DNA of 64,000 bases, taken from Muricauda sp. MAR_2010_75. Its GTDB lineage: Bacteria > Bacteroidota > Bacteroidia > Flavobacteriales > Flavobacteriaceae. A program made the translations under genes and the position numbers. Where the stretch lies: positions 2,193,501 to 2,257,500 of the forward strand of contig NZ_JQNJ01000001.1 of the NCBI RefSeq assembly GCF_000745185.1, written 5' to 3'. This document shows, one piece after another, positions 1 to 64,000 of this stretch; the first letter of the stretch is position 1; every line of letters begins with the position of its first letter. The notes under the pieces are model-generated. The model had not been told where the DNA came from and did no database searches. It saw only the letters and a list, made by a program, of their open reading frames with translations.

Positions 1-585
1 GATGGATTCCAGCAATGTTTTTGAACGCTCATCCTGAACAAAAAAATGGGATACGGCCTTAAGGCTGTTACGCATAAAACCGCCTAAAGGTTTAAAGAAA
101 ATTTGTCTTTTGGAGAATCTGGCTGATACCAATAAAGTCGCGATATTTCTGTGTTCTAGCTGATATAGATAGTTGGGCCAGATCTCATATTTGATAAAGA
201 TGGCCAGCTCTGGATTGATCTTATCCAAAAAACGTTTTGCATTGGAAGGCGTGTCCATGGGAAGATATACCACGGCGTCGGCTATGGGTGTATTTTTCTT
301 TACCTCATACCCAGATGGTGAGAAAAACGTAAGGACAATTTTATGATCGGGATAAAAGGTCTTGAGCTTTTCAAGTATGGGCAGCCCTTGTTCAAACTCA
401 CCCAAAGAGGCAACGTGCATCCAAATGGACTTGCTGCCGGTTGGAAGCTTTGCTTCCAGTTCAGCGAAGGTTTTCTTTCGTCCTAAAACAAACAATTTTA
501 TCTTGGGATTAAAAAGAGCAATCACTTTTAAGCCGTACCAGGACAGCTTAATCAAAATGGTATAGACAAAACGCAACAACATCAT
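1..585 (-). CDS. waaA: 3-deoxy-D-manno-octulosonic acid (Kdo) transferase, N-terminal part (3' end outside window)
   Basis: This is the first ~195 codons of a Kdo transferase, which adds Kdo from CMP-Kdo to lipid A precursor at the cytoplasmic face of the inner membrane. The start is ATG at 585 (a second ATG follows directly). Visible are a hydrophobic N-terminal anchor (LLRFVYTILIKLSWYGL), the family motif WMHVASLGEFEQ with the conserved Glu around residue 63, and the stretch IKYEIWPNYL, typical of the N-terminal glycosyltransferase-B-like domain. The C-terminal CMP-Kdo-binding half is off the window edge. It is divergent from the aminotransferase/epimerase pair that starts at 666, which also fits an envelope-glycan context. 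The family call is firm; catalytic completeness cannot be judged. Confidence 0.88.
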   Translation of the reverse strand, partial: MMLLRFVYTILIKLSWYGLKVIALFNPKIKLFVLGRKKTFAELEAKLPTGSKSIWMHVASLGEFEQGLPILEKLKTFYPDHKIVLTFFSPSGYEVKKNTPIADAVVYLPMDTPSNAKRFLDKINPELAIFIKYEIWPNYLYQLEHRNIATLLVSARFSKRQIFFKPLGGFMRNSLKAVSHFFVQDERSKTLLESI

Positions 586-639
586 ATTTCGCTAAATTAC
601 ATTCTTTCGGCAATAGGGCATTATGGCATCTTTATTTCT

Positions 640-647
640 TAATTTTG
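640..647 (+). promoter_or_regulatory. Probable -7 promoter element for the 666 gene
   Basis: TAATTTTG matches the Bacteroidota -7 consensus TAnnTTTG and lies 18 bases before the ATG at 666. No clear TTTG is seen at the -33 position, so only half of the promoter is supported. Confidence 0.45.
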
Positions 648-665
648 CGGGCATAATTTATTCGG

Positions 666-1820
666 ATGAAAAAAATACAGATGGTTGACCTTAAAGGTCA
701 ATATGAAGGCATAAAAAATGAGGTGAACGATTCCATTGCCGAGATTTTGGACTCTTCGGCATTCATCAACGGACCGCACGTACATGCTTTCCAAAGTGAA
801 CTGGAGGAATATTTGGGTGTGAAACACGTTATTCCCTGTGCCAATGGTACGGATGCCCTTCAAATTTGTATGATGGGTCTTGGGTTGCAACCTGGCGATG
901 AGGTAATTACTGCCGATTTTACTTTTGCTGCTACCGTTGAGGTCATTGCTCTGCTGAATTTGACCCCAGTTTTGGTGGATGTGGAACCGGACACCTTCAA
1001 TATAGATATAAAGGCCATTGAAAAGGCCATTACCCCCAAGACCAAGGCTATTGTTCCCGTGCACCTGTTTGGGCAATGTGCCAATATGGATGCCATTATG
1101 GAGCTGGCAGAAAAGCACAATCTTTATGTAATAGAGGACAATGCCCAAGCCATTGGGGCAACCTACACCTCCTCCAGTGGAAAAAAACAGAAAGCCGGAA
1201 CCATTGGTCATGTGGCGTCAACATCCTTTTTTCCTTCCAAAAATTTAGGTTGTTATGGAGATGGTGGGGCCATTTTTACGAATGATGATGATTTGGCCCA
1301 TATCATTCGCGGGATGGTAAACCACGGCATGTACAAACGATATTACCATGATGTGGTAGGGGTAAACTCCCGTTTGGATTCCATTCAAGCTGCCGTGTTA
1401 AGGGCAAAACTTCCAAAATTGGACATGTACAACAAAAAGCGATGGGAGGCTGCATCAAAATACAGCAGGGCATTTGAAGGACAGTCCAATATTGTGGTGC
1501 CAAAGATTACATGTGTCTGTGAAGGTGGCAATAGCACTTGTGATTGCCATGTCTTTCACCAGTATACCCTAAAAATATTGAATGGCAAAAGGGATGGGTT
1601 AGCGCAACATTTACAAGACAACAACGTTCCTTGTGGTGTCTATTATCCAGTTCCGTTGCACAAGCAAAAGGCGTATGCGGATGACCGTTACAATGAAGAG
1701 GACTTTCCGGTAACCAATCAATTGGTGCAAGAAGTGATATCGCTCCCCATGCACACTGAATTGGATGATGAACAGATTCAATTTATTGCCAACTTGGTTA
1801 TTGATTTTGTAAACAAATAA
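666..1820 (+). CDS. DegT/DnrJ/EryC1/StrS-family PLP aminotransferase (nucleotide-sugar aminotransferase)
   Basis: Members of this fold-type I PLP family transaminate keto-sugars on nucleotide carriers to make amino sugars for LPS, capsule or glycoprotein glycans. The protein has 384 residues, normal for the family. Seen: the PLP-phosphate site region CANGTDAL near residues 58-65, IEDNAQAIGA around 156-165 with the ring-stacking Asp, and the Schiff-base lysine in FPSKNLGCYGDGG (Lys192). Odd: a Cys-rich stretch with Cys283, Cys285, Cys292 and Cys294, just before the conserved HVFHQYT segment. It could bind a metal or simply be a variable loop. The stop is 2 bases from the start of the epimerase gene, so the two are surely cotranscribed. 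The exact sugar substrate cannot be told from sequence. Confidence 0.9.
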   Translation: MKKIQMVDLKGQYEGIKNEVNDSIAEILDSSAFINGPHVHAFQSELEEYLGVKHVIPCANGTDALQICMMGLGLQPGDEVITADFTFAATVEVIALLNLTPVLVDVEPDTFNIDIKAIEKAITPKTKAIVPVHLFGQCANMDAIMELAEKHNLYVIEDNAQAIGATYTSSSGKKQKAGTIGHVASTSFFPSKNLGCYGDGGAIFTNDDDLAHIIRGMVNHGMYKRYYHDVVGVNSRLDSIQAAVLRAKLPKLDMYNKKRWEAASKYSRAFEGQSNIVVPKITCVCEGGNSTCDCHVFHQYTLKILNGKRDGLAQHLQDNNVPCGVYYPVPLHKQKAYADDRYNEEDFPVTNQLVQEVISLPMHTELDDEQIQFIANLVIDFVNK

Positions 1821-1822
1821 AA

Positions 1823-2839
1823 ATGAAAATACTTGTCACGGGAGGATTGGGTTTTATCGGTTCCCATACCGTTGTTGAATTGCAAAACAAAGGGTTTGAA
1901 GTGGTGATCATCGATAACCTTTCCAATTCATCCATCGATGTTCTGGATGGTATTGAGGCAATCACTGGAATACGCCCCATTTTTGAAGAATTAGACCTTC
2001 GAGAGAAATCAAAAGTCCAAAAATTCTTTAAAAAGCATAGCGATGTTGCTGGGGTTATCCATTTTGCGGCATCCAAAGCTGTAGGGGAAAGTGTGGAAAA
2101 ACCTTTGTTGTATTATGAGAACAACCTTGGGGTTTTGGTCTACATCCTTCAAGAGTTAAAGAAAAAGGGGGGAGCCAGCTTTATTTTCAGTAGTTCATGC
2201 ACGGTATATGGCCAAGCAGATGAAATGCCGATTACCGAAGACGCTCCCGTAAAACCTGCCGAATCACCATACGGAAATACAAAACAAGTAGGTGAGGAGA
2301 TTATCAGGGATACGTGCAAAGTAACCCCTGGCCTTAAGGCCATTGCGCTGAGATATTTCAATCCTATTGGAGCGCACCCAAGTGCCCAAATAGGTGAGCT
2401 TCCTTTGGGTGTACCACAAAATTTGGTGCCCTTTATTACCCAAACCGGGGTTGGATTACGCGAACAGCTGTCGGTTTTTGGTGATGATTATCCAACACCG
2501 GATGGCACCTGTATTCGGGATTACATCCATGTGGTGGATTTGGCAAAAGCCCACGTAAAAGCATTACAGCGTCTGCTCAATGACAAAAATGAAGACAATT
2601 ATGAGGTTTTTAACCTTGGAACTGGAACAGGTAGCTCGGTATTGGAGGTGATCCATAGTTTTGAACGCGTGTCAGGAAAGAAATTAAACTATAAGATTGT
2701 GGATAGAAGACCTGGGGATATCACCCAGGCGTATGCAGATACCACGAAAGCGAATAAGGTCCTTGGATGGAAAGCGGAATCTACATTGGATGATGCTGTG
2801 AAATCGGCTTGGGAATGGGAATGTAAGGTTAGAAGTTGA
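1823..2839 (+). CDS. galE: UDP-glucose 4-epimerase
   Basis: GalE interconverts UDP-glucose and UDP-galactose (or the GlcNAc/GalNAc forms) with tightly bound NAD. The 338-residue protein is an extended short-chain dehydrogenase. It has the Rossmann motif GGLGFIG at residues 7-13, the SSSCTVYG segment near 123-130, and the catalytic Tyr150-x3-Lys154 in SPYGNTKQ. The signature RYFNPIGAHPS and the C-terminal DYIHVVDLAKAH are also present. It follows the sugar aminotransferase with only 2 bases between, so it probably supplies galactose-type donors for surface glycans together with it. Confidence 0.95.
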   Translation: MKILVTGGLGFIGSHTVVELQNKGFEVVIIDNLSNSSIDVLDGIEAITGIRPIFEELDLREKSKVQKFFKKHSDVAGVIHFAASKAVGESVEKPLLYYENNLGVLVYILQELKKKGGASFIFSSSCTVYGQADEMPITEDAPVKPAESPYGNTKQVGEEIIRDTCKVTPGLKAIALRYFNPIGAHPSAQIGELPLGVPQNLVPFITQTGVGLREQLSVFGDDYPTPDGTCIRDYIHVVDLAKAHVKALQRLLNDKNEDNYEVFNLGTGTGSSVLEVIHSFERVSGKKLNYKIVDRRPGDITQAYADTTKANKVLGWKAESTLDDAVKSAWEWECKVRS

Positions 2840-2942
2840 TGGCAAATATACGGTCCTTTATTTGGTGGTGTTTGTAACAATAAAGGGCGGATAAGTGAAA
2901 TGTTTCCCAATCTTTTGATGCAGGTTTGCTCGTAAATTAAAT

Positions 2943-3299
2943 ATGATATCAAACTTTACCAACAGCTTGGAATTGCTTGAAGTAGCCCAAAAGGAACAGC
3001 TCTACAAAAAATTGTTGCTCCAGCTGAAGAAGGATTTTGATTTGGCCAATGTTCCCATTAAACTTTCTGAGGATATTTCTCCTGACGAATTAAAGACCGT
3101 CCTGCATGAAAAAGTTTATGTCCTTATAATAGAAAAGTTTGAGCAATACCTCAATCTTTTATATGTGGTGGACATCCCCGAAACTGAGGTGCGTAAAATT
3201 GCACCGGCTGATGCAGTGGACATTGCTGCCGAAGTTTCTTTTTTATTACTGAAAAGGGAATGGCAAAAAGTATGGTTCAAGAACAAATACAGCTCTTAA
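2943..3299 (+). CDS. Small conserved-type hypothetical protein
   Basis: A 118-residue, mostly helical, soluble protein with no signal peptide or membrane segment. I recognise no domain. The ATG at 2943 is the first in frame and follows a ~100-base spacer after galE. Codon use and length are consistent with a real gene, and no convincing competing frame exists here. Its stop lies 8 bases from the end of the converging acyltransferase gene. It may read through from the galE transcript. Function unknown. Confidence 0.7.
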   Translation: MISNFTNSLELLEVAQKEQLYKKLLLQLKKDFDLANVPIKLSEDISPDELKTVLHEKVYVLIIEKFEQYLNLLYVVDIPETEVRKIAPADAVDIAAEVSFLLLKREWQKVWFKNKYSS

Positions 3300-3307
3300 A
3301 AGAAACG

Positions 3308-4408
3308 TTACACTTTCACGTAGATTCCTTTTTTGTCCATAAAATAGCCCACCAGCCAACAGGTGAGTACAATCCATAGGGCAAACAAAAGGGAACCCAT
3401 ATAGCCACCAGCTACGGAAATGAATATGTTGTCTGCAATCCATCGGTATAGTGAACCGCCATCCACATTTATAGAGAACAAGCTGATCACAAATAATTCG
3501 GAAAGCAGGTAAATGAATAGCGTATTCTTTCCAAATACCTCAAAAAAGTAGGACCAGCCTTTGGTCTTTTTCATATCCAAAATGTAGACTAGGACAGCTA
3601 TTGCAAACAGATCGATGCCGCTTGTAAGCAATACAAAGGAGCTTGTCCACAATTTTTTGTTGATGGGTAAGAGAAGGTCCCATGCCAATCCGGCCACCAC
3701 AAGGGCAAAGCCCATCATTAGCAGCTTGGCCACAGTTTCAAAATTTCGCCCATTTTTTTGAATGAATTTCCCTGTAAGATATCCCGCTACCACATTTACA
3801 ATGGCGGGCAGGGTGCTGAGCAGTCCCTCGGGATCAAAAGCAATGCCTTCCCCATGGTACATGTGATCGGGACCAATGAGCCAAGTGTCCAGTTTCAATA
3901 CAGCATTTCCAGTAAGGGTAAGGTCACCAAATGCAATCAATATAATATGATAAAATACCAATGCCGCAATGCTGAAAATAATTGCCGTTTTTGCCTTCAC
4001 ATAATGCAAAAGGATAGCGGCAAACAGGTAGCAAAGGGCAATGCGTTGCAATACTCCAAAAATCCGGGTCTCGGCCAAAGGCTTTAGCTGACCGTTTTCA
4101 AAAAACGGATACCAATACATCAAAAATCCGAGCAAGAAGATGATGGCAAAACGTTTCAAGACCTTCTTAAAAAAGGCCGAGTTTCCCATTTGCTCGTACT
4201 TTTTCATGCTAAAGCTCATGGAGTTCCCTACAACAAACAAGAAAGTGGGGAAAACCAAATCAGTCAGTGTAAAGCCGTTCCATTCGGCATGGAGCAGGGG
4301 TGAAAAGGTAGTTTTCCCATTTCCTGGTGAGTTTACAATGATCATTAGGGCAACGTCCAGTCCCCTAAAGACATCCAAAGAGAGGTATCGGTTTTTTAAT
4401 GCGGACAT
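3308..4408 (-). CDS. HGSNAT/NagX-type membrane acyltransferase (DUF5009-like)
   Basis: A 366-residue polytopic membrane protein with about ten hydrophobic helices. The N-terminus (RYLSLDVFRGLDVALMI) and the following segment TDLVFPTFLFVVGNSMSFS are the hallmarks of the family related to heparan-alpha-glucosaminide N-acetyltransferase. Members transfer acetyl groups across the membrane to amino sugars; bacterial ones often sit in glycan-recycling loci. The conserved Pro/Phe-rich block after the second helix is intact. It converges with the hypothetical gene on the left and is divergent from sucA on the right, so it is probably monocistronic. The substrate is not deducible. Confidence 0.85.
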   Translation of the reverse strand: MSALKNRYLSLDVFRGLDVALMIIVNSPGNGKTTFSPLLHAEWNGFTLTDLVFPTFLFVVGNSMSFSMKKYEQMGNSAFFKKVLKRFAIIFLLGFLMYWYPFFENGQLKPLAETRIFGVLQRIALCYLFAAILLHYVKAKTAIIFSIAALVFYHIILIAFGDLTLTGNAVLKLDTWLIGPDHMYHGEGIAFDPEGLLSTLPAIVNVVAGYLTGKFIQKNGRNFETVAKLLMMGFALVVAGLAWDLLLPINKKLWTSSFVLLTSGIDLFAIAVLVYILDMKKTKGWSYFFEVFGKNTLFIYLLSELFVISLFSINVDGGSLYRWIADNIFISVAGGYMGSLLFALWIVLTCWLVGYFMDKKGIYVKV

Positions 4409-4572
4409 GGTTGGTTCTTTTCGCTAGGAAACCAAGGTATGCTTTTTTTAGAAAATTGACATATAATTCCATTATTGTTGTTTTAAGATGGATTCGACCC
4501 CTTAGTTGTGAAATCATCTTTTTTTAAGACAATAATTTGGTTAAAACGCTCTTATATAAAAGGCAAAACCCG

Positions 4573-4580
4573 TATTTTTG
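4573..4580 (+). promoter_or_regulatory. Probable -7 element of the sucAB promoter
   Basis: TATTTTTG fits TAnnTTTG and lies 37 bases before the sucA ATG, giving a leader of about 30 bases. A TTTG occurs upstream at 4536-4539 but the 33-base gap is too long, so the -33 half is unsupported. Confidence 0.45.
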
Positions 4581-4617
4581 ACAAAATTTTCCATAAAGTT
4601 TTGGAAAAACAGGAATA

Positions 4618-7416
4618 ATGGACAAATATTCATTTTTAAATGCTGCGCATACCTCTTTTTTTGCGGAGCTGTATGATAAATACCTAACGAACCCAGATAG
4701 TGTTGAGCCCAGTTGGAGGGCTTTTTTTCAGGGGTTTGATTTCGGTTTGGAGGGTTCTTTGGAGGACTTGGGGATAGAATCCGGGAAGAACGGAATGGCA
4801 GTGCTTTCCAATGGAAGGAAAGTTGAAATGCCCGAGACCTTGCAAAAGGAGTTTCAGGTCATCCGTTTGATAGATGGGTACCGTTCCCGCGGTCACTTGT
4901 TTACCAAAACCAATCCAGTACGTGATCGAAGACAATATGAGCCAACTTTGGACATTGCCAATTTTGGACTGGCCCAAGAAGATATGGACACCGTTTTTGA
5001 TGCCGGTAAAATTCTCGGTATTGGATCTACCTCCCTTAAAGAAATTATTGCTCATTTGGAGCGGATTTATTGTGATTCCATTGGGGTCGAATATATGTAC
5101 ATCCGTACTCCAGAACGTATTCAATGGATTCAGGATTGGCTCAATGTAAATGACAATCACCCAAATTACACAGCCGATGAAAAGAAGAACATCCTCAGAA
5201 AATTGAACGAAGCTGTTTCTTTTGAAAGCTTTTTGCACACCAAATATGTGGGCCAAAAACGATTTTCGTTGGAAGGCGGGGAATCCTTGATTCCTGCTTT
5301 GGATGTCATTGTTGAAAAAGCCGCTGACAAAGGTGTGAAACAATTTGTGGTAGGTATGGCCCATAGGGGACGTTTGAACGTGCTCACCAACATTTTTGGA
5401 AAATCGCCAAAGGATATTTTTAGCGAGTTTGATGGCAAGGATTACGAAGAAACCATCTTTGATGGCGACGTAAAGTATCACTTGGGATGGACCTCAAAAC
5501 GCGAGACCGACTCTGGGAAAATGGTCAATATGAACATTGCCCCGAACCCATCGCATTTGGAAACGGTGAACTCCATTGTTGAGGGGATTTCAAGAGCCAA
5601 GCAAGATCGAGACCATAGTGATGAAATATCGGAGGTGTTGCCAATTTTGATTCATGGCGATGCCGCTTTTGCTGCCCAGGGGGTCGTTTACGAAACAATT
5701 CAAATGGCACGTTTGGAAGGATATACCACAGGAGGTACCATTCATATTGTGGTGAATAACCAAATCGGGTTTACGACCAACTATTTGGATGCAAGATCGT
5801 CTACTTATTGTACTGATGTGGGTAAAGTGACCCTTTCGCCCGTATTGCATGTAAATGCGGATGATGCCGAGGCCGTAGTGCATGCCACAACCTTCGCCTT
5901 GGAATACAGAATGCGCTACAAGCGAGACATTTTCTTGGATTTGTTGGGCTATAGAAAGTACGGTCACAATGAAGGAGATGAGCCCAAGTTTACCCAGCCC
6001 CTTTTATATAAGTCTATTTCCAAGCATAAGAATCCACGCGATATTTATGCCGAAAAGTTGATTGCTGAAGGCGTGATTGACGAGAACTATGTAAAAGAAC
6101 TCGAAGAAAAATATAAGAACGATTTGGAGGAGGATCTTTTGGATTCCCGTAAAATCGAGAAGACCAGAATAACCCCTTTCATGCAAGATGAATGGGAGGG
6201 ATTTGAGCAAGTTACGGAAGAAGCCATGCTAAAACCCATGGACACTACCTACGACCTTAAAAAGTTGGATGAGGTGGCCAAGAGCATAACCAAACTTCCT
6301 GAGGATAAAAAGTTCCTAAGAAAATTGGTTCGTTTGGTAGAGGCTCGTAATGACATGTACTTCAAGGATAACAAATTGGATTGGGCCATGGGCGAATTGT
6401 TGGCCTATGGATCTTTGATCGAGGAAGGTTACGATGTTCGAATGACAGGTCAAGATGTGGAAAGGGGGACCTTCTCGCACAGGCATGCCGTCATTAAAAC
6501 CGAAATGCACGAGGAAGAAGTGGTATTGTTGAACGAGATGGGAGACAACCAAAATGGTAAGTTCCATATCTATAACTCCTTGCTATCGGAATACGCAGTA
6601 ATGGGATTTGATTACGGCTACGCCATGGCAAGTCCCAATACCCTTACCATCTGGGAGGCGCAGTTTGGGGACTTCAGCAACGGAGCCCAAATCATAATAG
6701 ATCAGTATCTATCAGCCGCTGAGGATAAATGGAAACTCCAGAACGGCTTGGTGCTGTTGTTACCCCATGGCTACGAAGGACAAGGAGCGGAACACTCTTC
6801 AGCCCGTATGGAAAGATACCTGCAACTCTGTGCCAAGGACAATATGTTCGTTGCGGATGTGACTACTCCGGCCAACTTGTTTCACTTGTTCCGCAGACAG
6901 ATGAAGGCCAAGTTCCGTAAGCCATTGGTGGTGTTTACGCCTAAAAGCTTGTTGAGGCACCCCAAAGTGGTGTCCACAAAAGAAGAAATGGCCAACGGAA
7001 GTTTCCAAATGGTGATTGATGATGCCGACGCCAAAGCAGCCAAAGTAAAAACTTTGGTTTTCTGTACCGGGAAATTCTACTATGATCTTTTGGAGAAGCG
7101 GGAAGAACTTGAACGGGATGATGTAGCTTTGGTACGTGTGGAGCAGTTGTTCCCTTTGCCAGCGAAAGAAATGCGGAGCATCATCAAAAAATACAAGAAC
7201 TCCGACGATATTGTGTGGGCCCAGGAAGAACCTAGAAACATGGGGGCATGGAGCCACATGTTGATGCACTTGGATGAGGCCAAACAGTTTAGAGTGGCAT
7301 CCCGAAGATTCTATGGAGCTCCCGCGGCTGGTAGTGCGGTGCGTTCAAAAAGACGTCATGCCCAAGTGTTGGACTACGTTTTTGACAAGAGCAAGGACAA
7401 TATGCAAATAAGATAA
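4618..7416 (+). CDS. sucA: 2-oxoglutarate dehydrogenase E1 component
   Basis: The thiamine-diphosphate E1 subunit decarboxylates 2-oxoglutarate and succinylates the lipoyl group of E2 in the TCA cycle. At 932 residues it has full family length. Seen in order: the N-terminal E2-binding helix (FLNAAHTSFFAELYDKYL), the active-site region VVGMAHRGRLNVLTN, and the ThDP/Mg region GDAAFAAQGVVYET with VNNQIGFTTN. A transketolase-like pyrimidine-binding half and the C-terminal domain with AQEEPRNMGAW follow. sucB starts 22 bases downstream, so the two form an operon. The E3 (dihydrolipoamide dehydrogenase) gene is not in this window. Confidence 0.97.
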   Translation: MDKYSFLNAAHTSFFAELYDKYLTNPDSVEPSWRAFFQGFDFGLEGSLEDLGIESGKNGMAVLSNGRKVEMPETLQKEFQVIRLIDGYRSRGHLFTKTNPVRDRRQYEPTLDIANFGLAQEDMDTVFDAGKILGIGSTSLKEIIAHLERIYCDSIGVEYMYIRTPERIQWIQDWLNVNDNHPNYTADEKKNILRKLNEAVSFESFLHTKYVGQKRFSLEGGESLIPALDVIVEKAADKGVKQFVVGMAHRGRLNVLTNIFGKSPKDIFSEFDGKDYEETIFDGDVKYHLGWTSKRETDSGKMVNMNIAPNPSHLETVNSIVEGISRAKQDRDHSDEISEVLPILIHGDAAFAAQGVVYETIQMARLEGYTTGGTIHIVVNNQIGFTTNYLDARSSTYCTDVGKVTLSPVLHVNADDAEAVVHATTFALEYRMRYKRDIFLDLLGYRKYGHNEGDEPKFTQPLLYKSISKHKNPRDIYAEKLIAEGVIDENYVKELEEKYKNDLEEDLLDSRKIEKTRITPFMQDEWEGFEQVTEEAMLKPMDTTYDLKKLDEVAKSITKLPEDKKFLRKLVRLVEARNDMYFKDNKLDWAMGELLAYGSLIEEGYDVRMTGQDVERGTFSHRHAVIKTEMHEEEVVLLNEMGDNQNGKFHIYNSLLSEYAVMGFDYGYAMASPNTLTIWEAQFGDFSNGAQIIIDQYLSAAEDKWKLQNGLVLLLPHGYEGQGAEHSSARMERYLQLCAKDNMFVADVTTPANLFHLFRRQMKAKFRKPLVVFTPKSLLRHPKVVSTKEEMANGSFQMVIDDADAKAAKVKTLVFCTGKFYYDLLEKREELERDDVALVRVEQLFPLPAKEMRSIIKKYKNSDDIVWAQEEPRNMGAWSHMLMHLDEAKQFRVASRRFYGAPAAGSAVRSKRRHAQVLDYVFDKSKDNMQIR

Positions 7417-7438
7417 TACAAGTATAAACTATAACAGA

Positions 7439-8659
7439 ATGGTTTTAGAAATGAAAGTTCCCTCACCCGGGGAATCCATTACAGAGGTTGAAATAGCCGA
7501 GTGGTTGGTTGAGGACGGTGATTATGTAGAGAAGGATCAGGCCATAGCCGAGGTGGACTCGGACAAGGCAACATTGGAACTTCCGGCTGAGGAAAGTGGT
7601 ATCATAACCCTTAAAGCTGAGGTTGGGGATGCTGTAGCCGTTGGTGAAGTGGTATGTCTGATCGACACAAGTGCTGAAAAACCCGAGGGTTCATCTGGTG
7701 CATCCGATAAAAAAGAGGAGCCCAAAAAGGAAGAACCTAAAAAAGAAGCGCCCAAGAAGGAGGAGCCTAAAAAGGAAACCTATGCTTCGGGAACACCTTC
7801 TCCCGCGGCCAAGAAAATATTGGATGAAAAAGGAATTGAGCCTTCATCCGTTTCTGGATCTGGAAGAGATGGCCGTATTACCAAGGATGATGCTGTGAAA
7901 GCCGTTCCATCCATGGGAACACCCACCGGAGGAAATCGAGGAGAGAGCCGTTCCAAACTGTCCATGCTACGTAGAAAAGTGGCGGAGCGTTTGGTGGCCG
8001 CCAAGAACGAAACCGCTATGTTGACCACTTTTAACGAAGTGGACATGTCTGCCATCTTTGAATTGCGTAGTCAGTACAAAGAAGAGTTCAAAGAGAAGCA
8101 TGGGGTGAGTCTGGGCTTTATGTCCTTCTTCACCAAAGCGGTCATCCGTGCTTTGCAAATGTATCCTGCGGTAAACTCCATGATCGATGGCAAGGAAATG
8201 ATCACCTACGAATTCTGTGATATCAGTATTGCGGTTTCGGGACCAAAAGGTTTAATGGTTCCTGTTATCCGAAATGCAGAGAACCTTACGTTCAGAGGTA
8301 TCGAATCCGAAGTAAAACGTTTGGCCATCCGTGCCAGGGAAGGTGAGATTACTGTGGATGAAATGACAGGCGGTACCTTTACCATTACCAATGGCGGGGT
8401 GTTCGGTTCCATGTTGTCCACACCGATTATTAATCCACCACAAAGTGGAATTTTGGGAATGCACAATATCGTGGAGCGTGCCATTGTTCGGGATGGAGCC
8501 ATTGCCATTGCACCTGTAATGTATGTAGCACTTTCGTATGACCACCGAATTATTGACGGAAAAGAATCTGTGGGATTCTTGGTGGCTGTAAAAGAAGCAT
8601 TGGAAAGTCCAGAAGAATTGTTGATGGACGGCAACGTGAAAAAAGCATTGGAACTATAA
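7439..8659 (+). CDS. sucB: Dihydrolipoyllysine-residue succinyltransferase (2-oxoglutarate dehydrogenase E2)
   Basis: E2 core of the 2-oxoglutarate dehydrogenase complex: it carries the swinging lipoyl arm and transfers succinyl to CoA. The 406 residues contain one lipoyl domain (about 1-76; lipoylated Lys in EVDSDKATLE) and a charged KKEEPKKE-type linker (about 85-115). A peripheral E1/E3-binding domain with SPAAKKILDEKGIE follows, and then the C-terminal acyltransferase with catalytic His and Asp in LSYDHRIIDGKE. It is cotranscribed with sucA. An imperfect palindromic repeat, not a simple T-tract terminator, follows the stop. Confidence 0.97.
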   Translation: MVLEMKVPSPGESITEVEIAEWLVEDGDYVEKDQAIAEVDSDKATLELPAEESGIITLKAEVGDAVAVGEVVCLIDTSAEKPEGSSGASDKKEEPKKEEPKKEAPKKEEPKKETYASGTPSPAAKKILDEKGIEPSSVSGSGRDGRITKDDAVKAVPSMGTPTGGNRGESRSKLSMLRRKVAERLVAAKNETAMLTTFNEVDMSAIFELRSQYKEEFKEKHGVSLGFMSFFTKAVIRALQMYPAVNSMIDGKEMITYEFCDISIAVSGPKGLMVPVIRNAENLTFRGIESEVKRLAIRAREGEITVDEMTGGTFTITNGGVFGSMLSTPIINPPQSGILGMHNIVERAIVRDGAIAIAPVMYVALSYDHRIIDGKESVGFLVAVKEALESPEELLMDGNVKKALEL

Positions 8660-8674
8660 CCAGAATTTATAAAA

Positions 8675-8755
8675 ACACCCCTAAAGTCCCCTCAAGGGGG
8701 CAGCTCCAATTGGAAATGAAGGGTAATTCCCCCTTTGAAGGGGGTAGGGGGATGT
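8675..8755. repeat. Imperfect palindromic G/C-rich intergenic repeat
   Basis: The left arm (8675-8700, beginning ACACCCCTAAAGTCCCC) and the right arm (8729-8754, ending GGGGGATGT) are imperfect inverted copies around a short A/T-rich centre. The first 25 bases recur exactly, in the opposite orientation, at 9231-9255. It behaves like a REP/MITE-type dispersed element of flavobacterial intergenic regions. That label is inference from structure; no transposase is near. Confidence 0.7.
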
Positions 8756-8767
8756 GAAAACTAACTG

Positions 8768-8805
8768 AAAAAAAGCCTTTACTTTTTTAAGTAGAGGCTT
8801 TTTTT
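8768..8805. terminator. Bidirectional hairpin terminator between sucB and the protease gene
   Basis: A-rich left arm AAAAAAGCCTTTACTT pairs with AAGTAGAGGCTTTTTT with one mismatch and ends in a T run. It overlaps the stop codon of the minus-strand protease gene (8779-8781), so it can serve both strands. Confidence 0.75.
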
Positions 8806-9219
8806 ATTGTAGTCGATAACGGCTTTCCCTTTTTTGAGGATATCGGCCCCAATAATCCCATCAACGGGTAGTGCATTGTGCGAGGTAAGCGCCTCATTCA
8901 CATGGGAGAGGTCAAAAAGCACAATTTTCTGTCGACTCTTTTTCCAATCGCCAATCCGGATTTTGTTCTTGGTGGAGACCAAGGTTTCCATTTCAGTAGC
9001 GCCTGCTCCTGCGGCTTTAATTTCTGAAGTTTCAGAAAGCATCTTAAAAAAATCGATTTTGTCCATCCCCACGCAGGTGTTGGAGGCGCCGGTATCCAAA
9101 ATAAACTTGCCCGTCACGCCATTGATGGTAGCGGTCAGTTCAAAATGATTGGTCTCGGTCAATACCAAAGGTATTTTGATGTAGTTTTTGGATTTAAGGA
9201 ATTTTTTGAGTGATGCCAT
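8779..9219 (-). CDS. Retropepsin-like (clan AA) aspartic protease family protein
   Basis: A small single-domain aspartic protease-like protein, 146 residues from the ATG at 9219. It shows the active-site type motif FILDTGASNTCV, where the Asp-Thr-Gly triad is intact, and a second glycine-rich turn VDGIIGADILKKG. Such proteins act as homodimers; bacterial substrates are generally unknown. The reading frame stays open to an ATG at 9282, but those 21 extra codons are translated from the dispersed repeat at 9231-9255 and overlap the tatD promoter. I therefore prefer the inner start. No signal peptide is seen, so it is probably cytosolic. The gene is bracketed by inverted repeat copies. Confidence 0.82.
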   Translation of the reverse strand: MASLKKFLKSKNYIKIPLVLTETNHFELTATINGVTGKFILDTGASNTCVGMDKIDFFKMLSETSEIKAAGAGATEMETLVSTKNKIRIGDWKKSRQKIVLFDLSHVNEALTSHNALPVDGIIGADILKKGKAVIDYNKKSLYLKK

Positions 9220-9230
9220 ATGTAAACTGT

Positions 9231-9255
9231 CCCCTTGAGGGGACTTTAGGGGTGT
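9231..9255 (-). repeat. Second copy (half element) of the 8675 repeat, inverted
   Basis: These 25 bases are the exact reverse complement of 8675-8699. Only the arm is present here, without the complete palindrome, so it may be a decayed or partial element. Confidence 0.75.
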
Positions 9256-9272
9256 ATAATCAGAAACAAACT

Positions 9273-9302
9273 TTTGGGACATCTAAGATAAGCCTATTTT
9301 TG
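9273..9302 (+). promoter_or_regulatory. Promoter of tatD, possibly leaderless
   Basis: TTTG at 9273-9276, an 18-base spacer, and TATTTTTG at 9295-9302 match both halves of the Bacteroidota housekeeping promoter. The predicted transcription start falls within a few bases of the ATG at 9307, leaving almost no 5' leader. Confidence 0.7.
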
Positions 9303-9306
9303 CGAT

Positions 9307-10074
9307 ATGATTATTACCGATACCCACACCCATTTATATAGTGAAGCCTTTGAGCAGGACCAAAAGGAAATGATGCAACGTGCCTTGGATGCCGGGGTGG
9401 AACGCTTTTTTATTCCAGCCATAGATTCCACCTATACCCAGGCCATGTTGGACTTGGAGTCCAATTATCCCAAAAATGTGTTTTTGATGATGGGGCTGCA
9501 TCCCACCCACGTCAAGGAAAGTTTTAAAGAGGAATTGGCCCAAGTGGAAGAATGGCTCACCAAACGAAAGTTTTATGCGGTGGGTGAAATCGGTATTGAC
9601 CTGTATTGGGACAAGACTTTTTTAAAGCAACAGCAGGAGGCTTTTGTGTATCAGATTCGCTTGGCAAAAAAGCACCAATTGCCCATTGTGATCCATTGTA
9701 GGGATGCCTTTGATGAAATTTTTGCGGTTTTGGAAAAGGAAAAAGACGATGACCTCTTCGGAATTTTTCATTGCTTCACCGGAACCTTGGAACAGGCCCA
9801 TAAAGCCCTATCCTATAATATGAAACTGGGCATTGGTGGAGTGGTCACTTTTAAAAATGGTAAAATTGACCAGTTTTTGGATCAAATCGACCTAAGGCAT
9901 ATTGTGCTTGAAACCGATTCCCCGTATTTGGCCCCGGCACCACACCGCGGAAAACGCAATGAAAGCGCATACATTACCAGGGTGTTGGAAAAGCTTTCTA
10001 CCATATATAATATACCTAAGGAGGACATCGCGGAAATAACCACGAAAAATTCGAAGGAAATATTCGGAATCTGA
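9307..10074 (+). CDS. tatD: TatD-family metal-dependent hydrolase / deoxyribonuclease
   Basis: TatD-type proteins are amidohydrolase-fold TIM barrels with 3'-5' exonuclease or AP-site nuclease activity. The 255 residues have the metal-binding DTHTHLY at the very N-terminus, a conserved Glu in YAVGEIGIDLYWD, and His in IVIHCRDA and IFHCFTG. The C-terminal ETDSPYLAP holds the last metal-binding Asp. All ligands are intact. The stop is 2 bases from the asparaginase start, so the two share a transcript. The exact substrate (DNA repair or apoptotic-type nuclease) is not shown by sequence. Confidence 0.92.
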   Translation: MIITDTHTHLYSEAFEQDQKEMMQRALDAGVERFFIPAIDSTYTQAMLDLESNYPKNVFLMMGLHPTHVKESFKEELAQVEEWLTKRKFYAVGEIGIDLYWDKTFLKQQQEAFVYQIRLAKKHQLPIVIHCRDAFDEIFAVLEKEKDDDLFGIFHCFTGTLEQAHKALSYNMKLGIGGVVTFKNGKIDQFLDQIDLRHIVLETDSPYLAPAPHRGKRNESAYITRVLEKLSTIYNIPKEDIAEITTKNSKEIFGI

Positions 10075-10076
10075 CC

Positions 10077-11108
10077 ATGAAAAAGAAAACCAACATACTA
10101 CTGATTTATACCGGAGGTACCATCGGGATGGTAAAGGATTACAAAACCGGTGCGCTTCGAGCTTTCAATTTTAGGGAGCTCACCAAGAATATTCCAGAGT
10201 TGAATCAGTTGGATTGTGTGTTGAAAGGAGTGTCTTTTACGGAACCGATTGATTCTTCCAAAATGAATCCGAAATACTGGGCTTTGATTGCATCGCTTAT
10301 TGACGAGAACTATGACGCGTTTGATGGGTTTGTGGTGCTTCATGGGAGCGACACGATGAGTTATTCTGCTTCGGCTTTGAGCTTTATGCTGGAAAATTTG
10401 GCCAAGCCTGTCATTTTTACGGGATCACAATTACCCATCGGGGATTTACGGACGGATGCCAAGGAAAATTTAATCACTTCCATAGAGATAGCATCGCTTC
10501 AAGAAAAGGGGAAGCCCGTGGTTCAGGAAGTGGGTTTGTATTTTGAGTACAAGCTCTACCGTGGCAACCGTACCACCAAAATCAATGCGGAACATTTTGA
10601 GGCTTTCGCTTCGCTCAACCATCCACCTTTGGTGGAATCGGGGGTGCATTTAAAGGTGCACTACCCAAACTTGTTGAAACGGCCATTGCGAAACAAAAAG
10701 CTTCAAGTGCATAAAAAGATGGACAATCATGTGGCCATCTTAAAATTATTTCCCGGTTTAAATCAAGAGGTATTGCAATCGGTCTTGAGCATTCCCGGAT
10801 TAAAGGCATTGGTTTTGGAAACGTATGGAGCAGGGAACGCTCCCATGGATGATTGGTTTTTGGAAGCGTTAAAAAATGCTATTCAAAGAAAATTACACAT
10901 TGTAAACGTTACCCAATGCTCTGGCGGGAGTGTTTCCATGGGGCACTATGAAACCAGTGAAAAGCTGAAAGAGATGCAACTTATTAACGGAAAGGATATT
11001 ACAACCGAAGCGGCCATAACCAAAGCGATGTACCTATTGGGGACTGGGGTTCCCGATAAATTGTTCAAGACAATTTTTGAGACACCACTTCGTGGTGAAA
11101 TGGTGTAA
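10077..11108 (+). CDS. ansA: Type I (cytosolic) L-asparaginase
   Basis: This hydrolyses L-asparagine to aspartate and ammonia. The 343-residue protein has the two catalytic threonine motifs: YTGGTIGM near residues 11-18 and VLHGSDTMSYSA in the middle of the N-terminal domain, followed by a lysine in TDAKENL. The absence of a signal peptide puts it in the cytosol, as for type I enzymes. It lies directly behind tatD with a 2-base spacer. No terminator hairpin is obvious before the tRNA gene. Confidence 0.94.
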   Translation: MKKKTNILLIYTGGTIGMVKDYKTGALRAFNFRELTKNIPELNQLDCVLKGVSFTEPIDSSKMNPKYWALIASLIDENYDAFDGFVVLHGSDTMSYSASALSFMLENLAKPVIFTGSQLPIGDLRTDAKENLITSIEIASLQEKGKPVVQEVGLYFEYKLYRGNRTTKINAEHFEAFASLNHPPLVESGVHLKVHYPNLLKRPLRNKKLQVHKKMDNHVAILKLFPGLNQEVLQSVLSIPGLKALVLETYGAGNAPMDDWFLEALKNAIQRKLHIVNVTQCSGGSVSMGHYETSEKLKEMQLINGKDITTEAAITKAMYLLGTGVPDKLFKTIFETPLRGEMV

Positions 11109-11175
11109 AATTAACGCGTCAAATTTCTATAACTGATTATTTTTTTGTTTATTGGTCGGCCTAATTGTAGGATTT

Positions 11176-11263
11176 AGAGAGGTGGCCGAGTGGTCGAAGG
11201 CGCACGCCTGGAAAGTGTGTATACACCAAAAGTGTATCGAGGGTTCGAATCCCTTCCTCTCTG
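11176..11263 (+). tRNA. tRNA-Ser (GGA anticodon)
   Basis: An 88-base class II tRNA folds from these bases. The acceptor arm AGAGAGG pairs with CCTCTCT, the D-arm is GCCGAGTGGTCGAAGGC, and the anticodon stem CACGC/GTGTG carries the loop CTGGAAA with anticodon GGA. A long variable arm (TATACAC...GTGTATC-like) is typical of serine tRNAs, and the T-loop GTTCGAATC is standard. G is the discriminator. CCA is not encoded. Confidence 0.97.
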
Positions 11264-11341
11264 CTAGGTATTTTAATTTTACAGTAACAAAAATTTTATA
11301 TCTTTAACATTATTAACTAACTAAATTTAAGTTTAAGAAAA

Positions 11342-12067
11342 ATGAAAAAAGTATCCTTTACTCTGGCTGCTGCCGGAATGTTTGTTTTGGGAACTACCAC
11401 TGCATCTGCAGCAATGTTGCAAGAAGAAGCAGCCAGTACGCCTTTCACCCAAGTATTGAAAGAACAATTTATCCAAGGAGGTCCTGCCTTTATGGGAATT
11501 GTGCTTCTGTGTTTGATTTTGGGCTTGGCAGTTGCCATAGAAAGAATAATTTATTTGAATTTGGCAACCACCAATACCGCTAAGTTGAAGCAACAGGTAG
11601 AAGATGCCTTGGCTTCCGGTGGAGTTGAAGCTGCCAAAGAAGTTTGTAGAAATACCAAAGGACCTGTTGCCTCCATTTACTACCAAGGTTTGGATAGAGC
11701 GGGAGAGGGATTGGAGTCTGCTGAAAAAGCTGTTGTTGCCTACGGAGGTGTGCAAATGGGACAGTTGGAGAAGAACGTTTCCTGGTTGTCGTTGTTTATC
11801 GCCATTGCGCCCATGCTTGGGTTCATGGGTACGGTAATCGGTATGATTCAGGCCTTCCAGAAAATTGCTGCGGTTGGTAACTTGAGTGCCTCTTTGATCG
11901 CTGGTGATATTCAGGTAGCGTTATTGACAACGGTATTCGGTTTGATCGTTGCGATTATCCTTCAGATTTTCTATAACTATATCATTGCTAAAATCGATAG
12001 TATCGTAAACGACATGGAAGATTCTTCCATTGCCTTGATTGATATGTTGGCAGCCCACAAGAAGTAA
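11342..12067 (+). CDS. exbB: ExbB/TolQ/MotA-family proton channel
   Basis: ExbB forms the inner-membrane pentamer that, with ExbD, turns proton-motive force into work on TonB for outer-membrane transport. The 241 residues start with a signal-like hydrophobic segment, followed by a first membrane helix (about 40-62), a cytoplasmic stretch, and the paired C-terminal helices. The family signature is GFMGTVIGMIQAF at about residues 159-171. It leads a cluster with a small membrane protein and ExbD genes, which shows it works with them. A weak -7-like TATCTTTA is found at 11299-11306. Confidence 0.93.
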   Translation: MKKVSFTLAAAGMFVLGTTTASAAMLQEEAASTPFTQVLKEQFIQGGPAFMGIVLLCLILGLAVAIERIIYLNLATTNTAKLKQQVEDALASGGVEAAKEVCRNTKGPVASIYYQGLDRAGEGLESAEKAVVAYGGVQMGQLEKNVSWLSLFIAIAPMLGFMGTVIGMIQAFQKIAAVGNLSASLIAGDIQVALLTTVFGLIVAIILQIFYNYIIAKIDSIVNDMEDSSIALIDMLAAHKK

Positions 12068-12093
12068 TTACGAATTAAAAACTATCGAGAATC

Positions 12094-12546
12094 ATGAATA
12101 AGATAATTAAAATAGTACTTATAGTCATCGGGTTGATAGCGGCCTTTCTTTGGTTCTCTTTGCCATCACAAGATGATCCAGATGCCATCAACAGTGGTGC
12201 CATGAACTTTATGTTTGTGATCATGTACATTTTGTTGGCCATTGCGGTTGTGGCTGCATTGTTTTTTGGACTTGCAAAGCTGTTTACCACACCCGGAAGT
12301 ATAAAAAAGGCCCTTTTTGCTCTTGGTGGATTGGCCATTATAGTTGCTATATCCTATGGACTTTCCTCAACAGAAGAGGCAGAGGCTGTTGTAAAAGTTT
12401 TTGAGGACAGAACCTCTTCAGATCTTAAAACAACTGTAGGTACTGTTAAAAACATAGGAATGGGATTGAACGTTTTCTTCATCCTTACAGTGATTGCTGT
12501 TCTTCTTATGGTTTTACCAGGTTTGAAGAAAATGTTTGTTAAGTAA
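12094..12546 (+). CDS. Small four-helix membrane protein of the exbB-exbD cluster
   Basis: A 150-residue protein with about four hydrophobic segments (near residues 5-22, 40-65, 75-92 and 125-145), and a more polar loop at about 95-120. I recognise no named domain. It sits 26 bases after exbB and 13 bases before the first exbD in the same operon, so a role in assembling or tuning the ExbB/ExbD motor is a reasonable inference, not shown by any motif. Confidence 0.8.
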   Translation: MNKIIKIVLIVIGLIAAFLWFSLPSQDDPDAINSGAMNFMFVIMYILLAIAVVAALFFGLAKLFTTPGSIKKALFALGGLAIIVAISYGLSSTEEAEAVVKVFEDRTSSDLKTTVGTVKNIGMGLNVFFILTVIAVLLMVLPGLKKMFVK

Positions 12547-12559
12547 TAAAAGTTGAATT

Positions 12560-13165
12560 ATGCCTAGAAGAAAAGGAGCTCCGGAAGTAAATGCCGGTTC
12601 CATGGCGGACATTGCGTTCCTACTGCTTATCTTTTTCTTGGTGACCACCACCATTGAAACAGATGCAGGATTGGATCGTATGCTACCGCCCATTGAGCCG
12701 CCAGAAGAAGATGTGATCATTAAGCAAAAGAACATTTTTACGGTAAACATCAATAAAAATGGACAATTGCTTGTTGAGGATAACCTAATGAAATTGGAAA
12801 ACCTGAGAGAAGCCGCTGTATCATTTCTTGAAAACAATGCCGATGGGACTTGTTCGTATTGTAAAGGAAAAAAGGATCCGGCCTCTTCAGATAATCCTTC
12901 AAAGGCCATTATTTCTTTGAAGAACGATAGGGAGACCAAGTACAGCACCTATATTACCGTTCAGAATGAATTGGTTGGCGCGTACAATGATCTTCGTAAC
13001 CGTGAAGCACAAAGATTGTATGGCAGGGATTTTACCAAAATGGAAGCAGAGTACTTGAACCCTGAAACACCATCATCTGTACGAGATGACCTAAAGGATA
13101 AAGTAAAGCGTGTTCAAGATATGTTTCCTCAGAAGCTTTCAGAAGCAGAAACATCAACCAATTAA
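12560..13165 (+). CDS. ExbD/TolR-family protein, long form with CxxC insert (pair 1, first)
   Basis: ExbD subunits have one membrane helix carrying the proton-path Asp and a periplasmic domain. Here the helix follows NAGSMADIAFLLLIFFLV, with Asp17 in the expected place. At 201 residues it is longer than the usual ~140. The extra length is in the periplasmic part and includes a Cys98-Ser-Tyr-Cys101 motif and a long helical C-terminus. It is cotranscribed with exbB and the next exbD. It is a clear paralogue of the 13828 gene, with shared insert, helix and C-terminal pattern. Confidence 0.9.
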   Translation: MPRRKGAPEVNAGSMADIAFLLLIFFLVTTTIETDAGLDRMLPPIEPPEEDVIIKQKNIFTVNINKNGQLLVEDNLMKLENLREAAVSFLENNADGTCSYCKGKKDPASSDNPSKAIISLKNDRETKYSTYITVQNELVGAYNDLRNREAQRLYGRDFTKMEAEYLNPETPSSVRDDLKDKVKRVQDMFPQKLSEAETSTN

Positions 13166-13179
13166 AACTAGAGATTAGT

Positions 13180-13662
13180 ATGGCTAAGTTTACAAAAAAG
13201 AAGGACGGTGATTTACCTGCAGTATCTACAGCTTCGCTGCCAGATATTGTATTTATGTTATTGTTCTTTTTTATGACAGTGACCACTATGAAAGATAGTT
13301 CGTTGTTGGTGGAAAATACACTTCCCAATGCTAGTGAAATAAAGAAATTGGAGAAGAAGGATCGTGTAATCTATATCTATGTTGGAAAACCCACCCAGGA
13401 ATACCAAAAAGTATTCGGAACGGAACCAAGGATTCAGTTGAACGATAAGTTTGCCAAAGTAGAAGAAGTCGGTTCATATATTTTGGCTGAGCGCGCAAAA
13501 AAACCTCAAGAACTTCAAAACGTATTGACTACTGCTCTTAAAGTTGATAAGAATGCCAATATGGGTCTTATCACCGATATTAAACAAGAATTGCGAAAGG
13601 TGAATGCCCTCAAGGTCAATTATACGACCTATGAAGGAAATGCTTTTAACAATCTACAGTAG
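13180..13662 (+). CDS. ExbD/TolR-family protein, short form (pair 1, second)
   Basis: A 160-residue ExbD with the membrane helix SLPDIVFMLLFFFMTVTT holding the proton-path Asp22. The periplasmic domain then contains the repeated KKLEKKDRVIYIYVGKP strand region. It lies 14 bases behind the long-form exbD, so the motor of this operon has two different ExbD subunits. A strong terminator follows at 13685, which closes the first exbB-exbD operon. Confidence 0.9.
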   Translation: MAKFTKKKDGDLPAVSTASLPDIVFMLLFFFMTVTTMKDSSLLVENTLPNASEIKKLEKKDRVIYIYVGKPTQEYQKVFGTEPRIQLNDKFAKVEEVGSYILAERAKKPQELQNVLTTALKVDKNANMGLITDIKQELRKVNALKVNYTTYEGNAFNNLQ

Positions 13663-13684
13663 GCAATAGCTTAGATTTAGTGGG

Positions 13685-13721
13685 AAACGCTCCAAATACT
13701 TCTATTTGGGGCGTTTTTTGT
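13685..13721 (+). terminator. Intrinsic terminator after the first exbD pair
   Basis: Arms AAACGCTCCAAATA and TATTTGGGGCGTTT pair over 14 positions (one G-T) around CTTC, followed by a T-rich tail. It separates the two exbD pairs transcriptionally. Confidence 0.85.
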
Positions 13722-13778
13722 TTTATTAAGCACTGTTGCGTCCGAAAATGTTTTTGGAATAGTTGTTGTATTTACCTC

Positions 13779-13796
13779 ATTAACCTCGAGGTTAAT
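13779..13796. promoter_or_regulatory. Perfect 18-base palindrome upstream of the second exbD pair
   Basis: ATTAACCTCGAGGTTAAT is self-complementary over all 18 bases. It lies between the terminator of pair 1 and the ATG at 13828, where a promoter for pair 2 should be. An operator for a dimeric regulator is a likely reading; the regulator is unknown. Confidence 0.5.
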
Positions 13797-13827
13797 AGTA
13801 GTATTAATTCCAACAAAACATTACATT

Positions 13828-14448
13828 ATGGACAGAGACAGAAAAATCCCAGAAGTCAACGCTGGGTCAATGGCTGACATAGCCTTCTTGTTATTGATTT
13901 TTTTCTTGGTCGCCACATCAATAGAAACCGATGTTGGCCTGGACCGAAAATTACCTCCCGATAATACCACGCCTCCTCTTCCTATAGCTGAGCGTAACAT
14001 TTTTAGAGTGTCCCTAAATAAGAACAACGAGCTTTTTGTTGAGGATGGAATTATGCAGCTCAACGATTTGCAAGCCGCTGCTATTTCATTTTTGGATAAT
14101 GGAGCCAGTTTGCCCAGTAGCGATGGATTTTGTGATTATTGTCAAGGAGAGCGAAATATGGAATCCTCAGAAAATCCTGATAAGGCCATAATCTCTTTTA
14201 ACAGTGACCGGGAAGCATCCTATGGTATGTACGTTAGTGTACAAAACGAACTTACGTCAGCTTACAACACACTTAGAAATAGAGAGGCAAACAGGCTTTT
14301 CAACCAAGATTATGTAAGCATGGAAGAGGCATATTATGCTCCCGAAACACCTGTGGAAGTAAAGGCTTCTTTAAAAAAGAATATTGAACAAATACGACAA
14401 ATGTTTCCGATGAAACTTATAGAGGCAGAAACAAATATAAAAGGCTAA
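13828..14448 (+). CDS. ExbD/TolR-family protein, long form with CxxC insert (pair 2, first)
   Basis: 206 residues, clearly paralogous to the 12560 product. It has the same start pattern PEVNAGSMADIAFLLLIFF with Asp17, and a periplasmic insert with Cys102-Asp-Tyr-Cys105. It also has the same NREANRLFNQDY segment and MFPMKLIEAET C-terminus. The retained but diverged sequence shows an older tandem duplication rather than a recent copy. It has its own upstream region (terminator of pair 1, palindrome), so pair 2 may be expressed under different conditions from exbB. Confidence 0.9.
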   Translation: MDRDRKIPEVNAGSMADIAFLLLIFFLVATSIETDVGLDRKLPPDNTTPPLPIAERNIFRVSLNKNNELFVEDGIMQLNDLQAAAISFLDNGASLPSSDGFCDYCQGERNMESSENPDKAIISFNSDREASYGMYVSVQNELTSAYNTLRNREANRLFNQDYVSMEEAYYAPETPVEVKASLKKNIEQIRQMFPMKLIEAETNIKG

Positions 14449-14460
14449 AACGATTGTGAT

Positions 14461-14934
14461 ATGAGAAATACAAGAGAATCCAAGAAGGAAATACCGGCTA
14501 TTTCAACTGCATCTTTACCTGATATTGTTTTTATGATACTGTTCTTTTTTATGACGGTAACCACAATTAAAACCAATCCGCTTTTGGTGGACAATAATTT
14601 ACCCAAAGCAGATGAAGTAAAGAAGTTGGAGAAAAAGGATAGGGTAATCGAAATTTTTGTTGGAAAACCTTCCTCTGAACTGGCTAAAACATTTGGAAGT
14701 GAACCAAAAATCCAGCTAGACAATAGGTTGGCAAATGTAAATGAAGTTGGTTCCTATGTGCTGGCTGAATTGGCAAAAAAACCGGATGCCATTAGAAATT
14801 TGGTCACGGTTTCCTTAAAAGTGGACAAGAATGTAAACGTCGGTATCGTTTCAGACATTAAGCAAGAGCTTCAAAAAATCAATGCTCTTAAGGTCAATTA
14901 TACCACGTACCAAGGCAATTCTTTGGAAAACTGA
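14461..14934 (+). CDS. ExbD/TolR-family protein, short form (pair 2, second)
   Basis: 157 residues, a paralogue of the 13180 product. The helix SLPDIVFMILFFFMTVTT contains Asp21, and the KKLEKKDRVIEIFVGKP block and LKVNYTTYQGNS C-terminus are shared. It starts 12 bases behind the long form, reproducing the spacing of pair 1. No second exbB accompanies pair 2, so these subunits probably share the ExbB at 11342. A hairpin terminator follows. Confidence 0.9.
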   Translation: MRNTRESKKEIPAISTASLPDIVFMILFFFMTVTTIKTNPLLVDNNLPKADEVKKLEKKDRVIEIFVGKPSSELAKTFGSEPKIQLDNRLANVNEVGSYVLAELAKKPDAIRNLVTVSLKVDKNVNVGIVSDIKQELQKINALKVNYTTYQGNSLEN

Positions 14935-14962
14935 GAAATAAGTGGCTTACATTAAGTTTGAG

Positions 14963-15000
14963 ACAATCCAAATGTGTAATTTGGATTGTTTCTTATTTTT
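14963..15000 (+). terminator. Intrinsic terminator after the second exbD pair
   Basis: A perfect 11-base stem (ACAATCCAAAT / ATTTGGATTGT) with loop GTGTA is followed by TTCTTATTTTT. It overlaps an in-frame ATG at 14986 of the next reading frame, which argues against that ATG as a start. Confidence 0.85.
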
Positions 15001-15012
15001 GGTACAAGTTTA

Positions 15013-15705
15013 ATGAGACATTTTTTTATTTATTTTATTTTCAGTGCATTCAGTTTGCCATGGCTGTTTTCCCAAGAAGTAGAGGAGGAGGTGCCTGTTG
15101 ATTCAAAATACCTCGAAGACCAATTTTACATTGGTTTTGGGTATAATGTGTTGCTGAACAAACCTTCTGATGCTGTCCAGCGAAATTTGTCCTATAATCT
15201 ACAGGCAGGTTTTATCAAGGATATTCCCTTGAATGCCAGAAGAAACTTTGGTGTGGGGCTTGGTTTGGGGTACGCTGTGAATTCTTATTACAGCAGTATT
15301 GTTGCATCTGAAGTTGGCAATGCTATTGCATACGAAGTGCGTAACACATCCGAGTTCAACAGAAGTAAGTTGGAAACACATTCCCTTGAAGTTCCTTTTG
15401 AATTTAGATGGAGAACTTCCACCGCTGAAGAATACAGGTTTTGGCGAATTTATGCCGGGGCCAAATTGGGCTATGTCTTTTCAGGGAGATCCCGTACAGT
15501 GACAGATAGCGGCACCACCGCATTTTCCAATCCCAATATCCAAGAATTTCAATACGGCCTTATCCTCAGTTTTGGCTATAACACTTGGAACATCCATGCC
15601 TATTACAGCCTAAACCCCCTATTGAAAGAGGGTACAAGTCTACAGACTGGGGAACCATTGGATTTGAATGTTTTGCGTATTGGGGTAATTTTCTATATCC
15701 TATAG
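15013..15705 (+). CDS. Outer-membrane beta-barrel (PorT/OmpA-barrel-like) protein
   Basis: A 230-residue exported protein. The signal peptide (FIYFIFSAFSLPWLFSQ) is followed by alternating aromatic/polar strands (FYIGFGYNVLL, YAGAKLGYVFSG, YGLILSFGYN) and a C-terminal hydrophobic strand, as in small eight-stranded barrels of the PorT/porin-family type. I place the start at 15013 because the frame's earlier ATG (14986) lies inside the terminator hairpin. It lies just after the exbD block, but the terminator suggests a separate transcript. PorT membership is possible but not certain, and no direct T9SS link is visible. Confidence 0.75.
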   Translation: MRHFFIYFIFSAFSLPWLFSQEVEEEVPVDSKYLEDQFYIGFGYNVLLNKPSDAVQRNLSYNLQAGFIKDIPLNARRNFGVGLGLGYAVNSYYSSIVASEVGNAIAYEVRNTSEFNRSKLETHSLEVPFEFRWRTSTAEEYRFWRIYAGAKLGYVFSGRSRTVTDSGTTAFSNPNIQEFQYGLILSFGYNTWNIHAYYSLNPLLKEGTSLQTGEPLDLNVLRIGVIFYIL

Positions 15706-16302
15706 CCAATACTTCAAAATAATCAATTGGGAGCAGCAACCGATCAGGAACCCAATGAATAGCTCGGCCTTGTTATGGGCTTTAAGATACAATCGAGATG
15801 TAGTTACCAATCCCGTAAAAAGCACAAATAGGCTAATGGCAAGTGTAATATTGACCTCAAAATGAATGCTGAGCCCAATCATAAACATTAATATACTGCC
15901 CATCCCCAAAAGGTGCATGCTGGTCTTAAACTTTAAGAAAAGAAGAATAAGTGCAGTGGCAGTGGCCGTTAAAAGTCCCGTAAAAAAGTAAAACAGCTCG
16001 TGTACGTAATTATTTGGGATGACTTTGTACAGTATCATCAAAAATAAAATACAACTGATGTAAAGCGGGTATTTGCGTTCTTCCAAGGTGGGTAAAAAAA
16101 TGGAATGTATCACGCCAAGATTCTTCAGGATCAGAAAAAAGATGATAGGGATAATTACGGTCAAGATAAAAATGGGAAGAATGTTGCCACTCTGCATCTC
16201 AAGGGTACTGTACGGAGCGATTATAAAATAGAGGATGGTACCTCCAATGGGAATGAACAATGGGTGGAAGAGGTAGGATACAATGTTGAAGAAATGGCGC
16301 AT
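15700..16302 (-). CDS. Polytopic membrane protein, weakly PAP2-like
   Basis: A 200-residue protein with about six membrane helices. The C-terminal SRLYLKAHNKAELFIG resembles the SR-x5-H-x3-D region of PAP2 lipid phosphatases, but the final Asp is replaced by Glu and the N-terminal KX6RP motif is not evident, so catalysis is doubtful. It overlaps the rpoN stop by one base (TAATG), indicating translational coupling to rpoN. At its 3' end it overlaps the converging barrel gene by 6 bases. Confidence 0.75.
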   Translation of the reverse strand: MRHFFNIVSYLFHPLFIPIGGTILYFIIAPYSTLEMQSGNILPIFILTVIIPIIFFLILKNLGVIHSIFLPTLEERKYPLYISCILFLMILYKVIPNNYVHELFYFFTGLLTATATALILLFLKFKTSMHLLGMGSILMFMIGLSIHFEVNITLAISLFVLFTGLVTTSRLYLKAHNKAELFIGFLIGCCSQLIILKYWL

Positions 16303-17759
16303 TAGATCTCCTTTCTTAGCCTGGCCACGGGAATTCCCAATTGTTCCCGGTATTTGGCCACGGTTCTCCTGGCAATGGGGTAACCACGCTCTTTGAGAAT
16401 TTTTGCCAGCTTATCATCCGTTAAAGGTTTTCGCTTTTCCTCATCTTTAATTACGGTTTCCAATATTTTCTTGATCTCTTTTGTGGACACATCCTCACCT
16501 TGCTCATTTTTCATGGCCTCGGAGAAGTAATCCTTTATGAGTTTTGTGCCATAAGGGGTGTCAACATACTTGCTGTTGGCTACCCGGGATACTGTGGAGA
16601 CATCCATGTCGATTTCGTCAGCTATGTCCTTTAAGATCATAGGCCGTAATTTCCGCTCATCCCCCGTCATAAAGTACTCTTTTTGATAGTTCATGATGGC
16701 GTTCATGGTAATGTACAAAGTCTGTTGACGTTGTTTTATGGCATCGATGAACCATTTGGCGGCATCCAACTTTTGCTTGATGAAGAGCACGGTGTCCTTT
16801 TGCGATTTGGACTTTTCCTTGGCATTTTTGTACCCCTGCAACATATTGCTATATTCCTTGGAAACGTGCAATTCCGGTGCGTTTCTGCCATTTAAGGTAA
16901 GGTCAAGCTCCCCATCCACAATTTTAATGGAAAAATCGGGGACAATATGTTCAATGATTCGGGTGTTGCCCGAGTAAGACCCCCCAGGTTTTGGGTTCAG
17001 TTTTTCAATTTCCGAAATGGCCTCTTTAAGTTCTTCTTCACTGATGTGGTGCTTCTGAATAAGCTTGGCATAGTGTTTCTTGGTAAATTGGTCAAAGGAC
17101 TTCTCCAAAATGTTTATGGCCAGCTCAACGGAAGGTTTTTGTTCTTTTCTTTTTAATTGGATGATCAGGCATTCATCCAATGATCTTGCACCGACCCCAG
17201 GGGGATCCAACTCTTGGACCACCTTGAGTACAGATTTGATCTTTTCCTCTTCAACATAAATGTTTTGGGTGAAGGCCAGATCATCCATAATGTCCGCAAT
17301 AGGTCTTCGGATGTAACCGCTCTCATCCACACTTCCCACCAAAAATTCGGCAATGGCCCATTGCTCATCATCCAAATACACGGTGTTGAGTTGGTTGATC
17401 AGATATTGGTTAAAGGAAATACCCGCTGCGTATGGAATGCTCTTTTCATCATCATCTGGACTGTAGTTGCTGGTCTGTGTCCGGTAATCGGGGACTTCGT
17501 CATCACTTAGATAATCATCAATGTTGATATCCTCCGCAGAAATGGTCTCGTTATCTGCAGAATCATCGTAGGTGTCCTCGTAGGTATCATCCAAAGTCTC
17601 GCTCTCCGCCTTTCCACTTTCAAGAGCAGGGTTGTCCTCGAGCTCCTGCTTCAGTCGCTGTTCAAAAGCCTGTGTGGGCAATTGAATTAGCTTCATAAGC
17701 TGAATCTGCTGAGGAGACAGTTTTTGGGAAAGCTTAAACTGTAGATGTTGTTTCAGCAT
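16302..17759 (-). CDS. rpoN: RNA polymerase sigma-54 factor
   Basis: Sigma-54 directs polymerase to -24/-12 promoters and needs an AAA+ enhancer-binding protein. The 485 residues show the Gln/Leu-rich region I at the N-terminus (LKLSQKLSPQQIQLMKLIQL), an acidic region II (about residues 50-110), and the core-binding domain. The C-terminal RpoN box ARRTVAKYRE is at residues 463-472. It lies 46 bases downstream of asnS on the same strand. No enhancer-binding activator is found in this window. Confidence 0.96.
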   Translation of the reverse strand: MLKQHLQFKLSQKLSPQQIQLMKLIQLPTQAFEQRLKQELEDNPALESGKAESETLDDTYEDTYDDSADNETISAEDINIDDYLSDDEVPDYRTQTSNYSPDDDEKSIPYAAGISFNQYLINQLNTVYLDDEQWAIAEFLVGSVDESGYIRRPIADIMDDLAFTQNIYVEEEKIKSVLKVVQELDPPGVGARSLDECLIIQLKRKEQKPSVELAINILEKSFDQFTKKHYAKLIQKHHISEEELKEAISEIEKLNPKPGGSYSGNTRIIEHIVPDFSIKIVDGELDLTLNGRNAPELHVSKEYSNMLQGYKNAKEKSKSQKDTVLFIKQKLDAAKWFIDAIKQRQQTLYITMNAIMNYQKEYFMTGDERKLRPMILKDIADEIDMDVSTVSRVANSKYVDTPYGTKLIKDYFSEAMKNEQGEDVSTKEIKKILETVIKDEEKRKPLTDDKLAKILKERGYPIARRTVAKYREQLGIPVARLRKEI

Positions 17760-17805
17760 ACAGATTGATTTACAATCGTCCTTCTTATAAATTTAAGAAA
17801 TCCAA

Positions 17806-19245
17806 TTAAAACTCCGCATTTTGCGGTGTTCTAGGGTAGGGGATTACGTCCCTGATATTGCCCATACCGGTGGCAAACTGCACCATACGCTCAAAACCAA
17901 GTCCGAACCCGCTGTGTACGGCCGTACCGAACCGTCTTAGGTCCAAGTACCACCAAAGTTCTTTTTCATCTATGTCCAATTCCTTTATTTTTTGTTGAAG
18001 CACATCCAAGCGTTCTTCACGTTGGGATCCTCCCACAATCTCACCGATGCCCGGGAAAAGGACGTCCATGGCACGAACGGTCTTTCCGTCCTCGTTCAAG
18101 CGCATGTAAAATGCCTTGATGTTGGCCGGATAATCAAAAAGGATAACGGGGCACTTAAAGTGTTTTTCCACCAAAAAGCGTTCATGCTCGCTTTGCAGGT
18201 CGGCACCCCATTCATCAATGGGATATTGGAATTTTTTCTTCTTGTTGGGTTTGCTGTTCCGTAAAATATCGATGGCCTCAGTATAGGAAACACGTTTAAA
18301 GTTGTTCTCAACGACAAATTTCAATTTTTCCGTCAAGCTCATTTCGGAACGCTCGTTTTGGGGCTTGGTTTTTTCCTCATCCAACAAACGCTTTTCCAAA
18401 AATTCAAGATCATCCGTACAGTTGTCCAATACATATTGGATAATCCACTTGATGAAATCTTCGGCCAAATCCATGTTTGCGTCCAAGTCAAAAAAGGCCA
18501 TTTCGGGCTCAATCATCCAAAATTCGGCCAAATGCCGTGAGGTGTTTGAGTTCTCCGCCCTAAACGTAGGGCCAAAGGTATATACCTTGCCCAAGCCCAT
18601 GGCATAGGTTTCGGCTTCCAACTGACCAGAAACCGTAAGGTTGGTCTCCTTTCCAAAGAAATCTTCGGAATAATCCACATTGCCCTGTTCGTCCATCGGA
18701 GGTTTTTTATCATCCAAAGTGGTCACCCGGAACATTTCCCCGGCACCCTCGGCATCCGATCCTGTAATGATGGGGGCATGCATGTAGTAAAACCCATTTT
18801 GTTGAAAATAACTGTGAATGGCGAAAGACAGTGCGGAACGTACTCGCATAACTGCGGAAAATGTATTGGTCCGAACTCTAAGATGCGCTTTCTCCCGCAA
18901 AAATTCCAAAGAGTGCTTTTTGGGTTGAATCGGATAAGTCTCTGGATCGGCGGTACCGTGCACAAAGATATCGGAAGTCTGGATTTCTACACTTTGTCCT
19001 TTTCCTTGACTTTCTTCGAGCGTACCGGATATTTTTAGGGCGGCCCCGGTAGAGATTTTTTTAAGTATGGTGTCATCCAAATTCTCAAAATCCACTACGC
19101 ATTGTATATTGTGTATTGTTGAACCGTCGTTCAAGGCTATGAATCGGTTACTCCTAAAGGTTTTTACCCATCCATTCACTTCAACAGGTTCTCCTAAGGG
19201 CTGCTTCTCCAGCAATTCTTTTATGGAATAAGATTTCATTGTCAA
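17806..19245 (-). CDS. asnS: Asparaginyl-tRNA synthetase
   Basis: A class IIb synthetase that charges tRNA-Asn. The 479 residues have the N-terminal OB-fold anticodon-binding domain ([20 protein letters not shown]) and a catalytic domain. Motif 2 ([19 protein letters not shown]) and motif 3 ([15 protein letters not shown]) are intact. The start could be ATG 19245 or the ATG two codons later. It is followed closely by rpoN on the same strand, a usual pairing in Flavobacteriaceae. Confidence 0.96.
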
Positions 19246-19329
19246 GCTATCGTAATTTAAGCGGTAAAGATAGGTTTTTGATAAAAAATGAGGGCAATGG
19301 AATCACCATATTTATGGCAGTTCCACAGA

Positions 19330-21726
19330 TTATTTGTCCTTGATATTGTCCTCTTCCTGTGGTAAAATATCGATTTGCGGTTTTTTGAGGACTTGTTTGT
19401 TGGCAATACTTCTTTCCAAGGAAAGGAGTAAGGAAGGTAATAGAATTAAATTGGATAGCATGGCAAAAAGCAATGTGGCAGAAACCAATCCCCCCAAAGC
19501 TTTGGTGCCTCCAAAACTGGAGATGATAAAGACCGAGAATCCAAAGAAAAGCACAATGGAGGTATAGAACATACTCACCCCGGTTTCACGCAACGCGGCA
19601 TAAACCGATCTTTTGATATGCCATTTATGGGCGGCCAATTCTTGTCGGTATTTGGCCAAAAAGTGAATGGTGTCGTCCACCGAAATACCGAATGCAATGC
19701 TAAAGACCAAAATGGTGGATGGCTTTATGGGCACACCCAAATATCCCATTACCCCCGCTGTGATTACCAATGGGAGAAGGTTGGGAACCAATGATATGAT
19801 GACCATCCGGAACGAACGGAACAAATAGGCCATAAAAAGGGAAATCAACCCAATGGCCAAAGCCAAAGAGAGCAATAAATTTTTGACCAAATACTTGGTG
19901 CCCTTTAAAAAGAGGAGAGCCTTTCCGGTCATAAAAACCTTGAACCGCTCCGAAGGGAAAAATTTGTTGATAGCCTGCTGCACATCCTCTTCAATTTCCT
20001 CCATGCGGTCTATTTTTACATCACGCATGTAGGTGGTCAGGCGAGCAGTTTGTCCCGTACTGTCCACAAAACTTTTTAGAAGGTCACCATCGTTGGATGA
20101 TTTTTGCGCCACATTCATAATAAATGTGTTTTCTTGGGATGTGGGCAATTGATAGTATTTTGGGATGCCGTTGTAGAAAGCCTGCTTGGAATATTTAATC
20201 AGATCCACAACCGATAAAGGTCTGGAAAGCTCTGGGATTTCATCGATAACCGTTCCCAACTGATCCATGCGCTTTAGGGTAGCGGGTTTAATGACCCCAT
20301 TTTTTCGTTCGGTATCCACCACAATTTCCATGGGCATTATACCGTCAAATTCTTGTTCAAAAAAACGGATGTCCTTAAAAAAATGCGTGTCTTTGGGGAG
20401 GTCTTCAATCCGGCTCCCGGTAATTTTTATTTGATAAATGCCAATAATGCTCAATACCAGAACACCCACCGTAACCAAATAGACCGCTATTCTATGGTTT
20501 CGGACAATGGTCTCCATTCGATTCACAAAGAAGTCGATCCACTTTTTGTTGAGATGCTTCAAGTGTTTCGTTTTGGGAAGTGGCATGAAACTGTAAATGA
20601 TCGGTATGATCAATAGGGAAAGGATAAAAATCCCCACAATGTTGATGGAGGCCACAATACCAAATTCCTTGAGCAGGTCACTGTCCAAAATAATAAACGT
20701 TGCAAATCCGGAGGCTGTGGTAATATTGGTCATTAAGGTGGCATTCCCAATTTTGGAAATGACCCGTTGCAGGGAAAGTGCTTGGTTCCCGTGTTTTTTG
20801 ACTTCCTGTTGGTACTTGTTAATGAGAAATATGCAGTTTGGAATTCCAATAACAATGATCAAAGGTGGAATCAAAGCGGTTAGAATGGTGATCTCATATT
20901 GCAAAAGTCCCAAGAAACCAAAAGCCCACATCACCCCAATGATCACAACACACATTGAGATTAAAGTGGCCCTAAAACTTCTAAAGAAAAAGAAGAATAT
21001 CAAGGAAGTGACCAATAGAGCGGCGACAATGAAAATTCCAATTTCATCCACAATGGATTTGGTGTTCCAGGTTCGGATGTAGGGCATTCCAGAGACGTGG
21101 ACATCCAACTGGGTTTCTTCTTCAAAACCTTTCATCAGATCGGCGAGGTCGTTCAGGATAAACTGATTCCTCACCTCGGTGTTCATAATATCTTTATCCA
21201 GATATGCAATGGTCTGAACGGTACCACTTTTTGGATTGTAGACAAGATTGTCATAAAATGGAAGTTCGTTGAAAAGATGGTTTTTGAGTGAATCCACCTC
21301 TTTTTTGGTCTTTGGAGGACTTTTGATGAAGGGCTCCATAACAAAAGCTTGCTCCTCATTGTCCTTGACCAAAACCCTGAGGTTGTCCGTGGACACCACA
21401 AAATCAATTTCAGGAAAGGCTTCCAATTGTTTGCTGAGTTTGTTCCAGCGGTTGAAGTTTGTAGGGGTAAACAAGGCAGAATCCCGAACAGCGATCACAA
21501 TGGCATTACCTTCTTCGCCAAAAACCTTGGTAAAGGCATTGTATTCGATGGTGGCTGGGTGGTCATCAGGAAGAATGTTGGCCTCGGTATTGGAAAATTG
21601 CATGTTTTTCCACTGAAGGGCCAGAAAAACGGTGAACCCGGCAATGGCAAAAAGAATTAAAATTCTATTGCGAAGAATAATACGTGCGACCTTTGGCCAA
21701 AATCCTTTAGTGAGCTTTGCTACCAT
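19330..21726 (-). CDS. MMPL/RND-family transporter
   Basis: A 798-residue protein with twelve membrane helices in two halves, each with a helix, a large periplasmic loop (about 35-215 and 420-620) and five further helices. The second half carries GISVDDTIHFLAKYRQE, the Asp-containing proton-relay motif of the MMPL/SSD-type RND family. Bacterial members export lipids or hopanoids, or act as general efflux pumps. It stands alone, without a periplasmic adaptor or outer-membrane factor, so a lipid or envelope role is more likely than tripartite drug efflux. The substrate is not readable from sequence. Confidence 0.87.
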   Translation of the reverse strand: MVAKLTKGFWPKVARIILRNRILILFAIAGFTVFLALQWKNMQFSNTEANILPDDHPATIEYNAFTKVFGEEGNAIVIAVRDSALFTPTNFNRWNKLSKQLEAFPEIDFVVSTDNLRVLVKDNEEQAFVMEPFIKSPPKTKKEVDSLKNHLFNELPFYDNLVYNPKSGTVQTIAYLDKDIMNTEVRNQFILNDLADLMKGFEEETQLDVHVSGMPYIRTWNTKSIVDEIGIFIVAALLVTSLIFFFFFRSFRATLISMCVVIIGVMWAFGFLGLLQYEITILTALIPPLIIVIGIPNCIFLINKYQQEVKKHGNQALSLQRVISKIGNATLMTNITTASGFATFIILDSDLLKEFGIVASINIVGIFILSLLIIPIIYSFMPLPKTKHLKHLNKKWIDFFVNRMETIVRNHRIAVYLVTVGVLVLSIIGIYQIKITGSRIEDLPKDTHFFKDIRFFEQEFDGIMPMEIVVDTERKNGVIKPATLKRMDQLGTVIDEIPELSRPLSVVDLIKYSKQAFYNGIPKYYQLPTSQENTFIMNVAQKSSNDGDLLKSFVDSTGQTARLTTYMRDVKIDRMEEIEEDVQQAINKFFPSERFKVFMTGKALLFLKGTKYLVKNLLLSLALAIGLISLFMAYLFRSFRMVIISLVPNLLPLVITAGVMGYLGVPIKPSTILVFSIAFGISVDDTIHFLAKYRQELAAHKWHIKRSVYAALRETGVSMFYTSIVLFFGFSVFIISSFGGTKALGGLVSATLLFAMLSNLILLPSLLLSLERSIANKQVLKKPQIDILPQEEDNIKDK

Positions 21727-21800
21727 TTGGGTTTTGTTGGGCGCAAAGGTAGAAAATGATCGGTTGTGTTCCTAGAAAAGGCAACAATCAATCTAGGGTT

Positions 21801-22355
21801 TTATACCTTCATGATTTCAGCCTCCTTGTTGGCCAAAATAGCATCAATTTTTTTGCTGTACGTATCGGTGAGTTCCTGCACATCTACTTCGGCATTGTTC
21901 AAAAGATCTTCAGAAATATCCAATGCTTTAAGTTCTTTATTGGCTTCCTGTCTTGCGCTTCGAACACTTACTTTGGCATCTTCGGCCTCTGCCTTGGCTT
22001 GTTTGACCAATTGTATTCTTCGCTCCTCGGTCAATGGAGGTACGTTAATAATGACCATTTCACCATTGTTCATTGGGTTGAAGCCCAAATTGGCGTTCAT
22101 GATGGCGGTTTCAATTTCTCCCAGAAGACTTTTTTCCCAAGGTTGCACTGAGATGGTCCTTGCGTCTGGGGTATTGATGTTGGATACTTGTGATAGTGGG
22201 GTTTGAGAGCCATAGTACTCCACCATTACCGTTGAGAGCATCATAGGACTTGCTTTTCCAGCACGGATTTTTATCAAGGCTTTTTCCAAGTGGGAAATGC
22301 TTCCATCCATGCTTTCTTTGGTGGTGTCCAGAATAAATTTAACCTCTTCGTCCAT
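21801..22355 (-). CDS. frr: Ribosome recycling factor
   Basis: RRF splits the post-termination ribosome with EF-G. At 184 residues it has the usual length. The N-terminal SHLEKALIKIRAGKASP and the VNVPPLTEERRIQLVKQAK segment are signature regions of the three-helix bundle. It follows pyrH by 42 bases in the same orientation, the standard pyrH-frr operon. Confidence 0.97.
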   Translation of the reverse strand: MDEEVKFILDTTKESMDGSISHLEKALIKIRAGKASPMMLSTVMVEYYGSQTPLSQVSNINTPDARTISVQPWEKSLLGEIETAIMNANLGFNPMNNGEMVIINVPPLTEERRIQLVKQAKAEAEDAKVSVRSARQEANKELKALDISEDLLNNAEVDVQELTDTYSKKIDAILANKEAEIMKV

Positions 22356-22397
22356 AATTTTTAAAGTTTATATTCCAAAATCAAAGCGCATGCCAAT

Positions 22398-23105
22398 CTA
22401 AATATTGACAACGGTTCCGATATTTTCACCGGAAACTATTTTCATAAGGTTGCCCCGAGTGTTCATATCAAAAACAACAATGGGCAGCTCATTTTCCTGA
22501 CTTAGTGTGAATGCTGTGGTATCCATAACCTTAAGTCCTTTTGAAAGCACTTCCTTAAAAGAAAGCGAATCAAACTTGGTTGCGTTTTTATCCTTTTCTG
22601 GATCGGAGGTATAAATTCCATCGACCCGGGTGCCTTTTAGGATAACATCCGCTCCAATTTCAATGGCCCGCAACACCGCAGCAGAGTCAGTAGTAAAATA
22701 AGGATTACCAGTACCTCCACCAAAAATCACAACCCTTCCTTTTTCCAAGTGACGCACTGCCCTTCTTCTTATAAAAGGTTCGGCCACTTCATTGATTTTG
22801 ATGGCAGACTGCAAACGTGTCTCAACCCCTTGATGTTCCAAAGCACTTTGAAGTGCCAAACCATTGATTACGGTGGCCAACATGCCCATGTGGTCGCCCT
22901 GTACCCGATCCATCCCTTGGCTGGTTCCGGCAAGGCCCCTGAAAATATTTCCACCACCAATAACAATGGCCACCTCAATACCCTTCTCCACCACGGCTTT
23001 AATGTCTTCTGCATATTCCGCCAACCGTTTGGCGTCTATACCGTATTGTTTTTCGCCCATGAGCGCTTCACCACTAAGTTTTAACAGAATTCTTTTGTAT
23101 TGCAT
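22398..23105 (-). CDS. pyrH: Uridylate kinase (UMP kinase)
   Basis: This phosphorylates UMP to UDP and belongs to the amino-acid kinase fold. The 235 residues show the N-terminal [14 protein letters not shown], the glycine-rich IGGGNIFRG near residue 48, [15 protein letters not shown], and the ATP-binding [15 protein letters not shown]. It starts the pyrH-frr operon. A -7 element lies just upstream. Confidence 0.97.
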
Positions 23106-23127
23106 TGAGGGTGTCTTGAAGTTCGGA

Positions 23128-23135
23128 CAAAAATA
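23128..23135 (-). promoter_or_regulatory. Probable -7 element of the pyrH-frr promoter
   Basis: Read on the minus strand, TATTTTTG matches TAnnTTTG and stands 22 bases before the pyrH ATG. A clear TTTG partner at -33 is missing. Confidence 0.45.
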
Positions 23136-23266
23136 ATCAAAATTATTTATGGGAAACCACTGAAAAATAGCGTGAACTTGGAATGCTTTGTGGAAAAAAT
23201 CCCTACATTCTGTAACCTTTTTTAAAAACTACGGTATATCCTCCAGAAGACCTAAAGACCAAGGAA

Positions 23267-23821
23267 TTGCAAAACCTGACCGATAACACCTTAATGATGC
23301 AAGTAAGCGATGGGGACTTGGACAAGTTGGGCTTGCTCTATGAACGGCATAAGAAAAGGCTATTCGGATTTTTCTACAATCTGGGCAACAATCCATCGGT
23401 CAGTGAGGATTTGGTACAAAACGTTTTTGTCCGCATGCTCAAATACCGAAAATCCTATACCGGTGAAGGCTCTTTTGCTGCCTGGATGTTCCGTATGGCC
23501 AGAAACGTGAATTATGATCATCACAAAAAAGTGGGCAAGGAAAGAGTGGCCCAAGGGGTTTCTCCGGAAGACGCCAATATGGGTTCTGAAGATGACCTTA
23601 ATGAAGCCTTGGAGCAGCAGGGCAATGCATTTTTGGTGAAAAAGGCACTCAGTCTTTTGCCCACTGACAAAAAGGAAATATTGCTGTTGAGCAAATATCG
23701 GGAATTGAAGTTCCATGAAATAGGGGAGATTTTGGGTTGCACGGAAGGAGCGGCCAAGGTAAGGGTACACAGGGCCCTAAAAGATTTAAGAAGCATTTTT
23801 TTACAATTGGAAACAAGATGA
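23267..23821 (+). CDS. RNA polymerase sigma-70 family (ECF-type) sigma factor
   Basis: 184 residues with region 2 (about 20-90: LYERHKKRLFGFFYNL, EDLVQNVFVRMLKYRKSY, AAWMFRMARNVNYDH) and region 4 (about 130-180: LPTDKKEILLLSKYRELKFHEIGEIL with the HTH GAAKVRVHRALKDLR). It lacks region 1 and most of region 3, as ECF factors do. Its stop overlaps the next ATG (ATGA), so the downstream HEAT protein is translationally coupled and probably controls it. The regulon probably includes the adjacent DUF4097 genes. Confidence 0.93.
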   Translation: MQNLTDNTLMMQVSDGDLDKLGLLYERHKKRLFGFFYNLGNNPSVSEDLVQNVFVRMLKYRKSYTGEGSFAAWMFRMARNVNYDHHKKVGKERVAQGVSPEDANMGSEDDLNEALEQQGNAFLVKKALSLLPTDKKEILLLSKYRELKFHEIGEILGCTEGAAKVRVHRALKDLRSIFLQLETR

Positions 23822-24615
23822 TGGACCAAGAAAAGTTTGAAATACGGGCAATGGATTTTATGAGCGGGACCATGTCTCGTGAGGAGGCCAAGAGCTTTGA
23901 ACAGTTTCTTGCCGGGAACCCGGAATATAACGAGCAATACAAAGCCTTGTTGGCCATCTGGGAAATGATGGGAAATCTTGAGGCTCCGGAAATTTCACCC
24001 CAAATGGATGAGACTTTCTTCACCATGCTTTCCAATGAAATGGAAAAGGGAAGGAGGAAAGAAGTCAAAAGGCCTTTTTGGGATGGTATTTTAACGGTGT
24101 TCAGGCCACAATTGGTCTATGGAACTCTTCTGTTGGTCCTAGGTTTGGGTGTTGGATACTATTTGAGTTCCCCACATCAACCTAAGACCGTTGAAACCAC
24201 GGTTTCCAAGAATGAAACGGAAGAGGTGCGCCAAAAATTGGTGTTGACGCTCTTGGAACAACCATCTGCAAATCAACGGCTGCAAGGCGTGGGTGAAGCC
24301 AACAAATTTGAGAATGCTGATGAAATTGTAATCCAGGCACTTTTGCAGACCTTAAACAATGATTCCAACGTAAATGTGCGGTTGGCCGCCATTGAATCCT
24401 TGACCAATTATATAGACAATCCTGTGGTGCGCCAAGGGTTGGTACAATCCATTCCAAACCAGGAGTCGCCCATTTTGCAGATAACCTTGGCCAACCTCAT
24501 GGTGGCCTTGCAAGAAAAAGCGTCCATAGAACCCTTCAAGCAGTTGCTGAAGAAAAAAGAATTGGACACAACCGTTAAGAAACAAATTGAGAGTAGTATA
24601 GAATCAATCATATAG
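23818..24615 (+). CDS. HEAT-repeat membrane protein, probable anti-sigma factor of the upstream sigma factor
   Basis: 265 residues from the ATG that overlaps the sigma stop; a longer upstream frame lies inside the sigma gene and is not used. Cytoplasmic N-terminus: helical with FEIRAMDFMSGTMSREEAK, like zinc-less anti-sigma domains. One membrane helix at about residues 98-117 (LVYGTLLLVLGLGVGYYL). The extracytoplasmic part has HEAT-like helical repeats (DSNVNVRLAAIESLTNY, ESPILQITLANLMVALQ). Topology and coupling to the sigma gene support an anti-sigma or sensor function, which is inference; the HEAT part may bind a periplasmic partner. Confidence 0.85.
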   Translation: MMDQEKFEIRAMDFMSGTMSREEAKSFEQFLAGNPEYNEQYKALLAIWEMMGNLEAPEISPQMDETFFTMLSNEMEKGRRKEVKRPFWDGILTVFRPQLVYGTLLLVLGLGVGYYLSSPHQPKTVETTVSKNETEEVRQKLVLTLLEQPSANQRLQGVGEANKFENADEIVIQALLQTLNNDSNVNVRLAAIESLTNYIDNPVVRQGLVQSIPNQESPILQITLANLMVALQEKASIEPFKQLLKKKELDTTVKKQIESSIESII

Positions 24616-24677
24616 TTTATTTATCAATCTACCCTAAAGGGTAAAATCAAATTACGAACAGTCAAATTTTTAACAAG

Positions 24678-25541
24678 ATGAAACAGTTAGTTATGATGGC
24701 GTGTCTGTGCCTGTGGGCATGGTCGCCAAGTGTAAAAGCACAACAAAAGGAATTTAAAGAGACCATTACAAAGGAACTTCCACTCAGCAACAGTACCAAT
24801 AATACGGTGGTGGTGAAGAATGTATTCGGGTCGGTAAATGTTGAGGGGTACCAAGGCAACAAGGTCATTTTGGAAGTGGAACGGAAAATCACTGCAAACA
24901 ATTCGGAGGACTTGGAATTGGGCAAAAAGGAGCTGCAGTTGAAAATCATCCAAGAGGACAATAGGATTATATTTCATCCAGATGCGCCTTATATCAATTT
25001 TAAAGTTGATGGACTTCAATACAATTGGTGCAATAACAATCAGAATGTTCCCTATGAGCATACGCTGACCTTCAACTTGAAGGTTCCCAATACCGTACAG
25101 ATTCATGTGAGCACGGTCAACAACGGTGTCATTGATGTAAAAAATATCCAAAGCAAATCCATTGTGGCCGAAAATATCAATGGAGGCATCACTCTCAACA
25201 ATATTTCTGGAAAGACCTGGGTGAGCTGTATCAATGGTCCTGTGGATATTTCCTATGCGGAAAACCCTAAGGAGGAATCCGTGTATCATACCATAAATGG
25301 AGATATTACCATAGCGTATCAGCAAGCACTTTCGGCCAATATATCATTTAAAAGTATGAATGGGGAAATGTATACCGATTTTGATATTAACAAACGGTTT
25401 ACTAAAACCACAAAGAATAAAGGTGATGAAAGTAGGCCAAAATATAAGTTCGAAGCAAGACCAGTTGTGCAAATAGGAAGCGGACAGGTGGACTTCAACA
25501 TTGAAACCTTGAATGGGGATGTATTCATTAAAAAAATATAA
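24678..25541 (+). CDS. Secreted DUF4097-type beta-repeat protein (first)
   Basis: 287 residues with a cleavable signal peptide (MMACLCLWAWSPSVKA, then QQ). The body is made of short beta strands with repeated signature VNGGI-type turns: VNNGVIDVKN, ENINGGITLNN, SCINGPVDIS. This fits a right-handed beta-helix like the DUF4097/adhesin-like family found behind sigma/anti-sigma pairs in Bacteroidota. It has one clear paralogue directly downstream. The sigma-anti-sigma-DUF4097 arrangement suggests an envelope stress or surface response; ligand unknown. Confidence 0.85.
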   Translation: MKQLVMMACLCLWAWSPSVKAQQKEFKETITKELPLSNSTNNTVVVKNVFGSVNVEGYQGNKVILEVERKITANNSEDLELGKKELQLKIIQEDNRIIFHPDAPYINFKVDGLQYNWCNNNQNVPYEHTLTFNLKVPNTVQIHVSTVNNGVIDVKNIQSKSIVAENINGGITLNNISGKTWVSCINGPVDISYAENPKEESVYHTINGDITIAYQQALSANISFKSMNGEMYTDFDINKRFTKTTKNKGDESRPKYKFEARPVVQIGSGQVDFNIETLNGDVFIKKI

Positions 25542-25545
25542 GGCA

Positions 25546-26352
25546 ATGAGAACAATAAGAACAATGGTTATGGTAATGTTGCTAATGGTAGCAAACCTCG
25601 CAATAGGACAACAAAAAGAGATCGACTTGTTCACGGTGCCTTTGAGCAACCCTGGCAAGGCCGGGAAATTAGAACTCGATCAAATCAGTGGTTCCATCTC
25701 GGTAACTGGGTATGAAGGCAAGGAAGTTATTGTAAAAGTTTTGGTGATGGATGGTGATAATTCCTCCACAACCAAAAATGGAATGAAGCGCATTGGTGGC
25801 TCAGGATTGAACATTAGTGCTGAGGAGAGCAATAATGTGGTGGAGATAGACAATGAAGTGTGGAATCGAAAAACGGATTTTGAAATTAAAGTGCCCTACA
25901 ACTTTTCATTAAAGTTAAGCACAGTGAACAATGGGAGCATTAAGGTCAGCGGAGTAACCGGAGATTTGGAAATCAGCAATGTAAATGGAAGCATCACGCT
26001 TGATAATGTAGAAGGAGCGGTTTCCGCAGATACCACCAATGGGGTTGTTAAGGTCGATTTTAAAACCATTGACAATTCTGCCAATATGGTCTTCAGTAGT
26101 TTTAATGGGAATGTGGAAGTGATTTTCCCAAAAACACTAAAGGCCAATATCAAGGCAAAATCTGATATGGGCGATGTGTACACGGATTTTGATATGGTCC
26201 TTATTGAAAGCAAACCGGAAGTAGACAAAAGACAAGGCTCAGGGAGTTATAAAGTAACCATGGAACAATGGGTTAGGGGCAAGATCAATGGTGGTGGTCC
26301 TGAATTGTTGTTTAAAACCTTCAATGGCGATATTTTGATAAAAGCAAAATAA
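25546..26352 (+). CDS. Secreted DUF4097-type beta-repeat protein (second)
   Basis: 268 residues from the ATG at 25546, four bases after the previous stop, with a signal peptide (MVMVMLLMVANLAIGQQ). The strand-turn repeats VNNGSIKVSG, NVNGSITLDN and TTNGVVKVDF match those of the preceding gene and mark a paralogue. I reject the frame's earlier ATG (25513) because it lies within the upstream gene and would bury the signal peptide. It ends the sigma operon before a bidirectional terminator. Confidence 0.85.
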   Translation: MRTIRTMVMVMLLMVANLAIGQQKEIDLFTVPLSNPGKAGKLELDQISGSISVTGYEGKEVIVKVLVMDGDNSSTTKNGMKRIGGSGLNISAEESNNVVEIDNEVWNRKTDFEIKVPYNFSLKLSTVNNGSIKVSGVTGDLEISNVNGSITLDNVEGAVSADTTNGVVKVDFKTIDNSANMVFSSFNGNVEVIFPKTLKANIKAKSDMGDVYTDFDMVLIESKPEVDKRQGSGSYKVTMEQWVRGKINGGGPELLFKTFNGDILIKAK

Positions 26353-26370
26353 GCGGAATGGCCCAAAACA

Positions 26371-26400
26371 AAAAAGCACCTTAATTAAGGTGCTTTTTTT
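26371..26400. terminator. Bidirectional terminator between the sigma operon and tsf
   Basis: A perfect palindrome AAAGCACCTTAATTAAGGTGCTTT, flanked by A and T runs, lies between converging genes and can stop both transcripts. Confidence 0.9.
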
Positions 26401-26421
26401 ATGTATTATAGTATTAAGTGC

Positions 26422-27246
26422 TTATCCTAAAGCTACCCTTGAAAAACCGGTAACAGCCAAATCAGCGTTTACTGATTTTACGTATTGCGCAACACTCTGC
26501 TTGCTGTCTTTGATGAAATCTTGATTTACCAAAGTATTGTCCTTGAAGAAACGCTTCAACTTACCTTTGGCAATGTTGTCCAACATTTCCTCTGGTTTAC
26601 CTTCTTGACGCAATTGGTCTTTTGCAATCTCAATCTCCTTATCAATAACAGATTGATCAACGCCTTCTTCGTTAAGGGCAACAGGATTCATGGCGGCAGC
26701 TTGCATTGCAACATCTTTTGCAGCTTCAGCAGCACCATCAACATTGGCTGACAATCCAACTAAAGTGGCAATTTTGTTGCCTGCGTGGATATACGATCCA
26801 ACAAAGGGAGCGCTCAACTTCTCAAAGCTGCCAATTTCGATTTTTTCGCCGATAACACCGGTTTGCTCAGTCAATTTTTCAGCTACTGTCATGCCATTGA
26901 AAGAAGCGGCAAGAAAATCATCTTTACTGTCAAAGCCCAACGCCAAATCAGCCAAATCGTTGGCCAATTTCACAAAGCTTTCGTTCTTGGCCACAAAGTC
27001 GGTCTCACAGTTCAATGAGATGATAACACCTTGAGTGGCATCGTCATTTACTTTTGCAATAGCAGCACCTTCAGAAGAATCTCTATCGGCTCTATTGGCT
27101 GCAACTTTCTGGCCTTTCTTTCTTAGGATCTCAATTGCTTTGTCAAAATCACCTTCAGCTTCAACCAAAGCTTTTTTACAATCCATCATTCCAGCTCCGG
27201 TGGTCTGTCTTAATTTATTTACCTCAGCGGCGGTAATCTTTACCAT
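26422..27246 (-). CDS. tsf: Elongation factor Ts
   Basis: EF-Ts exchanges GDP for GTP on EF-Tu. The 274 residues include the N-terminal UBA-like domain (ITAAEVNKLRQTTGAGMMDC) with the TDF-type block NCETDFVAKN in the core. The subdomain GSYIHAGNKIATLVGL is also present. It follows rpsB by 77 bases on the same strand in the classic rpsB-tsf order. Confidence 0.97.
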   Translation of the reverse strand: MVKITAAEVNKLRQTTGAGMMDCKKALVEAEGDFDKAIEILRKKGQKVAANRADRDSSEGAAIAKVNDDATQGVIISLNCETDFVAKNESFVKLANDLADLALGFDSKDDFLAASFNGMTVAEKLTEQTGVIGEKIEIGSFEKLSAPFVGSYIHAGNKIATLVGLSANVDGAAEAAKDVAMQAAAMNPVALNEEGVDQSVIDKEIEIAKDQLRQEGKPEEMLDNIAKGKLKRFFKDNTLVNQDFIKDSKQSVAQYVKSVNADLAVTGFSRVALG

Positions 27247-27322
27247 TTTTTATGCTTTTTAAAATTTATGTAAAATAAAACACTATTAAGGTGTTTCGTT
27301 TTAGGACAATGTTAAATCAATC

Positions 27323-28498
27323 TTAGGCTTCAACTCCGCCTTTGGCGTTGTCTTGCCATTCTTTTAGTTCATCCCACTTGCCATCAGCGGCCATTTTGGC
27401 CTGTTTTGGCCAAGAAGTTGGATCTAAATGGGCCAAGTTTGAGCTGGCCTCGGTCAAGATTTCCTTGATTTTCTCAGGGTCCGCTTTTGCCAATTCGGCA
27501 TAAGTTCCAATGCCACTGTTCACAATAGCTTCTGCTGCTTTAGGTCCAATGCCTTCAACTTTGGTCAAGTCATCTGCTTTCGCAGGCTCCTCTTTTTTAG
27601 CAGGTTCAGCAGGTTTTTCTGTCTTCTCCGCTTTCTTTTCTACGGCTTTTTCTTCATTTTTAGCAGCCGGTTTTTCCTCTTTCTTAGGAGCTGGCTTTGC
27701 TTTCTTTGGTGCTTTTTTCTCAACTACATCTTCATCATCGTCATCAGCAACCACAGTTTTTGCTACAACTTCTTCCTCTTCGTCTTCCTTATCGTTCTGC
27801 TTGTCGTTTTTACGCTCGGCCAAACCTTCCGCAACGGCTTTGGTCACTTCTTCCATGATGGCTTCGATGGATTTACCAGCATCATCATTGGCAGGAATCA
27901 CAAAATCGATGGGTCTTGGATCTGAGTTGGTATCGACCATGGCAAAAATTGGAATGTTCAATTTTTGGGCCTCTTTTACGGCGATGTGCTCACGCATGGT
28001 ATCCACAATAAATATAGCACCGGGCAAACGGGTCATATCAGCGATAGAGCCCAAGTTTTTGTCCAATTTTGCACGAAGACGGTCAACTTGCAAACGCTCC
28101 TTTTTGGAAAGCGTATTGAACGTACCGTCTTTTTTCATACGGTCAATAGCAGCCATTTTCTTAACCGCTTTACGGATAGTGACGAAGTTGGTCAACATAC
28201 CACCGGGCCATCTTTCAGTGATGTACGGCATGTTCACTTTAGAAACTTTGTCTGCAACAATGTCTTTAGCTTGTTTTTTTGTGGCTACGAAAAGAATTTT
28301 TCGTCCAGAAGCAGCAATTTTTTTAAGGGCCTCATTGGCCTCATCAAGCTTTGCTACCGTTTTGTAAAGGTTGATAACGTGGATACCGTTACGCTCCATG
28401 TAGATGTAGGGAGCCATGTTGGGGTTCCACTTTCGTGTTAGGTGTCCAAAATGCACACCTGCTTCCAATAAGTCTTTTACTTCAATTTTACTTGCCAT
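27323..28498 (-). CDS. rpsB: 30S ribosomal protein S2 (uS2) with long acidic/Lys-Ala linker and C-terminal helix-hairpin-helix domain
   Basis: Residues 1-225 are a normal uS2 (LEAGVHFGHLTRKWNPNM; WPGGMLTNFVTIRKAVKK; VDTNSDPRPIDFVIPAND), needed for small-subunit assembly. Ordinary uS2 ends around residue 230-250. Here it runs to 391. Residues 230-310 are a low-complexity linker, first acidic (DKEDEEEEVV), then KKEEPAK-type. Residues 309-391 form an HhH-like module with the hairpin LTKVEGIGPKAAEAI and the helix DPTSWPKQAKMAADGKWDEL. HhH modules bind nucleic acid or protein; here the role is unknown. Its length is unusual, but the reading frame is uninterrupted. It precedes tsf. Confidence 0.96.
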   Translation of the reverse strand: MASKIEVKDLLEAGVHFGHLTRKWNPNMAPYIYMERNGIHVINLYKTVAKLDEANEALKKIAASGRKILFVATKKQAKDIVADKVSKVNMPYITERWPGGMLTNFVTIRKAVKKMAAIDRMKKDGTFNTLSKKERLQVDRLRAKLDKNLGSIADMTRLPGAIFIVDTMREHIAVKEAQKLNIPIFAMVDTNSDPRPIDFVIPANDDAGKSIEAIMEEVTKAVAEGLAERKNDKQNDKEDEEEEVVAKTVVADDDDEDVVEKKAPKKAKPAPKKEEKPAAKNEEKAVEKKAEKTEKPAEPAKKEEPAKADDLTKVEGIGPKAAEAIVNSGIGTYAELAKADPEKIKEILTEASSNLAHLDPTSWPKQAKMAADGKWDELKEWQDNAKGGVEA

Positions 28499-28586
28499 TT
28501 TTTGTACTTAGTTTACGTTCCGTTGTAGTAGCAATGGGGTGGTGGTCGCAATCTGCTCGCCCAACCCATTTAGATGCTAAACTAAA

Positions 28587-28668
28587 TTCCAAAAAGTCGA
28601 ATGGTTTTTCCTTTTTGGAACAACGACAACTTGGTTAAAAATTTAACCCTGAAAAATGTTTCAGGGTT
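28587..28668 (-). promoter_or_regulatory. Two hairpins between rpsI and rpsB (terminator or rpsB leader)
   Basis: In the 210-base gap between rpsI and rpsB there is a perfect 10-base hairpin (AACCCTGAAA/TTTCAGGGTT, 28645-28668, AATG loop). Downstream of it on the minus strand is a second 9-base inverted repeat (TTCCAAAAA/TTTTTGGAA, 28587-28620). The first may end the rplM-rpsI transcript. The second lies in the likely rpsB leader, where uS2 or another factor could act. No poly-T tail is strong. Confidence 0.5.
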
Positions 28669-28708
28669 TTCAATGAACTTTATATTGTGGTGCCAAAGCA
28701 CCGAAATA

Positions 28709-29095
28709 TTAACGTTTGGAGAACTGGAATTTCTTACGGGCTTTCTTCTGTCCGAATTTCTTTCGTTCCACCATTCTTGGATCTCTGGTCAATAGACCTT
28801 CTGGTTTAAGAACGGCTCTGTTCTCAGCATCGATTTCGCACATTGCCCTGGACAATGCCAATCGAATAGCTTCTGCCTGACCTGTGATTCCACCTCCGTA
28901 AACATTTACTTTTACGTCGTAAGCATCTTCAGTATCAGTCAAGGTGAAGGCTTGTTTTACCTTATATTGTAGTGTGCCTGTGGTAAAGTACTCGTTTAAG
29001 TTTCTTTTGTTGATGGTAATGTTTCCTTTTCCTTCAGAAACATAAACTCTTGCCACGGCAGTTTTTCTTCTACCTATCTTATGAACCACTTCCAT
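28709..29095 (-). CDS. rpsI: 30S ribosomal protein S9 (uS9)
   Basis: 128 residues, normal for S9. The N-terminal KIGRRKTAVARVYV and the C-terminal basic tail with RDPRMVERKKFGQKKARK are typical; the tail reaches into the ribosomal P site region. It overlaps the rplM stop by one base (TAATG), a tight L13-S9 operon. Confidence 0.97.
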   Translation of the reverse strand: MEVVHKIGRRKTAVARVYVSEGKGNITINKRNLNEYFTTGTLQYKVKQAFTLTDTEDAYDVKVNVYGGGITGQAEAIRLALSRAMCEIDAENRAVLKPEGLLTRDPRMVERKKFGQKKARKKFQFSKR

Positions 29096-29550
29096 TATTT
29101 GTAGTCGTTTAAGTTGATTGCTTTTGGTTTTTGTGCTTCTTGACCGTGTTCTGCACCGGCATATACCTTTAAGTTTCTAAAAAGATCGGCTCCCAATTTG
29201 TTCTTGGGCAACATACCTTTTATAGAGTTTTCAATGATACGCTCTGGGTGTTTGGCCAAAACTTCCTTGGCGGTAGCGGAACGCTGACCACCAGGATAAC
29301 CTGTATAGCGAATGTATTCTTTATCATCCCATTTATTGCCGGATAGATTTATTTTTTCGGCATTGATGACCACAACATTGTCACCACAATCTACATGGGG
29401 AGTAAAATTGGTCTTGTATTTTCCCCTAAGCAACTTGGCTACTTTTGACGCCAATCTTCCCAAGGTCTGTCCTTCAGCATCAACCAATAACCATTGCTTG
29501 TCAACGGTAGCTTTATTGGCGGAAATAGTCTTATAACTTAATGTGTCCAC
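29095..29550 (-). CDS. rplM: 50S ribosomal protein L13 (uL13)
   Basis: 151 residues with signature regions [34 protein letters not shown] and the C-terminal [19 protein letters not shown]. It is the first gene of the L13-S9 operon, with a strong promoter just upstream. Confidence 0.97.
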
Positions 29551-29596
29551 TTCTCTAAAAATATTGATTTAACAACCTATCCCGATAAACGGGCTG

Positions 29597-29627
29597 CAAA
29601 TGTACAATTATTAGATTGAATTACAAA
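29597..29627 (-). promoter_or_regulatory. Promoter of the rplM-rpsI operon
   Basis: On the minus strand, TTTG (29627-29624), a 19-base spacer and TACATTTG (29604-29597) fit the Bacteroidota housekeeping promoter exactly. The rplM ATG is 47 bases below the -7 element. Confidence 0.8.
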
Positions 29628-29796
29628 CGGTTGATTGGGAATATTTTTTCTCTTTTTTCATTTGCACGTACAACAGACAAAATTAATGGCCAAGCCTTTA
29701 GTTGCGCTGTTAAAAAAAGCTTAAAAAAAATGATGGATGTAACAGTTTCAATTTTCGCTGGTCTATCAGTTACATCAATCAATCAACAACGAACCA

Positions 29797-32472
29797 GTGA
29801 AGCAATTCTGCCTTTTTCTCACCTGCACTTTATTCACCCTAATCAGTCACGCCCAGGATTCAACAATCAGTCACGCCCAGGATTCAACCAATGTAGTACC
29901 TAAAAAAATATACATGACCCAATCCTTGGGTTCGGGAACTGCTCCCACTATTGATGGACTGTTGAATGACCCTGCTTGGGATTTGGTGCAGTGGGGCGAT
30001 GATTTCATTGAGCAACGTCCCGATGAGAACACACCGCCTGGTCAACAGTCGGCTTTTAAAATCCTGTATGATCAAAAATCATTGTATGTGGGTATTCGAT
30101 GTTTTGATACAGAACCAGATAAAATTGTCAAACGTTTGTCCAGACGTGATGGCTTTGAAGGCGATTGGATTGGAATTTTTATCGACAGTTACCACGATAA
30201 GCGGACTTCTTTTGGATTCATTGTCACCGCAGCAGGGGTAAAGGGTGATGTGCTTGGTTCCAACAATGGCAACAATGAGGATGACAGTTGGAATCCCATT
30301 TGGTATGTAAAAACCCATACCGATGCAGAGGGATGGACCGCCGAAATGCGCATACCCCTTAGCCAAATTAAATTTGGGCGGGCTGAGGACCAAGTATGGG
30401 GCCTACAGATTATGCGGCGTTATTTTAGGAATGAAGAGCGCTCCGTATGGCAGCGACTTCCGCGTGATGTGGCGGGATGGACCAGTGAATTTGGTGAATT
30501 GCATGGCCTCAAGAACATTGAACCGCAACGCCAATTGGAAATACAGCCCTATACCGTGGCCAAGACCGAAACCTATGAACCGGAGGAGGGAAACCCTTTT
30601 GAAGATGGTAGTGAGAGTAATATCACTGTGGGACTGGACGCTAAAATTGGAATTACCAACGACCTAACCTTGGATTTGACCGTTAATCCCGATTTCGGTC
30701 AAGTGGATGCTGACCCTTCCGCCATCGCTTTGGATGGATTCCAAATTTTCTTTCAAGAGCGGCGTCCCTTTTTTGTGGAGAATAAGAACATTTTCGATTT
30801 CAATGTGTCGCAATCCGAAGCAGGGAATACCTTCGGTTCGGACAATATTTTTTACTCGCGGCGAATTGGAAGAAGTCCACAGGGGTATCCAGATACGGAT
30901 GATGGTGAATATGTAGATCAACCCGACAATACCCCCATCATTGGAGCCGCAAAATTCAGTGGAAAGACCAAAAATGGATGGGCCATTGGTGTGCTGGAAA
31001 GTGTTACGGCCCAACGAATGGCCACTATTGTTTCAGATAATGGAGGACCACGCAAAGAAATGGTAGAGCCGTTGACCAATTATTTTGTGGGAAGACTTCA
31101 GAAAGATTTCAATGAACGTAATTCATACATCGGTGGGATTTTTACGGCCACCAATCGGGAACAACTTCCGGAGGAATTGAACTTCCTCCATAAATCGGCT
31201 TTTACGGGTGGAGTGGATTTTAAACATCAATGGAACAATAGGGACTGGTATTTTGGGGGGAATGTCACCTTTAGTCATGTAACAGGAGGTGAAGAAGCCA
31301 TTCAGAACACTCAAGAGTCCATTACACATTTGTTCCAACGGGTAGACGCCGACTATTTGGAAGTAGACCCAAACCGAACCTCTTTGACAGGAACGGCCGG
31401 AAATCTCCAAATCGGAAAACTGGGAAAAGGCAATTTTAGATTTGAAAGTGGAGGCACATGGCGCTCCCCGGAGCTCGAACTTAACGACATCGGCTTTCAG
31501 CGGCAATCCGATGATATCCGTCATTACACTTGGATTGGATATCGCACTCTAAAACCTGATAATACCTTCAGGCAGCTGGGCATAAATTACAACCACTGGA
31601 CAGCATGGGATTTTGGCGGCAATCACAACTACCTACAGTTCAATACCAATAGTTGGCAAAACTGGAAAGGGAACTGGTTCACCAATTTAGGGTTGAACTA
31701 TGCCGTAGTCGATTATTCCAACTTTGCTCTCCGCGGTGGGCCTAGATTACGACAGTCACAGTGGGTTAGTTTTTGGAACAATATTGAAACCGATAACCGG
31801 AAAAAAGTCCAATTGGCCTTTTTCCATAATGGAAGAAAGGCTGTGGACAATTCCTTTAAATCGTATTATATGGAAGGGGGGATTAACTACCAACCCATAA
31901 ATGCCTTAAGGGTTTCGGTATTTCCATCGTTGCGAATCAACAATGATAAACTTCAGTTCATTGATAATTTTGATGATGTTAATGGTTCGCCACGATATCT
32001 TAATGGTGAGATTGACCAACGTACCTTGAGCATGTCGGTTCGCCTGAATTACACCATAAATCCCAATTTAACCATCCAGTATTGGGGGCAACCTTTTATT
32101 TCCCGCGGACGATATTCCAATTTTAAGCACATCACCAATCCAACCGAGAAAGTATTTGAGGATAGGTTCATGGGCTACGGGTCAGAACAAATTTCATTGG
32201 CCGATGGAGTATATTCAGTGGATGAGGATATGAATGGCGTTGAAGATTTTACTTTTGATGATCCAGATTTCTCCTTTGTACAATTCCGTTCCAATTTGGT
32301 GATCAGGTGGGAGTATATTCCAGGCTCAGAGATATTCTTGGTGTGGTCGCAGGATGTGTCCCGGGATGGCGACCCCACCAACGGACTTTTGCCCAGTTTG
32401 GGTGACAATATTTTCGGGCAAAAACCACAGAACATTTTTCTGTTGAAGGCAACGTATCGATTTGTGCTTTAA
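29797..32472 (+). CDS. DUF5916-type outer-membrane protein with N-terminal CBM9-like domain
   Basis: 891 residues. A signal peptide (FCLFLTCTLFTLISHAQ) is followed by a carbohydrate-binding family 9-like domain (about 40-220: TIDGLLNDPAWDLVQ, EMRIPLSQIKF). A long C-terminal part with alternating aromatic strands ends KATYRFVL, typical of an outer-membrane barrel (DUF5916). Ligand or enzymatic role is unknown; the family is common in marine Bacteroidota. Oddity: a 24-base unit is exactly duplicated at 29841-29888, so the residues ISHAQDST occur twice at the signal-peptide cleavage region. The start at 29797 gives a good signal peptide. Confidence 0.88.
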   Translation: MKQFCLFLTCTLFTLISHAQDSTISHAQDSTNVVPKKIYMTQSLGSGTAPTIDGLLNDPAWDLVQWGDDFIEQRPDENTPPGQQSAFKILYDQKSLYVGIRCFDTEPDKIVKRLSRRDGFEGDWIGIFIDSYHDKRTSFGFIVTAAGVKGDVLGSNNGNNEDDSWNPIWYVKTHTDAEGWTAEMRIPLSQIKFGRAEDQVWGLQIMRRYFRNEERSVWQRLPRDVAGWTSEFGELHGLKNIEPQRQLEIQPYTVAKTETYEPEEGNPFEDGSESNITVGLDAKIGITNDLTLDLTVNPDFGQVDADPSAIALDGFQIFFQERRPFFVENKNIFDFNVSQSEAGNTFGSDNIFYSRRIGRSPQGYPDTDDGEYVDQPDNTPIIGAAKFSGKTKNGWAIGVLESVTAQRMATIVSDNGGPRKEMVEPLTNYFVGRLQKDFNERNSYIGGIFTATNREQLPEELNFLHKSAFTGGVDFKHQWNNRDWYFGGNVTFSHVTGGEEAIQNTQESITHLFQRVDADYLEVDPNRTSLTGTAGNLQIGKLGKGNFRFESGGTWRSPELELNDIGFQRQSDDIRHYTWIGYRTLKPDNTFRQLGINYNHWTAWDFGGNHNYLQFNTNSWQNWKGNWFTNLGLNYAVVDYSNFALRGGPRLRQSQWVSFWNNIETDNRKKVQLAFFHNGRKAVDNSFKSYYMEGGINYQPINALRVSVFPSLRINNDKLQFIDNFDDVNGSPRYLNGEIDQRTLSMSVRLNYTINPNLTIQYWGQPFISRGRYSNFKHITNPTEKVFEDRFMGYGSEQISLADGVYSVDEDMNGVEDFTFDDPDFSFVQFRSNLVIRWEYIPGSEIFLVWSQDVSRDGDPTNGLLPSLGDNIFGQKPQNIFLLKATYRFVL
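29841..29888 (+). repeat. Tandem duplication of 24 bases within the signal-peptide end
   Basis: Two identical 24-base units (29841-29864 and 29865-29888) in frame add eight residues (ISHAQDST) to the mature N-terminus and duplicate the predicted Ala-Gln cleavage site. A slippage origin is likely. Confidence 0.9.
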
Positions 32473-32507
32473 GGGAAGTGTTATTCCTTACGGATGCTGA
32501 GCACCCG

Positions 32508-32585
32508 CCTGCCGGACAGGAAGGAAGTCGAAGTAAAATACGGAATCTATGGATGGTACGGGTCAACCTGAACTTGTTTCAGGTT
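32508..32585. repeat. Intergenic palindromic repeats after the DUF5916 gene
   Basis: Two small hairpins lie here: CCTG-CCGGA-CAGG (32508-32520) and AACCTGAACTTGTTTCAGGTT (32565-32585, 8-base stem). They sit in the 200-base gap between converging genes and could stop transcription or be dispersed REP-like elements; neither has a T-run tail. Confidence 0.5.
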
Positions 32586-32673
32586 CTCATATGCTTTTAC
32601 CATTAGGGATGGGATGCTGAAATAAATGCAGCATGACGCCTTTGTCATCGAGATGTCTCAAAAAGAGAAATGA

Positions 32674-33780
32674 CTATTTTATATTTGTCATTATTTTCCG
32701 AAGCGCATTCACCAAAGCCTCATTCGCTTTTTGATTGCCAATGGTGATGCGTACCATTCCCGGTGCCCCAAATTGGGAAACAGGTCGTACCATGATTCCT
32801 TCATCCATAAGTTTATCCGTGAACTCCATTTCAGGTAAGGGAGGGTCTATGATAAAAAAGTTGGCCTGACTGGGCCAGTATTTAATGCCCAACTCATCAA
32901 AAGCTTTGGCGATAAAAGTTCTGCCTTCCAGAACTGTTTTGACGGTCTCTTCAATGAATTCGGTATCGTTCAACGCTCCAATGGCCGCCTCAATGGAGGT
33001 TAAGGGTAGCAAAAATGGTTTATGGATCAATCGGATGTAGTTGGCAATGGTCGCCGTGGTATAGCAATACCCAATACGTTGTCCGGCCAAACCATAGGTT
33101 TTTGAAAAACTGTTAAGCCCGATTACATTGTGTTCCTCCAGCACATAAGGTAGCGCAGTGACGTAATCCTCGGCATCCGCAAAATGGCGATAGACTTCAT
33201 CAAACACGATAACGATATTTTTGGGAACTCGATTGAAAAAGTCATCCAAAACGGGTTTTGGAATATAGGTGCCTGTAGGATTATTGGGGCTGGTGAGAAA
33301 GATAATCTTGGTCCGTTCTGTAATGGCATTCAAGATGCCTTCAACATCCAGCGAATAATCGGGTTCTTTTAATTTGATGTCGATTTGTTCGGCACCATAC
33401 CAGCGCGAAAAAACGGAATAGGGCAAAAAGCAGGGATTGGAATAGATGACTTCATCCCCTTCATTGATAAAGGCCCGCAGAATCATATCAATGACTTCAG
33501 AGCCGCTGTTCCCCGTGATAAATTGATCGGCAGATAGTTGCTCATTAAAATCCTTTACCAAAGCCTCACGCAGACGAATATCCGTTTGATCGGGATACAC
33601 ATCTATTTTGTCCAACGCAGCTTTCATCGCAACAACGGCCTTGGGCGAGGTGCCCAACGGATTTTCGTTCGAAGAAAGTTTATAAATTTTTTTAAGGGAA
33701 GCTGGAATGTTCTTCCCGCCTTTATACACCTCTTTGGGTACCAAATGGGATTTAAAAATAGACTCGATGGTTTTTTTCAT
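32674..33780 (-). CDS. HisC-like class I/II PLP aminotransferase
   Basis: 368 residues of the histidinol-phosphate/aromatic aminotransferase family. It has the N-terminal KLSSNENPLGTSP, the TSPNNPTGTY loop, VFDEVYRHF with the PLP-contacting Asp, and the Schiff-base lysine in LNSFSKTYGLAGQRIGY. The C-terminal Arg in PGMVRITIGNQ binds the substrate carboxylate. It stands near the hpd-hmgA-fahA cluster on the same strand, so it might convert tyrosine to 4-hydroxyphenylpyruvate. However, a ParDE pair lies between, and a histidine-biosynthetic role is equally possible from sequence. Confidence 0.88.
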   Translation of the reverse strand: MKKTIESIFKSHLVPKEVYKGGKNIPASLKKIYKLSSNENPLGTSPKAVVAMKAALDKIDVYPDQTDIRLREALVKDFNEQLSADQFITGNSGSEVIDMILRAFINEGDEVIYSNPCFLPYSVFSRWYGAEQIDIKLKEPDYSLDVEGILNAITERTKIIFLTSPNNPTGTYIPKPVLDDFFNRVPKNIVIVFDEVYRHFADAEDYVTALPYVLEEHNVIGLNSFSKTYGLAGQRIGYCYTTATIANYIRLIHKPFLLPLTSIEAAIGALNDTEFIEETVKTVLEGRTFIAKAFDELGIKYWPSQANFFIIDPPLPEMEFTDKLMDEGIMVRPVSQFGAPGMVRITIGNQKANEALVNALRKIMTNIK

Positions 33781-33786
33781 TTAACT

Positions 33787-34083
33787 TCAGGTTAAGAATT
33801 TTATCAAATCCCTTCCTCCGTACAGCACTCGTACTATACGTACATATCCACTCATTTTACGATAAAATATGATATGGGAGGCATAAGGAAAACTAAAAAG
33901 CCCGTCCTTAATTTCTTTTCTTTCCTTCCCGATATGTGGGTTATCAGCAATTGCATTGAAATGATTGTTCAGACCAATTAAGTATTCAATTGCCTGAGAG
34001 GTGCCAAATTGGAGTTGACCGTATTCAAAAATATCTTCAATATCATTGTCCGCTTCTTCTGATAGAACGTAACCGTTTATCAT
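33787..34083 (-). CDS. parE: RelE/ParE-family toxin
   Basis: 98 residues of the ParE/RelE fold: YVLSEEADNDIEDIFEYG at the N-terminus, a core helix with NHFNAIADNPHIGKER, and the C-terminal strand pair HIIFYRKMSGYVRIVRVLYGGRD. Its start overlaps the antitoxin stop by 4 bases (ATGA), so the two are coupled. ParE toxins poison DNA gyrase; RelE relatives cut mRNA. The sequence is nearer to ParE, but the target is not certain. The gene is intact and presumably neutralised by the antitoxin. Confidence 0.88.
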   Translation of the reverse strand: MINGYVLSEEADNDIEDIFEYGQLQFGTSQAIEYLIGLNNHFNAIADNPHIGKERKEIKDGLFSFPYASHIIFYRKMSGYVRIVRVLYGGRDLIKFLT

Positions 34084-34304
34084 GCATTTTTCTTTGAGGC
34101 AATAATATCTTCCATTGTTCTGGTACTATCTGGCCCATTCCAACCCTTTTCTATTTCCTTTCTAAGGTCATCAATGACTTTATCCCTGTAAATTTTGTGC
34201 AAACGTAAGGCGTCACGAATAACCTCGCTATTGTTTTGATATTCCCCAGTCGCGACTTGTTTCGCGATGTATTCTTCTTGTTTTTTTGTGAAACTTATGT
34301 TCAT
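34080..34304 (-). CDS. parD: ParD-family antitoxin (ribbon-helix-helix)
   Basis: 74 residues: N-terminal ISFTKKQEEYIAKQVATGEYQNNSEVIRDALRLH, the CopG/Arc/ParD ribbon-helix-helix that binds its own operator, and a C-terminal toxin-binding tail (EKGWNGPDSTRTMEDI). It lies just upstream of the toxin with a 4-base overlap. As usual the antitoxin gene comes first. Confidence 0.88.
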   Translation of the reverse strand: MNISFTKKQEEYIAKQVATGEYQNNSEVIRDALRLHKIYRDKVIDDLRKEIEKGWNGPDSTRTMEDIIASKKNA

Positions 34305-34389
34305 TCCTAATCAATTATTGATAAATCAAAAATACAATATATATCTATATTTAGCAAAAATGGACATAGAATGAAGTCATATTTAAAAG

Positions 34390-35259
34390 TCACAAACTCT
34401 CCGCAAACAACAAATACGCCATTGCCTTTTCCGTATCACCCTCTTCCAATAGTTGTTGGGCCAGGGTATGTAATTCAGTTTTGGAAGCATTTTGCAGTCC
34501 TTCCTTTTCAATAACCGCTTTAATTTCCTTCGTAGAAGGAACACCTTCCAAGTTCCCCAAGCGGCCCAGATTATTTCCTGTGAGAATTTTGCTTTCCCGA
34601 ATCCCCTTGGGCAAGGCATCTACCCCAATACCATGGCTGCGGAGTGGTTTTGGGACTTCAAACAGGGATTCTTTTATCGCTCGGATATACCAATTGCCGC
34701 CCATACGGCCTACCAAATCCAATTTTTCGGTATCGAGGATGCCATCCGTAAAATAGGCATCATCCACGTGGAGAAGCTCCACCTTTACAATGATTAAATT
34801 ACCCGCTCCAGGCGTTTGGGCCAATTCAATAACCTCCATTACGGAGCACTCAAACGAAACAGGAGCTTCCCCCACTCGTGGTGGTTTTACCTTTTCACTG
34901 GGGACTTGGGTAAATCCGGCTTTTACAAATTCGTTCACCCCTTTGTCATACGCCGTACTGGAAAGGGACATCTGCTCCACCATGTCATGGTTCACAATAT
35001 TGATGACCACTTCGGGTACTTCAACAATATTTTCATGGGTATGTTTTAAGGAATTATCCCGACCGCTCCGGGAAGGGGAAAATATCATCACCGGCGGATT
35101 GGAACTGAACACATTAAAAAAACTGAATGGACTCAGGTTTACGTTTCCTTCCTTGTCCACCGTACTAGCAAAACAGATGGGCCGTGGTGCCACAGCCGTC
35201 AATAGAATGCTATGAAGTTCGGGTTGGGATACTTGGGATGGGTCTATGGTTTTGATCAT
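34390..35259 (-). CDS. Flavin reductase-like FMN-binding split-barrel protein
   Basis: 289 residues, of which about 1-200 form an FMN-binding split barrel (APRPICFASTVDKEG, VNLSPFSFFNVFSSNPPVM, RDNSLKHTHENI). The remaining ~80 residues are a helical tail not typical of small flavin reductases. It belongs to the flavoprotein class of NADH:flavin oxidoreductase-like proteins. Position right after fahA in the homogentisate cluster suggests an accessory role in aromatic degradation, which is inferred from context only. A double hairpin separates it from fahA. Confidence 0.85.
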   Translation of the reverse strand: MIKTIDPSQVSQPELHSILLTAVAPRPICFASTVDKEGNVNLSPFSFFNVFSSNPPVMIFSPSRSGRDNSLKHTHENIVEVPEVVINIVNHDMVEQMSLSSTAYDKGVNEFVKAGFTQVPSEKVKPPRVGEAPVSFECSVMEVIELAQTPGAGNLIIVKVELLHVDDAYFTDGILDTEKLDLVGRMGGNWYIRAIKESLFEVPKPLRSHGIGVDALPKGIRESKILTGNNLGRLGNLEGVPSTKEIKAVIEKEGLQNASKTELHTLAQQLLEEGDTEKAMAYLLFAESL

Positions 35260-35272
35260 CGTTACAGTTATG

Positions 35273-35376
35273 TCATTCCCACGAAGGCGGGAATCTATCT
35301 TATTTTTAGTCTAAGTGACTTCGACTACGCTCAGTCACCACTTAAGATTCGGTAGCTGAGCGAAGTCGAAGCTACC
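35273..35376. repeat. Palindromic elements between fahA and the flavin reductase gene
   Basis: A small hairpin (ATTCCCACGAAGGCGGGAAT at 35275-35294) is followed by two larger ones. The first has GTGAC/GTCAC arms (35315-35338); the second has GGTAGC/GCTACC arms (35351-35376). The inner loops TTCGACTACGCTCA and TGAGCGAAGTCGAA are also complementary, so they form a bigger fold. This is the usual look of dispersed intergenic repeats. It may also end the fahA transcript. Confidence 0.7.
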
Positions 35377-35379
35377 AGA

Positions 35380-36600
35380 TTATTTAGCAGGCAACACTTT
35401 TGTAGTCACCTCACCAAATCCAACCCGAATATCGCCATTTTTGGCGTAACCCCGAAGCGTGACCGTATCCCCATCATGGATAAATTTTCGTTCGGAACCA
35501 TCCTTCATTTTAACGGGTTTAGTGCCCATCCAAGCCAATTCCAACATGGAACCATAGCTGTTTTCATCCTTTCCGGAAATGGTCCCGGAAGCCATCACAT
35601 CCCCCACATTGATGTTACAACCATTGACCGTATGATGGGCCAGTTGCTGGGCCATGTTCCAGTACATGTGCTTAAAATTGCTATGGCAAACAGTGGTCTC
35701 GTCGCTTCCGTCTGGGGTAATGCCCACTTCTAAGTTGATATCGTAATTTTTTTCTCCCGGATATTCCAAATAGGGGAGCACTTTGGGTTCTTGCTTGGGG
35801 CCTGCCACCCGGAAAGGTTCCAAAGCCTCCAAGGTCACGATCCAAGGAGAAATAGAGGACGCAAAGTTCTTCGCCAAAAAGGGGCCTAACGGCACGTATT
35901 CCCATTTTTGGATATCACGGGCCGACCAATCATTAAACAGCACCAAACCAAAAATATAATCCTCTGCCTCAGCAGTGGAAACGGATTCCCCCAAATTTGT
36001 GTCTTTTCCGCAGACAAATCCCATTTCCAGCTCAAAGTCCAACCGCTGGGTAGGACCAAAAACAGGGGCTTCGGCATCTTTAGGCAAGGTTTGCCCCTTA
36101 GGCCTATGGATGGGTTGCCCGCTCACAATGATGGAGCTTGCCCTGCCGTGATACCCCACGGGAATATGCTTCCAGTTGGGCAAGAGCGCATTTTCCGGAT
36201 CACGGAACATTTTACCTACATTGGTAGCGTGCTCTATGCTGGAGTAAAAATCGGTATAGTCCCCAATCTGGATGGGCATGTGCATCTGGGCATCGGATTG
36301 TTTTACAAAAAGTTCAGGTTTCCCGGCCAGGGCAGATGTATCATCCTTGAGCCAGTGCTGAATCTTTTTGCGAACTCGGGATGTGATTTCCTTTCCCAAG
36401 GAAATAAATTCATTTAGGGTGTCCTTTTCCAAAACCGCAGTATTGAAATCAAATACATCCAGTTCGGCAACGGCGGCCAAGTCCAAAATATGGTCACCCA
36501 CCGCGACGCCTACACGAAGACTTCTGTCTTTAGTGGAGAAAATCCCAAAGGGAATATTATGAATTGAAAAATCTGAATTTTCAGGTATGTTTATAATCAT
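35380..36600 (-). CDS. fahA: Fumarylacetoacetase
   Basis: Final step of tyrosine breakdown: it cuts fumarylacetoacetate into fumarate and acetoacetate. The 406 residues have the N-terminal SH3-like domain (FSIHNIPFGIFSTKD) and the catalytic FAH barrel with DYTDFYSSIEHATNVGKMFR. Further family blocks are PVGYHGRASSIIVSG, DFELEMGFVCGK with the metal-binding Glu, and FNDWSARDIQKWEY with the Asp. All key residues look intact. It belongs with hmgA and hpd upstream, in the same orientation, but with a palindromic element in between. Confidence 0.95.
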   Translation of the reverse strand: MIINIPENSDFSIHNIPFGIFSTKDRSLRVGVAVGDHILDLAAVAELDVFDFNTAVLEKDTLNEFISLGKEITSRVRKKIQHWLKDDTSALAGKPELFVKQSDAQMHMPIQIGDYTDFYSSIEHATNVGKMFRDPENALLPNWKHIPVGYHGRASSIIVSGQPIHRPKGQTLPKDAEAPVFGPTQRLDFELEMGFVCGKDTNLGESVSTAEAEDYIFGLVLFNDWSARDIQKWEYVPLGPFLAKNFASSISPWIVTLEALEPFRVAGPKQEPKVLPYLEYPGEKNYDINLEVGITPDGSDETTVCHSNFKHMYWNMAQQLAHHTVNGCNINVGDVMASGTISGKDENSYGSMLELAWMGTKPVKMKDGSERKFIHDGDTVTLRGYAKNGDIRVGFGEVTTKVLPAK

Positions 36601-36614
36601 GTATTTTATTTTTC

Positions 36615-36728
36615 ATTCCTGCGAAGGCAGGAATCAATTTCTTCTTTGTCATTTCGAACGAATGTGAGAAATCTATATTGAGATTTCTCAATCATTCCGA
36701 TGATTATCGGAACTCATTTCGAAATGAC
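36615..36728. repeat. Composite palindromic element between hmgA and fahA
   Basis: First an 8-base stem hairpin, ATTCCTGCGAAGGCAGGAAT (36615-36634). Then an 81-base element (36648-36728) with a perfect 11-base outer stem (GTCATTTCGAA/TTCGAAATGAC). It contains two perfect inner hairpins: GAGAAATCT/AGATTTCTC (36666-36689) and TTCCGAT/ATCGGAA (36695-36712). The layout is cloverleaf-like. Probably a mobile non-coding repeat. Confidence 0.8.
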
Positions 36729-36742
36729 ATTGATTTAATTTT

Positions 36743-37900
36743 TTACTCCACCCAAGATTTGTAATAGTTACCATCATCAATCTTAAGGGCGTTTTCGGTA
36801 ATTTTTAAGGGTTTGAAGGTGTCTATCATCACGGCCAACTCCTCTGTCCCTTTTTTGCCGATACTGGCCTCATACGTTCCGGGATGTGGTCCATGGGGAA
36901 TTCCTGCTGGGTGCAAGGAAATATACCCTGGGCCAATTCCTGTTCGACTCATAAAATCCCCATCCACATAATACAGCACTTCATCAGAATCGATATTGGA
37001 GTGGTTGTAGGGTGCCGGAATGGCCTTTGGATGGTAATCGTACAATCGTGGGCAGAACGAACAGATTACAAAAGCACCGGTCTCAAAAGTTTGGTGCACC
37101 GGTGGTGGTTGGTGCACACGTCCGGTAATAGGTTCAAAATTATGGATTGAAAATCCATAGGGAAAATTGTAACCGTCCCATCCCACAACATCAAAAGGAT
37201 GCGTGGCATAAACGAGTTGGTGCAACATGCCCTGCTTTTTAATTTTCATCAAAAACGCGCCTTTCTCATCATGGGCTTCCAAATCTTGTGGTAGTTTGTA
37301 GTCGCGCTCGCAGAAAGGGGAGTGCTCCAACAACTGACCAAACCAATTTCGGTATCGTTTTGGGGTATAAATCGGATGAAAGGACTCAGCATATAGAATG
37401 CGGTTGTCCTCCGTATCAAATTCAATCTGATAGATCATGCCCCTTGGAATGATGAGGTAATCTCCATATTCAAAGGGAATATTTCCCAAAAAGGTTTTTA
37501 GGGTTCCTGAGCCTTTATGGATAAAGAGCATCTCATCGGCATCCGCATTTTTATAGAAGTAGTGCGTAACGGATTTTTTGGGAGCGGCCAAACCAATATG
37601 CACATCGTTGTTCACCAAAAGGGGCTCACGGGCCTCCAAAAAGTCATCTTTGGGTTTTACATCAAAACCAATCAATTTTCTGCTGGTGATGTTCTTCTCC
37701 ACCGCAATTTTTGGGTTTACATCCAAGGCTTTTCCAATTTCCTTCACCTGTGTAGGGCGATGGATATGGTAAAGCAGGGAAGACATCCCATCAAAACCAA
37801 TGGTTCCAAAAAGTTGCTCATAGTAGAGTCCTCCGCTGGGCTTTTCAAATTGAGTATGCCGTTTTTGCGGAATTTTCCCAAGTCTATGGTAAATAGGCAT
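36743..37900 (-). CDS. hmgA: Homogentisate 1,2-dioxygenase
   Basis: Opens the aromatic ring of homogentisate to maleylacetoacetate with non-haem iron. The 385 residues are cupin-like (GDYLIIPRGMIYQIEFD). The iron/active-site region contains NPYGFSIHNFEPITGRVHQPPP-like residues (HNFEPITGRVHQPPPVHQTF), and DEVLYYVDGDFMSRTG and HPAGIPHGPHPG are typical. It sits between hpd and fahA. A maleylacetoacetate isomerase gene is not found in this window. Confidence 0.95.
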   Translation of the reverse strand: MPIYHRLGKIPQKRHTQFEKPSGGLYYEQLFGTIGFDGMSSLLYHIHRPTQVKEIGKALDVNPKIAVEKNITSRKLIGFDVKPKDDFLEAREPLLVNNDVHIGLAAPKKSVTHYFYKNADADEMLFIHKGSGTLKTFLGNIPFEYGDYLIIPRGMIYQIEFDTEDNRILYAESFHPIYTPKRYRNWFGQLLEHSPFCERDYKLPQDLEAHDEKGAFLMKIKKQGMLHQLVYATHPFDVVGWDGYNFPYGFSIHNFEPITGRVHQPPPVHQTFETGAFVICSFCPRLYDYHPKAIPAPYNHSNIDSDEVLYYVDGDFMSRTGIGPGYISLHPAGIPHGPHPGTYEASIGKKGTEELAVMIDTFKPLKITENALKIDDGNYYKSWVE

Positions 37901-37962
37901 GGTGTTACATTAAAGTTCAAATTCAAAAATCAAGTTCAAGCTCAAAAACTATGAATCACATG

Positions 37963-39096
37963 TTAATTCAAAGTGCCTCGAAGTTCTTGCTCGCGTTCAA
38001 TGGCTTCAAACAGTGCCTTAAAGTTACCTTTTCCAAACGATTGTGCACCTTTTCTTTGGATAATTTCGAAGAACATGGTAGGTCTGGGCTCTACGGGTCT
38101 AGTGAATATCTGAAGCAGATAGCCTTCATCATCACGATCTACCAAGATGCCCAATTCTCTAAGGGGGGCAATATCCTCGTCAATTTCTCCCACACGGTCT
38201 GAAACAACATCATAATAGGTGTCGGGTACACGCAGGAATTCCACGCCTCGACTTTTAAGATCACGGACGGTTTTAATGATGTCATCCGTGGCTACGGCGA
38301 TATGCTGAACGCCTTCGCCTTCGTAAAAATCCAAATATTCCTCTACCTGGGATTTTTTCTTGCCCTCAGCGGGCTCGTTGATGGGGAATTTAATGCGTCC
38401 GTTTCCATTGCTCATCACCTTGCTCATCAACGCGGTGTATTCGGTTGAAATGTCTTTGTCATCAAACGAAAGGATGTTTTTAAAACCCAATACATCTTCA
38501 TAAAAATTCACCCAATGATTCATTTTGTTCCAACCCACATTGCCTACCATGTGGTCTACATACTTAAGTCCAGTGGGGGTGGGATTGTAGTCTGGGGTTT
38601 CCCATTTTTTATAACCCGGAAGAAATGTACCGTTATAGTCTTTTCGTTCCACAAAAATGTGGACCGTCTCACCGTAGGTGTAGATTCCAGAACGGACAAC
38701 TTTTCCCTTCGTATCCTCTTCCACTTTGGGTTCCATATAGGATTTGGCACCTCTTTCCATAGCGGCATTGTAGGCGTACGTGGCATCATCCACCCAAAGG
38801 GCAACCACTTTTACACCGTCACCATGTGTGTCGATATGTTTGCCGATTTCAGTGCCGCTCTTTAAGGGAGAGGTGAGCACAAGTCGAATTTTATCCTGGA
38901 CCACCACATAGCTTTCACGATCTTTTAAACCGGTTTCCAACCCGGCATAAGCCAAGGATTGAAACCCAAAAGCGGTCTTGTAAAAATGTGCTGCTTGTTT
39001 TGAGTTGCCTACGTACAGCTCAACATAATCTGTGCCGTTGATGGGCATAAAATCTTGAGCTTTGCCAGATGATTTTGGAAGTGTTGCTGTTTCCAT
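37963..39096 (-). CDS. hpd: 4-Hydroxyphenylpyruvate dioxygenase
   Basis: Converts 4-hydroxyphenylpyruvate to homogentisate with Fe(II). The 377 residues have two VOC-type domains. The iron ligands are the His in KYVDHMVGNVGW and the His in GVQHIAVATDDI, and the Glu in PTMFFEIIQRKG. The C-terminal gate helix (GKGNFKALFEAIEREQ) is present. First gene of the tyrosine cluster, 63 bases from hmgA; a MarR-type operator lies on its promoter. Confidence 0.96.
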   Translation of the reverse strand: METATLPKSSGKAQDFMPINGTDYVELYVGNSKQAAHFYKTAFGFQSLAYAGLETGLKDRESYVVVQDKIRLVLTSPLKSGTEIGKHIDTHGDGVKVVALWVDDATYAYNAAMERGAKSYMEPKVEEDTKGKVVRSGIYTYGETVHIFVERKDYNGTFLPGYKKWETPDYNPTPTGLKYVDHMVGNVGWNKMNHWVNFYEDVLGFKNILSFDDKDISTEYTALMSKVMSNGNGRIKFPINEPAEGKKKSQVEEYLDFYEGEGVQHIAVATDDIIKTVRDLKSRGVEFLRVPDTYYDVVSDRVGEIDEDIAPLRELGILVDRDDEGYLLQIFTRPVEPRPTMFFEIIQRKGAQSFGKGNFKALFEAIEREQELRGTLN

Positions 39097-39126
39097 GTTT
39101 GTGTATTTTTATGTGGTGCGTTTATA

Positions 39127-39149
39127 TTGTTGCTAATGCAACAAAAATA
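39127..39149 (-). promoter_or_regulatory. hpd promoter -7 element overlapped by a MarR-type operator
   Basis: TTGTTGC-TAAT-GCAACAA (39127-39144) is a perfect 7-base inverted repeat with a 4-base centre, of the size and look of MarR operators. It overlaps the minus-strand -7 element TATTTTTG (39149-39142), 46 bases before the hpd ATG. Binding here would block hpd transcription. The divergent MarR gene at 39273 is the likely regulator (inference). Confidence 0.65.
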
Positions 39150-39208
39150 ACTTTTTTTCGATGATTTCCATGTGTTTTGAACCAAATTTTAGGTTAAAAT
39201 TGGCAGTG

Positions 39209-39223
39209 TTGACTGTAAGTCAA
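39209..39223. promoter_or_regulatory. Second short inverted repeat in the hpd-marR intergenic region
   Basis: TTGAC-TGTAA-GTCAA is a perfect 5-base inverted repeat about 80 bases from the first operator, upstream of the marR promoter. A second, weaker regulator site is possible. Confidence 0.35.
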
Positions 39224-39248
39224 TGGAATATGATCTAAAATGAATCCC

Positions 39249-39256
39249 TATTTTTG
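39249..39256 (+). promoter_or_regulatory. Probable -7 element of the marR gene
   Basis: TATTTTTG lies 17 bases before the ATG at 39273; no convincing -33 TTTG is seen. Confidence 0.45.
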
Positions 39257-39272
39257 TGGGAACTGTTTATAG

Positions 39273-39719
39273 ATGCTCAATCACATAGATGAAATACAGG
39301 GGATAGGACTGCACTTGGATTTGGTGCTTCGAAAAATCCAATTTGCCTATTTGCGTGCCTTTGAAGAATTAAATGTAGAGATGACCATTGAGCAATGGGT
39401 GATCTTGCATCGAATTTATGAATTGGGGGATGAAGCCAGTCAACGTGATATTGTGCAGAGCAATTTTCGAAATCGGGCCACCACATCACGGGTAATTGGT
39501 GGGTTGGAGCGTAAGGGCTGGGTAAGCAAGACCCGTTTTGAAGGAGATCAAAAACGGTTCAAATTGGAATTGACCCCCGAAGGGCAAGAGGTTATCGATT
39601 TGGTGATGCCCAAAGCGCTTCAATTACGAAAATTGGCCGTAAAGAATATGGAAGTCGAAGAATTTGTGACCTTTTTGCGGGTTCTAGATCAGATGGGGGA
39701 AAACTATGAGGCGAGTTGA
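39273..39719 (+). CDS. MarR-family transcriptional regulator
   Basis: 148 residues with the MarR winged helix: N-terminal dimer helices (LHLDLVLRKIQFAYLRAFEEL), recognition region SQRDIVQSNFRNRATTSRVIGGLERKGWV, wing RTRFEGDQKRFKLELTPEG-like, and C-terminal dimer helix. It is divergent from hpd with a perfect MarR-type operator between, so it very likely controls tyrosine degradation, probably sensing homogentisate or 4-hydroxyphenylpyruvate. The ligand is inferred, not seen. The 3' end overlaps the converging TSUP gene by 16 bases. Confidence 0.93.
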   Translation: MLNHIDEIQGIGLHLDLVLRKIQFAYLRAFEELNVEMTIEQWVILHRIYELGDEASQRDIVQSNFRNRATTSRVIGGLERKGWVSKTRFEGDQKRFKLELTPEGQEVIDLVMPKALQLRKLAVKNMEVEEFVTFLRVLDQMGENYEAS

Positions 39720-40453
39720 CCCCAATGTTTTACTGCAAGCTGTACAATGGTGGCCAATCCAATGAGCAGCACAAAAAGTAAGCTCAATTTTCGGAACCGC
39801 TCTTGCGGGATATAGTTCAAAATCCGTTTTCCTAAATACGTTCCTATCAAACCAATGGCAAACAGAAATGGGAGATAGGTCAATTCTTGTTTACCGATAT
39901 ACCCATTTTCATAATAGACAAAGGTTCGGGAAAAATCGATTAAAAAATCAATAAAAGCCGAAGTGGCTATAAAGGCATTTTTCTCTAGATTAAAGGCGGC
40001 CATCGTTAATCCACGAATAGCGCCCCCGGTGCCCAATAACCCTGCCGAAAAACCCGAAAGCGTACCGCCAATAATGGCATTCTTTTTATTGGGAAGCACC
40101 ACAATTTCACTTTTAATGAGGAAAAATAAGCTGAAAACCACCAAAAAGATCCCCAAAACGATGGTGAGCATAAGTCCATCCACAATTTTTGAAAGAAACC
40201 CACCAATGATCACAAACAAGACTGAAGGTGCACCGATGTACAACAGCAACTTCTTGTCCAACCCTTTTTTAAAAAGGAAAATCTTGCTCACGTTACTGGA
40301 CAAATGAAAAATAGCCGTCATGCCAAGAACCGAGTAAAAATCAAAATAAAAATTGCCTATTGGCACAAAAAAGACTGATGACCCAAAACCGCCAATGGTA
40401 CCTATGATTTCTGCAAGGAGGGCCAATACTAAAAAGATGTAGTTGATCTTCAT
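39704..40453 (-). CDS. TauE/SafE (TSUP) family membrane transporter
   Basis: 249 residues with about eight membrane helices in two similar halves. The family signatures are the GTIGGFGSSVFFVPI start and SGFSAGLLGTGGAIRG in the middle, the repeated glycine-rich motif. The TauE/SafE family exports sulfur-containing or other small organic anions. Its substrate is unknown; it is not evidently part of the adjacent tyrosine cluster apart from the shared 3' end with marR. Confidence 0.88.
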   Translation of the reverse strand: MKINYIFLVLALLAEIIGTIGGFGSSVFFVPIGNFYFDFYSVLGMTAIFHLSSNVSKIFLFKKGLDKKLLLYIGAPSVLFVIIGGFLSKIVDGLMLTIVLGIFLVVFSLFFLIKSEIVVLPNKKNAIIGGTLSGFSAGLLGTGGAIRGLTMAAFNLEKNAFIATSAFIDFLIDFSRTFVYYENGYIGKQELTYLPFLFAIGLIGTYLGKRILNYIPQERFRKLSLLFVLLIGLATIVQLAVKHWGQLAS

Positions 40454-40662
40454 GAAGGAACCTTAGAAAATGAAAAGGTACTGCTTTTAGTGGATTTGAT
40501 GGACAGATTGAATTATGGAATGCTTTTTTGTGACATTTTAACCTTAAAAAAACCTTAAAATGTGTATCTAGGACAATACAGCATAGAAACTGGTGAATTT
40601 TATAGACGCACAGGTAGGAAAACAGCCCCAACTTTGCAGTGTATAATTAAATATACAGTGTT

Positions 40663-41226
40663 ATGGAAAAAAAGAGAATTTATCCGAATAAGTGGCAGAC
40701 CATACCTTTCTCATTTGATTTATTGAATCAAATGGAGAACAAAGAAAAGGCTGTCCAAGAATTGATTTTGAAAAACGAAGCTGCAACAGAGCTTCATGTT
40801 TCCAATATGATGTTGAACATCACCAAGTTTTCCGCATTTGATGTGGAAGGCAATGAACATACTGTTGCTGATTTCCCTGGCCAAAGTACAGTGACCTTCA
40901 AGGGGATTTCATCCGGACAATTTTTACGTTCAAAAAATGTGGTTTCACTACCTGAAGGAACGTATACCATGCTACGCTTCTATTTGGCTAAGGAGGGCAA
41001 TCAGTTTAAATACTGGGATGGCGTGCAAGAGTCGGTCAACCACTTTGACAGCTTGGATTTCACCATTGAAAACGGGCTTCAGATTGAAGGGAATGAAGCA
41101 CCGGAGGTAAAATTGTGGTTTGACTTTGTACCGTACCAATGGAGCAGTCATTTTAAACCCTTGTTGGACCTATTTAAAGGAAACAAAAACCCAAGACCCC
41201 GATTGGCAAGCAGTTTCGGGAATTAA
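40663..41226 (+). CDS. Hypothetical protein, possibly DUF4382-like
   Basis: 187 residues, beta-rich, with no signal peptide. The stretch from ELHVSNMMLNITKFSAFDVEG to FLRSKNVVSLPEGTYTMLRFYL resembles DUF4382-type immunoglobulin-like domains of Bacteroidota, which are normally exported. Here the N-terminus (MEKKRIYPNKWQTIPFS) is polar, so it may be cytosolic. It has its own terminator, and no operon partner. Function unknown. Confidence 0.6.
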   Translation: MEKKRIYPNKWQTIPFSFDLLNQMENKEKAVQELILKNEAATELHVSNMMLNITKFSAFDVEGNEHTVADFPGQSTVTFKGISSGQFLRSKNVVSLPEGTYTMLRFYLAKEGNQFKYWDGVQESVNHFDSLDFTIENGLQIEGNEAPEVKLWFDFVPYQWSSHFKPLLDLFKGNKNPRPRLASSFGN

Positions 41227-41247
41227 TATAGCTATGAATTGGAATGG

Positions 41248-41276
41248 AAAAGGCACCTCTAGAGGTGCCTTTTTTA
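41248..41276. terminator. Terminator between the 40663 gene and the SET gene
   Basis: The palindrome AAGGCACCTCTAGAGGTGCCTT with flanking A and T runs lies between the stop at 41226 and the minus-strand SET gene end at 41301. It works for both directions. Confidence 0.88.
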
Positions 41277-41300
41277 TTATTGGGATTTGCACAACAAGGA

Positions 41301-41894
41301 TTATGTGCTGTTCTCATCATAAAAATTGGTAAGGATGGATTCCAGTTCCTCCTTTCCTGCAACAATGCGCTCAACTCGGTCCCATAGTCCTTCGGTAAGC
41401 AAGGGACGTAGCGGCTGTTGGAGTTTGGTAATATTCCCGAACACCTTCTCAATTTTTTTATCCCATACTTTGTAGTACTTCAGCAGGTCGTCTGGGTAGA
41501 CAATTTTGCGGCGGGTACCCTCATCAGCTGCTCTGAAAGGCAGGGGGATGTTTAGATAACCGTAATCATCCGTGAGTTGTTCCCCCGGTTGGATATCGCG
41601 GATGGCTAGCTCAAAATCGTAGGCGGTGGTAAGGCAGTTGGAGTTGAAACTATGGTTCACATACCGGCCATTGTCCCAACAGAGGATGTAGTTGCCCTTG
41701 TTGTTACGAAAGGTGTAGGTATCCAAAATGTTTTGGTAATTGGGGTCCATTTGCTGCAGTTCCAAAGGGGTGAACTCGCGGTCCAAACGGTCCAGCACCC
41801 AAGTTATGGTTCCTGCGGGAATGAATTTGGTGGCCACCACGCCATAACCAATTTCGCTGCTGATAAAACGTAATTCTGTATCGGGATGAATCAT
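41301..41894 (-). CDS. SET-domain protein
   Basis: 197 residues. The first ~125 form a SET domain: YGVVATKFIPAGTITWVLD, the NHS core GRYVNHSFNSNCLTTAYD, and AIRDIQPGEQLTDDYGY with the catalytic-type Tyr. SET proteins are lysine methyltransferases in eukaryotes; bacterial members have been linked to methylation of ribosomal or DNA-bound proteins, but the target here is unknown. The extra ~70 residues are helical. A eukaryote-like domain in a bacterium suggests old horizontal transfer, though this type is seen in several Bacteroidota. Confidence 0.85.
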   Translation of the reverse strand: MIHPDTELRFISSEIGYGVVATKFIPAGTITWVLDRLDREFTPLELQQMDPNYQNILDTYTFRNNKGNYILCWDNGRYVNHSFNSNCLTTAYDFELAIRDIQPGEQLTDDYGYLNIPLPFRAADEGTRRKIVYPDDLLKYYKVWDKKIEKVFGNITKLQQPLRPLLTEGLWDRVERIVAGKEELESILTNFYDENST

Positions 41895-42026
41895 TTAATA
41901 CCTCTTGAATTTTTAGTTGAAGGTATAAAATTGTTCGATCCGTTGATGGAAATTTTAGAGGTGCAAAATGGACTTAAAGAATCAATGTAAATTATTGTAT
42001 GTCAGTGAACTATATAAGCGCCGGTA

Positions 42027-42473
42027 TTAGCTGTCGAGCAATCTTCTGTGATAGTTTACTTGTCCAAGGTGGTAATTTAGGTGGGTTGCCAAATGGATCA
42101 AGATGAACGCCATATTAGAAGGTTTGTCCCAAATTACAATGGGAAAATCGCCTATTAATTGCTCCTCTGTAACATTATTTAGTCCAGTTTCAACTGTTGC
42201 GATAGTTTCTTCCAGTTGGTTTATAAGTGTTTTTCTAGGAATATTTTTTGCGGAAAACTCCAAATCGCGCTGTCGTATATAGGAAGTTTTGGCCAATCCA
42301 GCCCCAATAAAGGCATTAAGGTTTCCTATGATATGCAGGCATAAATTTCCAGCTGAATTGGTAATGGACTTGTCGATCCGCCAAAGATTTTCTTCTGAAG
42401 TATAAAGCTCCACTTCATTTTTCAGTTTTTCCAAATCTCTTTTAAAGAGCGATTGTAATGCTGCAATGGTCAT
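42027..42473 (-). CDS. DinB-like (DUF1572-type) four-helix protein
   Basis: 148 residues from the ATG at 42473. The frame is open to an ATG at 42500, but the family usually starts near LQSLFKRDLEKL, so I prefer the shorter form. The helical core has the typical NSAGNLCLHIIGNLNAFIG and a C-terminal HLATHLNYHLGQVNYHRR. His residues in those segments are metal ligands in DinB-fold proteins. Members often handle mycothiol/bacillithiol-type thiols or act in unknown reactions. Function unassigned. Confidence 0.8.
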   Translation of the reverse strand: MTIAALQSLFKRDLEKLKNEVELYTSEENLWRIDKSITNSAGNLCLHIIGNLNAFIGAGLAKTSYIRQRDLEFSAKNIPRKTLINQLEETIATVETGLNNVTEEQLIGDFPIVIWDKPSNMAFILIHLATHLNYHLGQVNYHRRLLDS

Positions 42474-42682
42474 ATCATTGGTTTTTGGTTTATACTCCAC
42501 TCAGTCGTTTAAGTTTATCCAAAATTTCATAAACTGAAAAACTTTGGGTGAAGCTGTACATTTCTTCTCTATGTTCACTATACGATTCTTACTTGTGGAA
42601 AACTCTACTGAACGATTTCAAACAGCTTTGGTTTAGTTAATAGGCCAAAGGGATTAAAGAGGGGTCTTGTGGAATCATTAAT

Positions 42683-43864
42683 TCACTCAAAATCTGCTTT
42701 ACTTTTTTTCGATAAAGCCCATAAACCCAAAATGGGACCTAAGGCCAATACCATATAAATGCTATGGGATGAGGTTGAAGTCAGAAGGAAATTAAGCAAT
42801 TGAATGCTGACAATGGTAATGGCAAATCCCACGCAGTTTACAATCGTTAGGGCGGTGCCCTTAAGCTCTGGTACTGCATTTTGGGCCACCAATGTGGAAA
42901 ATAAGGGCGAGTCTGCAATAACCACCATCCCCCAGAAAAGAAGAAAAGCTACAAATATGATTCCCGAGGTTTGGGCAAATAGCAATGGTGAAATTAAACA
43001 GCATATTCCGGAAAGAAGGAGCGCCATAATGGCAACACGTTTGGTATCTAGAGCCTGTGCCAAATATCCGCCCAATACGCAAGCCAATCCGCCGATGGCA
43101 ATGATCAAAAACGACAGCAACGGAATGTTGAAGTTGGTAGCAGGGTGCACCGCGGCATACGTTTTTAGCATTAGGGGCACAAAAGCCCAAAAGGCGTATA
43201 GTTCCCACATGTGTCCGAAATAGCCAAAGGCTGCCGAACGGAATTTGCCATTTTGGAATACTGTTAAAAAAGCGGATAAGTGCAGTTTTTGACTTGGTTT
43301 ACGATAAGGACCATCGGGAATCAAGCTTACCATCAATACTCCGCCCAATACGGCCAGCGATGAGGTGCCCACTAAAACTGATTTCCAGGGAAAGGCATGG
43401 GTCATCTCTTTTAATAAATGGGGGAATGCGGTACCGACGACCAATGCACCCACCAAATAGCCAAGGGATTTGCCGAGCCCCTTTTCAAAGTAATCAGCAG
43501 CGATTTTCATCCCTACGGGATAGATGCCTGCCAGAAAAAAACCGGTGCAAAATCGGAATACGAGGATGCTTGCCAATGAATTCCCTTCCCAAATCACCCC
43601 CAGATTGAATAGGGCTCCCAATACCGCACAGGACAAAAATACTTTGGATGGGGAAAACCGATCCGCAATGGATAAAAAGGCAAAAAGTAAGGTGCCCACA
43701 ATAAACCCAAACTGCACTGCCGAGGTCAAATGCCCCAAGGCACTTTCGTTAAGCCCAAAAGTGGCCACGAGATTGTGCATGACCCCATTCCCAGCAAACC
43801 AAAGCGATGTGCAGCAAAACTGGGACACCACTATGATGGGGAGTATGATTTTGGAGGGTTTCAT
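42683..43864 (-). CDS. Major facilitator superfamily transporter
   Basis: 393 residues with twelve predicted membrane helices and MFS-like loops (FLSIADRFSPSKVF as motif A between helices 2 and 3; VFRFCTGFFLAGIYPVGMKI; YLVGALVVGTAFP). It stands between DinB and lipoprotein genes without clear partner. The substrate cannot be deduced from sequence. An organic anion or sugar role is possible. Confidence 0.87.
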   Translation of the reverse strand: MKPSKIILPIIVVSQFCCTSLWFAGNGVMHNLVATFGLNESALGHLTSAVQFGFIVGTLLFAFLSIADRFSPSKVFLSCAVLGALFNLGVIWEGNSLASILVFRFCTGFFLAGIYPVGMKIAADYFEKGLGKSLGYLVGALVVGTAFPHLLKEMTHAFPWKSVLVGTSSLAVLGGVLMVSLIPDGPYRKPSQKLHLSAFLTVFQNGKFRSAAFGYFGHMWELYAFWAFVPLMLKTYAAVHPATNFNIPLLSFLIIAIGGLACVLGGYLAQALDTKRVAIMALLLSGICCLISPLLFAQTSGIIFVAFLLFWGMVVIADSPLFSTLVAQNAVPELKGTALTIVNCVGFAITIVSIQLLNFLLTSTSSHSIYMVLALGPILGLWALSKKSKADFE

Positions 43865-43886
43865 TATGGGCTTTAAATAGAATTAA

Positions 43887-44897
43887 TCAATCTCTCACAT
43901 AAGTTCTAATCCTCCTAATCCTATCAGGCATTCCTGGAGAATCCAGTACAAATATGTCTGGCATATCCAAAACTAAAGTGTCCTGCTTTAGCTTAATTAT
44001 TTTCCAATGTCTCCAATATTTTGATTTTTTTATTTGGAATAAGATGTTTCTACCATCTCCAGTTTGTATCCATTTTTCTTTAAAGGGAATTCTGGAATCA
44101 CCAGCAAATATGGAATCTGATATTACCTGAAATTTTTCGAACTGGAAAATTAAACTTTCAGGTGGTGGTGGAGGAAGACCTGATTTTAATAGTTTCCAGT
44201 TCCCTCGAATTTTTGCTGTAATGTCTTTTTTCGGGAACTTTTTTAGAAGATAGTTGTTAACATTAGTATCATAAGTGGAGATGTATACAAATTCATTATC
44301 AATGGAGTCAATTAAAATTGGCTGAAGTGCATCAATTTGATTTAAAATAAGGAAGTTGTAATTTTCGAATTCTTCCAACCACCATTTCTTTGAGACATAT
44401 AACTCTGTCTTTAAATTATATTCTAACATCAATGAATCGTTTATGAATTCTAAATGGGCCTTTCCGTTGTTTCCTATAAATTGGTAGTTCTTATTTGATG
44501 GATTCCAATTAGAGCCTTTATAATGAGATGGTAGCTTCTTATAAATAAAGGTGTAGGAGTTATCGTTGTTATTGTTTTCCAAAACCAAACTATCTGAGTT
44601 GATAGTAATGATTTTAAAAGAATTGTCAATATCGTTATTAAAATATATTTGGTTTCCTTGCCTCTGATATTTACCCGAAGATAGGAAGGGAGTATCACCA
44701 ACATTGCTCCTTTGACAATTAAGATATCTTAATGTATCCTTGTCTATAGAAATAAATTGACACTCATTTAGCCTAAATGTGTCCTTGTTACTGATAGTTT
44801 GATAATAGGCTAAGACCCAGTTTCCTTCAATTTTAGATTTAGTTTGGCAAGAAAATAATAGGACGATTACAAAAACTATAAAAACTAACTTTTTCAT
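43887..44897 (-). CDS. Hypothetical lipoprotein with two lipocalin-like halves
   Basis: 336 residues with a lipoprotein signal: hydrophobic MKKLVFIVFVIVLLFSC with the lipobox Cys at residue 17. The mature part has two similar segments beginning KIEGNWVLAYYQ and KIRGNWKLLKSG, each followed by beta strands, as in lipocalin-like (DUF4923/DUF5004-type) domains of Bacteroidota. I assign no function. Lower G+C than neighbours and asparagine-rich loops. Confidence 0.8.
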   Translation of the reverse strand: MKKLVFIVFVIVLLFSCQTKSKIEGNWVLAYYQTISNKDTFRLNECQFISIDKDTLRYLNCQRSNVGDTPFLSSGKYQRQGNQIYFNNDIDNSFKIITINSDSLVLENNNNDNSYTFIYKKLPSHYKGSNWNPSNKNYQFIGNNGKAHLEFINDSLMLEYNLKTELYVSKKWWLEEFENYNFLILNQIDALQPILIDSIDNEFVYISTYDTNVNNYLLKKFPKKDITAKIRGNWKLLKSGLPPPPPESLIFQFEKFQVISDSIFAGDSRIPFKEKWIQTGDGRNILFQIKKSKYWRHWKIIKLKQDTLVLDMPDIFVLDSPGMPDRIRRIRTYVRD

Positions 44898-44949
44898 GTT
44901 GTTTAAATGAAATTCAAATAATCGTTGACCAGGTTAACAAGCTAATAAT

Positions 44950-47784
44950 CTAATGCGCTTCCAGCCAATTCTCTCCAATGCCCACTTCTACATCCAAGGG
45001 TACGGAGAGTTTATAAGCATTTTCCATTTCGGATTTAATGAGTTTTTTCATCTCTTCCAACTCGGGTTTGTAGCAATCAAAAACCAATTCATCGTGTACC
45101 TGCAACAGCATTTTGGTTTGGTACTTTCCTTCGGATAGCTTTTTATGGATATTGATCATCGCAATCTTTATGATGTCCGCTGCACTCCCTTGAATGGGCG
45201 CATTCACGGCGTTTCGTTCCGCGGCCCCCCGAACCACTTGGTTGCCTGCATTGATGTCCTTTAAGTAGCGGCGGCGGCCCAAAATGGTCTGCACATAGCC
45301 GTGGTCTCGGGCAAAATCTATCTGCTCACTGATGTAATTGCGCAATTTGGGATAGGTCTTGTAATACGTATCGATAAGTTCCTTGGCCTCAGTACGGCTC
45401 AAGTCTGTTTGGTTGCTCAACCCAAAGGCGGAAACCCCATATATAATCCCAAAATTGACGGTTTTGGCATTGCTCCGTTGCTCTCGGGTCACTTCTTCAA
45501 TAGGCACATTAAATACTTTGGATGCCGTGGAAGCGTGGATGTCCTCTCCATGTTTAAAAGCGGAAATCATGGTGTCCTCTTCACTCAAGGCCGCAATGAT
45601 GCGCAGTTCAATCTGGGAATAATCCGCAGCGAGCAAAACGTAGTTTTCATTCCGAGGGATAAACGCCTTCCGTACCTGCCGACCCCGCTCCGTTCGGATG
45701 GGGATGTTCTGCAAATTGGGATTGTTGCTGCTCAATCGGCCTGTAGCAGCTACCGTTTGCATATAGTCTGTGTGCACCCGACCCGTTTTTTCCTGTACCT
45801 CATTGGGTAGCGCATCAACGTAGGTACTTTTTAGTTTGGCCAATCCACGGTAGTCCAATACATTTTTAATGATTTCATGGTCCTTGGCCAAGTAGGAAAG
45901 TACATCCTCCGAAGTGGAATACTGCCCTGTTTTGGTCTTTTTGGGTTTGTCCACCAAATTCAATTTACCGAAAAGGATATCGCCCAACTGTTTGGGTGAG
46001 GCAATATTAAATTCCTCCCCAGCTTGCTCGTAAATTTTCTTTTCTAACGCTGCGATGTCTTTTTCCAGTGCGGTGGAGAGGTCGTTCAAATATTCTTTAT
46101 CCAAATTGATACCCTCCCGTTCCATATCGGCCAAAACACGAAGTAACGGAACTTCAATTTCTTCAAAAAGTTTGTCGGTTTTGGCTTCCTTTAGCTCGGG
46201 TCTGAACTTTTGCGCCAATTGATAGGTGACATCGGCATCCTCCACAGCATATTCCGTTTGTTTTTCCAAAGGCACCTGACGCATGTTCAACTGGTTCTTT
46301 CCTTTTTTACCGATGAGTTCTGTAATGGAAACCGGAGTGTAATTGAGATAAGTTTCCGAAAGTACGTCCATATTGTGGCGCATATCGGGGTTGATGAGGT
46401 AGTGTGCCAGCATGGTATCGAACAGCTTGCCTTTGACCTCCACGCCGTAGTTGAGCATTACTTTGATGTCGTACTTTAAGTTCTGCCCAATCTTTTCAAT
46501 GTTCTCCGCTTCAAAGAAGGGGCGCAGCTTTTCAATAAGGGGCATGGCATCGTTTTTTGTCTCTGGAAAAGGAACATAAAAGCCCTTGCCTGTTTCCCAA
46601 CTAAAAGCAATGCCGACCAATTCGGCTTCCAGAGGGTTGATCGATGTGGTTTCAGTATCAAAACAGACGGAGGTCTGATTCATTAAATTTTTCAAAAACA
46701 ATTCCATGGCCAACCCTGGCTGAACCATTTGGTAAAAATGTTCAACATCGGCGATGGTCCTACGGCCGCTTACGTCCTTGATAGTGGCCGCAGCTTCGGT
46801 AGGGTCACCTCCAAACAGGGTAAACTGCCCACTTCCGGCCACTTTGGCCTCTTGTTTGGCAGTCTCGGTGCTGGTCACTTGGGTGGTGGGTTCCACCTCG
46901 CCGGAAAATATTTTCACGAATTGTTCCCGCAATCTTCGAAACTCCAGTTCCTCAAAGATTTTCTGTACTTCTTCGGCATCGGGCGGACACATTTCGTAGT
47001 CTTCGGCATGGAATTTTACGTCGCAATCCGTCTTTATTTCGGCCAATTGGCGGGAAAGTCGACCCAGCTCGGCATTTTCTTCCACCTTTTCCTTCATTTT
47101 TCCCTTCAATTGGTCCGTGTTGCTCAACAAGCCTTCCAAGGAATCGAATTGTTCCAAGAATTTTTTGGCGGTCTTGTCCCCCACACCGGGCAATCCGGGA
47201 ATATTGTCACTGGCGTCACCCATCATTCCCAAGTAGTCGATCACCTGCTCTGGACGTTTCACCCCAAAGCGTTTTTGCACTTCGGGAATACCCCAAATTT
47301 CAATACCGTTGCCCATTCGAGCGGGTCGGTACATAAAGATATTTTCACTGACCAACTGCCCAAAATCCTTGTCGGGCGTGACCATAAAAACCTTGTAATT
47401 TTCCTTTTCAGCCTGTTTGGCAATGGTTCCGATGAGGTCATCCGCCTCGTAGCCTTCCAATTCCACAATAGGAATTTTCATAGCTTTTAAAATCTGTTGA
47501 ATGTAGGGTACGGCTATCTTGATTGCATCCGGGGTTTCATCCCGATTGGCTTTGTAGGCTTCAAAAAGTTCGGTACGTTCCACACTGCCTCCTTTGTCGA
47601 AAGCCACCGCCAAATGATCGGGTTGTTCGCGTTTGATGACATCAAAAAGGGAGTTTATGAAGCCCATAATGGCGGAAGTGTCCATCCCTTTGGAATTGAT
47701 CCGTGGATTTTTGATCAAGGCATAGTATCCACGAAAAATTAGGGCGTAGGCATCAAGGAGAAAAAGGCGTTTTTGTTCAGACAT
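44950..47784 (-). CDS. polA: DNA polymerase I
   Basis: 944 residues with all three domains. The 5'-3' exonuclease lies at about 1-290 (LLDAYALIFRGYYAL, EGYEADDLIGT, GDASDNIPGLPGVGDKTA). The 3'-5' proofreading domain lies at about 355-555, with intact DEDD motifs SVCFDTETTS, GQNLKYDIKVM and YAVEDADVTYQ. The polymerase domain follows, with motif A AADYSQIELRIIAAL, motif B RSNAKTVNFGIIYGVSAFGL and motif C LQVHDELVFD. It fills Okazaki gaps and acts in repair. It starts at ATG 47784, followed upstream by a repeat-rich intergenic stretch. Confidence 0.97.
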   Translation of the reverse strand: MSEQKRLFLLDAYALIFRGYYALIKNPRINSKGMDTSAIMGFINSLFDVIKREQPDHLAVAFDKGGSVERTELFEAYKANRDETPDAIKIAVPYIQQILKAMKIPIVELEGYEADDLIGTIAKQAEKENYKVFMVTPDKDFGQLVSENIFMYRPARMGNGIEIWGIPEVQKRFGVKRPEQVIDYLGMMGDASDNIPGLPGVGDKTAKKFLEQFDSLEGLLSNTDQLKGKMKEKVEENAELGRLSRQLAEIKTDCDVKFHAEDYEMCPPDAEEVQKIFEELEFRRLREQFVKIFSGEVEPTTQVTSTETAKQEAKVAGSGQFTLFGGDPTEAAATIKDVSGRRTIADVEHFYQMVQPGLAMELFLKNLMNQTSVCFDTETTSINPLEAELVGIAFSWETGKGFYVPFPETKNDAMPLIEKLRPFFEAENIEKIGQNLKYDIKVMLNYGVEVKGKLFDTMLAHYLINPDMRHNMDVLSETYLNYTPVSITELIGKKGKNQLNMRQVPLEKQTEYAVEDADVTYQLAQKFRPELKEAKTDKLFEEIEVPLLRVLADMEREGINLDKEYLNDLSTALEKDIAALEKKIYEQAGEEFNIASPKQLGDILFGKLNLVDKPKKTKTGQYSTSEDVLSYLAKDHEIIKNVLDYRGLAKLKSTYVDALPNEVQEKTGRVHTDYMQTVAATGRLSSNNPNLQNIPIRTERGRQVRKAFIPRNENYVLLAADYSQIELRIIAALSEEDTMISAFKHGEDIHASTASKVFNVPIEEVTREQRSNAKTVNFGIIYGVSAFGLSNQTDLSRTEAKELIDTYYKTYPKLRNYISEQIDFARDHGYVQTILGRRRYLKDINAGNQVVRGAAERNAVNAPIQGSAADIIKIAMINIHKKLSEGKYQTKMLLQVHDELVFDCYKPELEEMKKLIKSEMENAYKLSVPLDVEVGIGENWLEAH

Positions 47785-47872
47785 GTTGTTCAGTTAGCAA
47801 TTAACAATAATCAATTAACAGTTTTCAATGGGCAGGTTTTAAAAGTACGAATTGCTGCTTAAATGAGACAGA

Positions 47873-47968
47873 ATTCAAGAGTCAAGTTCAAGGGACAAGT
47901 ATCAAGCGTAAAGACCCAAGTGTCAAGTTCAAGAATCAAGAGTCAAGTTCAAGAATCAAGAGTCAAGA
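47873..47968. repeat. Degenerate CAAGTTCAAG-type tandem repeat between polA and the asparaginase-type gene
   Basis: The unit GTCAAGTTCAAGAATCAAGA is found exactly twice (47922-47941, 47942-47961) with a partial third copy and several degenerate copies from 47873. A related short string occurs near 37920-37945. It is a low-complexity intergenic repeat of slippage type. No spacers, so not CRISPR. Confidence 0.75.
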
Positions 47969-48008
47969 CACCTTGGTTCTTTAATCTAGGCGCGAAGATG
48001 TCATTGAC

Positions 48009-49001
48009 CTAACTGTAAAAACTCTTCACTTGTCGGTTCTCGTGCCCTTTTTCACTGTATTCTCGGTAGGTAAATCCCGGATGGACGCAGTATCCGCCGG
48101 TTTCTCCATTTTTGTTGATGGCCAAAAAGCCGATCTGGAAATCTTTCCGACCTTCATTTTTCTTCATGATGCGTTTTACCCCTTCTTCACAGGCTTCTTG
48201 TGGGCTTTTTCCTTGTCGCATCAGTTCCACGATCAAAAAACTACCAACAGTACGGATGACTTCCTCGCCCACACCAGTAGCGGTAGCACCGCCAACTTCA
48301 TTATCCACATACAATCCTGCGCCAATAATGGGGGAATCGCCAACTCTACCAGCCACTTTATACGCCATTCCACTGGTAGTACAGGCCCCGGAAATATCAC
48401 CATTAGCGTCAATGGCCAACATACCAATCGTATCGTGGTTTTCTATGTTGATGGTGGTCTCGTACTTTGAAGTTTTCAACCACTCTTGGTATTGTTGTCG
48501 CGTACTTTCGGTCAACAGGTCTTCTTTTTCAAAGCCCTGTTCATAGGCAAATTTTTCAGCGCCCTTGCCCGCTAGTAAGATGTGTGGTGTTTCTTCCATC
48601 ACTTTCCGGGCCACAGAAACAGGATGTACTATGTTCTGAAGGTAGACCACCGAGCCACAATTGCCGTCTTTGTCCATAATGCAGGCATCCAACGTAACAT
48701 TTCCATCACGGTCAGGTCTGCCACCTTTACCTACAGTTTCATTGGTTTCATCGGCTTCTTCCACCATAACACCTTGTTCCACGGCATCCAATGCATTACC
48801 ACCTTTGCTTAACACTTCCCAAGCCTTGCTGGTGGCATTGTGGAAGTTCCATGTACAGACCACAATGGGCTTTATGGGTTCCGTTGGAGGCACAACCGTT
48901 TCTTCAGTTTTGTTTTCGGTCTTGCAGGAGGTTAGGGCAGAGGCCGATACGATTCCAACCGTGGTTAGGCTGGAATTTTTAAGGAATTTGCGTCGCTTCA
49001 C
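48009..49001 (-). CDS. N4-(beta-N-acetylglucosaminyl)-L-asparaginase, Tat-type lipoprotein
   Basis: 330 residues of the Ntn-hydrolase glycosylasparaginase family, which cleaves the GlcNAc-Asn link of N-glycans and self-processes at a conserved Asp-Thr. Seen: MKRRKFLKNSS (Tat-type twin arginine), a hydrophobic stretch and a lipobox-like SASALTSC, so probably folded before export and lipid-anchored. The autocleavage region is NHDTIGMLAID (nucleophile Thr), with the substrate-binding GRVGDSPIIGAGLYVDN. It starts only 41 bases from the divergent cutC start. Confidence 0.92.
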   Translation of the reverse strand: MKRRKFLKNSSLTTVGIVSASALTSCKTENKTEETVVPPTEPIKPIVVCTWNFHNATSKAWEVLSKGGNALDAVEQGVMVEEADETNETVGKGGRPDRDGNVTLDACIMDKDGNCGSVVYLQNIVHPVSVARKVMEETPHILLAGKGAEKFAYEQGFEKEDLLTESTRQQYQEWLKTSKYETTINIENHDTIGMLAIDANGDISGACTTSGMAYKVAGRVGDSPIIGAGLYVDNEVGGATATGVGEEVIRTVGSFLIVELMRQGKSPQEACEEGVKRIMKKNEGRKDFQIGFLAINKNGETGGYCVHPGFTYREYSEKGHENRQVKSFYS

Positions 49002-49042
49002 GGAAAGGGATGTTTACTTTTAAGGGTGATAAATATAGCAAT

Positions 49043-49762
49043 ATGCTTGTAGAAGTTTGTGCCAATTCCCTTGAATCTGCATTAAATGCCCAGAGTGCCG
49101 GTGCCGACCGGATTGAACTTTGTTCCGAACTTGGTGTGGGGGGCATTACGCCTTCCGTGGGTTTGATAGAACTGGTGAAGGAGCGGTTGGATATTCCGGT
49201 CCATGTGCTCATCCGCCCACGTAGCGGACATTTTTACTATTCCAAAACAGAGTTTGAGGTGATGAAGGCCGATATTAAGACATGCAATGATTTGAATGTC
49301 GATGGTATTGTATCGGGAATGCTCCATAACGATTTTTCGGTTGATGTGGAACGTACCAAAGAACTTGTAAAACTGGTCAAGCCTTTGCACTTTACTTTTC
49401 ACAGGGCGTTTGATTGGGTGGAACATCCGAAAAAAGCTTTGGCCGTTCTTGAAGAAATAGGAGTGGATACCATTTTGACTTCTGGGGGTAGTGCTTCGGC
49501 GGCAGATGCCGTTGAAATTTTAAAAAATTGGCAGTCCCAGACCTCCATTGCAATCATGGCCGGTGGTGGTATCAACCCTAACAATTCAAGAGATTTCAAG
49601 GAAGCTGGGCTCCGAGCCATCCATTTATCGGGAACCACTTTTGGCAATCCTGTGGATACTGCCGGGAAAATCAGCATGAATTCAGCAAAACATTTGGTGG
49701 AGGATCAGGTGGCATTTTCCAATCTAGCTGTCTTGACATCTGTTGTTGAAGCCGTTAAATAA
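49043..49762 (+). CDS. cutC: CutC-family protein
   Basis: CutC was linked to copper homeostasis but its biochemical function is unsettled. The 239 residues start with the family pattern LVEVCANSLESALNAQSAGADRIELC, and contain VHVLIRPRSGHFYYS and FHRAFDW, all conserved in CutC TIM barrels. I prefer ATG 49043 over the in-frame ATG 49010, because family members begin directly with this strand and the longer form would nearly abut the divergent gene. Neighbours give no functional hint. Confidence 0.93.
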   Translation: MLVEVCANSLESALNAQSAGADRIELCSELGVGGITPSVGLIELVKERLDIPVHVLIRPRSGHFYYSKTEFEVMKADIKTCNDLNVDGIVSGMLHNDFSVDVERTKELVKLVKPLHFTFHRAFDWVEHPKKALAVLEEIGVDTILTSGGSASAADAVEILKNWQSQTSIAIMAGGGINPNNSRDFKEAGLRAIHLSGTTFGNPVDTAGKISMNSAKHLVEDQVAFSNLAVLTSVVEAVK

Positions 49763-49796
49763 TATTAAAAAGTCCTGCTCAATAGCATATTAGCAC

Positions 49797-49804
49797 TAAT
49801 TTTG
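49797..49804 (+). promoter_or_regulatory. Probable -7 element of the metallophosphoesterase gene
   Basis: TAATTTTG lies 13 bases before the ATG at 49817; a -33 TTTG is not obvious. Confidence 0.45.
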
Positions 49805-49816
49805 TAAAAAATTTCT

Positions 49817-51055
49817 ATGTCCCGATTTATCGTTTTGGCAATTTTGTATGTGGTGCTGGCCGTTTATGGTTTTCAAGCATTCCGCACATTGTTCAAAAGT
49901 CCATTGATGCACTGGACCTACATTGCACTTTTTTTGGGCGCCTTGATTTTTTTGACCGTTAAGGTTCTCACCTATGACCCAGGAGATGGCTTTAAAGGCA
50001 CCGCAGCTATTGCCGGGAGTATTTTTGCCGCTTTCTTTTTGTTGGCTTTGGTGTTGGGATTCTTTCTTCTATTGGAGGATATTGTACGATTGATTGGTTT
50101 TGGTTACAATAAACTGGTAGGGGTTTCCAATCCCGATGCAGGGTATTTTCCTTCCCGAAGAAGTTTTGTAAGTGGTATTGCCCTGGGTTTGGCGGCCCTG
50201 CCTTTTGGGGCTTTGCTATATGGTATGTACCGTGGAAAATACAATTATCAGGTGTTGAAATACGAGCTTGAGTTCGATGATTTGCCCGATGCCTTCCATA
50301 ACTATCAGATTACACAAATTTCTGATGTGCACAGCGGTAGTTTTGACGATTACAACAAGGTTACCTATGGGGTTGACCTTATCAATGAGCAGCAAAGTGA
50401 TGTAATTTTCTTCACAGGGGACTTGGTCAATAACAAGTCCGATGAAATGAAACCTTGGAAAGATGTCTTTTCCCGTTTGGAGGCCAAGGATGGTATATAT
50501 TCCATTTTAGGAAACCACGATTATGGGGACTATGCTTCTTGGGAAACCGAGGAGGCCAAGGCCCAAAATTTAGAAGACCTGAAGATGATACAGCGAGAGA
50601 TGGGTTTTGATTTGATGTTGAACACCAATCGCTATTTGGAAAAAGATGGACAGAAAATTGCCTTGCTAGGTGTAGAAAACTGGGGCCGTGGCGGATTTAA
50701 AAAGGCTGGGGATTTACAAAAGGCCAAAGAAGGTATCCACAAAGATGACTTTAAAATATTGCTGAGCCATGATCCCTCGCATTGGGAAGATGTGGTGTTG
50801 CACGATGATTACCATTTTCACTTGACCTTGAGTGGGCATACCCATGGAATGCAGTTTGGGGTTGAGATTCCCGGATGGATAAAATGGAGCCCTGTGAAAT
50901 GGCGCTACAAATATTGGGCGGGCATTTACAAGGAGTTAGATCAGTTCATCAATGTGAACCGTGGGTTCGGATTTATTGGTTATCCTGGGCGTTTTGGCAT
51001 CTGGCCAGAGGTTTCTGTGATTACATTGAAGAAGAAGGGATTGGACGAAGCCTAG
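49817..51055 (+). CDS. Membrane-anchored calcineurin-like metallophosphoesterase
   Basis: 412 residues. The N-terminal third has four to five membrane helices (IVLAILYVVLAVYGF to about residue 140). The C-terminal domain is a metallophosphoesterase with the full motif set: QISDVHSGSF (first Asp-x-His), FFTGDLVNN, ILGNHDYGDY and LSGHTHGMQFG. Related YaeI-type enzymes act on lipid phosphates such as UDP-diacylglucosamine. The catalytic domain probably faces the periplasm or outer side; topology is inferred. Its 3' end reappears, diverged, at 55375-55425, evidence of a past duplication. Confidence 0.93.
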   Translation: MSRFIVLAILYVVLAVYGFQAFRTLFKSPLMHWTYIALFLGALIFLTVKVLTYDPGDGFKGTAAIAGSIFAAFFLLALVLGFFLLLEDIVRLIGFGYNKLVGVSNPDAGYFPSRRSFVSGIALGLAALPFGALLYGMYRGKYNYQVLKYELEFDDLPDAFHNYQITQISDVHSGSFDDYNKVTYGVDLINEQQSDVIFFTGDLVNNKSDEMKPWKDVFSRLEAKDGIYSILGNHDYGDYASWETEEAKAQNLEDLKMIQREMGFDLMLNTNRYLEKDGQKIALLGVENWGRGGFKKAGDLQKAKEGIHKDDFKILLSHDPSHWEDVVLHDDYHFHLTLSGHTHGMQFGVEIPGWIKWSPVKWRYKYWAGIYKELDQFINVNRGFGFIGYPGRFGIWPEVSVITLKKKGLDEA

Positions 51056-51071
51056 TATATTTTGAAATAAT

Positions 51072-53471
51072 TTATCGCTTCAAAGTAAAATGGAACCGAT
51101 AGATAGTCGAATCGGAACCTGAAGTGTATTCAACACTATACCAATAATCATCCGCGGGCATAAGTTTTCCCATGTATCTTCCATCCCAAGTAGGATTTTC
51201 TGGAGTTAAAACGGCAATCAACTTTCCATATCGGTCAAATATTTTTGTGAAATACTCGCAGTCGTTCTCAGACTCCAAAAACCACTGATCATTTATCCCA
51301 TCACCATTTGGGGTAAAAAAGTTCTTGGCCCTAAAGCATAAGTTGCTATCCTCTATACAAAGCAGTTCAACATAGGGGACGGAAAAAAAGCAACTTTCAT
51401 CAATTGTTGATACCGTGAGGTCTTCGTAACCACCACCTTGTAAAGTTGTCAGTAAAATTTCACCCATACCGTTGGAAGTATGCCCATCGGTCATTACTTC
51501 ATTATTAAAGTGATATGAGATATCGTAAGGGGTATTGGGCGATAATCCCATTATTTGTATAGATCCATCCGGTATATTGCACGCACTGGGTGAGTTGACC
51601 GCTACTTGAAACTGAAAATTGGGATTATTGAGTGAGACGGTGCCAAAATTATTGGGGCAAATACCGCCAACTTCTCCAACGGAAAAGCTTTGATAACTTC
51701 CGCCGGATAGGCCGTTAAGAAAGATTTCTCCACTGGAATCGGCAATCAAATCTTCTGAAACGGATGTGGATTGGGTCTCAAAGGAAATCGTGTAAGCTTC
51801 GGCAGGAGTAAGGTTATGAATAAGAATTGCTCCATCACTTATTCCACATCCTGAAGGCTCGGTAATATCCAGTTGGGCATCCACCAGTTCAGACCCATTC
51901 AATATAATGGAGCCAAGATCATCTGAACAAGAAATTATACTTTCGGTCACCACAATATTGTCATAGGTGCCAGCGGCCAAATTCACAACTTGAATCATTC
52001 CATTTACATCCGAGAGGTAGTAATCCGATATAGTATTGCCTTGATAATCATAGGTTACCGTATAGTCCCTTTGTGGATTAAGGTCAGAAATTGTGAAGGA
52101 ACCATCATAGCTGTTGCACCCAGAGGGGTCCGTTGAGTTGTCTAGGGAATAGGTGACCTCTCCCAGGTCAAGTATCCAAACGGCTCCTCTTTCCGGGCCA
52201 TTTTCACTATCGTGATAAGCACTGACCGCAATTTTTGGGTTTTCACCACCATTTAATAATGTAATGGCACCGCCAAAATAATCGCCACCATTCAACAGAC
52301 CAGAAAAGCAATGTTCTCCGTAGCTATAAAAATAATCTTCGGAAACGGTTCCATTGTCATTTAATTCTATCATATAGAATCCACCTGTTTGGCTGGAGAA
52401 GGTAGGGTTGAAGTGACCCAGTGCACCCACCAAAATTTCTTTTCTGCCATCATTGTCAATATCATTTATACCATCTATGGATTCTCCAAAAAGTGCATTT
52501 CCGGAAATCTGATGGGAAAGTCCACCCGAGGTGTTGGAAACTTTTTGTGAAGACTTTACGGTTCCGTCCGTATTAAGATATAAAATATAGAAACTACCCG
52601 AGTTGGTCAGTTGGTCATCATCCCGGTAGGCTCCTGTGATGATATCGGTTACCCCATCACCATCATGGTCACCTATATTTAGAACAGACCCGCCAAAATA
52701 GTCTTCAAAGTCCAATGGGGGTGTAAACCCTCCTTGGGTATCGCTGATTTTTTGTGAAGTGTTTACGGTAAGGTCGGCATTCATAAAAAGAATCCACACG
52801 GCACCACGTCTTGACCCCCCATCTGCATCCCTTCTTGAACCTACTGCCAAGTCTGTTATTCCATCATTGTTTAAATCTCCAATGACCTCCATATCAGTTC
52901 CAAAAATGGCATCTCCGTTAATAAAACCATTGAATCCGCCTTGGGTATCACTGATTTTTACATGTGAGTTTACGGTACCGTCATTATTTAGACTGAGTAT
53001 CCAGACCGCACCATGCCAATATCCCCCATCACCATCATAATCTGCTCCAACGGCCAACTCAATGAGGCCATCTGAATTTAAATCACCCAAATAAGAAACC
53101 GAACCACCAAATCGGTCATCATTATCCAAGACTCCTGTGAAGTTTCCACTGGTGTCGCTAATTTTGGTGTTGTTTATGACTTGGTTGTTGGCATCTAAGA
53201 AAAGAATCCAAACTGCACCTCGATTAAAGCCACCGTCATCATCTGTGTAGGCTCCTACCGCAAGGTCGTTTGTGCCGTTTCCATCCAAATCCCCTATGTT
53301 GTCAATGGCAATTCCCCATGAATCATAATCATTCAATGTTCCTGTAAAACCACCATTGGTCTCATTGATCTTCTGATAATCACTGACATCATAGTTCTGT
53401 GAAAACCCTACATTGAATGTTAGGAGAATTAGAATTGAAACGAAGGTTTCAAAACACTGATTTTTAATCAT
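51072..53471 (-). CDS. Secreted FG-GAP repeat protein with T9SS type B C-terminal domain
   Basis: 799 residues from the ATG at 53471, which gives a good signal peptide (FVSILILLTFNVGFSQ); the frame's earlier ATG at 53579 does not. The N-terminal half has at least five FG-GAP/integrin-like repeats with calcium loops (GDLDGNGTNDLAVGAY, GDLNSDGLIELAVGAD, GDLNNDGITDLAVGSR, GDHDGDGVTDIITGAY). Three ~75-residue Cys-containing repeats follow (DPSGCNSYDGSF, EPSGCGISDGAI, SPSACNIPDGSI). The C-terminus FTPNGDGINDQW to YRFHFTLKR is the gliding-motility-associated (CHU_C, type B) sorting domain. So it is exported by T9SS and fixed at the cell surface. It belongs to the apparent inserted cassette. Confidence 0.9.
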   Translation of the reverse strand: MIKNQCFETFVSILILLTFNVGFSQNYDVSDYQKINETNGGFTGTLNDYDSWGIAIDNIGDLDGNGTNDLAVGAYTDDDGGFNRGAVWILFLDANNQVINNTKISDTSGNFTGVLDNDDRFGGSVSYLGDLNSDGLIELAVGADYDGDGGYWHGAVWILSLNNDGTVNSHVKISDTQGGFNGFINGDAIFGTDMEVIGDLNNDGITDLAVGSRRDADGGSRRGAVWILFMNADLTVNTSQKISDTQGGFTPPLDFEDYFGGSVLNIGDHDGDGVTDIITGAYRDDDQLTNSGSFYILYLNTDGTVKSSQKVSNTSGGLSHQISGNALFGESIDGINDIDNDGRKEILVGALGHFNPTFSSQTGGFYMIELNDNGTVSEDYFYSYGEHCFSGLLNGGDYFGGAITLLNGGENPKIAVSAYHDSENGPERGAVWILDLGEVTYSLDNSTDPSGCNSYDGSFTISDLNPQRDYTVTYDYQGNTISDYYLSDVNGMIQVVNLAAGTYDNIVVTESIISCSDDLGSIILNGSELVDAQLDITEPSGCGISDGAILIHNLTPAEAYTISFETQSTSVSEDLIADSSGEIFLNGLSGGSYQSFSVGEVGGICPNNFGTVSLNNPNFQFQVAVNSPSACNIPDGSIQIMGLSPNTPYDISYHFNNEVMTDGHTSNGMGEILLTTLQGGGYEDLTVSTIDESCFFSVPYVELLCIEDSNLCFRAKNFFTPNGDGINDQWFLESENDCEYFTKIFDRYGKLIAVLTPENPTWDGRYMGKLMPADDYWYSVEYTSGSDSTIYRFHFTLKR

Positions 53472-53607
53472 AAGAAAAATCCTAGTATGGCTAGGGCAAA
53501 ATAAATGCTTTTGATAAGAAAAAATAACGAATCGACTTATTTTAGACAAAATGATTTTAAATCTCCATTGAATGTACATTGAATGGGGTTGCTAAGTTTA
53601 AAAAATA

Positions 53608-53615
53608 TAATTTTG
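53608..53615 (+). promoter_or_regulatory. Probable -7 element of the FkbM gene
   Basis: TAATTTTG fits TAnnTTTG and is 26 bases before the ATG at 53641. No clear -33 element. Confidence 0.4.
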
Positions 53616-53640
53616 TCAAATTTTCGAGACGTACACGCCA

Positions 53641-54537
53641 ATGGGTTTATTTCATTCTATCATATATCAGCCGGCCATAAATACATTGCTTAGGAATATC
53701 AACAAGCTTCTGTCTCCGATATTGCCTAAAAAATTCAAGATCCATCCATCTGGGCTGTTGAAAGTGAAAATTGATTCAAACCTTTCGTTTTATCTTAAAA
53801 CCAATCAAACCAGTTATCTGACCCGGGAGTTGTTTTGGAAAAAACCGTTGGAGTTTGAGTACACGTCTATTTTCATTGATTTGGTAAAGAAAGTTGGGTC
53901 GTTTTGGGATATAGGGGCCAACATTGGCTACTACAGTATTTTAGGGTGCAAGGCCAATCCCAATCTTAAGGTAATTGCTTTTGAGCCTTCCGTAGGCCCC
54001 AAGGTATATATGACTGAAAACCTGAAAATAAATGGGTTGGAGGATAGGATAACGATTGAACCGATGGCACTCTCAAATTTTAATGGTGAGATTGAGTTCT
54101 ATCAAATTGTGAACCCTAAATTTCCTTCTATCTTAAACTTGTCCGGGGAGCATAATATGGGAACCAAGAAGAGTTTAACCTCAGAAAAAGTGAAAATACC
54201 GTCCCTGCGGATTGATGACTATGAGAGTTCTGCGAATTCCATTGATTTGATAAAGATTGATACAGAAGGAGCTGAAGTGGAAATACTGAAGGGAGGTCAA
54301 CAAACTATATTGAAGCACAGGCCAATCATTGTTTGTGAGACCCTTTTTAACAGAAATGAGGCAGAAATAGAGCAGGTTCTAGGAGGATTGGGTTATCGTT
54401 TTTTTAATCATACCGAAAATGGTTTGCAGGAGGCGGAAACACTGATGCGGGAGGTGGATAATGGGGTCAGGAACTGTTTCTGTGTTCCCGATTCGAAATT
54501 GGATATGATTAAAGAATACTTAACAAATGAAGGTTAG
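53641..54537 (+). CDS. FkbM-family methyltransferase
   Basis: 298 residues. The SAM-binding Rossmann core has WDIGANIGYYSILGC (motif I) and VIAFEPSVGPKVY, and the FkbM hallmark IKIDTEGAEVEILKGG. FkbM enzymes O-methylate sugars or polyketides, here probably a surface polysaccharide. No signal peptide. It stands between the T9SS FG-GAP protein and another methyltransferase gene in a lower-G+C segment. Confidence 0.9.
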   Translation: MGLFHSIIYQPAINTLLRNINKLLSPILPKKFKIHPSGLLKVKIDSNLSFYLKTNQTSYLTRELFWKKPLEFEYTSIFIDLVKKVGSFWDIGANIGYYSILGCKANPNLKVIAFEPSVGPKVYMTENLKINGLEDRITIEPMALSNFNGEIEFYQIVNPKFPSILNLSGEHNMGTKKSLTSEKVKIPSLRIDDYESSANSIDLIKIDTEGAEVEILKGGQQTILKHRPIIVCETLFNRNEAEIEQVLGGLGYRFFNHTENGLQEAETLMREVDNGVRNCFCVPDSKLDMIKEYLTNEG

Positions 54538-54588
54538 GGATTTTTTAAAGTCAGTTTTGTTGTTTTAAAAGTATTTATCGCTTAAATA

Positions 54589-55299
54589 TTATATGTCTAA
54601 ACAATTTTCTCTTTCTTTATAAAAAACACTGGTACACCAAGCTCTGGAATTTATAGGTCCTAATCCTTGAAAATCAATTCTTTTGAAATTATTTGCTAGA
54701 AGGTATTTATACCCTTCATCATATTCATGTCTGTCCGAGTTGTCCCATATAATTACTCCTCCCTTTTTCAAAGCCAAAAGTGAGTTCTTACAACATTGAA
54801 CTCTCTCTCTACCATCAAGGACCACTATATCAAATTCATTTGTGTAGTTGGTTATTTCTTCAACATATTTGTTTGATTCTAGCTCTCTAAATTTATAATC
54901 TATTAATGGGTTTTTGGATAGGCTGGAGAACATGAAGTTATACCAATTTTTGTCGTGCTCAATTGAAATGACCTTACATCCAAATCTAGAAAACCAAATT
55001 GTGGAATTTCCACTTCCATATTCAAAAATCTTAAAGTTATCTTCAATTCTTTTTTCCAGAAAATGAATGAAACTATATGTAAACCAAGGAAGAGCTTCAC
55101 CGTTCCTGTCAATGGGTTTTCTGGACTTGACACTATTGTTCCAACCATAAACAGATAAATGGTTTTTTTGTAAGAGATAATAGGCTAATATTAAGCGTCC
55201 AATTGAGGTGCAATTAAAAGTTTTATGAACGAACTTTTGAAATGAATTCAAATTTTTGAAAATTACTTTTGTTATTGCAAATCTAAGCCTTAAAAACAA
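54589..55299 (-). CDS. Class I SAM-dependent methyltransferase-like protein
   Basis: 236 residues with motif I FEYGSGNSTIWFSRFG, an acidic end of strand 2 (VISIEHDKNW), and FDIVVLDGRERVQCC. These give the class I methyltransferase fold. The first ~75 residues contain a basic helical region unlike the core. Base composition is AT-rich compared with the core genes, which suggests horizontal acquisition. The substrate is unknown. It converges with the FkbM gene. Confidence 0.78.
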   Translation of the reverse strand: MFLRLRFAITKVIFKNLNSFQKFVHKTFNCTSIGRLILAYYLLQKNHLSVYGWNNSVKSRKPIDRNGEALPWFTYSFIHFLEKRIEDNFKIFEYGSGNSTIWFSRFGCKVISIEHDKNWYNFMFSSLSKNPLIDYKFRELESNKYVEEITNYTNEFDIVVLDGRERVQCCKNSLLALKKGGVIIWDNSDRHEYDEGYKYLLANNFKRIDFQGLGPINSRAWCTSVFYKERENCLDI

Positions 55300-55374
55300 A
55301 AAAGCATAGCTGATAAGAACATTTGAAACAAGCTTGTTAATTCAAAGCTTTTGGCGAAAGATTGAAATTTTGAT

Positions 55375-55425
55375 GGCATTTGGCCAGAAGTTTCTGTGAT
55401 TACACCAAAGAAAAAACTATCCTAA
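55375..55425 (+). pseudogene. 3'-end relic of a second metallophosphoesterase gene
   Basis: Bases 55375-55404 match 50996-51025, the 3' end of the metallophosphoesterase gene, at 28 of 30 positions. In frame they read GIWPEVSVITPKKKLS then stop, against GIWPEVSVITLKKKG in the intact gene. Upstream, the frame is closed by a TGA within a few codons, so only the last ~16 codons survive. The two differences in the matched stretch are silent, which indicates descent from a once-functional copy. Confidence 0.75.
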
Positions 55426-55452
55426 AATGCTTCACCCATAATAGAGGGCGAT

Positions 55453-55920
55453 TTACAACAATTTCCAATGTTCAGATTTTAGTGCCATGGTTGCTTTTAG
55501 AATATCTTTTTGGGATATTTGACCTACAAGTTTTCCATTTTGCACAATAGGAAAACGACGTCTTTTAACTTCAAGGAATTTTTTGGCCGCATCAAAAATG
55601 TTCATGTTCCCATCAATGGTTTCCACATTTTTAATCATACGAAGCCCAACCTTGCTGCGTTCCATGGGCATATTGTAGTAACGACTATCGCTAATGTGCT
55701 TGATACAGTCCCCTTCTGAAATAATCCCTATAAGTTCGTTGTCTTCGTTAACAACAGGACCTCCCGAAATCTTATGTTTTATCAATGCTTCGATGACCTC
55801 TTCAATAGATTGCTCTGGACGAAAGGTGATCAAGTTTCTAGTCATATAATCACTTACCCTGAGTGATATTTCCTTTGGAGTTTCCTTAAATCTTTTTCCG
55901 GTGTAACTCTTAATAGCCAT
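55453..55920 (-). CDS. Paired CBS-domain protein
   Basis: 155 residues consisting of a CBS pair: SDYMTRNLITFRPEQSIEEV to GIISEGDCIKHI (first), and MIKNVETIDGNMNIFDAAKKFLE to LVGQISQKDILKA (second). CBS pairs bind adenine nucleotides and act as energy or redox sensors; no effector domain is fused. It lies just behind the metallophosphoesterase relic, so before the cassette arrived it was probably the neighbour of that gene. Confidence 0.9.
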   Translation of the reverse strand: MAIKSYTGKRFKETPKEISLRVSDYMTRNLITFRPEQSIEEVIEALIKHKISGGPVVNEDNELIGIISEGDCIKHISDSRYYNMPMERSKVGLRMIKNVETIDGNMNIFDAAKKFLEVKRRRFPIVQNGKLVGQISQKDILKATMALKSEHWKLL

Positions 55921-56062
55921 GACGATTTATTTTATGCACCCTATTAAATATACTGAAATTCAGAGACTTAAACTATTTAAACAGTGTGAATTAACATTGA
56001 AAATTTTGACCAAGTTGTTGCTTCACCATGGTCGAAGTTGTTGTCAATTCATTTGGACAAAA

Positions 56063-56094
56063 AAAAGGCACTGATTTTTAATCAGTGCCTTTTT
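56063..56094. terminator. Terminator between the CBS gene and the FadL-type porin
   Basis: AAAAGGCACTGATT pairs with AATCAGTGCCTTTT (14 bases) around a TTT loop, with A and T tails. It ends the minus-strand porin transcript. Confidence 0.88.
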
Positions 56095-56123
56095 CGTTTG
56101 TTTTGGCTAAATGCCTGAATAAT

Positions 56124-57428
56124 TTAGAGTTTTAAGGATGCTCCAAAGCCCAACATGGAAGTGGTCATTTCATAAGAAACCTCACTACTGGGAATAGCTC
56201 CATAAGGTGGGGAGTTTTGAATGAACATTGGATTCAAAACAGGGCCTGAAGTGGCATCTCCACTTGAGCCGTAATGGTAAAGTATATCCAATTGGAATCT
56301 ATCACTTACCTGGTAGCTTAACCCCACTTGAAAAGCATTTTTGATGATGGCGGTTGCCGGGATGTTGAAGAAGGCAACATCGCTGTTTATGGGATTGGAG
56401 CTATAGGTATATCCAACACGGATAGGGAACTTGTTAATTCCCTTGTATTGGATTCCTGTGGAAATAATAGTGATGTTTTCCCATCCAAATCCAGCCACTG
56501 AAGCGGTTTCGGTCCAACCAACGGAAGAGAAGCCATCCGTATTTTCATAATCTACCATTCTATAATCCAAGGCAAAATCAATGGTACCCAAAGAGTAACC
56601 CACCCCAAAGGAAAGAATGGCCGGATAGTCCATGTTGAAGTTATTGGAGCTTTGCGAACCATCCAAATAGGTGTTGTCCAGTTCAAAATCACCAAAATAT
56701 TGGGTTGTTTTATAGGAGACCCCTGCCTTAAAGCCCACTTTGGAGCTGTAGAATAACCCTATTTGCCCCCCAAATCCAAAAGCAGATGCTTTGTTGGTAG
56801 AAGGATACCCAGCTTGGTTGGGATTGGCTGTTGGGTTGGGCATTAATTCCAAAGCGGCATAGTTAAATGTAGGTTGCAGACCAAATGAAAATTGATCGGT
56901 AATTTCATAGGCCCATGCCAATCCAATTTGGAAGAGCATATAATCTGATTCTATCCTTCCAAATCCGCCATTGGCCTGAGGCATGTTTATGGGATTGGTC
57001 ATACTTTCAGGGAAGGTTACCCCAAATCCACTGATTCCAAATGCAGATGCCCCAAAAGTATGCTTGCTGTCCGGTTTGCTCCATACAGCCGCCAATGCAG
57101 GCATTGGAGAAACGCCTCGGTCATCTTCAGTAGTTCCGCTATAAAAATTGCCTGTTGGTTGACCTTGTCCATCAAATTCTGGAACGGTTGAGCTTAATTC
57201 CGGTGAGGAAAAGAACAATCCAATATCCAATTTAATGATGTCCTCGTCAAAGGCGGAAATAGTGGCAGGGTTCCAATGCAGTGCGCCAGAAATATCCAAT
57301 GGCTGGGCCGTGGCAGCACCACCCATGGACATGTTTACAGAGCCTACACCTTGCATAATATGGCCGGCTTGTGAAAATGTGGCTGTGCTGATGAAAAGAG
57401 CGCAAAAGGTAAAAATAAAATTTTTCAT
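56124..57428 (-). CDS. OmpP1/FadL-family outer-membrane transporter
   Basis: 434 residues, with a signal peptide (IFTFCALFISTATFSQ) directly followed by AGHIMQGVGSVNMSMGGAATA, the FadL N-terminal plug. The rest is a beta barrel with many aromatic strands and a C-terminal MLGFGASLKL. FadL-type barrels take up long-chain fatty acids or other hydrophobic compounds. It is monocistronic, with its own terminator. Confidence 0.92.
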   Translation of the reverse strand: MKNFIFTFCALFISTATFSQAGHIMQGVGSVNMSMGGAATAQPLDISGALHWNPATISAFDEDIIKLDIGLFFSSPELSSTVPEFDGQGQPTGNFYSGTTEDDRGVSPMPALAAVWSKPDSKHTFGASAFGISGFGVTFPESMTNPINMPQANGGFGRIESDYMLFQIGLAWAYEITDQFSFGLQPTFNYAALELMPNPTANPNQAGYPSTNKASAFGFGGQIGLFYSSKVGFKAGVSYKTTQYFGDFELDNTYLDGSQSSNNFNMDYPAILSFGVGYSLGTIDFALDYRMVDYENTDGFSSVGWTETASVAGFGWENITIISTGIQYKGINKFPIRVGYTYSSNPINSDVAFFNIPATAIIKNAFQVGLSYQVSDRFQLDILYHYGSSGDATSGPVLNPMFIQNSPPYGAIPSSEVSYEMTTSMLGFGASLKL

Positions 57429-57770
57429 TAGTTGAGATTTTACACTAGAAATGGCTGATTCATAGCTATTTGGTCAGTCAAATACAGTGGTGTTATTTCA
57501 AGTGTAAACCTAGGGGTAAAGTAGTCTAAAATGAATGATAAATGTCATGGTATGAAGATGTTATAGGTCTAAGTGCCTTAACTCATCCAATTGATTGTAA
57601 ACAAAAGCATACCTTATTTGTTTATGGACTTTCTTTTGATTTAAAACCCTTACGGTTTAGGTTAAGGGAAAGGTTTAACGTGAATTTAACGAGGGTCAAT
57701 ATCCTAAAGCGTTGACTTGACGTAAAACTTTAACAATTTTTCTTACTTTTGACTGTAAACCAGTGAATAC
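57429..57770. other. Intergenic stretch without gene
   Basis: 342 bases between divergent genes. Apart from the trx-like promoter element at its right end, I see no RNA, ORF or strong hairpin. A direct TTTAA-type repeat (GGTTTAACGTGAATTTAACG near 57673-57692) is weak. Confidence 0.4.
57744..57751 (+). promoter_or_regulatory. Probable -7 element of the thioredoxin-fold gene
   Basis: TACTTTTG matches TAnnTTTG and lies 20 bases before the ATG at 57771. The upstream TTGA (57717-57720) is slightly too far for a -33 element. Confidence 0.45.
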
Positions 57771-58067
57771 ATGTCAAAGTTTGGCGAACTCATAGATTTA
57801 AAAGTCCCTGTGTTGTTGGATTTTTATGCAGAGTGGAACGAACAATCCACTTCCATGCACCCTGTTTTGCGCGATGTAGCGGCAGCTCTTGGCGATAAAG
57901 GAAAAGTCATAAAAATAGATGTGGACAAGAACAAAGAGCTTTCACAAGCGCTCCGCATTAAGGGATTACCCACATTAATGATTTATAAAAAAGGTGAAAT
58001 GGTTTGGCGGCAGAGTGGCGAACAGGACGCCAACACGCTGATCGGCATTTTGAACGAATATATATAA
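57771..58067 (+). CDS. Thioredoxin-fold protein lacking the CxxC active site
   Basis: 98 residues, a compact thioredoxin fold: strand VPVLLDFYAEW, helix, IKIDVDKNKELSQALRIKGLPTLMIY with the cis-Pro at residue 67, and a C-terminal helix. The normal WCGPC is replaced by W22-N-E-Q-S26, so dithiol redox catalysis is impossible. It may bind partners or act as a chaperone or adaptor. No signal peptide. Its stop lies in the hairpin terminator that separates it from the DUF2723 gene. Confidence 0.88.
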   Translation: MSKFGELIDLKVPVLLDFYAEWNEQSTSMHPVLRDVAAALGDKGKVIKIDVDKNKELSQALRIKGLPTLMIYKKGEMVWRQSGEQDANTLIGILNEYI

Positions 58068-58091
58068 GCGAGGTTTTTACCTCGCTTTTTT
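58066..58091. terminator. Terminator between the thioredoxin-fold gene and the DUF2723 gene
   Basis: AAGCGAGGT/ACCTCGCTT hairpin with a TTTT loop and a T-rich tail, overlapping the stop codon at 58065-58067 and next to the 58091 end of the converging gene. Confidence 0.85.
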
Positions 58092-61000
58092 TAGGGTTCT
58101 ATCTGCGCCCCGTCCTGTACTGCTTCAATGGTATCCAATGGAATGGAATCTTCCAAGTCTGGATTGGGTTCTAGGATGGGTTCTTCCAAAACCTCTTCTT
58201 CTTCGCCCACAAATTGGGAGAATTTATCAATGTATTCGTTAAAGATAATGGTCTCGGACTCCGCCAAATCTTGATCCTGATTTTCAATTAGGATATCAAT
58301 ATTCCTGCGATAGGCCTGCATGTCCGCCAAAATATCATCTATCTTTTCATATTGTTCATCCAATGGGGCATTGGCGTAATATTCCAAATGCTCTTGGTAC
58401 ACCTTTTTGAGTTTTTCAAAAAGGGCACGGGCCTTTTCCGTTTCGCCCACTTTGTAATAGCCATCCACAAAAGGTTCCACAAAGGCATAGAATCCATAGT
58501 AATCCACTGGCATGTTGGTCATGGCAATATCGATGATGTCCTTGGCCTTGTCAATTTTATTTTCGCTGATGAGTTGTTCCATCAAACGGGCCAAATTACT
58601 TCGGAACGATAATCCTTGTGAACGGGTTTGGGGGTCATGGTAGATGTCCTCGCTTCCAGAATTGCCCCAATCCCAGTTTTTGACAACATCATACATTAAA
58701 TCACTGTCAATACGGCCCATTTCAAAGGAGTTTCGGTTTTCGGTCTTAATGGGAACCAATTTATAGGCCAGACCATCCAATTGAAGGTAATCTTTCATCC
58801 AAATGTATTCGGCGCTGTCAAAACTTCCTCCGGAAAAATAAATGGGACGCTTCCAATCGTTATTGGCAATAAGGTCCAGCATTAAAATCCTGTTTTTGGG
58901 CAAGACGCTGGGAAGGTCAATATCGATATAATCCACGATTAAGGCAGAATCCTTTTCTTTGACCAATCCGCTTTCCAAAACGTTCTTTTTATTGACGGGA
59001 ATACGGATTTTATTGGTGGGATAATAAATGATGTCCAAAGTGCTTTGGGGATACTCGCTGATATCGGCCCCTTGACTTTCCAAAACATGCCCAAACTTGG
59101 TCTGGGGCTTATCGCTGCCCACCCAATTCATAAAATCTTGAATGCTCCATCGGTTGTCCGTAATGCCTCGATAATAAATGGCATCACGAGTACCGAATCG
59201 GTATTTGTCGTGTGTGAGTTGAGAGGGGATTGGATCACTCTCATAGGCCTTCCGTTTCATTTGATCAATGTACCAATCCGTTGCAAAAAGGCTGGTGTTC
59301 ACGATTCTGACATCTGTTCTGTACTGCTCAATTTCCTGAACATACCATAATGGGAAGGTGTCGTTATCGCCAATGGTGAACAAAATGGCACCTGCATCTT
59401 CTTGGCAAGAGTCCAAATAAGCCTTAGCTGTTGCTGGTGCCGTATACCGACCAGATCGGTCATGATCGTCCCAGTTTTGGAAGCCCATCAACAAGGGCAC
59501 GGCCAAAAGACAAATGGTTGCAATTGCCGGGGCGGCAATCTTGGGGGCAATTAGCTTTTTGAATTCATCAAAGAGGCCATACACCCCAATACCGATCCAA
59601 ATACAGAAAATGTAGAAGGATCCCACAAGGGAATAATCCCGTTCCCTAGGCTGGAAGATGTAGGGGTTGGTGTAAAATTGGATTGCAAGACCTGTAAACA
59701 TAAAAAAGACGAACAGCACCCAAAATTGCTTTGGGTTCTTTGAAATCTGGAACACAATGCCAATAATCCCCAAGAGCAAGGGTAAAAAGAAATAGGTGTT
59801 TCGACCTTTGTTGTTCTCCCAGTCACTCGGAAGGTTTTTCTGGCTGCCCAATCTAAGACTGTCCATAAAACCTATACCACTGAGCCAATGGCCGTTTTCG
59901 TCATATCTGCCTTGCACATCATTTTGCCGGCCCACAAAATTCCACATAAAGTACCGCATGTACATATACCCAAATTGAAATTCGAAAAGGTATTTTATGT
60001 TTTGCCATACTGTTGGGGGTTCCACTTCAATGTACTCCCCAAATTCACGTAAAAACCGAATGTATTGTTCAGTGTCCAGCTCCCCTTGGGAATACGCGGT
60101 CTTAAATTGGCCAACGGCATCCCTTAACTCATTGTTGGAAATGTATTCTGATTTTATTCGGAAATCCAGAGGACCAAAATAGCGCATGTAATTTTCGGCA
60201 TGCTGATCGCTCCACATTCGGGGCAGCAAGCCCACGTGCTTTTCGTTCGGGCCTTGCAATGCATCTTTGTAGTTATTTACAATGACATATTTCCCCAACT
60301 TCAGGTCCTTTTCATATTTAGGGCTTTCATCGATATCCTCTCCGGCAGGGGCAAAGGTGTCGGAATAGTAAGCCCCATAGAAAGGGCTTTCCACACCGGG
60401 ATATTGTTCTCGATTGTAATAGGCCAAAAGTGCCCGGGCATCGGCAGGGTTGTTTTCATTGACCACCGTTTTGGCATTGGCGCGTATGGGCAGCATCAAC
60501 CAAGATGAAAAACCGAGGAAAACAAACATCATACAAAGCACAATGGTATTGGCCGAATAATAATTGTGTTTTCGGGTGTATCGCAATCCAAAGTAAAAAG
60601 CTGCAATAAAAAGTAGTGCCATTATAATGGTCCCTGAATTGAAGGGCAATCCAATTTCATTGATAAAAAAGACCTCGCTCCAACCAAAAAGTTCTAAAAC
60701 ATAGGTGAGTGAGAACTTGTAGACCAATATGAGAAAGGCCACTACAACGATATTGGCCAAAAGGAAATTCTTTACAGAAGTGTTTTTATATTTTTTGAAG
60801 TAGTACAACAACCCTATAGATGGAATGGCCAAGAAGCCCATAAATTGGATTCCAAAAGTAAGTCCTACCAAAAAGCAAATAAGCAAAAGCCACCGATGCC
60901 CTCTGGGGTCGTCCAGATTATCGGTCCATTTTAAGCCCAACCAAAGTAAGAGTGCCATGATAAGGCTGGCCATGGCGTACACCTCAGTCTCCACGGCATT

Positions 61001-61423
61001 GAACCAAAAACTGTCTGAAAAGGTAAAGGCCAAGGCACCGACCAGACCGCTTCCCAAAATGGCAATAGCCTTGCTATTGGTGATGGATTTGTCCTTGGCA
61101 ATCATTTTTTGAACCAAGTTGGTAATGGTCCAAAAAGTGAACAGAACAGCAAAAGCACTGGAAACCACGGATACGGCGTTGACCATGAGTGCTATTTTTG
61201 AGGGGTCCCCAAAGGCGAACATGGCAAAAAAGGCACCTATCATCTGCAAAAGTGGTGCGCCTGGTGGGTGACCTACCTGTAGTTTTGCTGAGGTTGAAAT
61301 GTATTCCCCGGCATCCCAAAAACTTCCGGTGGGTTCAACGGTTAGGGCGTAAACAATAAAGGCTATGGCAAAGGATAGCCAGCCGAGGATGGTATCCCAT
61401 TTTTTGAAGTCTTTTGCAAACAT
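58091..61423 (-). CDS. DUF2723-family large membrane protein (GT-C-like, possible glycosyltransferase)
   Basis: 1110 residues. The first ~350 carry the DUF2723 domain and, with the following region, about twelve to fourteen membrane helices, with the typical LTVEPTGSFWDAGEYISTS and GHPPGAPLLQMIGAFFAMF at the N-terminus. These are the acidic and His-Pro residues of the GT-C fold. Residues after ~680 form a large soluble part with TIGDNDTFPLWYVQEIE, ending in TPR-like helices (about 940-1080). The family includes O-mannosyl-type glycosyltransferases proposed for Bacteroidota protein O-glycosylation; that role is from family knowledge. Monocistronic. Confidence 0.9.
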   Translation of the reverse strand: MFAKDFKKWDTILGWLSFAIAFIVYALTVEPTGSFWDAGEYISTSAKLQVGHPPGAPLLQMIGAFFAMFAFGDPSKIALMVNAVSVVSSAFAVLFTFWTITNLVQKMIAKDKSITNSKAIAILGSGLVGALAFTFSDSFWFNAVETEVYAMASLIMALLLWLGLKWTDNLDDPRGHRWLLLICFLVGLTFGIQFMGFLAIPSIGLLYYFKKYKNTSVKNFLLANIVVVAFLILVYKFSLTYVLELFGWSEVFFINEIGLPFNSGTIIMALLFIAAFYFGLRYTRKHNYYSANTIVLCMMFVFLGFSSWLMLPIRANAKTVVNENNPADARALLAYYNREQYPGVESPFYGAYYSDTFAPAGEDIDESPKYEKDLKLGKYVIVNNYKDALQGPNEKHVGLLPRMWSDQHAENYMRYFGPLDFRIKSEYISNNELRDAVGQFKTAYSQGELDTEQYIRFLREFGEYIEVEPPTVWQNIKYLFEFQFGYMYMRYFMWNFVGRQNDVQGRYDENGHWLSGIGFMDSLRLGSQKNLPSDWENNKGRNTYFFLPLLLGIIGIVFQISKNPKQFWVLFVFFMFTGLAIQFYTNPYIFQPRERDYSLVGSFYIFCIWIGIGVYGLFDEFKKLIAPKIAAPAIATICLLAVPLLMGFQNWDDHDRSGRYTAPATAKAYLDSCQEDAGAILFTIGDNDTFPLWYVQEIEQYRTDVRIVNTSLFATDWYIDQMKRKAYESDPIPSQLTHDKYRFGTRDAIYYRGITDNRWSIQDFMNWVGSDKPQTKFGHVLESQGADISEYPQSTLDIIYYPTNKIRIPVNKKNVLESGLVKEKDSALIVDYIDIDLPSVLPKNRILMLDLIANNDWKRPIYFSGGSFDSAEYIWMKDYLQLDGLAYKLVPIKTENRNSFEMGRIDSDLMYDVVKNWDWGNSGSEDIYHDPQTRSQGLSFRSNLARLMEQLISENKIDKAKDIIDIAMTNMPVDYYGFYAFVEPFVDGYYKVGETEKARALFEKLKKVYQEHLEYYANAPLDEQYEKIDDILADMQAYRRNIDILIENQDQDLAESETIIFNEYIDKFSQFVGEEEEVLEEPILEPNPDLEDSIPLDTIEAVQDGAQIEP

Positions 61424-61543
61424 AGAGATGGTTGTTAACCAAGGTTGGGGCGAATTTAGTAAATATCAGAGAGAAGGTTAGCCCTTTTTGAAAAAGCTTT
61501 AACAGTAAACGATCAAAAATTAGCGTGTAATCTTGCTAAAATA

Positions 61544-61574
61544 TTTGTCGAAACCAAAGTTTGTTATAAATTTG
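61544..61574 (+). promoter_or_regulatory. Promoter of the tRNA-Gln gene
   Basis: TTTG (61544-61547), a 19-base spacer and TAAATTTG (61567-61574) match the Bacteroidota consensus in both halves and lie 18 bases before the tRNA. Confidence 0.82.
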
Positions 61575-61592
61575 CACGCTCAATTGTGGTAC

Positions 61593-61664
61593 TGGCCTAT
61601 GGTGTAATTGGTAACACAGCTGATTTTGGTTCAGTCGTTCAAGGTTCGAGTCCTTGTAGGCCAA
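61593..61664 (+). tRNA. tRNA-Gln (TTG anticodon)
   Basis: 72-base tRNA: acceptor TGGCCTA/TAGGCCA, D-arm around GGTGTAATTGGTAACAC, anticodon stem GCTGA/TCAGT with the loop TTTTGGT (anticodon TTG), and T-arm CAAGGTTCGAGTCCTTG. The discriminator A is standard, and CCA is not encoded. Confidence 0.97.
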
Positions 61665-61677
61665 CAGGAAACTTCAT

Positions 61678-61704
61678 AACCCCGTAATTTACGGGGTTTT
61701 TTTA
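61678..61704 (+). terminator. Terminator of the tRNA-Gln transcript
   Basis: AACCCCGT...ACGGGGTT hairpin directly followed by a run of seven T residues, 14 bases behind the tRNA. Confidence 0.88.
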
Positions 61705-61809
61705 TACCATAAACTGGTGAAAATGATAGCCGTTTTGTATTGTGGATGTGCCAACAACGGGTTAATTAATTTTTGATATGTAGGAATCAAAAAGCTACAG
61801 CGACTTTCA

Positions 61810-62358
61810 TCAAATTTTAGAGATTATAAAAAGCACCCCTCTTCGGATTACCTTATACGCCAGAAAGCATAATACGGTTAAAACCAACCCTATCAGTATG
61901 GGCAATATCCCACCAAAAGTGTACATCATCCCATACACAAATCCCAGAAGACATTCGGGTAGATAGACGGGTCGGAAAAAAGCAATGAGGACAGGTAAAA
62001 GTATCAGGTATTGAAGAATGTTCTCAAGTCCCAATTCCCAAAACACTGATACCAAAACCCCAAATATCAATGCACCCAAAAACCTGTTCAAGATACCTTT
62101 GGTGTCATTTTTGGAATTTGAACCTATAATATCGATGTTGCTTTGTCTTTTTTGAACAAGCGTAATAACTACCCATGTTAACAAAGGAATGGTCACAAGG
62201 CCCCACCAATTGGAAATGCCCGGTAAATTGTCATCGGCCAGTAGATGATGGGTAACAACACCACCGTTAATATACTCCCCAATTATCATGGCAAGGGTCA
62301 AGGCCAAAGCCCCCAAAGATATAGGGATTTTATGATCAAGTATTGTTGGCGATTTCAT
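61810..62358 (-). CDS. Hypothetical polytopic membrane protein
   Basis: 182 residues with about five hydrophobic helices and an internal charged loop (VQKRQSNIDIIGSNSKNDTK, about 67-88). I recognise no domain. It is divergent from the paralogue pair on the right and may be independent of it. A regular start codon, hydrophobic pattern and lack of competing frames support a real gene. Confidence 0.75.
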   Translation of the reverse strand: MKSPTILDHKIPISLGALALTLAMIIGEYINGGVVTHHLLADDNLPGISNWWGLVTIPLLTWVVITLVQKRQSNIDIIGSNSKNDTKGILNRFLGALIFGVLVSVFWELGLENILQYLILLPVLIAFFRPVYLPECLLGFVYGMMYTFGGILPILIGLVLTVLCFLAYKVIRRGVLFIISKI

Positions 62359-62582
62359 TTGCCTATTTCTATTTCATTTCTAAGTGTCGGGTGGTAAGAT
62401 ACTTAATTCAAATCAAACATAGTTTGCTCACTTGCCCCAGAGATTATTTTAACCGTATTAACAACACCATAAATGATAAAAATCTGTATCCGTCAATTCA
62501 AATTGGCCTTTGGTCAAATGGCGCGTCTTCAGGAAGAGCTGTTTCAATAATATGCAGCATCAAAAATTAAAAACAATACACT

Positions 62583-63191
62583 ATGAACATTAACTGGGAC
62601 AATCTGAACGACACCGCGGATAACGAAACTTGGGAAAAGGAAATGTTTTCCATTTTTTCCAATGCGAACATTTTTGAAAAACAAGAGGATGTTGCATTGC
62701 TTTCTGAACTTACGGAAAAGGTACTTTTAAAGGAGGAGGCCGCACAGCGCCCCGGATTTGGTAGGGTTATAAAAGGCTTGATGGATCTAACACCAAGTTT
62801 TCCAACTTGTTGTGAAGAAGTATTGGGGGATGATCTTGAATCTACACTGGAAGATCTTGATGACGAAGAGGAACCGCTTGAGGTTTTTGGGTCACTTTGG
62901 TATGAAAGTACAATTAATGATCATATCTATGAATTGCATTGGTTTACGATGGACTTTTGTGCCAAGGCATTGACAAACGATGCGGCTTTTCAGCGGGAGG
63001 ATTTTTCAGAGGTGCTGACCTATGTTTTGGAAGAAACCGCAAAGAGGGTGGGCCCTGTAGATTTGACTCACTTCGAGTATTTTGAGAAGCTTTTTGCGCA
63101 CCCTTTGATGTTAGAAAGAAAGGATTATTCAACACTTTATGGACATGTGATAGACTGTGGTGTTACGGATATAAAATTCATGGATCTGTAA
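62583..63191 (+). CDS. Unrecognised acidic helical protein (paralogue A)
   Basis: 202 residues, acidic, all-helical, without signal or membrane segment. A conserved stretch EEAAQRPGFGRVIKGLMDL then TPSFPTCCEEVLGDD is found again in the next gene. An acidic loop DDLESTLEDLDDEEEP lies between the halves, and a further Leu-rich helical part follows. No domain recognised. It lies 10 bases upstream of the next gene, so the two form an operon of tandem paralogues. A helical-repeat or immunity-like role is only speculation. Confidence 0.8.
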   Translation: MNINWDNLNDTADNETWEKEMFSIFSNANIFEKQEDVALLSELTEKVLLKEEAAQRPGFGRVIKGLMDLTPSFPTCCEEVLGDDLESTLEDLDDEEEPLEVFGSLWYESTINDHIYELHWFTMDFCAKALTNDAAFQREDFSEVLTYVLEETAKRVGPVDLTHFEYFEKLFAHPLMLERKDYSTLYGHVIDCGVTDIKFMDL

Positions 63192-63201
63192 TCTGGAAAT
63201 C

Positions 63202-63774
63202 TTGACACCAAATTCAGATGACCAAGCATGGGAAGAAAAGGTCAATAGAGCCATTGATCGTTTTGATATATGGCAAAAATACGTTGGTGGGTTTTTCTTC
63301 TCACATATGGAAAAAGCTCTTTTGAATGAAGATGCGGCCAAAAGAGCTGGTTTTGGCAGGATTTTAAAAAGATTGGTGGACCTCACCGTAAGTTTTCCAG
63401 AAGCCTGTGAAGTATTATTGGGTGAACGACATGAACTTTATAGTGACTTCTACTATGCACGTAAACCGTTAATGGAAGCTGTTTTTTTAAAAAAAATAAA
63501 ACCGTTTGGACCTATTAAACTTATTTTCAAAGTGTTATCCAATAAAACAGTAATGAATAGACCCGACTTTCCTGAGTTGCTCATTTATGTTTTTGGAGCA
63601 CTTAAAACAAAACTAGGGAATCTAGAGACCCTAGAGAATCAAAAAAAGGAAGGGGAAGGTTTCTTTTACAATACCGCATTAGAACTTTTGCAAAGCGATG
63701 CTTTTAAAAGTAGAAAAGATAGCCAGGAACTGATCAATGCTGTAAAGGAATTGCACCCAAAGTTGGAAATTTAA
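63202..63774 (+). CDS. Unrecognised helical protein (paralogue B), probable TTG start
   Basis: 190 residues, similar to paralogue A at the N-terminal block (TPNSDDQAWEEKV against NDTADNETWEKEM) and the core block (EDAAKRAGFGRILKRLVDL, SFPEACEVLLGER). The first possible ATG comes only after the first of these blocks. I therefore choose the TTG at 63202, 10 bases behind the previous stop, which restores the full-length alignment. No domain recognised. It is the last complete gene before the window end. Confidence 0.72.
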   Translation: MTPNSDDQAWEEKVNRAIDRFDIWQKYVGGFFFSHMEKALLNEDAAKRAGFGRILKRLVDLTVSFPEACEVLLGERHELYSDFYYARKPLMEAVFLKKIKPFGPIKLIFKVLSNKTVMNRPDFPELLIYVFGALKTKLGNLETLENQKKEGEGFFYNTALELLQSDAFKSRKDSQELINAVKELHPKLEI

Positions 63775-63925
63775 TCCCCTTGTTTTGTTAAGATAGCCTT
63801 GAAATACGGTTTGGATGACCAATTCAACTGCGAATTGCCTTATTGAACGGAAAAAATTATGCTCCAAGTCACAGTTAGGTATATACTTTTTTTGGCCTTC
63901 TTGGTTTTGGGTCTGAAAGGTAATT

Positions 63926-64000
63926 TTAGGAGTATTTCTTGAGTTGCCTTTCAATCCAATCGTTGAATTCCTTATCCTTAAAATTGGTTATCTCGTTTCC
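63926..64000 (-). CDS. C-terminal fragment of a gene running off the window end
   Basis: The last 75 bases read without stop on the minus strand and end in TAA at 63926-63928, with the C-terminal residues EFNDWIERQLKKYS. This is only 24 codons, too short for a family call, but the charged helical character and codon use look protein-like. Confidence 0.4.
   Translation of the reverse strand, partial: GNEITNFKDKEFNDWIERQLKKYS

Follow-up and report, generated by a model that had tools for sequence, protein, structure and literature searches.

Our analysis of a 64,000-nucleotide stretch of the genome of the marine bacterium Muricauda sp. MAR_2010_75 (the window; genome G000) demonstrates that the 3' end of a metallophosphoesterase gene (MPE) is duplicated around an inserted three-gene cassette, that the cassette lies in an insertion hotspot between MPE and a thioredoxin-like gene (TRX), and that scars of the same kind recur behind other genes. 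According to our sequence comparisons, the cassette probably entered by recombination at the MPE end, an event that would itself have duplicated the gene end.

The duplicated MPE end and the cassette

MPE is present in all 71 genus genomes, and a second copy of its end, here called relic 1, lies beyond the cassette (Table 1). Positions 50995-51036 and 55374-55415 of the window are identical at 36 of 42 bases, with 28 of 30 matching at the start, which confirms the core repeat described in the first-pass annotation. Relic 1 also has its own stop codon; positions 55375-55425 translate as G I W P E V S V I T P K K K L S stop. The annotation had described the differences as only silent. This holds within the 30-base core, but beyond it a leucine is changed to a proline and the tails differ (KKKGLDEA in MPE, KKKLS in relic 1). 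An in-frame stop lies just upstream of relic 1, which is therefore not the end of a longer ORF. When the MPE end (131 bases) was searched against the whole genome (4,424,696 bases, E up to 0.001), the gene and relic 1 (E 5.1e-7) were the only two matches, and no third copy was found in the 4.42 Mb. Chance similarity has in its favor that the matching stretch covers only 42 bases. Against it stand the genome-wide E value, the conserved frame with its own stop and a location where the MPE end of relatives lies, so that a chance origin has a negligible probability and is, for practical purposes, already refuted.

Table 1. Features of the MPE-TRX region (window positions)
Feature	Position	Strand	Remarks
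Metallophosphoesterase (MPE), left hotspot border	49817..51055	+	Pfam Metallophos E 7e-15; present tail ...TLKKKGLDEA stop
Current MPE 3' end, parent of relic 1	50996..51055	+	
Cassette gene 1, FG-GAP protein with predicted T9SS type B C-terminal sorting domain	51072..53579	-	TIGR04131, E 1.8e-26
Cassette gene 2, FkbM family methyltransferase	53641..54537	+	TIGR01444, E 6.5e-27
Cassette gene 3, AT-rich putative methyltransferase (weak assignment)	54589..55299	-	Methyltransf_31 E 9.8e-4, under Pfam cut-off
Relic 1, former MPE 3' end with stop codon	55374..55425	+	still attached to CBS
CBS-domain gene, older cargo directly behind former MPE end	55453..55920	-	adjoins MPE in L033, L038, L044, L048, L050
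OMPP1/FadL/TodX-like outer membrane protein, older cargo	56124..57428	-	present at hotspot in other species
Possible relic 2, K G L T stop	57669..57683	+	matches MPE tail in many empty sites; beside TRX
18-base conserved element, right border of cargo	57673..57690	+	~100 bp upstream of TRX
Thioredoxin-like gene (TRX), right hotspot border	57771..58067	+	Pfam Thioredoxin E 5.5e-17

The annotated T9SS-exported FG-GAP protein and FkbM methyltransferase are both borne out by the family matches in Table 1, the former through its predicted sorting domain. Cassette gene 3 is AT-rich as annotated (30.9% G+C against 42.0% for the window), but its call as a second methyltransferase is weak, with no NCBIfam match. 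Among the 71 genomes, relatives of the FG-GAP gene were found in G006 (68%) and G059 (65%, partial), with fragments in G044 and weaker matches in G013 and G063 (43-45%). For the FkbM gene, 5 other genomes contain relatives (51-66%), in no case near MPE, and those of cassette gene 3 lie in G003, G023, G067 and G043. A literature search for a link between FkbM proteins and the T9SS returned no relevant paper by title.

Behind the cassette comes the CBS gene, as previously annotated. In 5 of 5 scanned Flagellimonas/Allomuricauda loci of the MPE-CBS arrangement, MPE is directly followed by CBS, the cassette and the relic are both absent, and no second MPE end was detected above threshold. The site is also empty in G058, one of the two nearest genomes in a single-gene DUF2723 tree. 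This comparison with relatives shows that the FG-GAP/FkbM/methyltransferase cassette is an insertion. Since CBS follows relic 1 as it follows MPE in the relatives, relic 1 is most plausibly the old end of MPE, left in place and still attached to CBS. The earlier idea of an insertion is upheld by these loci, and other cassettes were indeed found at the same site in relatives. Neither a relic without insertion nor the same genes everywhere, both named beforehand as arguments against a recent insertion, was seen in the loci examined. A tandem duplicate is not needed to account for the order of relic 1 and CBS.

The MPE-TRX insertion hotspot

The MPE-TRX interval is an insertion hotspot without a recognised mobile element. 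Of 69 genomes, 38 have an empty interval and 31 an occupied one, and the 31 occupied loci hold 18 gene sets (17 after merging one ORF-calling variant). Intervals longer than 300 bp occur between MPE and TRX in 31/69 cases, compared to 0/63 between asnase and cutC, 1/63 between cutC and MPE and 6/69 between TRX and DUF2723. The annotation had placed a single fixed site between MPE and CBS; the site is fixed but wider, reaching from MPE to TRX, and CBS and the FadL-like gene are themselves cargo. When 8 genomes were searched for the OMPP1/FadL/TodX-like gene, none of the 7 others gave a match. Additions recognised by eye from the gene sets lie on the MPE side in the window, L052, L062 and L071, and on the TRX side in L033 and L049, while c9 is internal.

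Cargo was typed with one representative per cluster, using ORFs of at least 70 codons and leaving out clusters 14, 15 and 20 as well as shorter ORFs. Pfam analysis of these 21 of 24 clusters revealed no integrase, transposase, conjugation gene or recombinase. The typed cargo is mixed, including two-component regulators, a fatty-acid hydroxylase, a GH16 protein and a beta-lactamase-family protein, and does not consist mainly of the surface-glycan and adhesin genes previously suggested.

The 18-base element has a single occurrence in the genome at up to 2 mismatches and is present in 45 of 69 genus loci. It spans the MPE stop in 28 of the 38 empty sites and lies beside TRX in 17 of the 31 occupied loci, one copy per locus. 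We considered it as an att core and rejected this, because the MPE side lacks a second copy and each locus has just one; it is more likely a TRX upstream element. Relic 2 may merely be part of that conserved element.

In 35 loci we compared the left flank of the entire cargo block with its right flank by a shuffle test and found no general direct repeat, so most cargo events have left no detectable relic. L055 and L062 gave a p of 0.015, yet their scores (14 and 18) were below the highest of their own shuffles (16 and 23). A flank repeat in L191 was an overlap artefact, and those in L071 and L072, suggestive by eye, were dropped (p 0.315 and 0.065).

Gene-end relics behind other genes

Three scans detected 9 relics of 3' ends downstream of the parent gene (3 in each scan), behind six different genes: MPE, polA, GlyRS, QueD, TRX and an oxidoreductase. 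They comprise 28 to about 160 bp of coding end, a variability that argues against a fixed att core. With such scars behind other genes too, the duplicated end is not special to the island at MPE. Similar leftovers suggest a recurring, readable scar of gene acquisition, and no earlier report of gene-end relics at housekeeping genes was recognised in a narrow literature search. Two of the scans covered same-strand copies only, and strand polarity was tested in the third alone. That scan also gave one 5'-end match outside ORFs, which was not counted as a relic as it belongs to a dispersed repeat with several neighbouring copies. A further 38 pairs with the second copy inside an ORF were dropped; these were mostly internal, with 4 at a 3' end and 2 at a 5' end.

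The bases behind several relics are those found behind the intact gene in relatives. By eye, the MPE relic of G034 continues into the bases that follow MPE in L055/L060, and the nearer of two polA relics in L135 into those that follow polA in L125. The flank of the GlyRS relic corresponds to what follows GlyRS in G058 and G044, 2 of the 12 relatives compared. For QueD, the sequence after the relic recurs no more than 200 bp past the gene in 8 of 11 relatives and runs on into tRNA-Val. The flank of the oxidoreductase relic was matched in 0 of 12 relatives.

Fainter MPE-end candidates were treated as chance. L043, L044 and L053 exceeded their highest shuffle by 1-2 in the first scan (flagging required more than 2). 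In a profile scan, candidates including L033, L034 and L072 reached 18-20 bits, 1.6-4.3 above their highest shuffles, compared to 50 and 51 for the two relics. Among 78 loci scanned for the polA end, L176 and L186 match inner parts of it over 30-39 bases, with scores of 20-21 against 13 for shuffles.

Route of insertion and related systems

We propose that in the window lineage the cassette entered right at the end of MPE, which would leave two copies of the MPE 3' end, about 50 bp each. The upstream copy would have stayed joined to MPE, now with the tail GLDEA, and the downstream copy would be the old end, decaying in front of CBS. The most likely route would be recombination during DNA uptake or exchange with relatives, anchored in the core gene; a close donor and a purely local duplication look alike here. 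The far side would have been joined illegitimately, slightly upstream of the stop codon, or through an equivalent template-switch repair event. Inserts behind a 3' end would be tolerated with the gene kept whole, while a mirror-image insert at a 5' end would separate the gene from its promoter, which would explain why 3'-end scars dominate. Two patterns seen by comparison point to homologous recombination in the flanking core gene. G035 is mosaic: the closest sequences to its MPE 3' end and to the region upstream of its TRX are those of G033/G042, and its TRX and DUF2723 group with its own clade. Over MPE 1048-1194, G000 and G058 show differences at 2 of 147 sites, whereas from TRX through DUF2723 they average about 12%; such a tract is not unique to this pair, as G000 and G044 are 97.3% identical across 150 bp near 48870. 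Against the proposed route count the cargo flanks lacking a general direct repeat, the unmatched flank of the oxidoreductase relic, and the intact GlyRS, QueD and oxidoreductase genes, whose 3' parts showed no imported tract.

The two recombination patterns could be produced by a one-sided import from a different species, with the present MPE end foreign and the relic native. This would be homology-facilitated illegitimate recombination in the strict sense, a process for which de Vries and Wackernagel 2002 is cited. The imported MPE 3' end of G035 and the G000-G058 tract are consistent with it, as is the near-equal closeness of relic 1 to the MPE ends of G058 (35/42), G034 (35) and its own gene (36). 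We nevertheless consider it unlikely: the lack of an imported tract in GlyRS, QueD and the oxidoreductase leaves a foreign origin of the present end unsupported for these three parents. Moreover, MPE and relic 1 have the same Val codon at a position that codes for Ile in G058, G035 and G044, an argument that is thin because it concerns a single site and the other base they share is found in G044 too.

Site-specific recombinases that insert islands at the 3' end of a gene leave that gene intact and its end duplicated beyond the insert. The anatomy found here (a gene left whole, then cargo, then a short direct repeat of the gene's end) is the same, and a tyrosine or serine recombinase, since lost or acting in trans as for cis-mobilisable islands, could have used the MPE 3' end as attB and left the relic as attR. 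The repeats of G000 and G034, which start 17 bases apart relative to the stop, and the two L135 polA relics, which both span the last 51 bp, would agree with this. Such integration is quite unlikely, however, given typed cargo lacking a recombinase, relics of inconstant length behind six unrelated target genes, cargo flanks lacking a general direct repeat and a conserved element confined to the TRX side of occupied loci. An integron-like array, with each new cassette added at the same end, was also considered, and no integrase gene was found in the typed cargo. It is very improbable that MPE was duplicated in tandem and that the cassette later replaced all but the end of the second copy. Adjacent MPE paralogues (47-48% identity) do exist in G020, G038 and G047, but the one placed (L091, G020) lies upstream of MPE, relic 1 resembles its own MPE, and polA, GlyRS, QueD and TRX would each need the same history.

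Recombination at the gene end, the reading we prefer, has relatives among described processes. In passages of Oliveira et al. 2017 (PMC5635113), transfer hotspots free of mobile elements also combine two fixed core genes, fast-changing cargo, no recognised integrase and signs of recombination in flanking genes, for which double homologous recombination in those genes is proposed. MPE-TRX shares these features, with constant core borders, variable cargo and no mobility gene among the typed cargo; unlike here, the same passages say nothing of short gene-end relics lying between one insertion and the next. In Vibrio cholerae T6SS clusters, as outlined in parts of PMC5361080, a new module likewise attaches immediately after a conserved anchor, shifting the older 3' end and older genes downstream, by a process proposed to be akin to homology-facilitated illegitimate recombination. 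There, the displaced part belongs to an effector gene with a variable end, whereas the relics described here are ends of housekeeping genes that keep their full coding sequence. Small variable genome segments, in the sections concerned of PMC2884548, resemble our case as short inserts at fixed loci, 10-18% of them flanked by direct repeats; these repeats are tied to deletion between them and gene 3' ends are not singled out, unlike in our reading. Homology-facilitated illegitimate recombination, as set out in an excerpt of PMC3240628, has homology at one end and a non-homologous joint at the other, as proposed here; its anatomy fits G000, although a foreign origin of the anchored MPE end is uncertain.

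More speculatively, and with limited confidence, Flagellimonas/Allomuricauda cassettes might be gained by a general 3'-end-directed process in which the core gene is re-capped and a 5'-truncated copy of its end remains beyond the insert. Repeated gene ends could then act as short homologies that move cassettes without an integrase, and repeated events would build layered arrays, a fossil record of the order of acquisition. For the entry of genes into hotspots free of mobile elements, such a scar would show which side was joined where and the relative insertion order, so that the manner of entry could be tested simply by comparing sequences. Should the 3' bias persist in a full survey, these relics could serve to locate recent acquisitions and their empty sites in any genome without integrase or tRNA markers. 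Read as layered arrays, the window would consist of the MPE end, relic 1 and relic 2, and L135 of the polA end and its two relics.

A second copy of the metallophosphoesterase gene end

The end of the metallophosphoesterase gene (MPE) is repeated at 55374-55415, ahead of the CBS-domain gene, with 36 of 42 positions identical and 28 of the first 30. As the first-pass annotation had claimed, this repeated end (relic 1) carries its own stop codon, at 55425. Its translation is GIWPEVSVITPKKKLS, and an in-frame stop lies directly upstream of it. Against the complete 4.42 Mb genome, the MPE end as query matched two places only, MPE itself and relic 1 (E 5.1e-7 for relic 1).

Between the two ends lie a gene for an FG-GAP protein with a T9SS type B sorting domain, an FkbM methyltransferase gene and an AT-rich ORF of 30.9% G+C. 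The cassette content proposed in the annotation was thus borne out for the first two genes; the putative second methyltransferase is AT-rich as described, but its family match is weak.

Coordinates of the features (window positions unless prefixed with G000:C1, the chromosome of the window's own genome)
Feature	Position	Strand
MPE, left border	49817-51055	+
FG-GAP gene	51072-53579	-
FkbM gene	53641-54537	+
AT-rich putative methyltransferase gene	54589-55299	-
Relic 1	55374-55425	
CBS-domain gene	55453-55920	-
FadL-like gene	56124-57428	-
K G L T stop, possible older MPE end	57669-57683	
18-base element	57673-57690	
Thioredoxin-like gene (TRX), right border	57771-58067	+
ORF flanked by repeats	G000:C1:643442-647880	
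SusC/SusD-type cluster (L243)	G000:C1:742344-750108	
Small ORF pair (L263)	G000:C1:1150033-1150935	

The window belongs to the Flagellimonas/Allomuricauda group, whose names many of the named loci bear, and MPE was found in all 71 genomes covered from its genus. We fetched the MPE surroundings from the 70 other genomes; for G048 and G059 the contig stops short of TRX. The annotation held that a gene content shared by all relatives between MPE and CBS would speak against insertion; the cassette is absent from the site in all 68 other loci that include both borders, a count that leaves out G059, whose FG-GAP relative is on another contig. It also expected strains without the cassette to show CBS directly behind a single MPE end. 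This arrangement is seen in five loci (L033, L038, L044, L048 and L050), with no second MPE end above threshold.

The cassette genes are rare across the genus. When each was searched for in the 71 genomes, FkbM had relatives at 51-66% in 5 other genomes and 27-30% matches in four more, and the AT-rich gene had relatives in 4 genomes. FG-GAP relatives were found at 65-68% in G006 and G059, as fragments in G044, and more weakly in G013 and G063. On contigs other than that of MPE, FkbM adjoins FG-GAP in G006, FG-GAP fragments in G044, and the AT-rich gene in G003 and G023. The cassette genes therefore pair elsewhere and are combined at the MPE-TRX site in the window. Because FG-GAP and FkbM recur as a pair, the former may be a secreted surface protein and the methyltransferase may modify it or act in the same surface coat.

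Variable cargo between MPE and TRX

Both borders lie on the stretch in 69 loci; of these, 38 have an MPE-TRX gap of 84-92 bp (empty sites) and 31 have one of 0.75-8.7 kb (occupied sites). The neighbouring junctions vary little: gaps above 300 bp are found at 0 of 63 asnase/cutC junctions, 1 of 63 cutC/MPE junctions and 6 of 69 TRX/DUF2723 junctions, asnase and cutC being the labels that we presume for the genes upstream of MPE. The annotation had proposed looking for other cassettes here, and the 31 occupied loci hold 18 gene combinations, or 17 once a combination distinguished by ORF calling is merged. Apart from CBS and FadL-like genes, the cargo encodes LytTR and histidine kinase regulators, a protein resembling 3-keto-disaccharide hydrolases, a member of the beta-lactamase family, a fatty-acid hydroxylase, a GH16 and an M43 peptidase. 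In a search of eight genomes, none of the 7 others gave a match to the FadL-like gene. A tree of one gene, DUF2723, groups the window with G058 (a draft, 88% complete), G035 and G044, and no two of the four sites are in the same state: the window has the present set, G058 is empty, G035 has CBS plus two genes and G044 has one small ORF. MPE paralogues (47-48% identity) lie beside MPE in G020, G038 and G047.

In 45 of the 69 genus loci (17 of 31 occupied, 28 of 38 empty), a conserved element of 18 bases precedes TRX by about 100 bp. In those 28 empty sites it straddles the MPE stop, and MPE mostly ends in G L T or A L T plus stop; where the site is occupied, the element remains next to TRX and MPE has a different tail. 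In the window, where the element still overlaps a readable K G L T stop, it is the single occurrence in the genome with up to two mismatches allowed. Three MPE ends may thus be present in the window, namely the current one, relic 1 and the older K G L T one, although the last may have persisted only as an upstream element of TRX. The element is also visible in loci of Croceivirga, Croceitalea and Zobellia.

Gene-end relics behind other genes

We scanned for further repeats of gene pieces outside ORFs. Scan 1 (same strand, nearby repeats) covered 89 loci centred on the hotspot (1.60 Mb, 1206 ORFs) and gave four matches: relic 1, an MPE-end relic of 38 bases at 97% identity in G034, a repeated piece of 252 bases including about 160 bases of the TRX end in G029, and one internal repeat (L078). 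In the G029 locus (L083), a second copy of the TRX 3' part, together with about 90 bp, lies some 1.6 kb downstream; small ORFs separate the two copies, and further sequence precedes DUF2723. This repeat is a gene-end scar at the neighbouring TRX/DUF2723 junction.

Scan 2 (same strand) covered 83 stretches (0.74 Mb, 586 ORFs) from 7 loci elsewhere and parts upstream of MPE, and yielded two polA 3'-end relics in L135, a third in L140, and two internal repeats. The L135 relics are successive, 51 bases each. The first gene behind polA differs in many species, and this gap looks like a second insertion hotspot.

Scan 3 took in 1.2 Mb (1032 ORFs) of the chromosome that carries the window, on both strands. 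Outside ORFs it returned three 3'-end relics, one 5'-end match lying in a repeat with several neighbouring copies, and no internal or inverted repeats. Another 38 pairs with the second copy in an ORF were set aside; most are internal, four touch a 3' end and two a 5' end. The parents of the relics are a class II tRNA synthetase, which we take to be GlyRS, a 6-pyruvoyl tetrahydropterin synthase, presumably QueD, and a Gfo/Idh/MocA oxidoreductase.

Over the three scans, all nine 3'-end relics lie downstream of their parent, strand relative to the parent being testable in scan 3 alone. About eight of the nine are independent, as the nearer polA relic of L135 and that of L140 may be one event. Long relics are under-counted because copies in ORFs of at least 90 codons were left out; scans 1 and 2 also dropped copies above 400 bases.

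The same 1.2 Mb holds six intergenic repeats. A SusC/SusD-type cluster separates the QueD-like gene from its relic, which adjoins tRNA-Val, and two small ORFs, HicA/HicB-like by eye and with no Pfam match, separate the tRNA synthetase gene from its relic. On the same chromosome, repeats of about 40-70 bp flank an ORF that is ATPase-like by eye.

Origin of the relics

By eye, the bases behind the G034 relic are those behind MPE in L055 and L060, and the bases behind the nearer polA relic of L135 are those behind polA in L125. The GlyRS relic has the ending and following bases of G058 and G044 (2 of 12 relatives). Behind the QueD relic is sequence that leads into tRNA-Val and is found within 200 bp downstream of QueD in 8 of 11 relatives; G035, G044 and G058, which lack this match, carry short matches to the QueD end at 6.8-8.6 kb from the gene, so the QueD scar seems older than these species. 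The sequence behind the oxidoreductase relic was in 0 of 12 relatives. Where the copies can be judged, their flanks mark the relic as the old end of the gene, still in its original place, and the insert as having entered between gene and relic.

A site-specific recombinase could in principle have made such inserts, but the relics vary in length and come from six parent genes, there is no general direct repeat around the cargo, and no recombinase was found among the 21 of 24 cargo clusters typed. The routes left are probably either exchange with relatives, anchored in the gene and with the far side joined illegitimately, or a repair event with template switching. The present MPE end of the window's genome may itself be foreign. 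Relic 1 is nearly as close to the MPE ends of G058 and G034 (35/42 each) as to that of its own gene (36/42). Relic 1 and its own gene share a Val codon that is absent from G058, G035 and G044, but this is a single site. An imported tract is absent in three other parent genes. The dominance of 3'-end scars is most simply explained by selection, because an insert behind a rebuilt gene end would be harmless and one at a 5' end would separate the gene from its promoter.

Other hotspots are known whose cargo changes in the absence of any mobile element, and for these recombination in the flanking core genes has been proposed as the driver (PMC5635113). In V. cholerae T6SS clusters a new module behind a fixed anchor displaces an older gene end (PMC5361080), and in three species direct repeats flank 10-18% of small variable segments (PMC2884548). 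From these reports, and within a narrow literature search, our case differs in that the short relics are ends of complete housekeeping genes, from several parents.

Recombination in MPE is apparent from sequence comparison. Over MPE 1048-1194, the window's genome and G058 differ at 2 of 147 sites, against about 12% in TRX and DUF2723, although the window's genome and G044 likewise agree at 97.3% over 150 bp near 48870. In G035, the MPE 3' end and the TRX upstream region are nearest G033 and G042, whereas by TRX and DUF2723 it falls in its own clade. MPE bases 1-450 of the G058 locus (L068) have 65-73% identity to the window and the 3' part up to 97%, as if the first third of this gene had been replaced by recombination.
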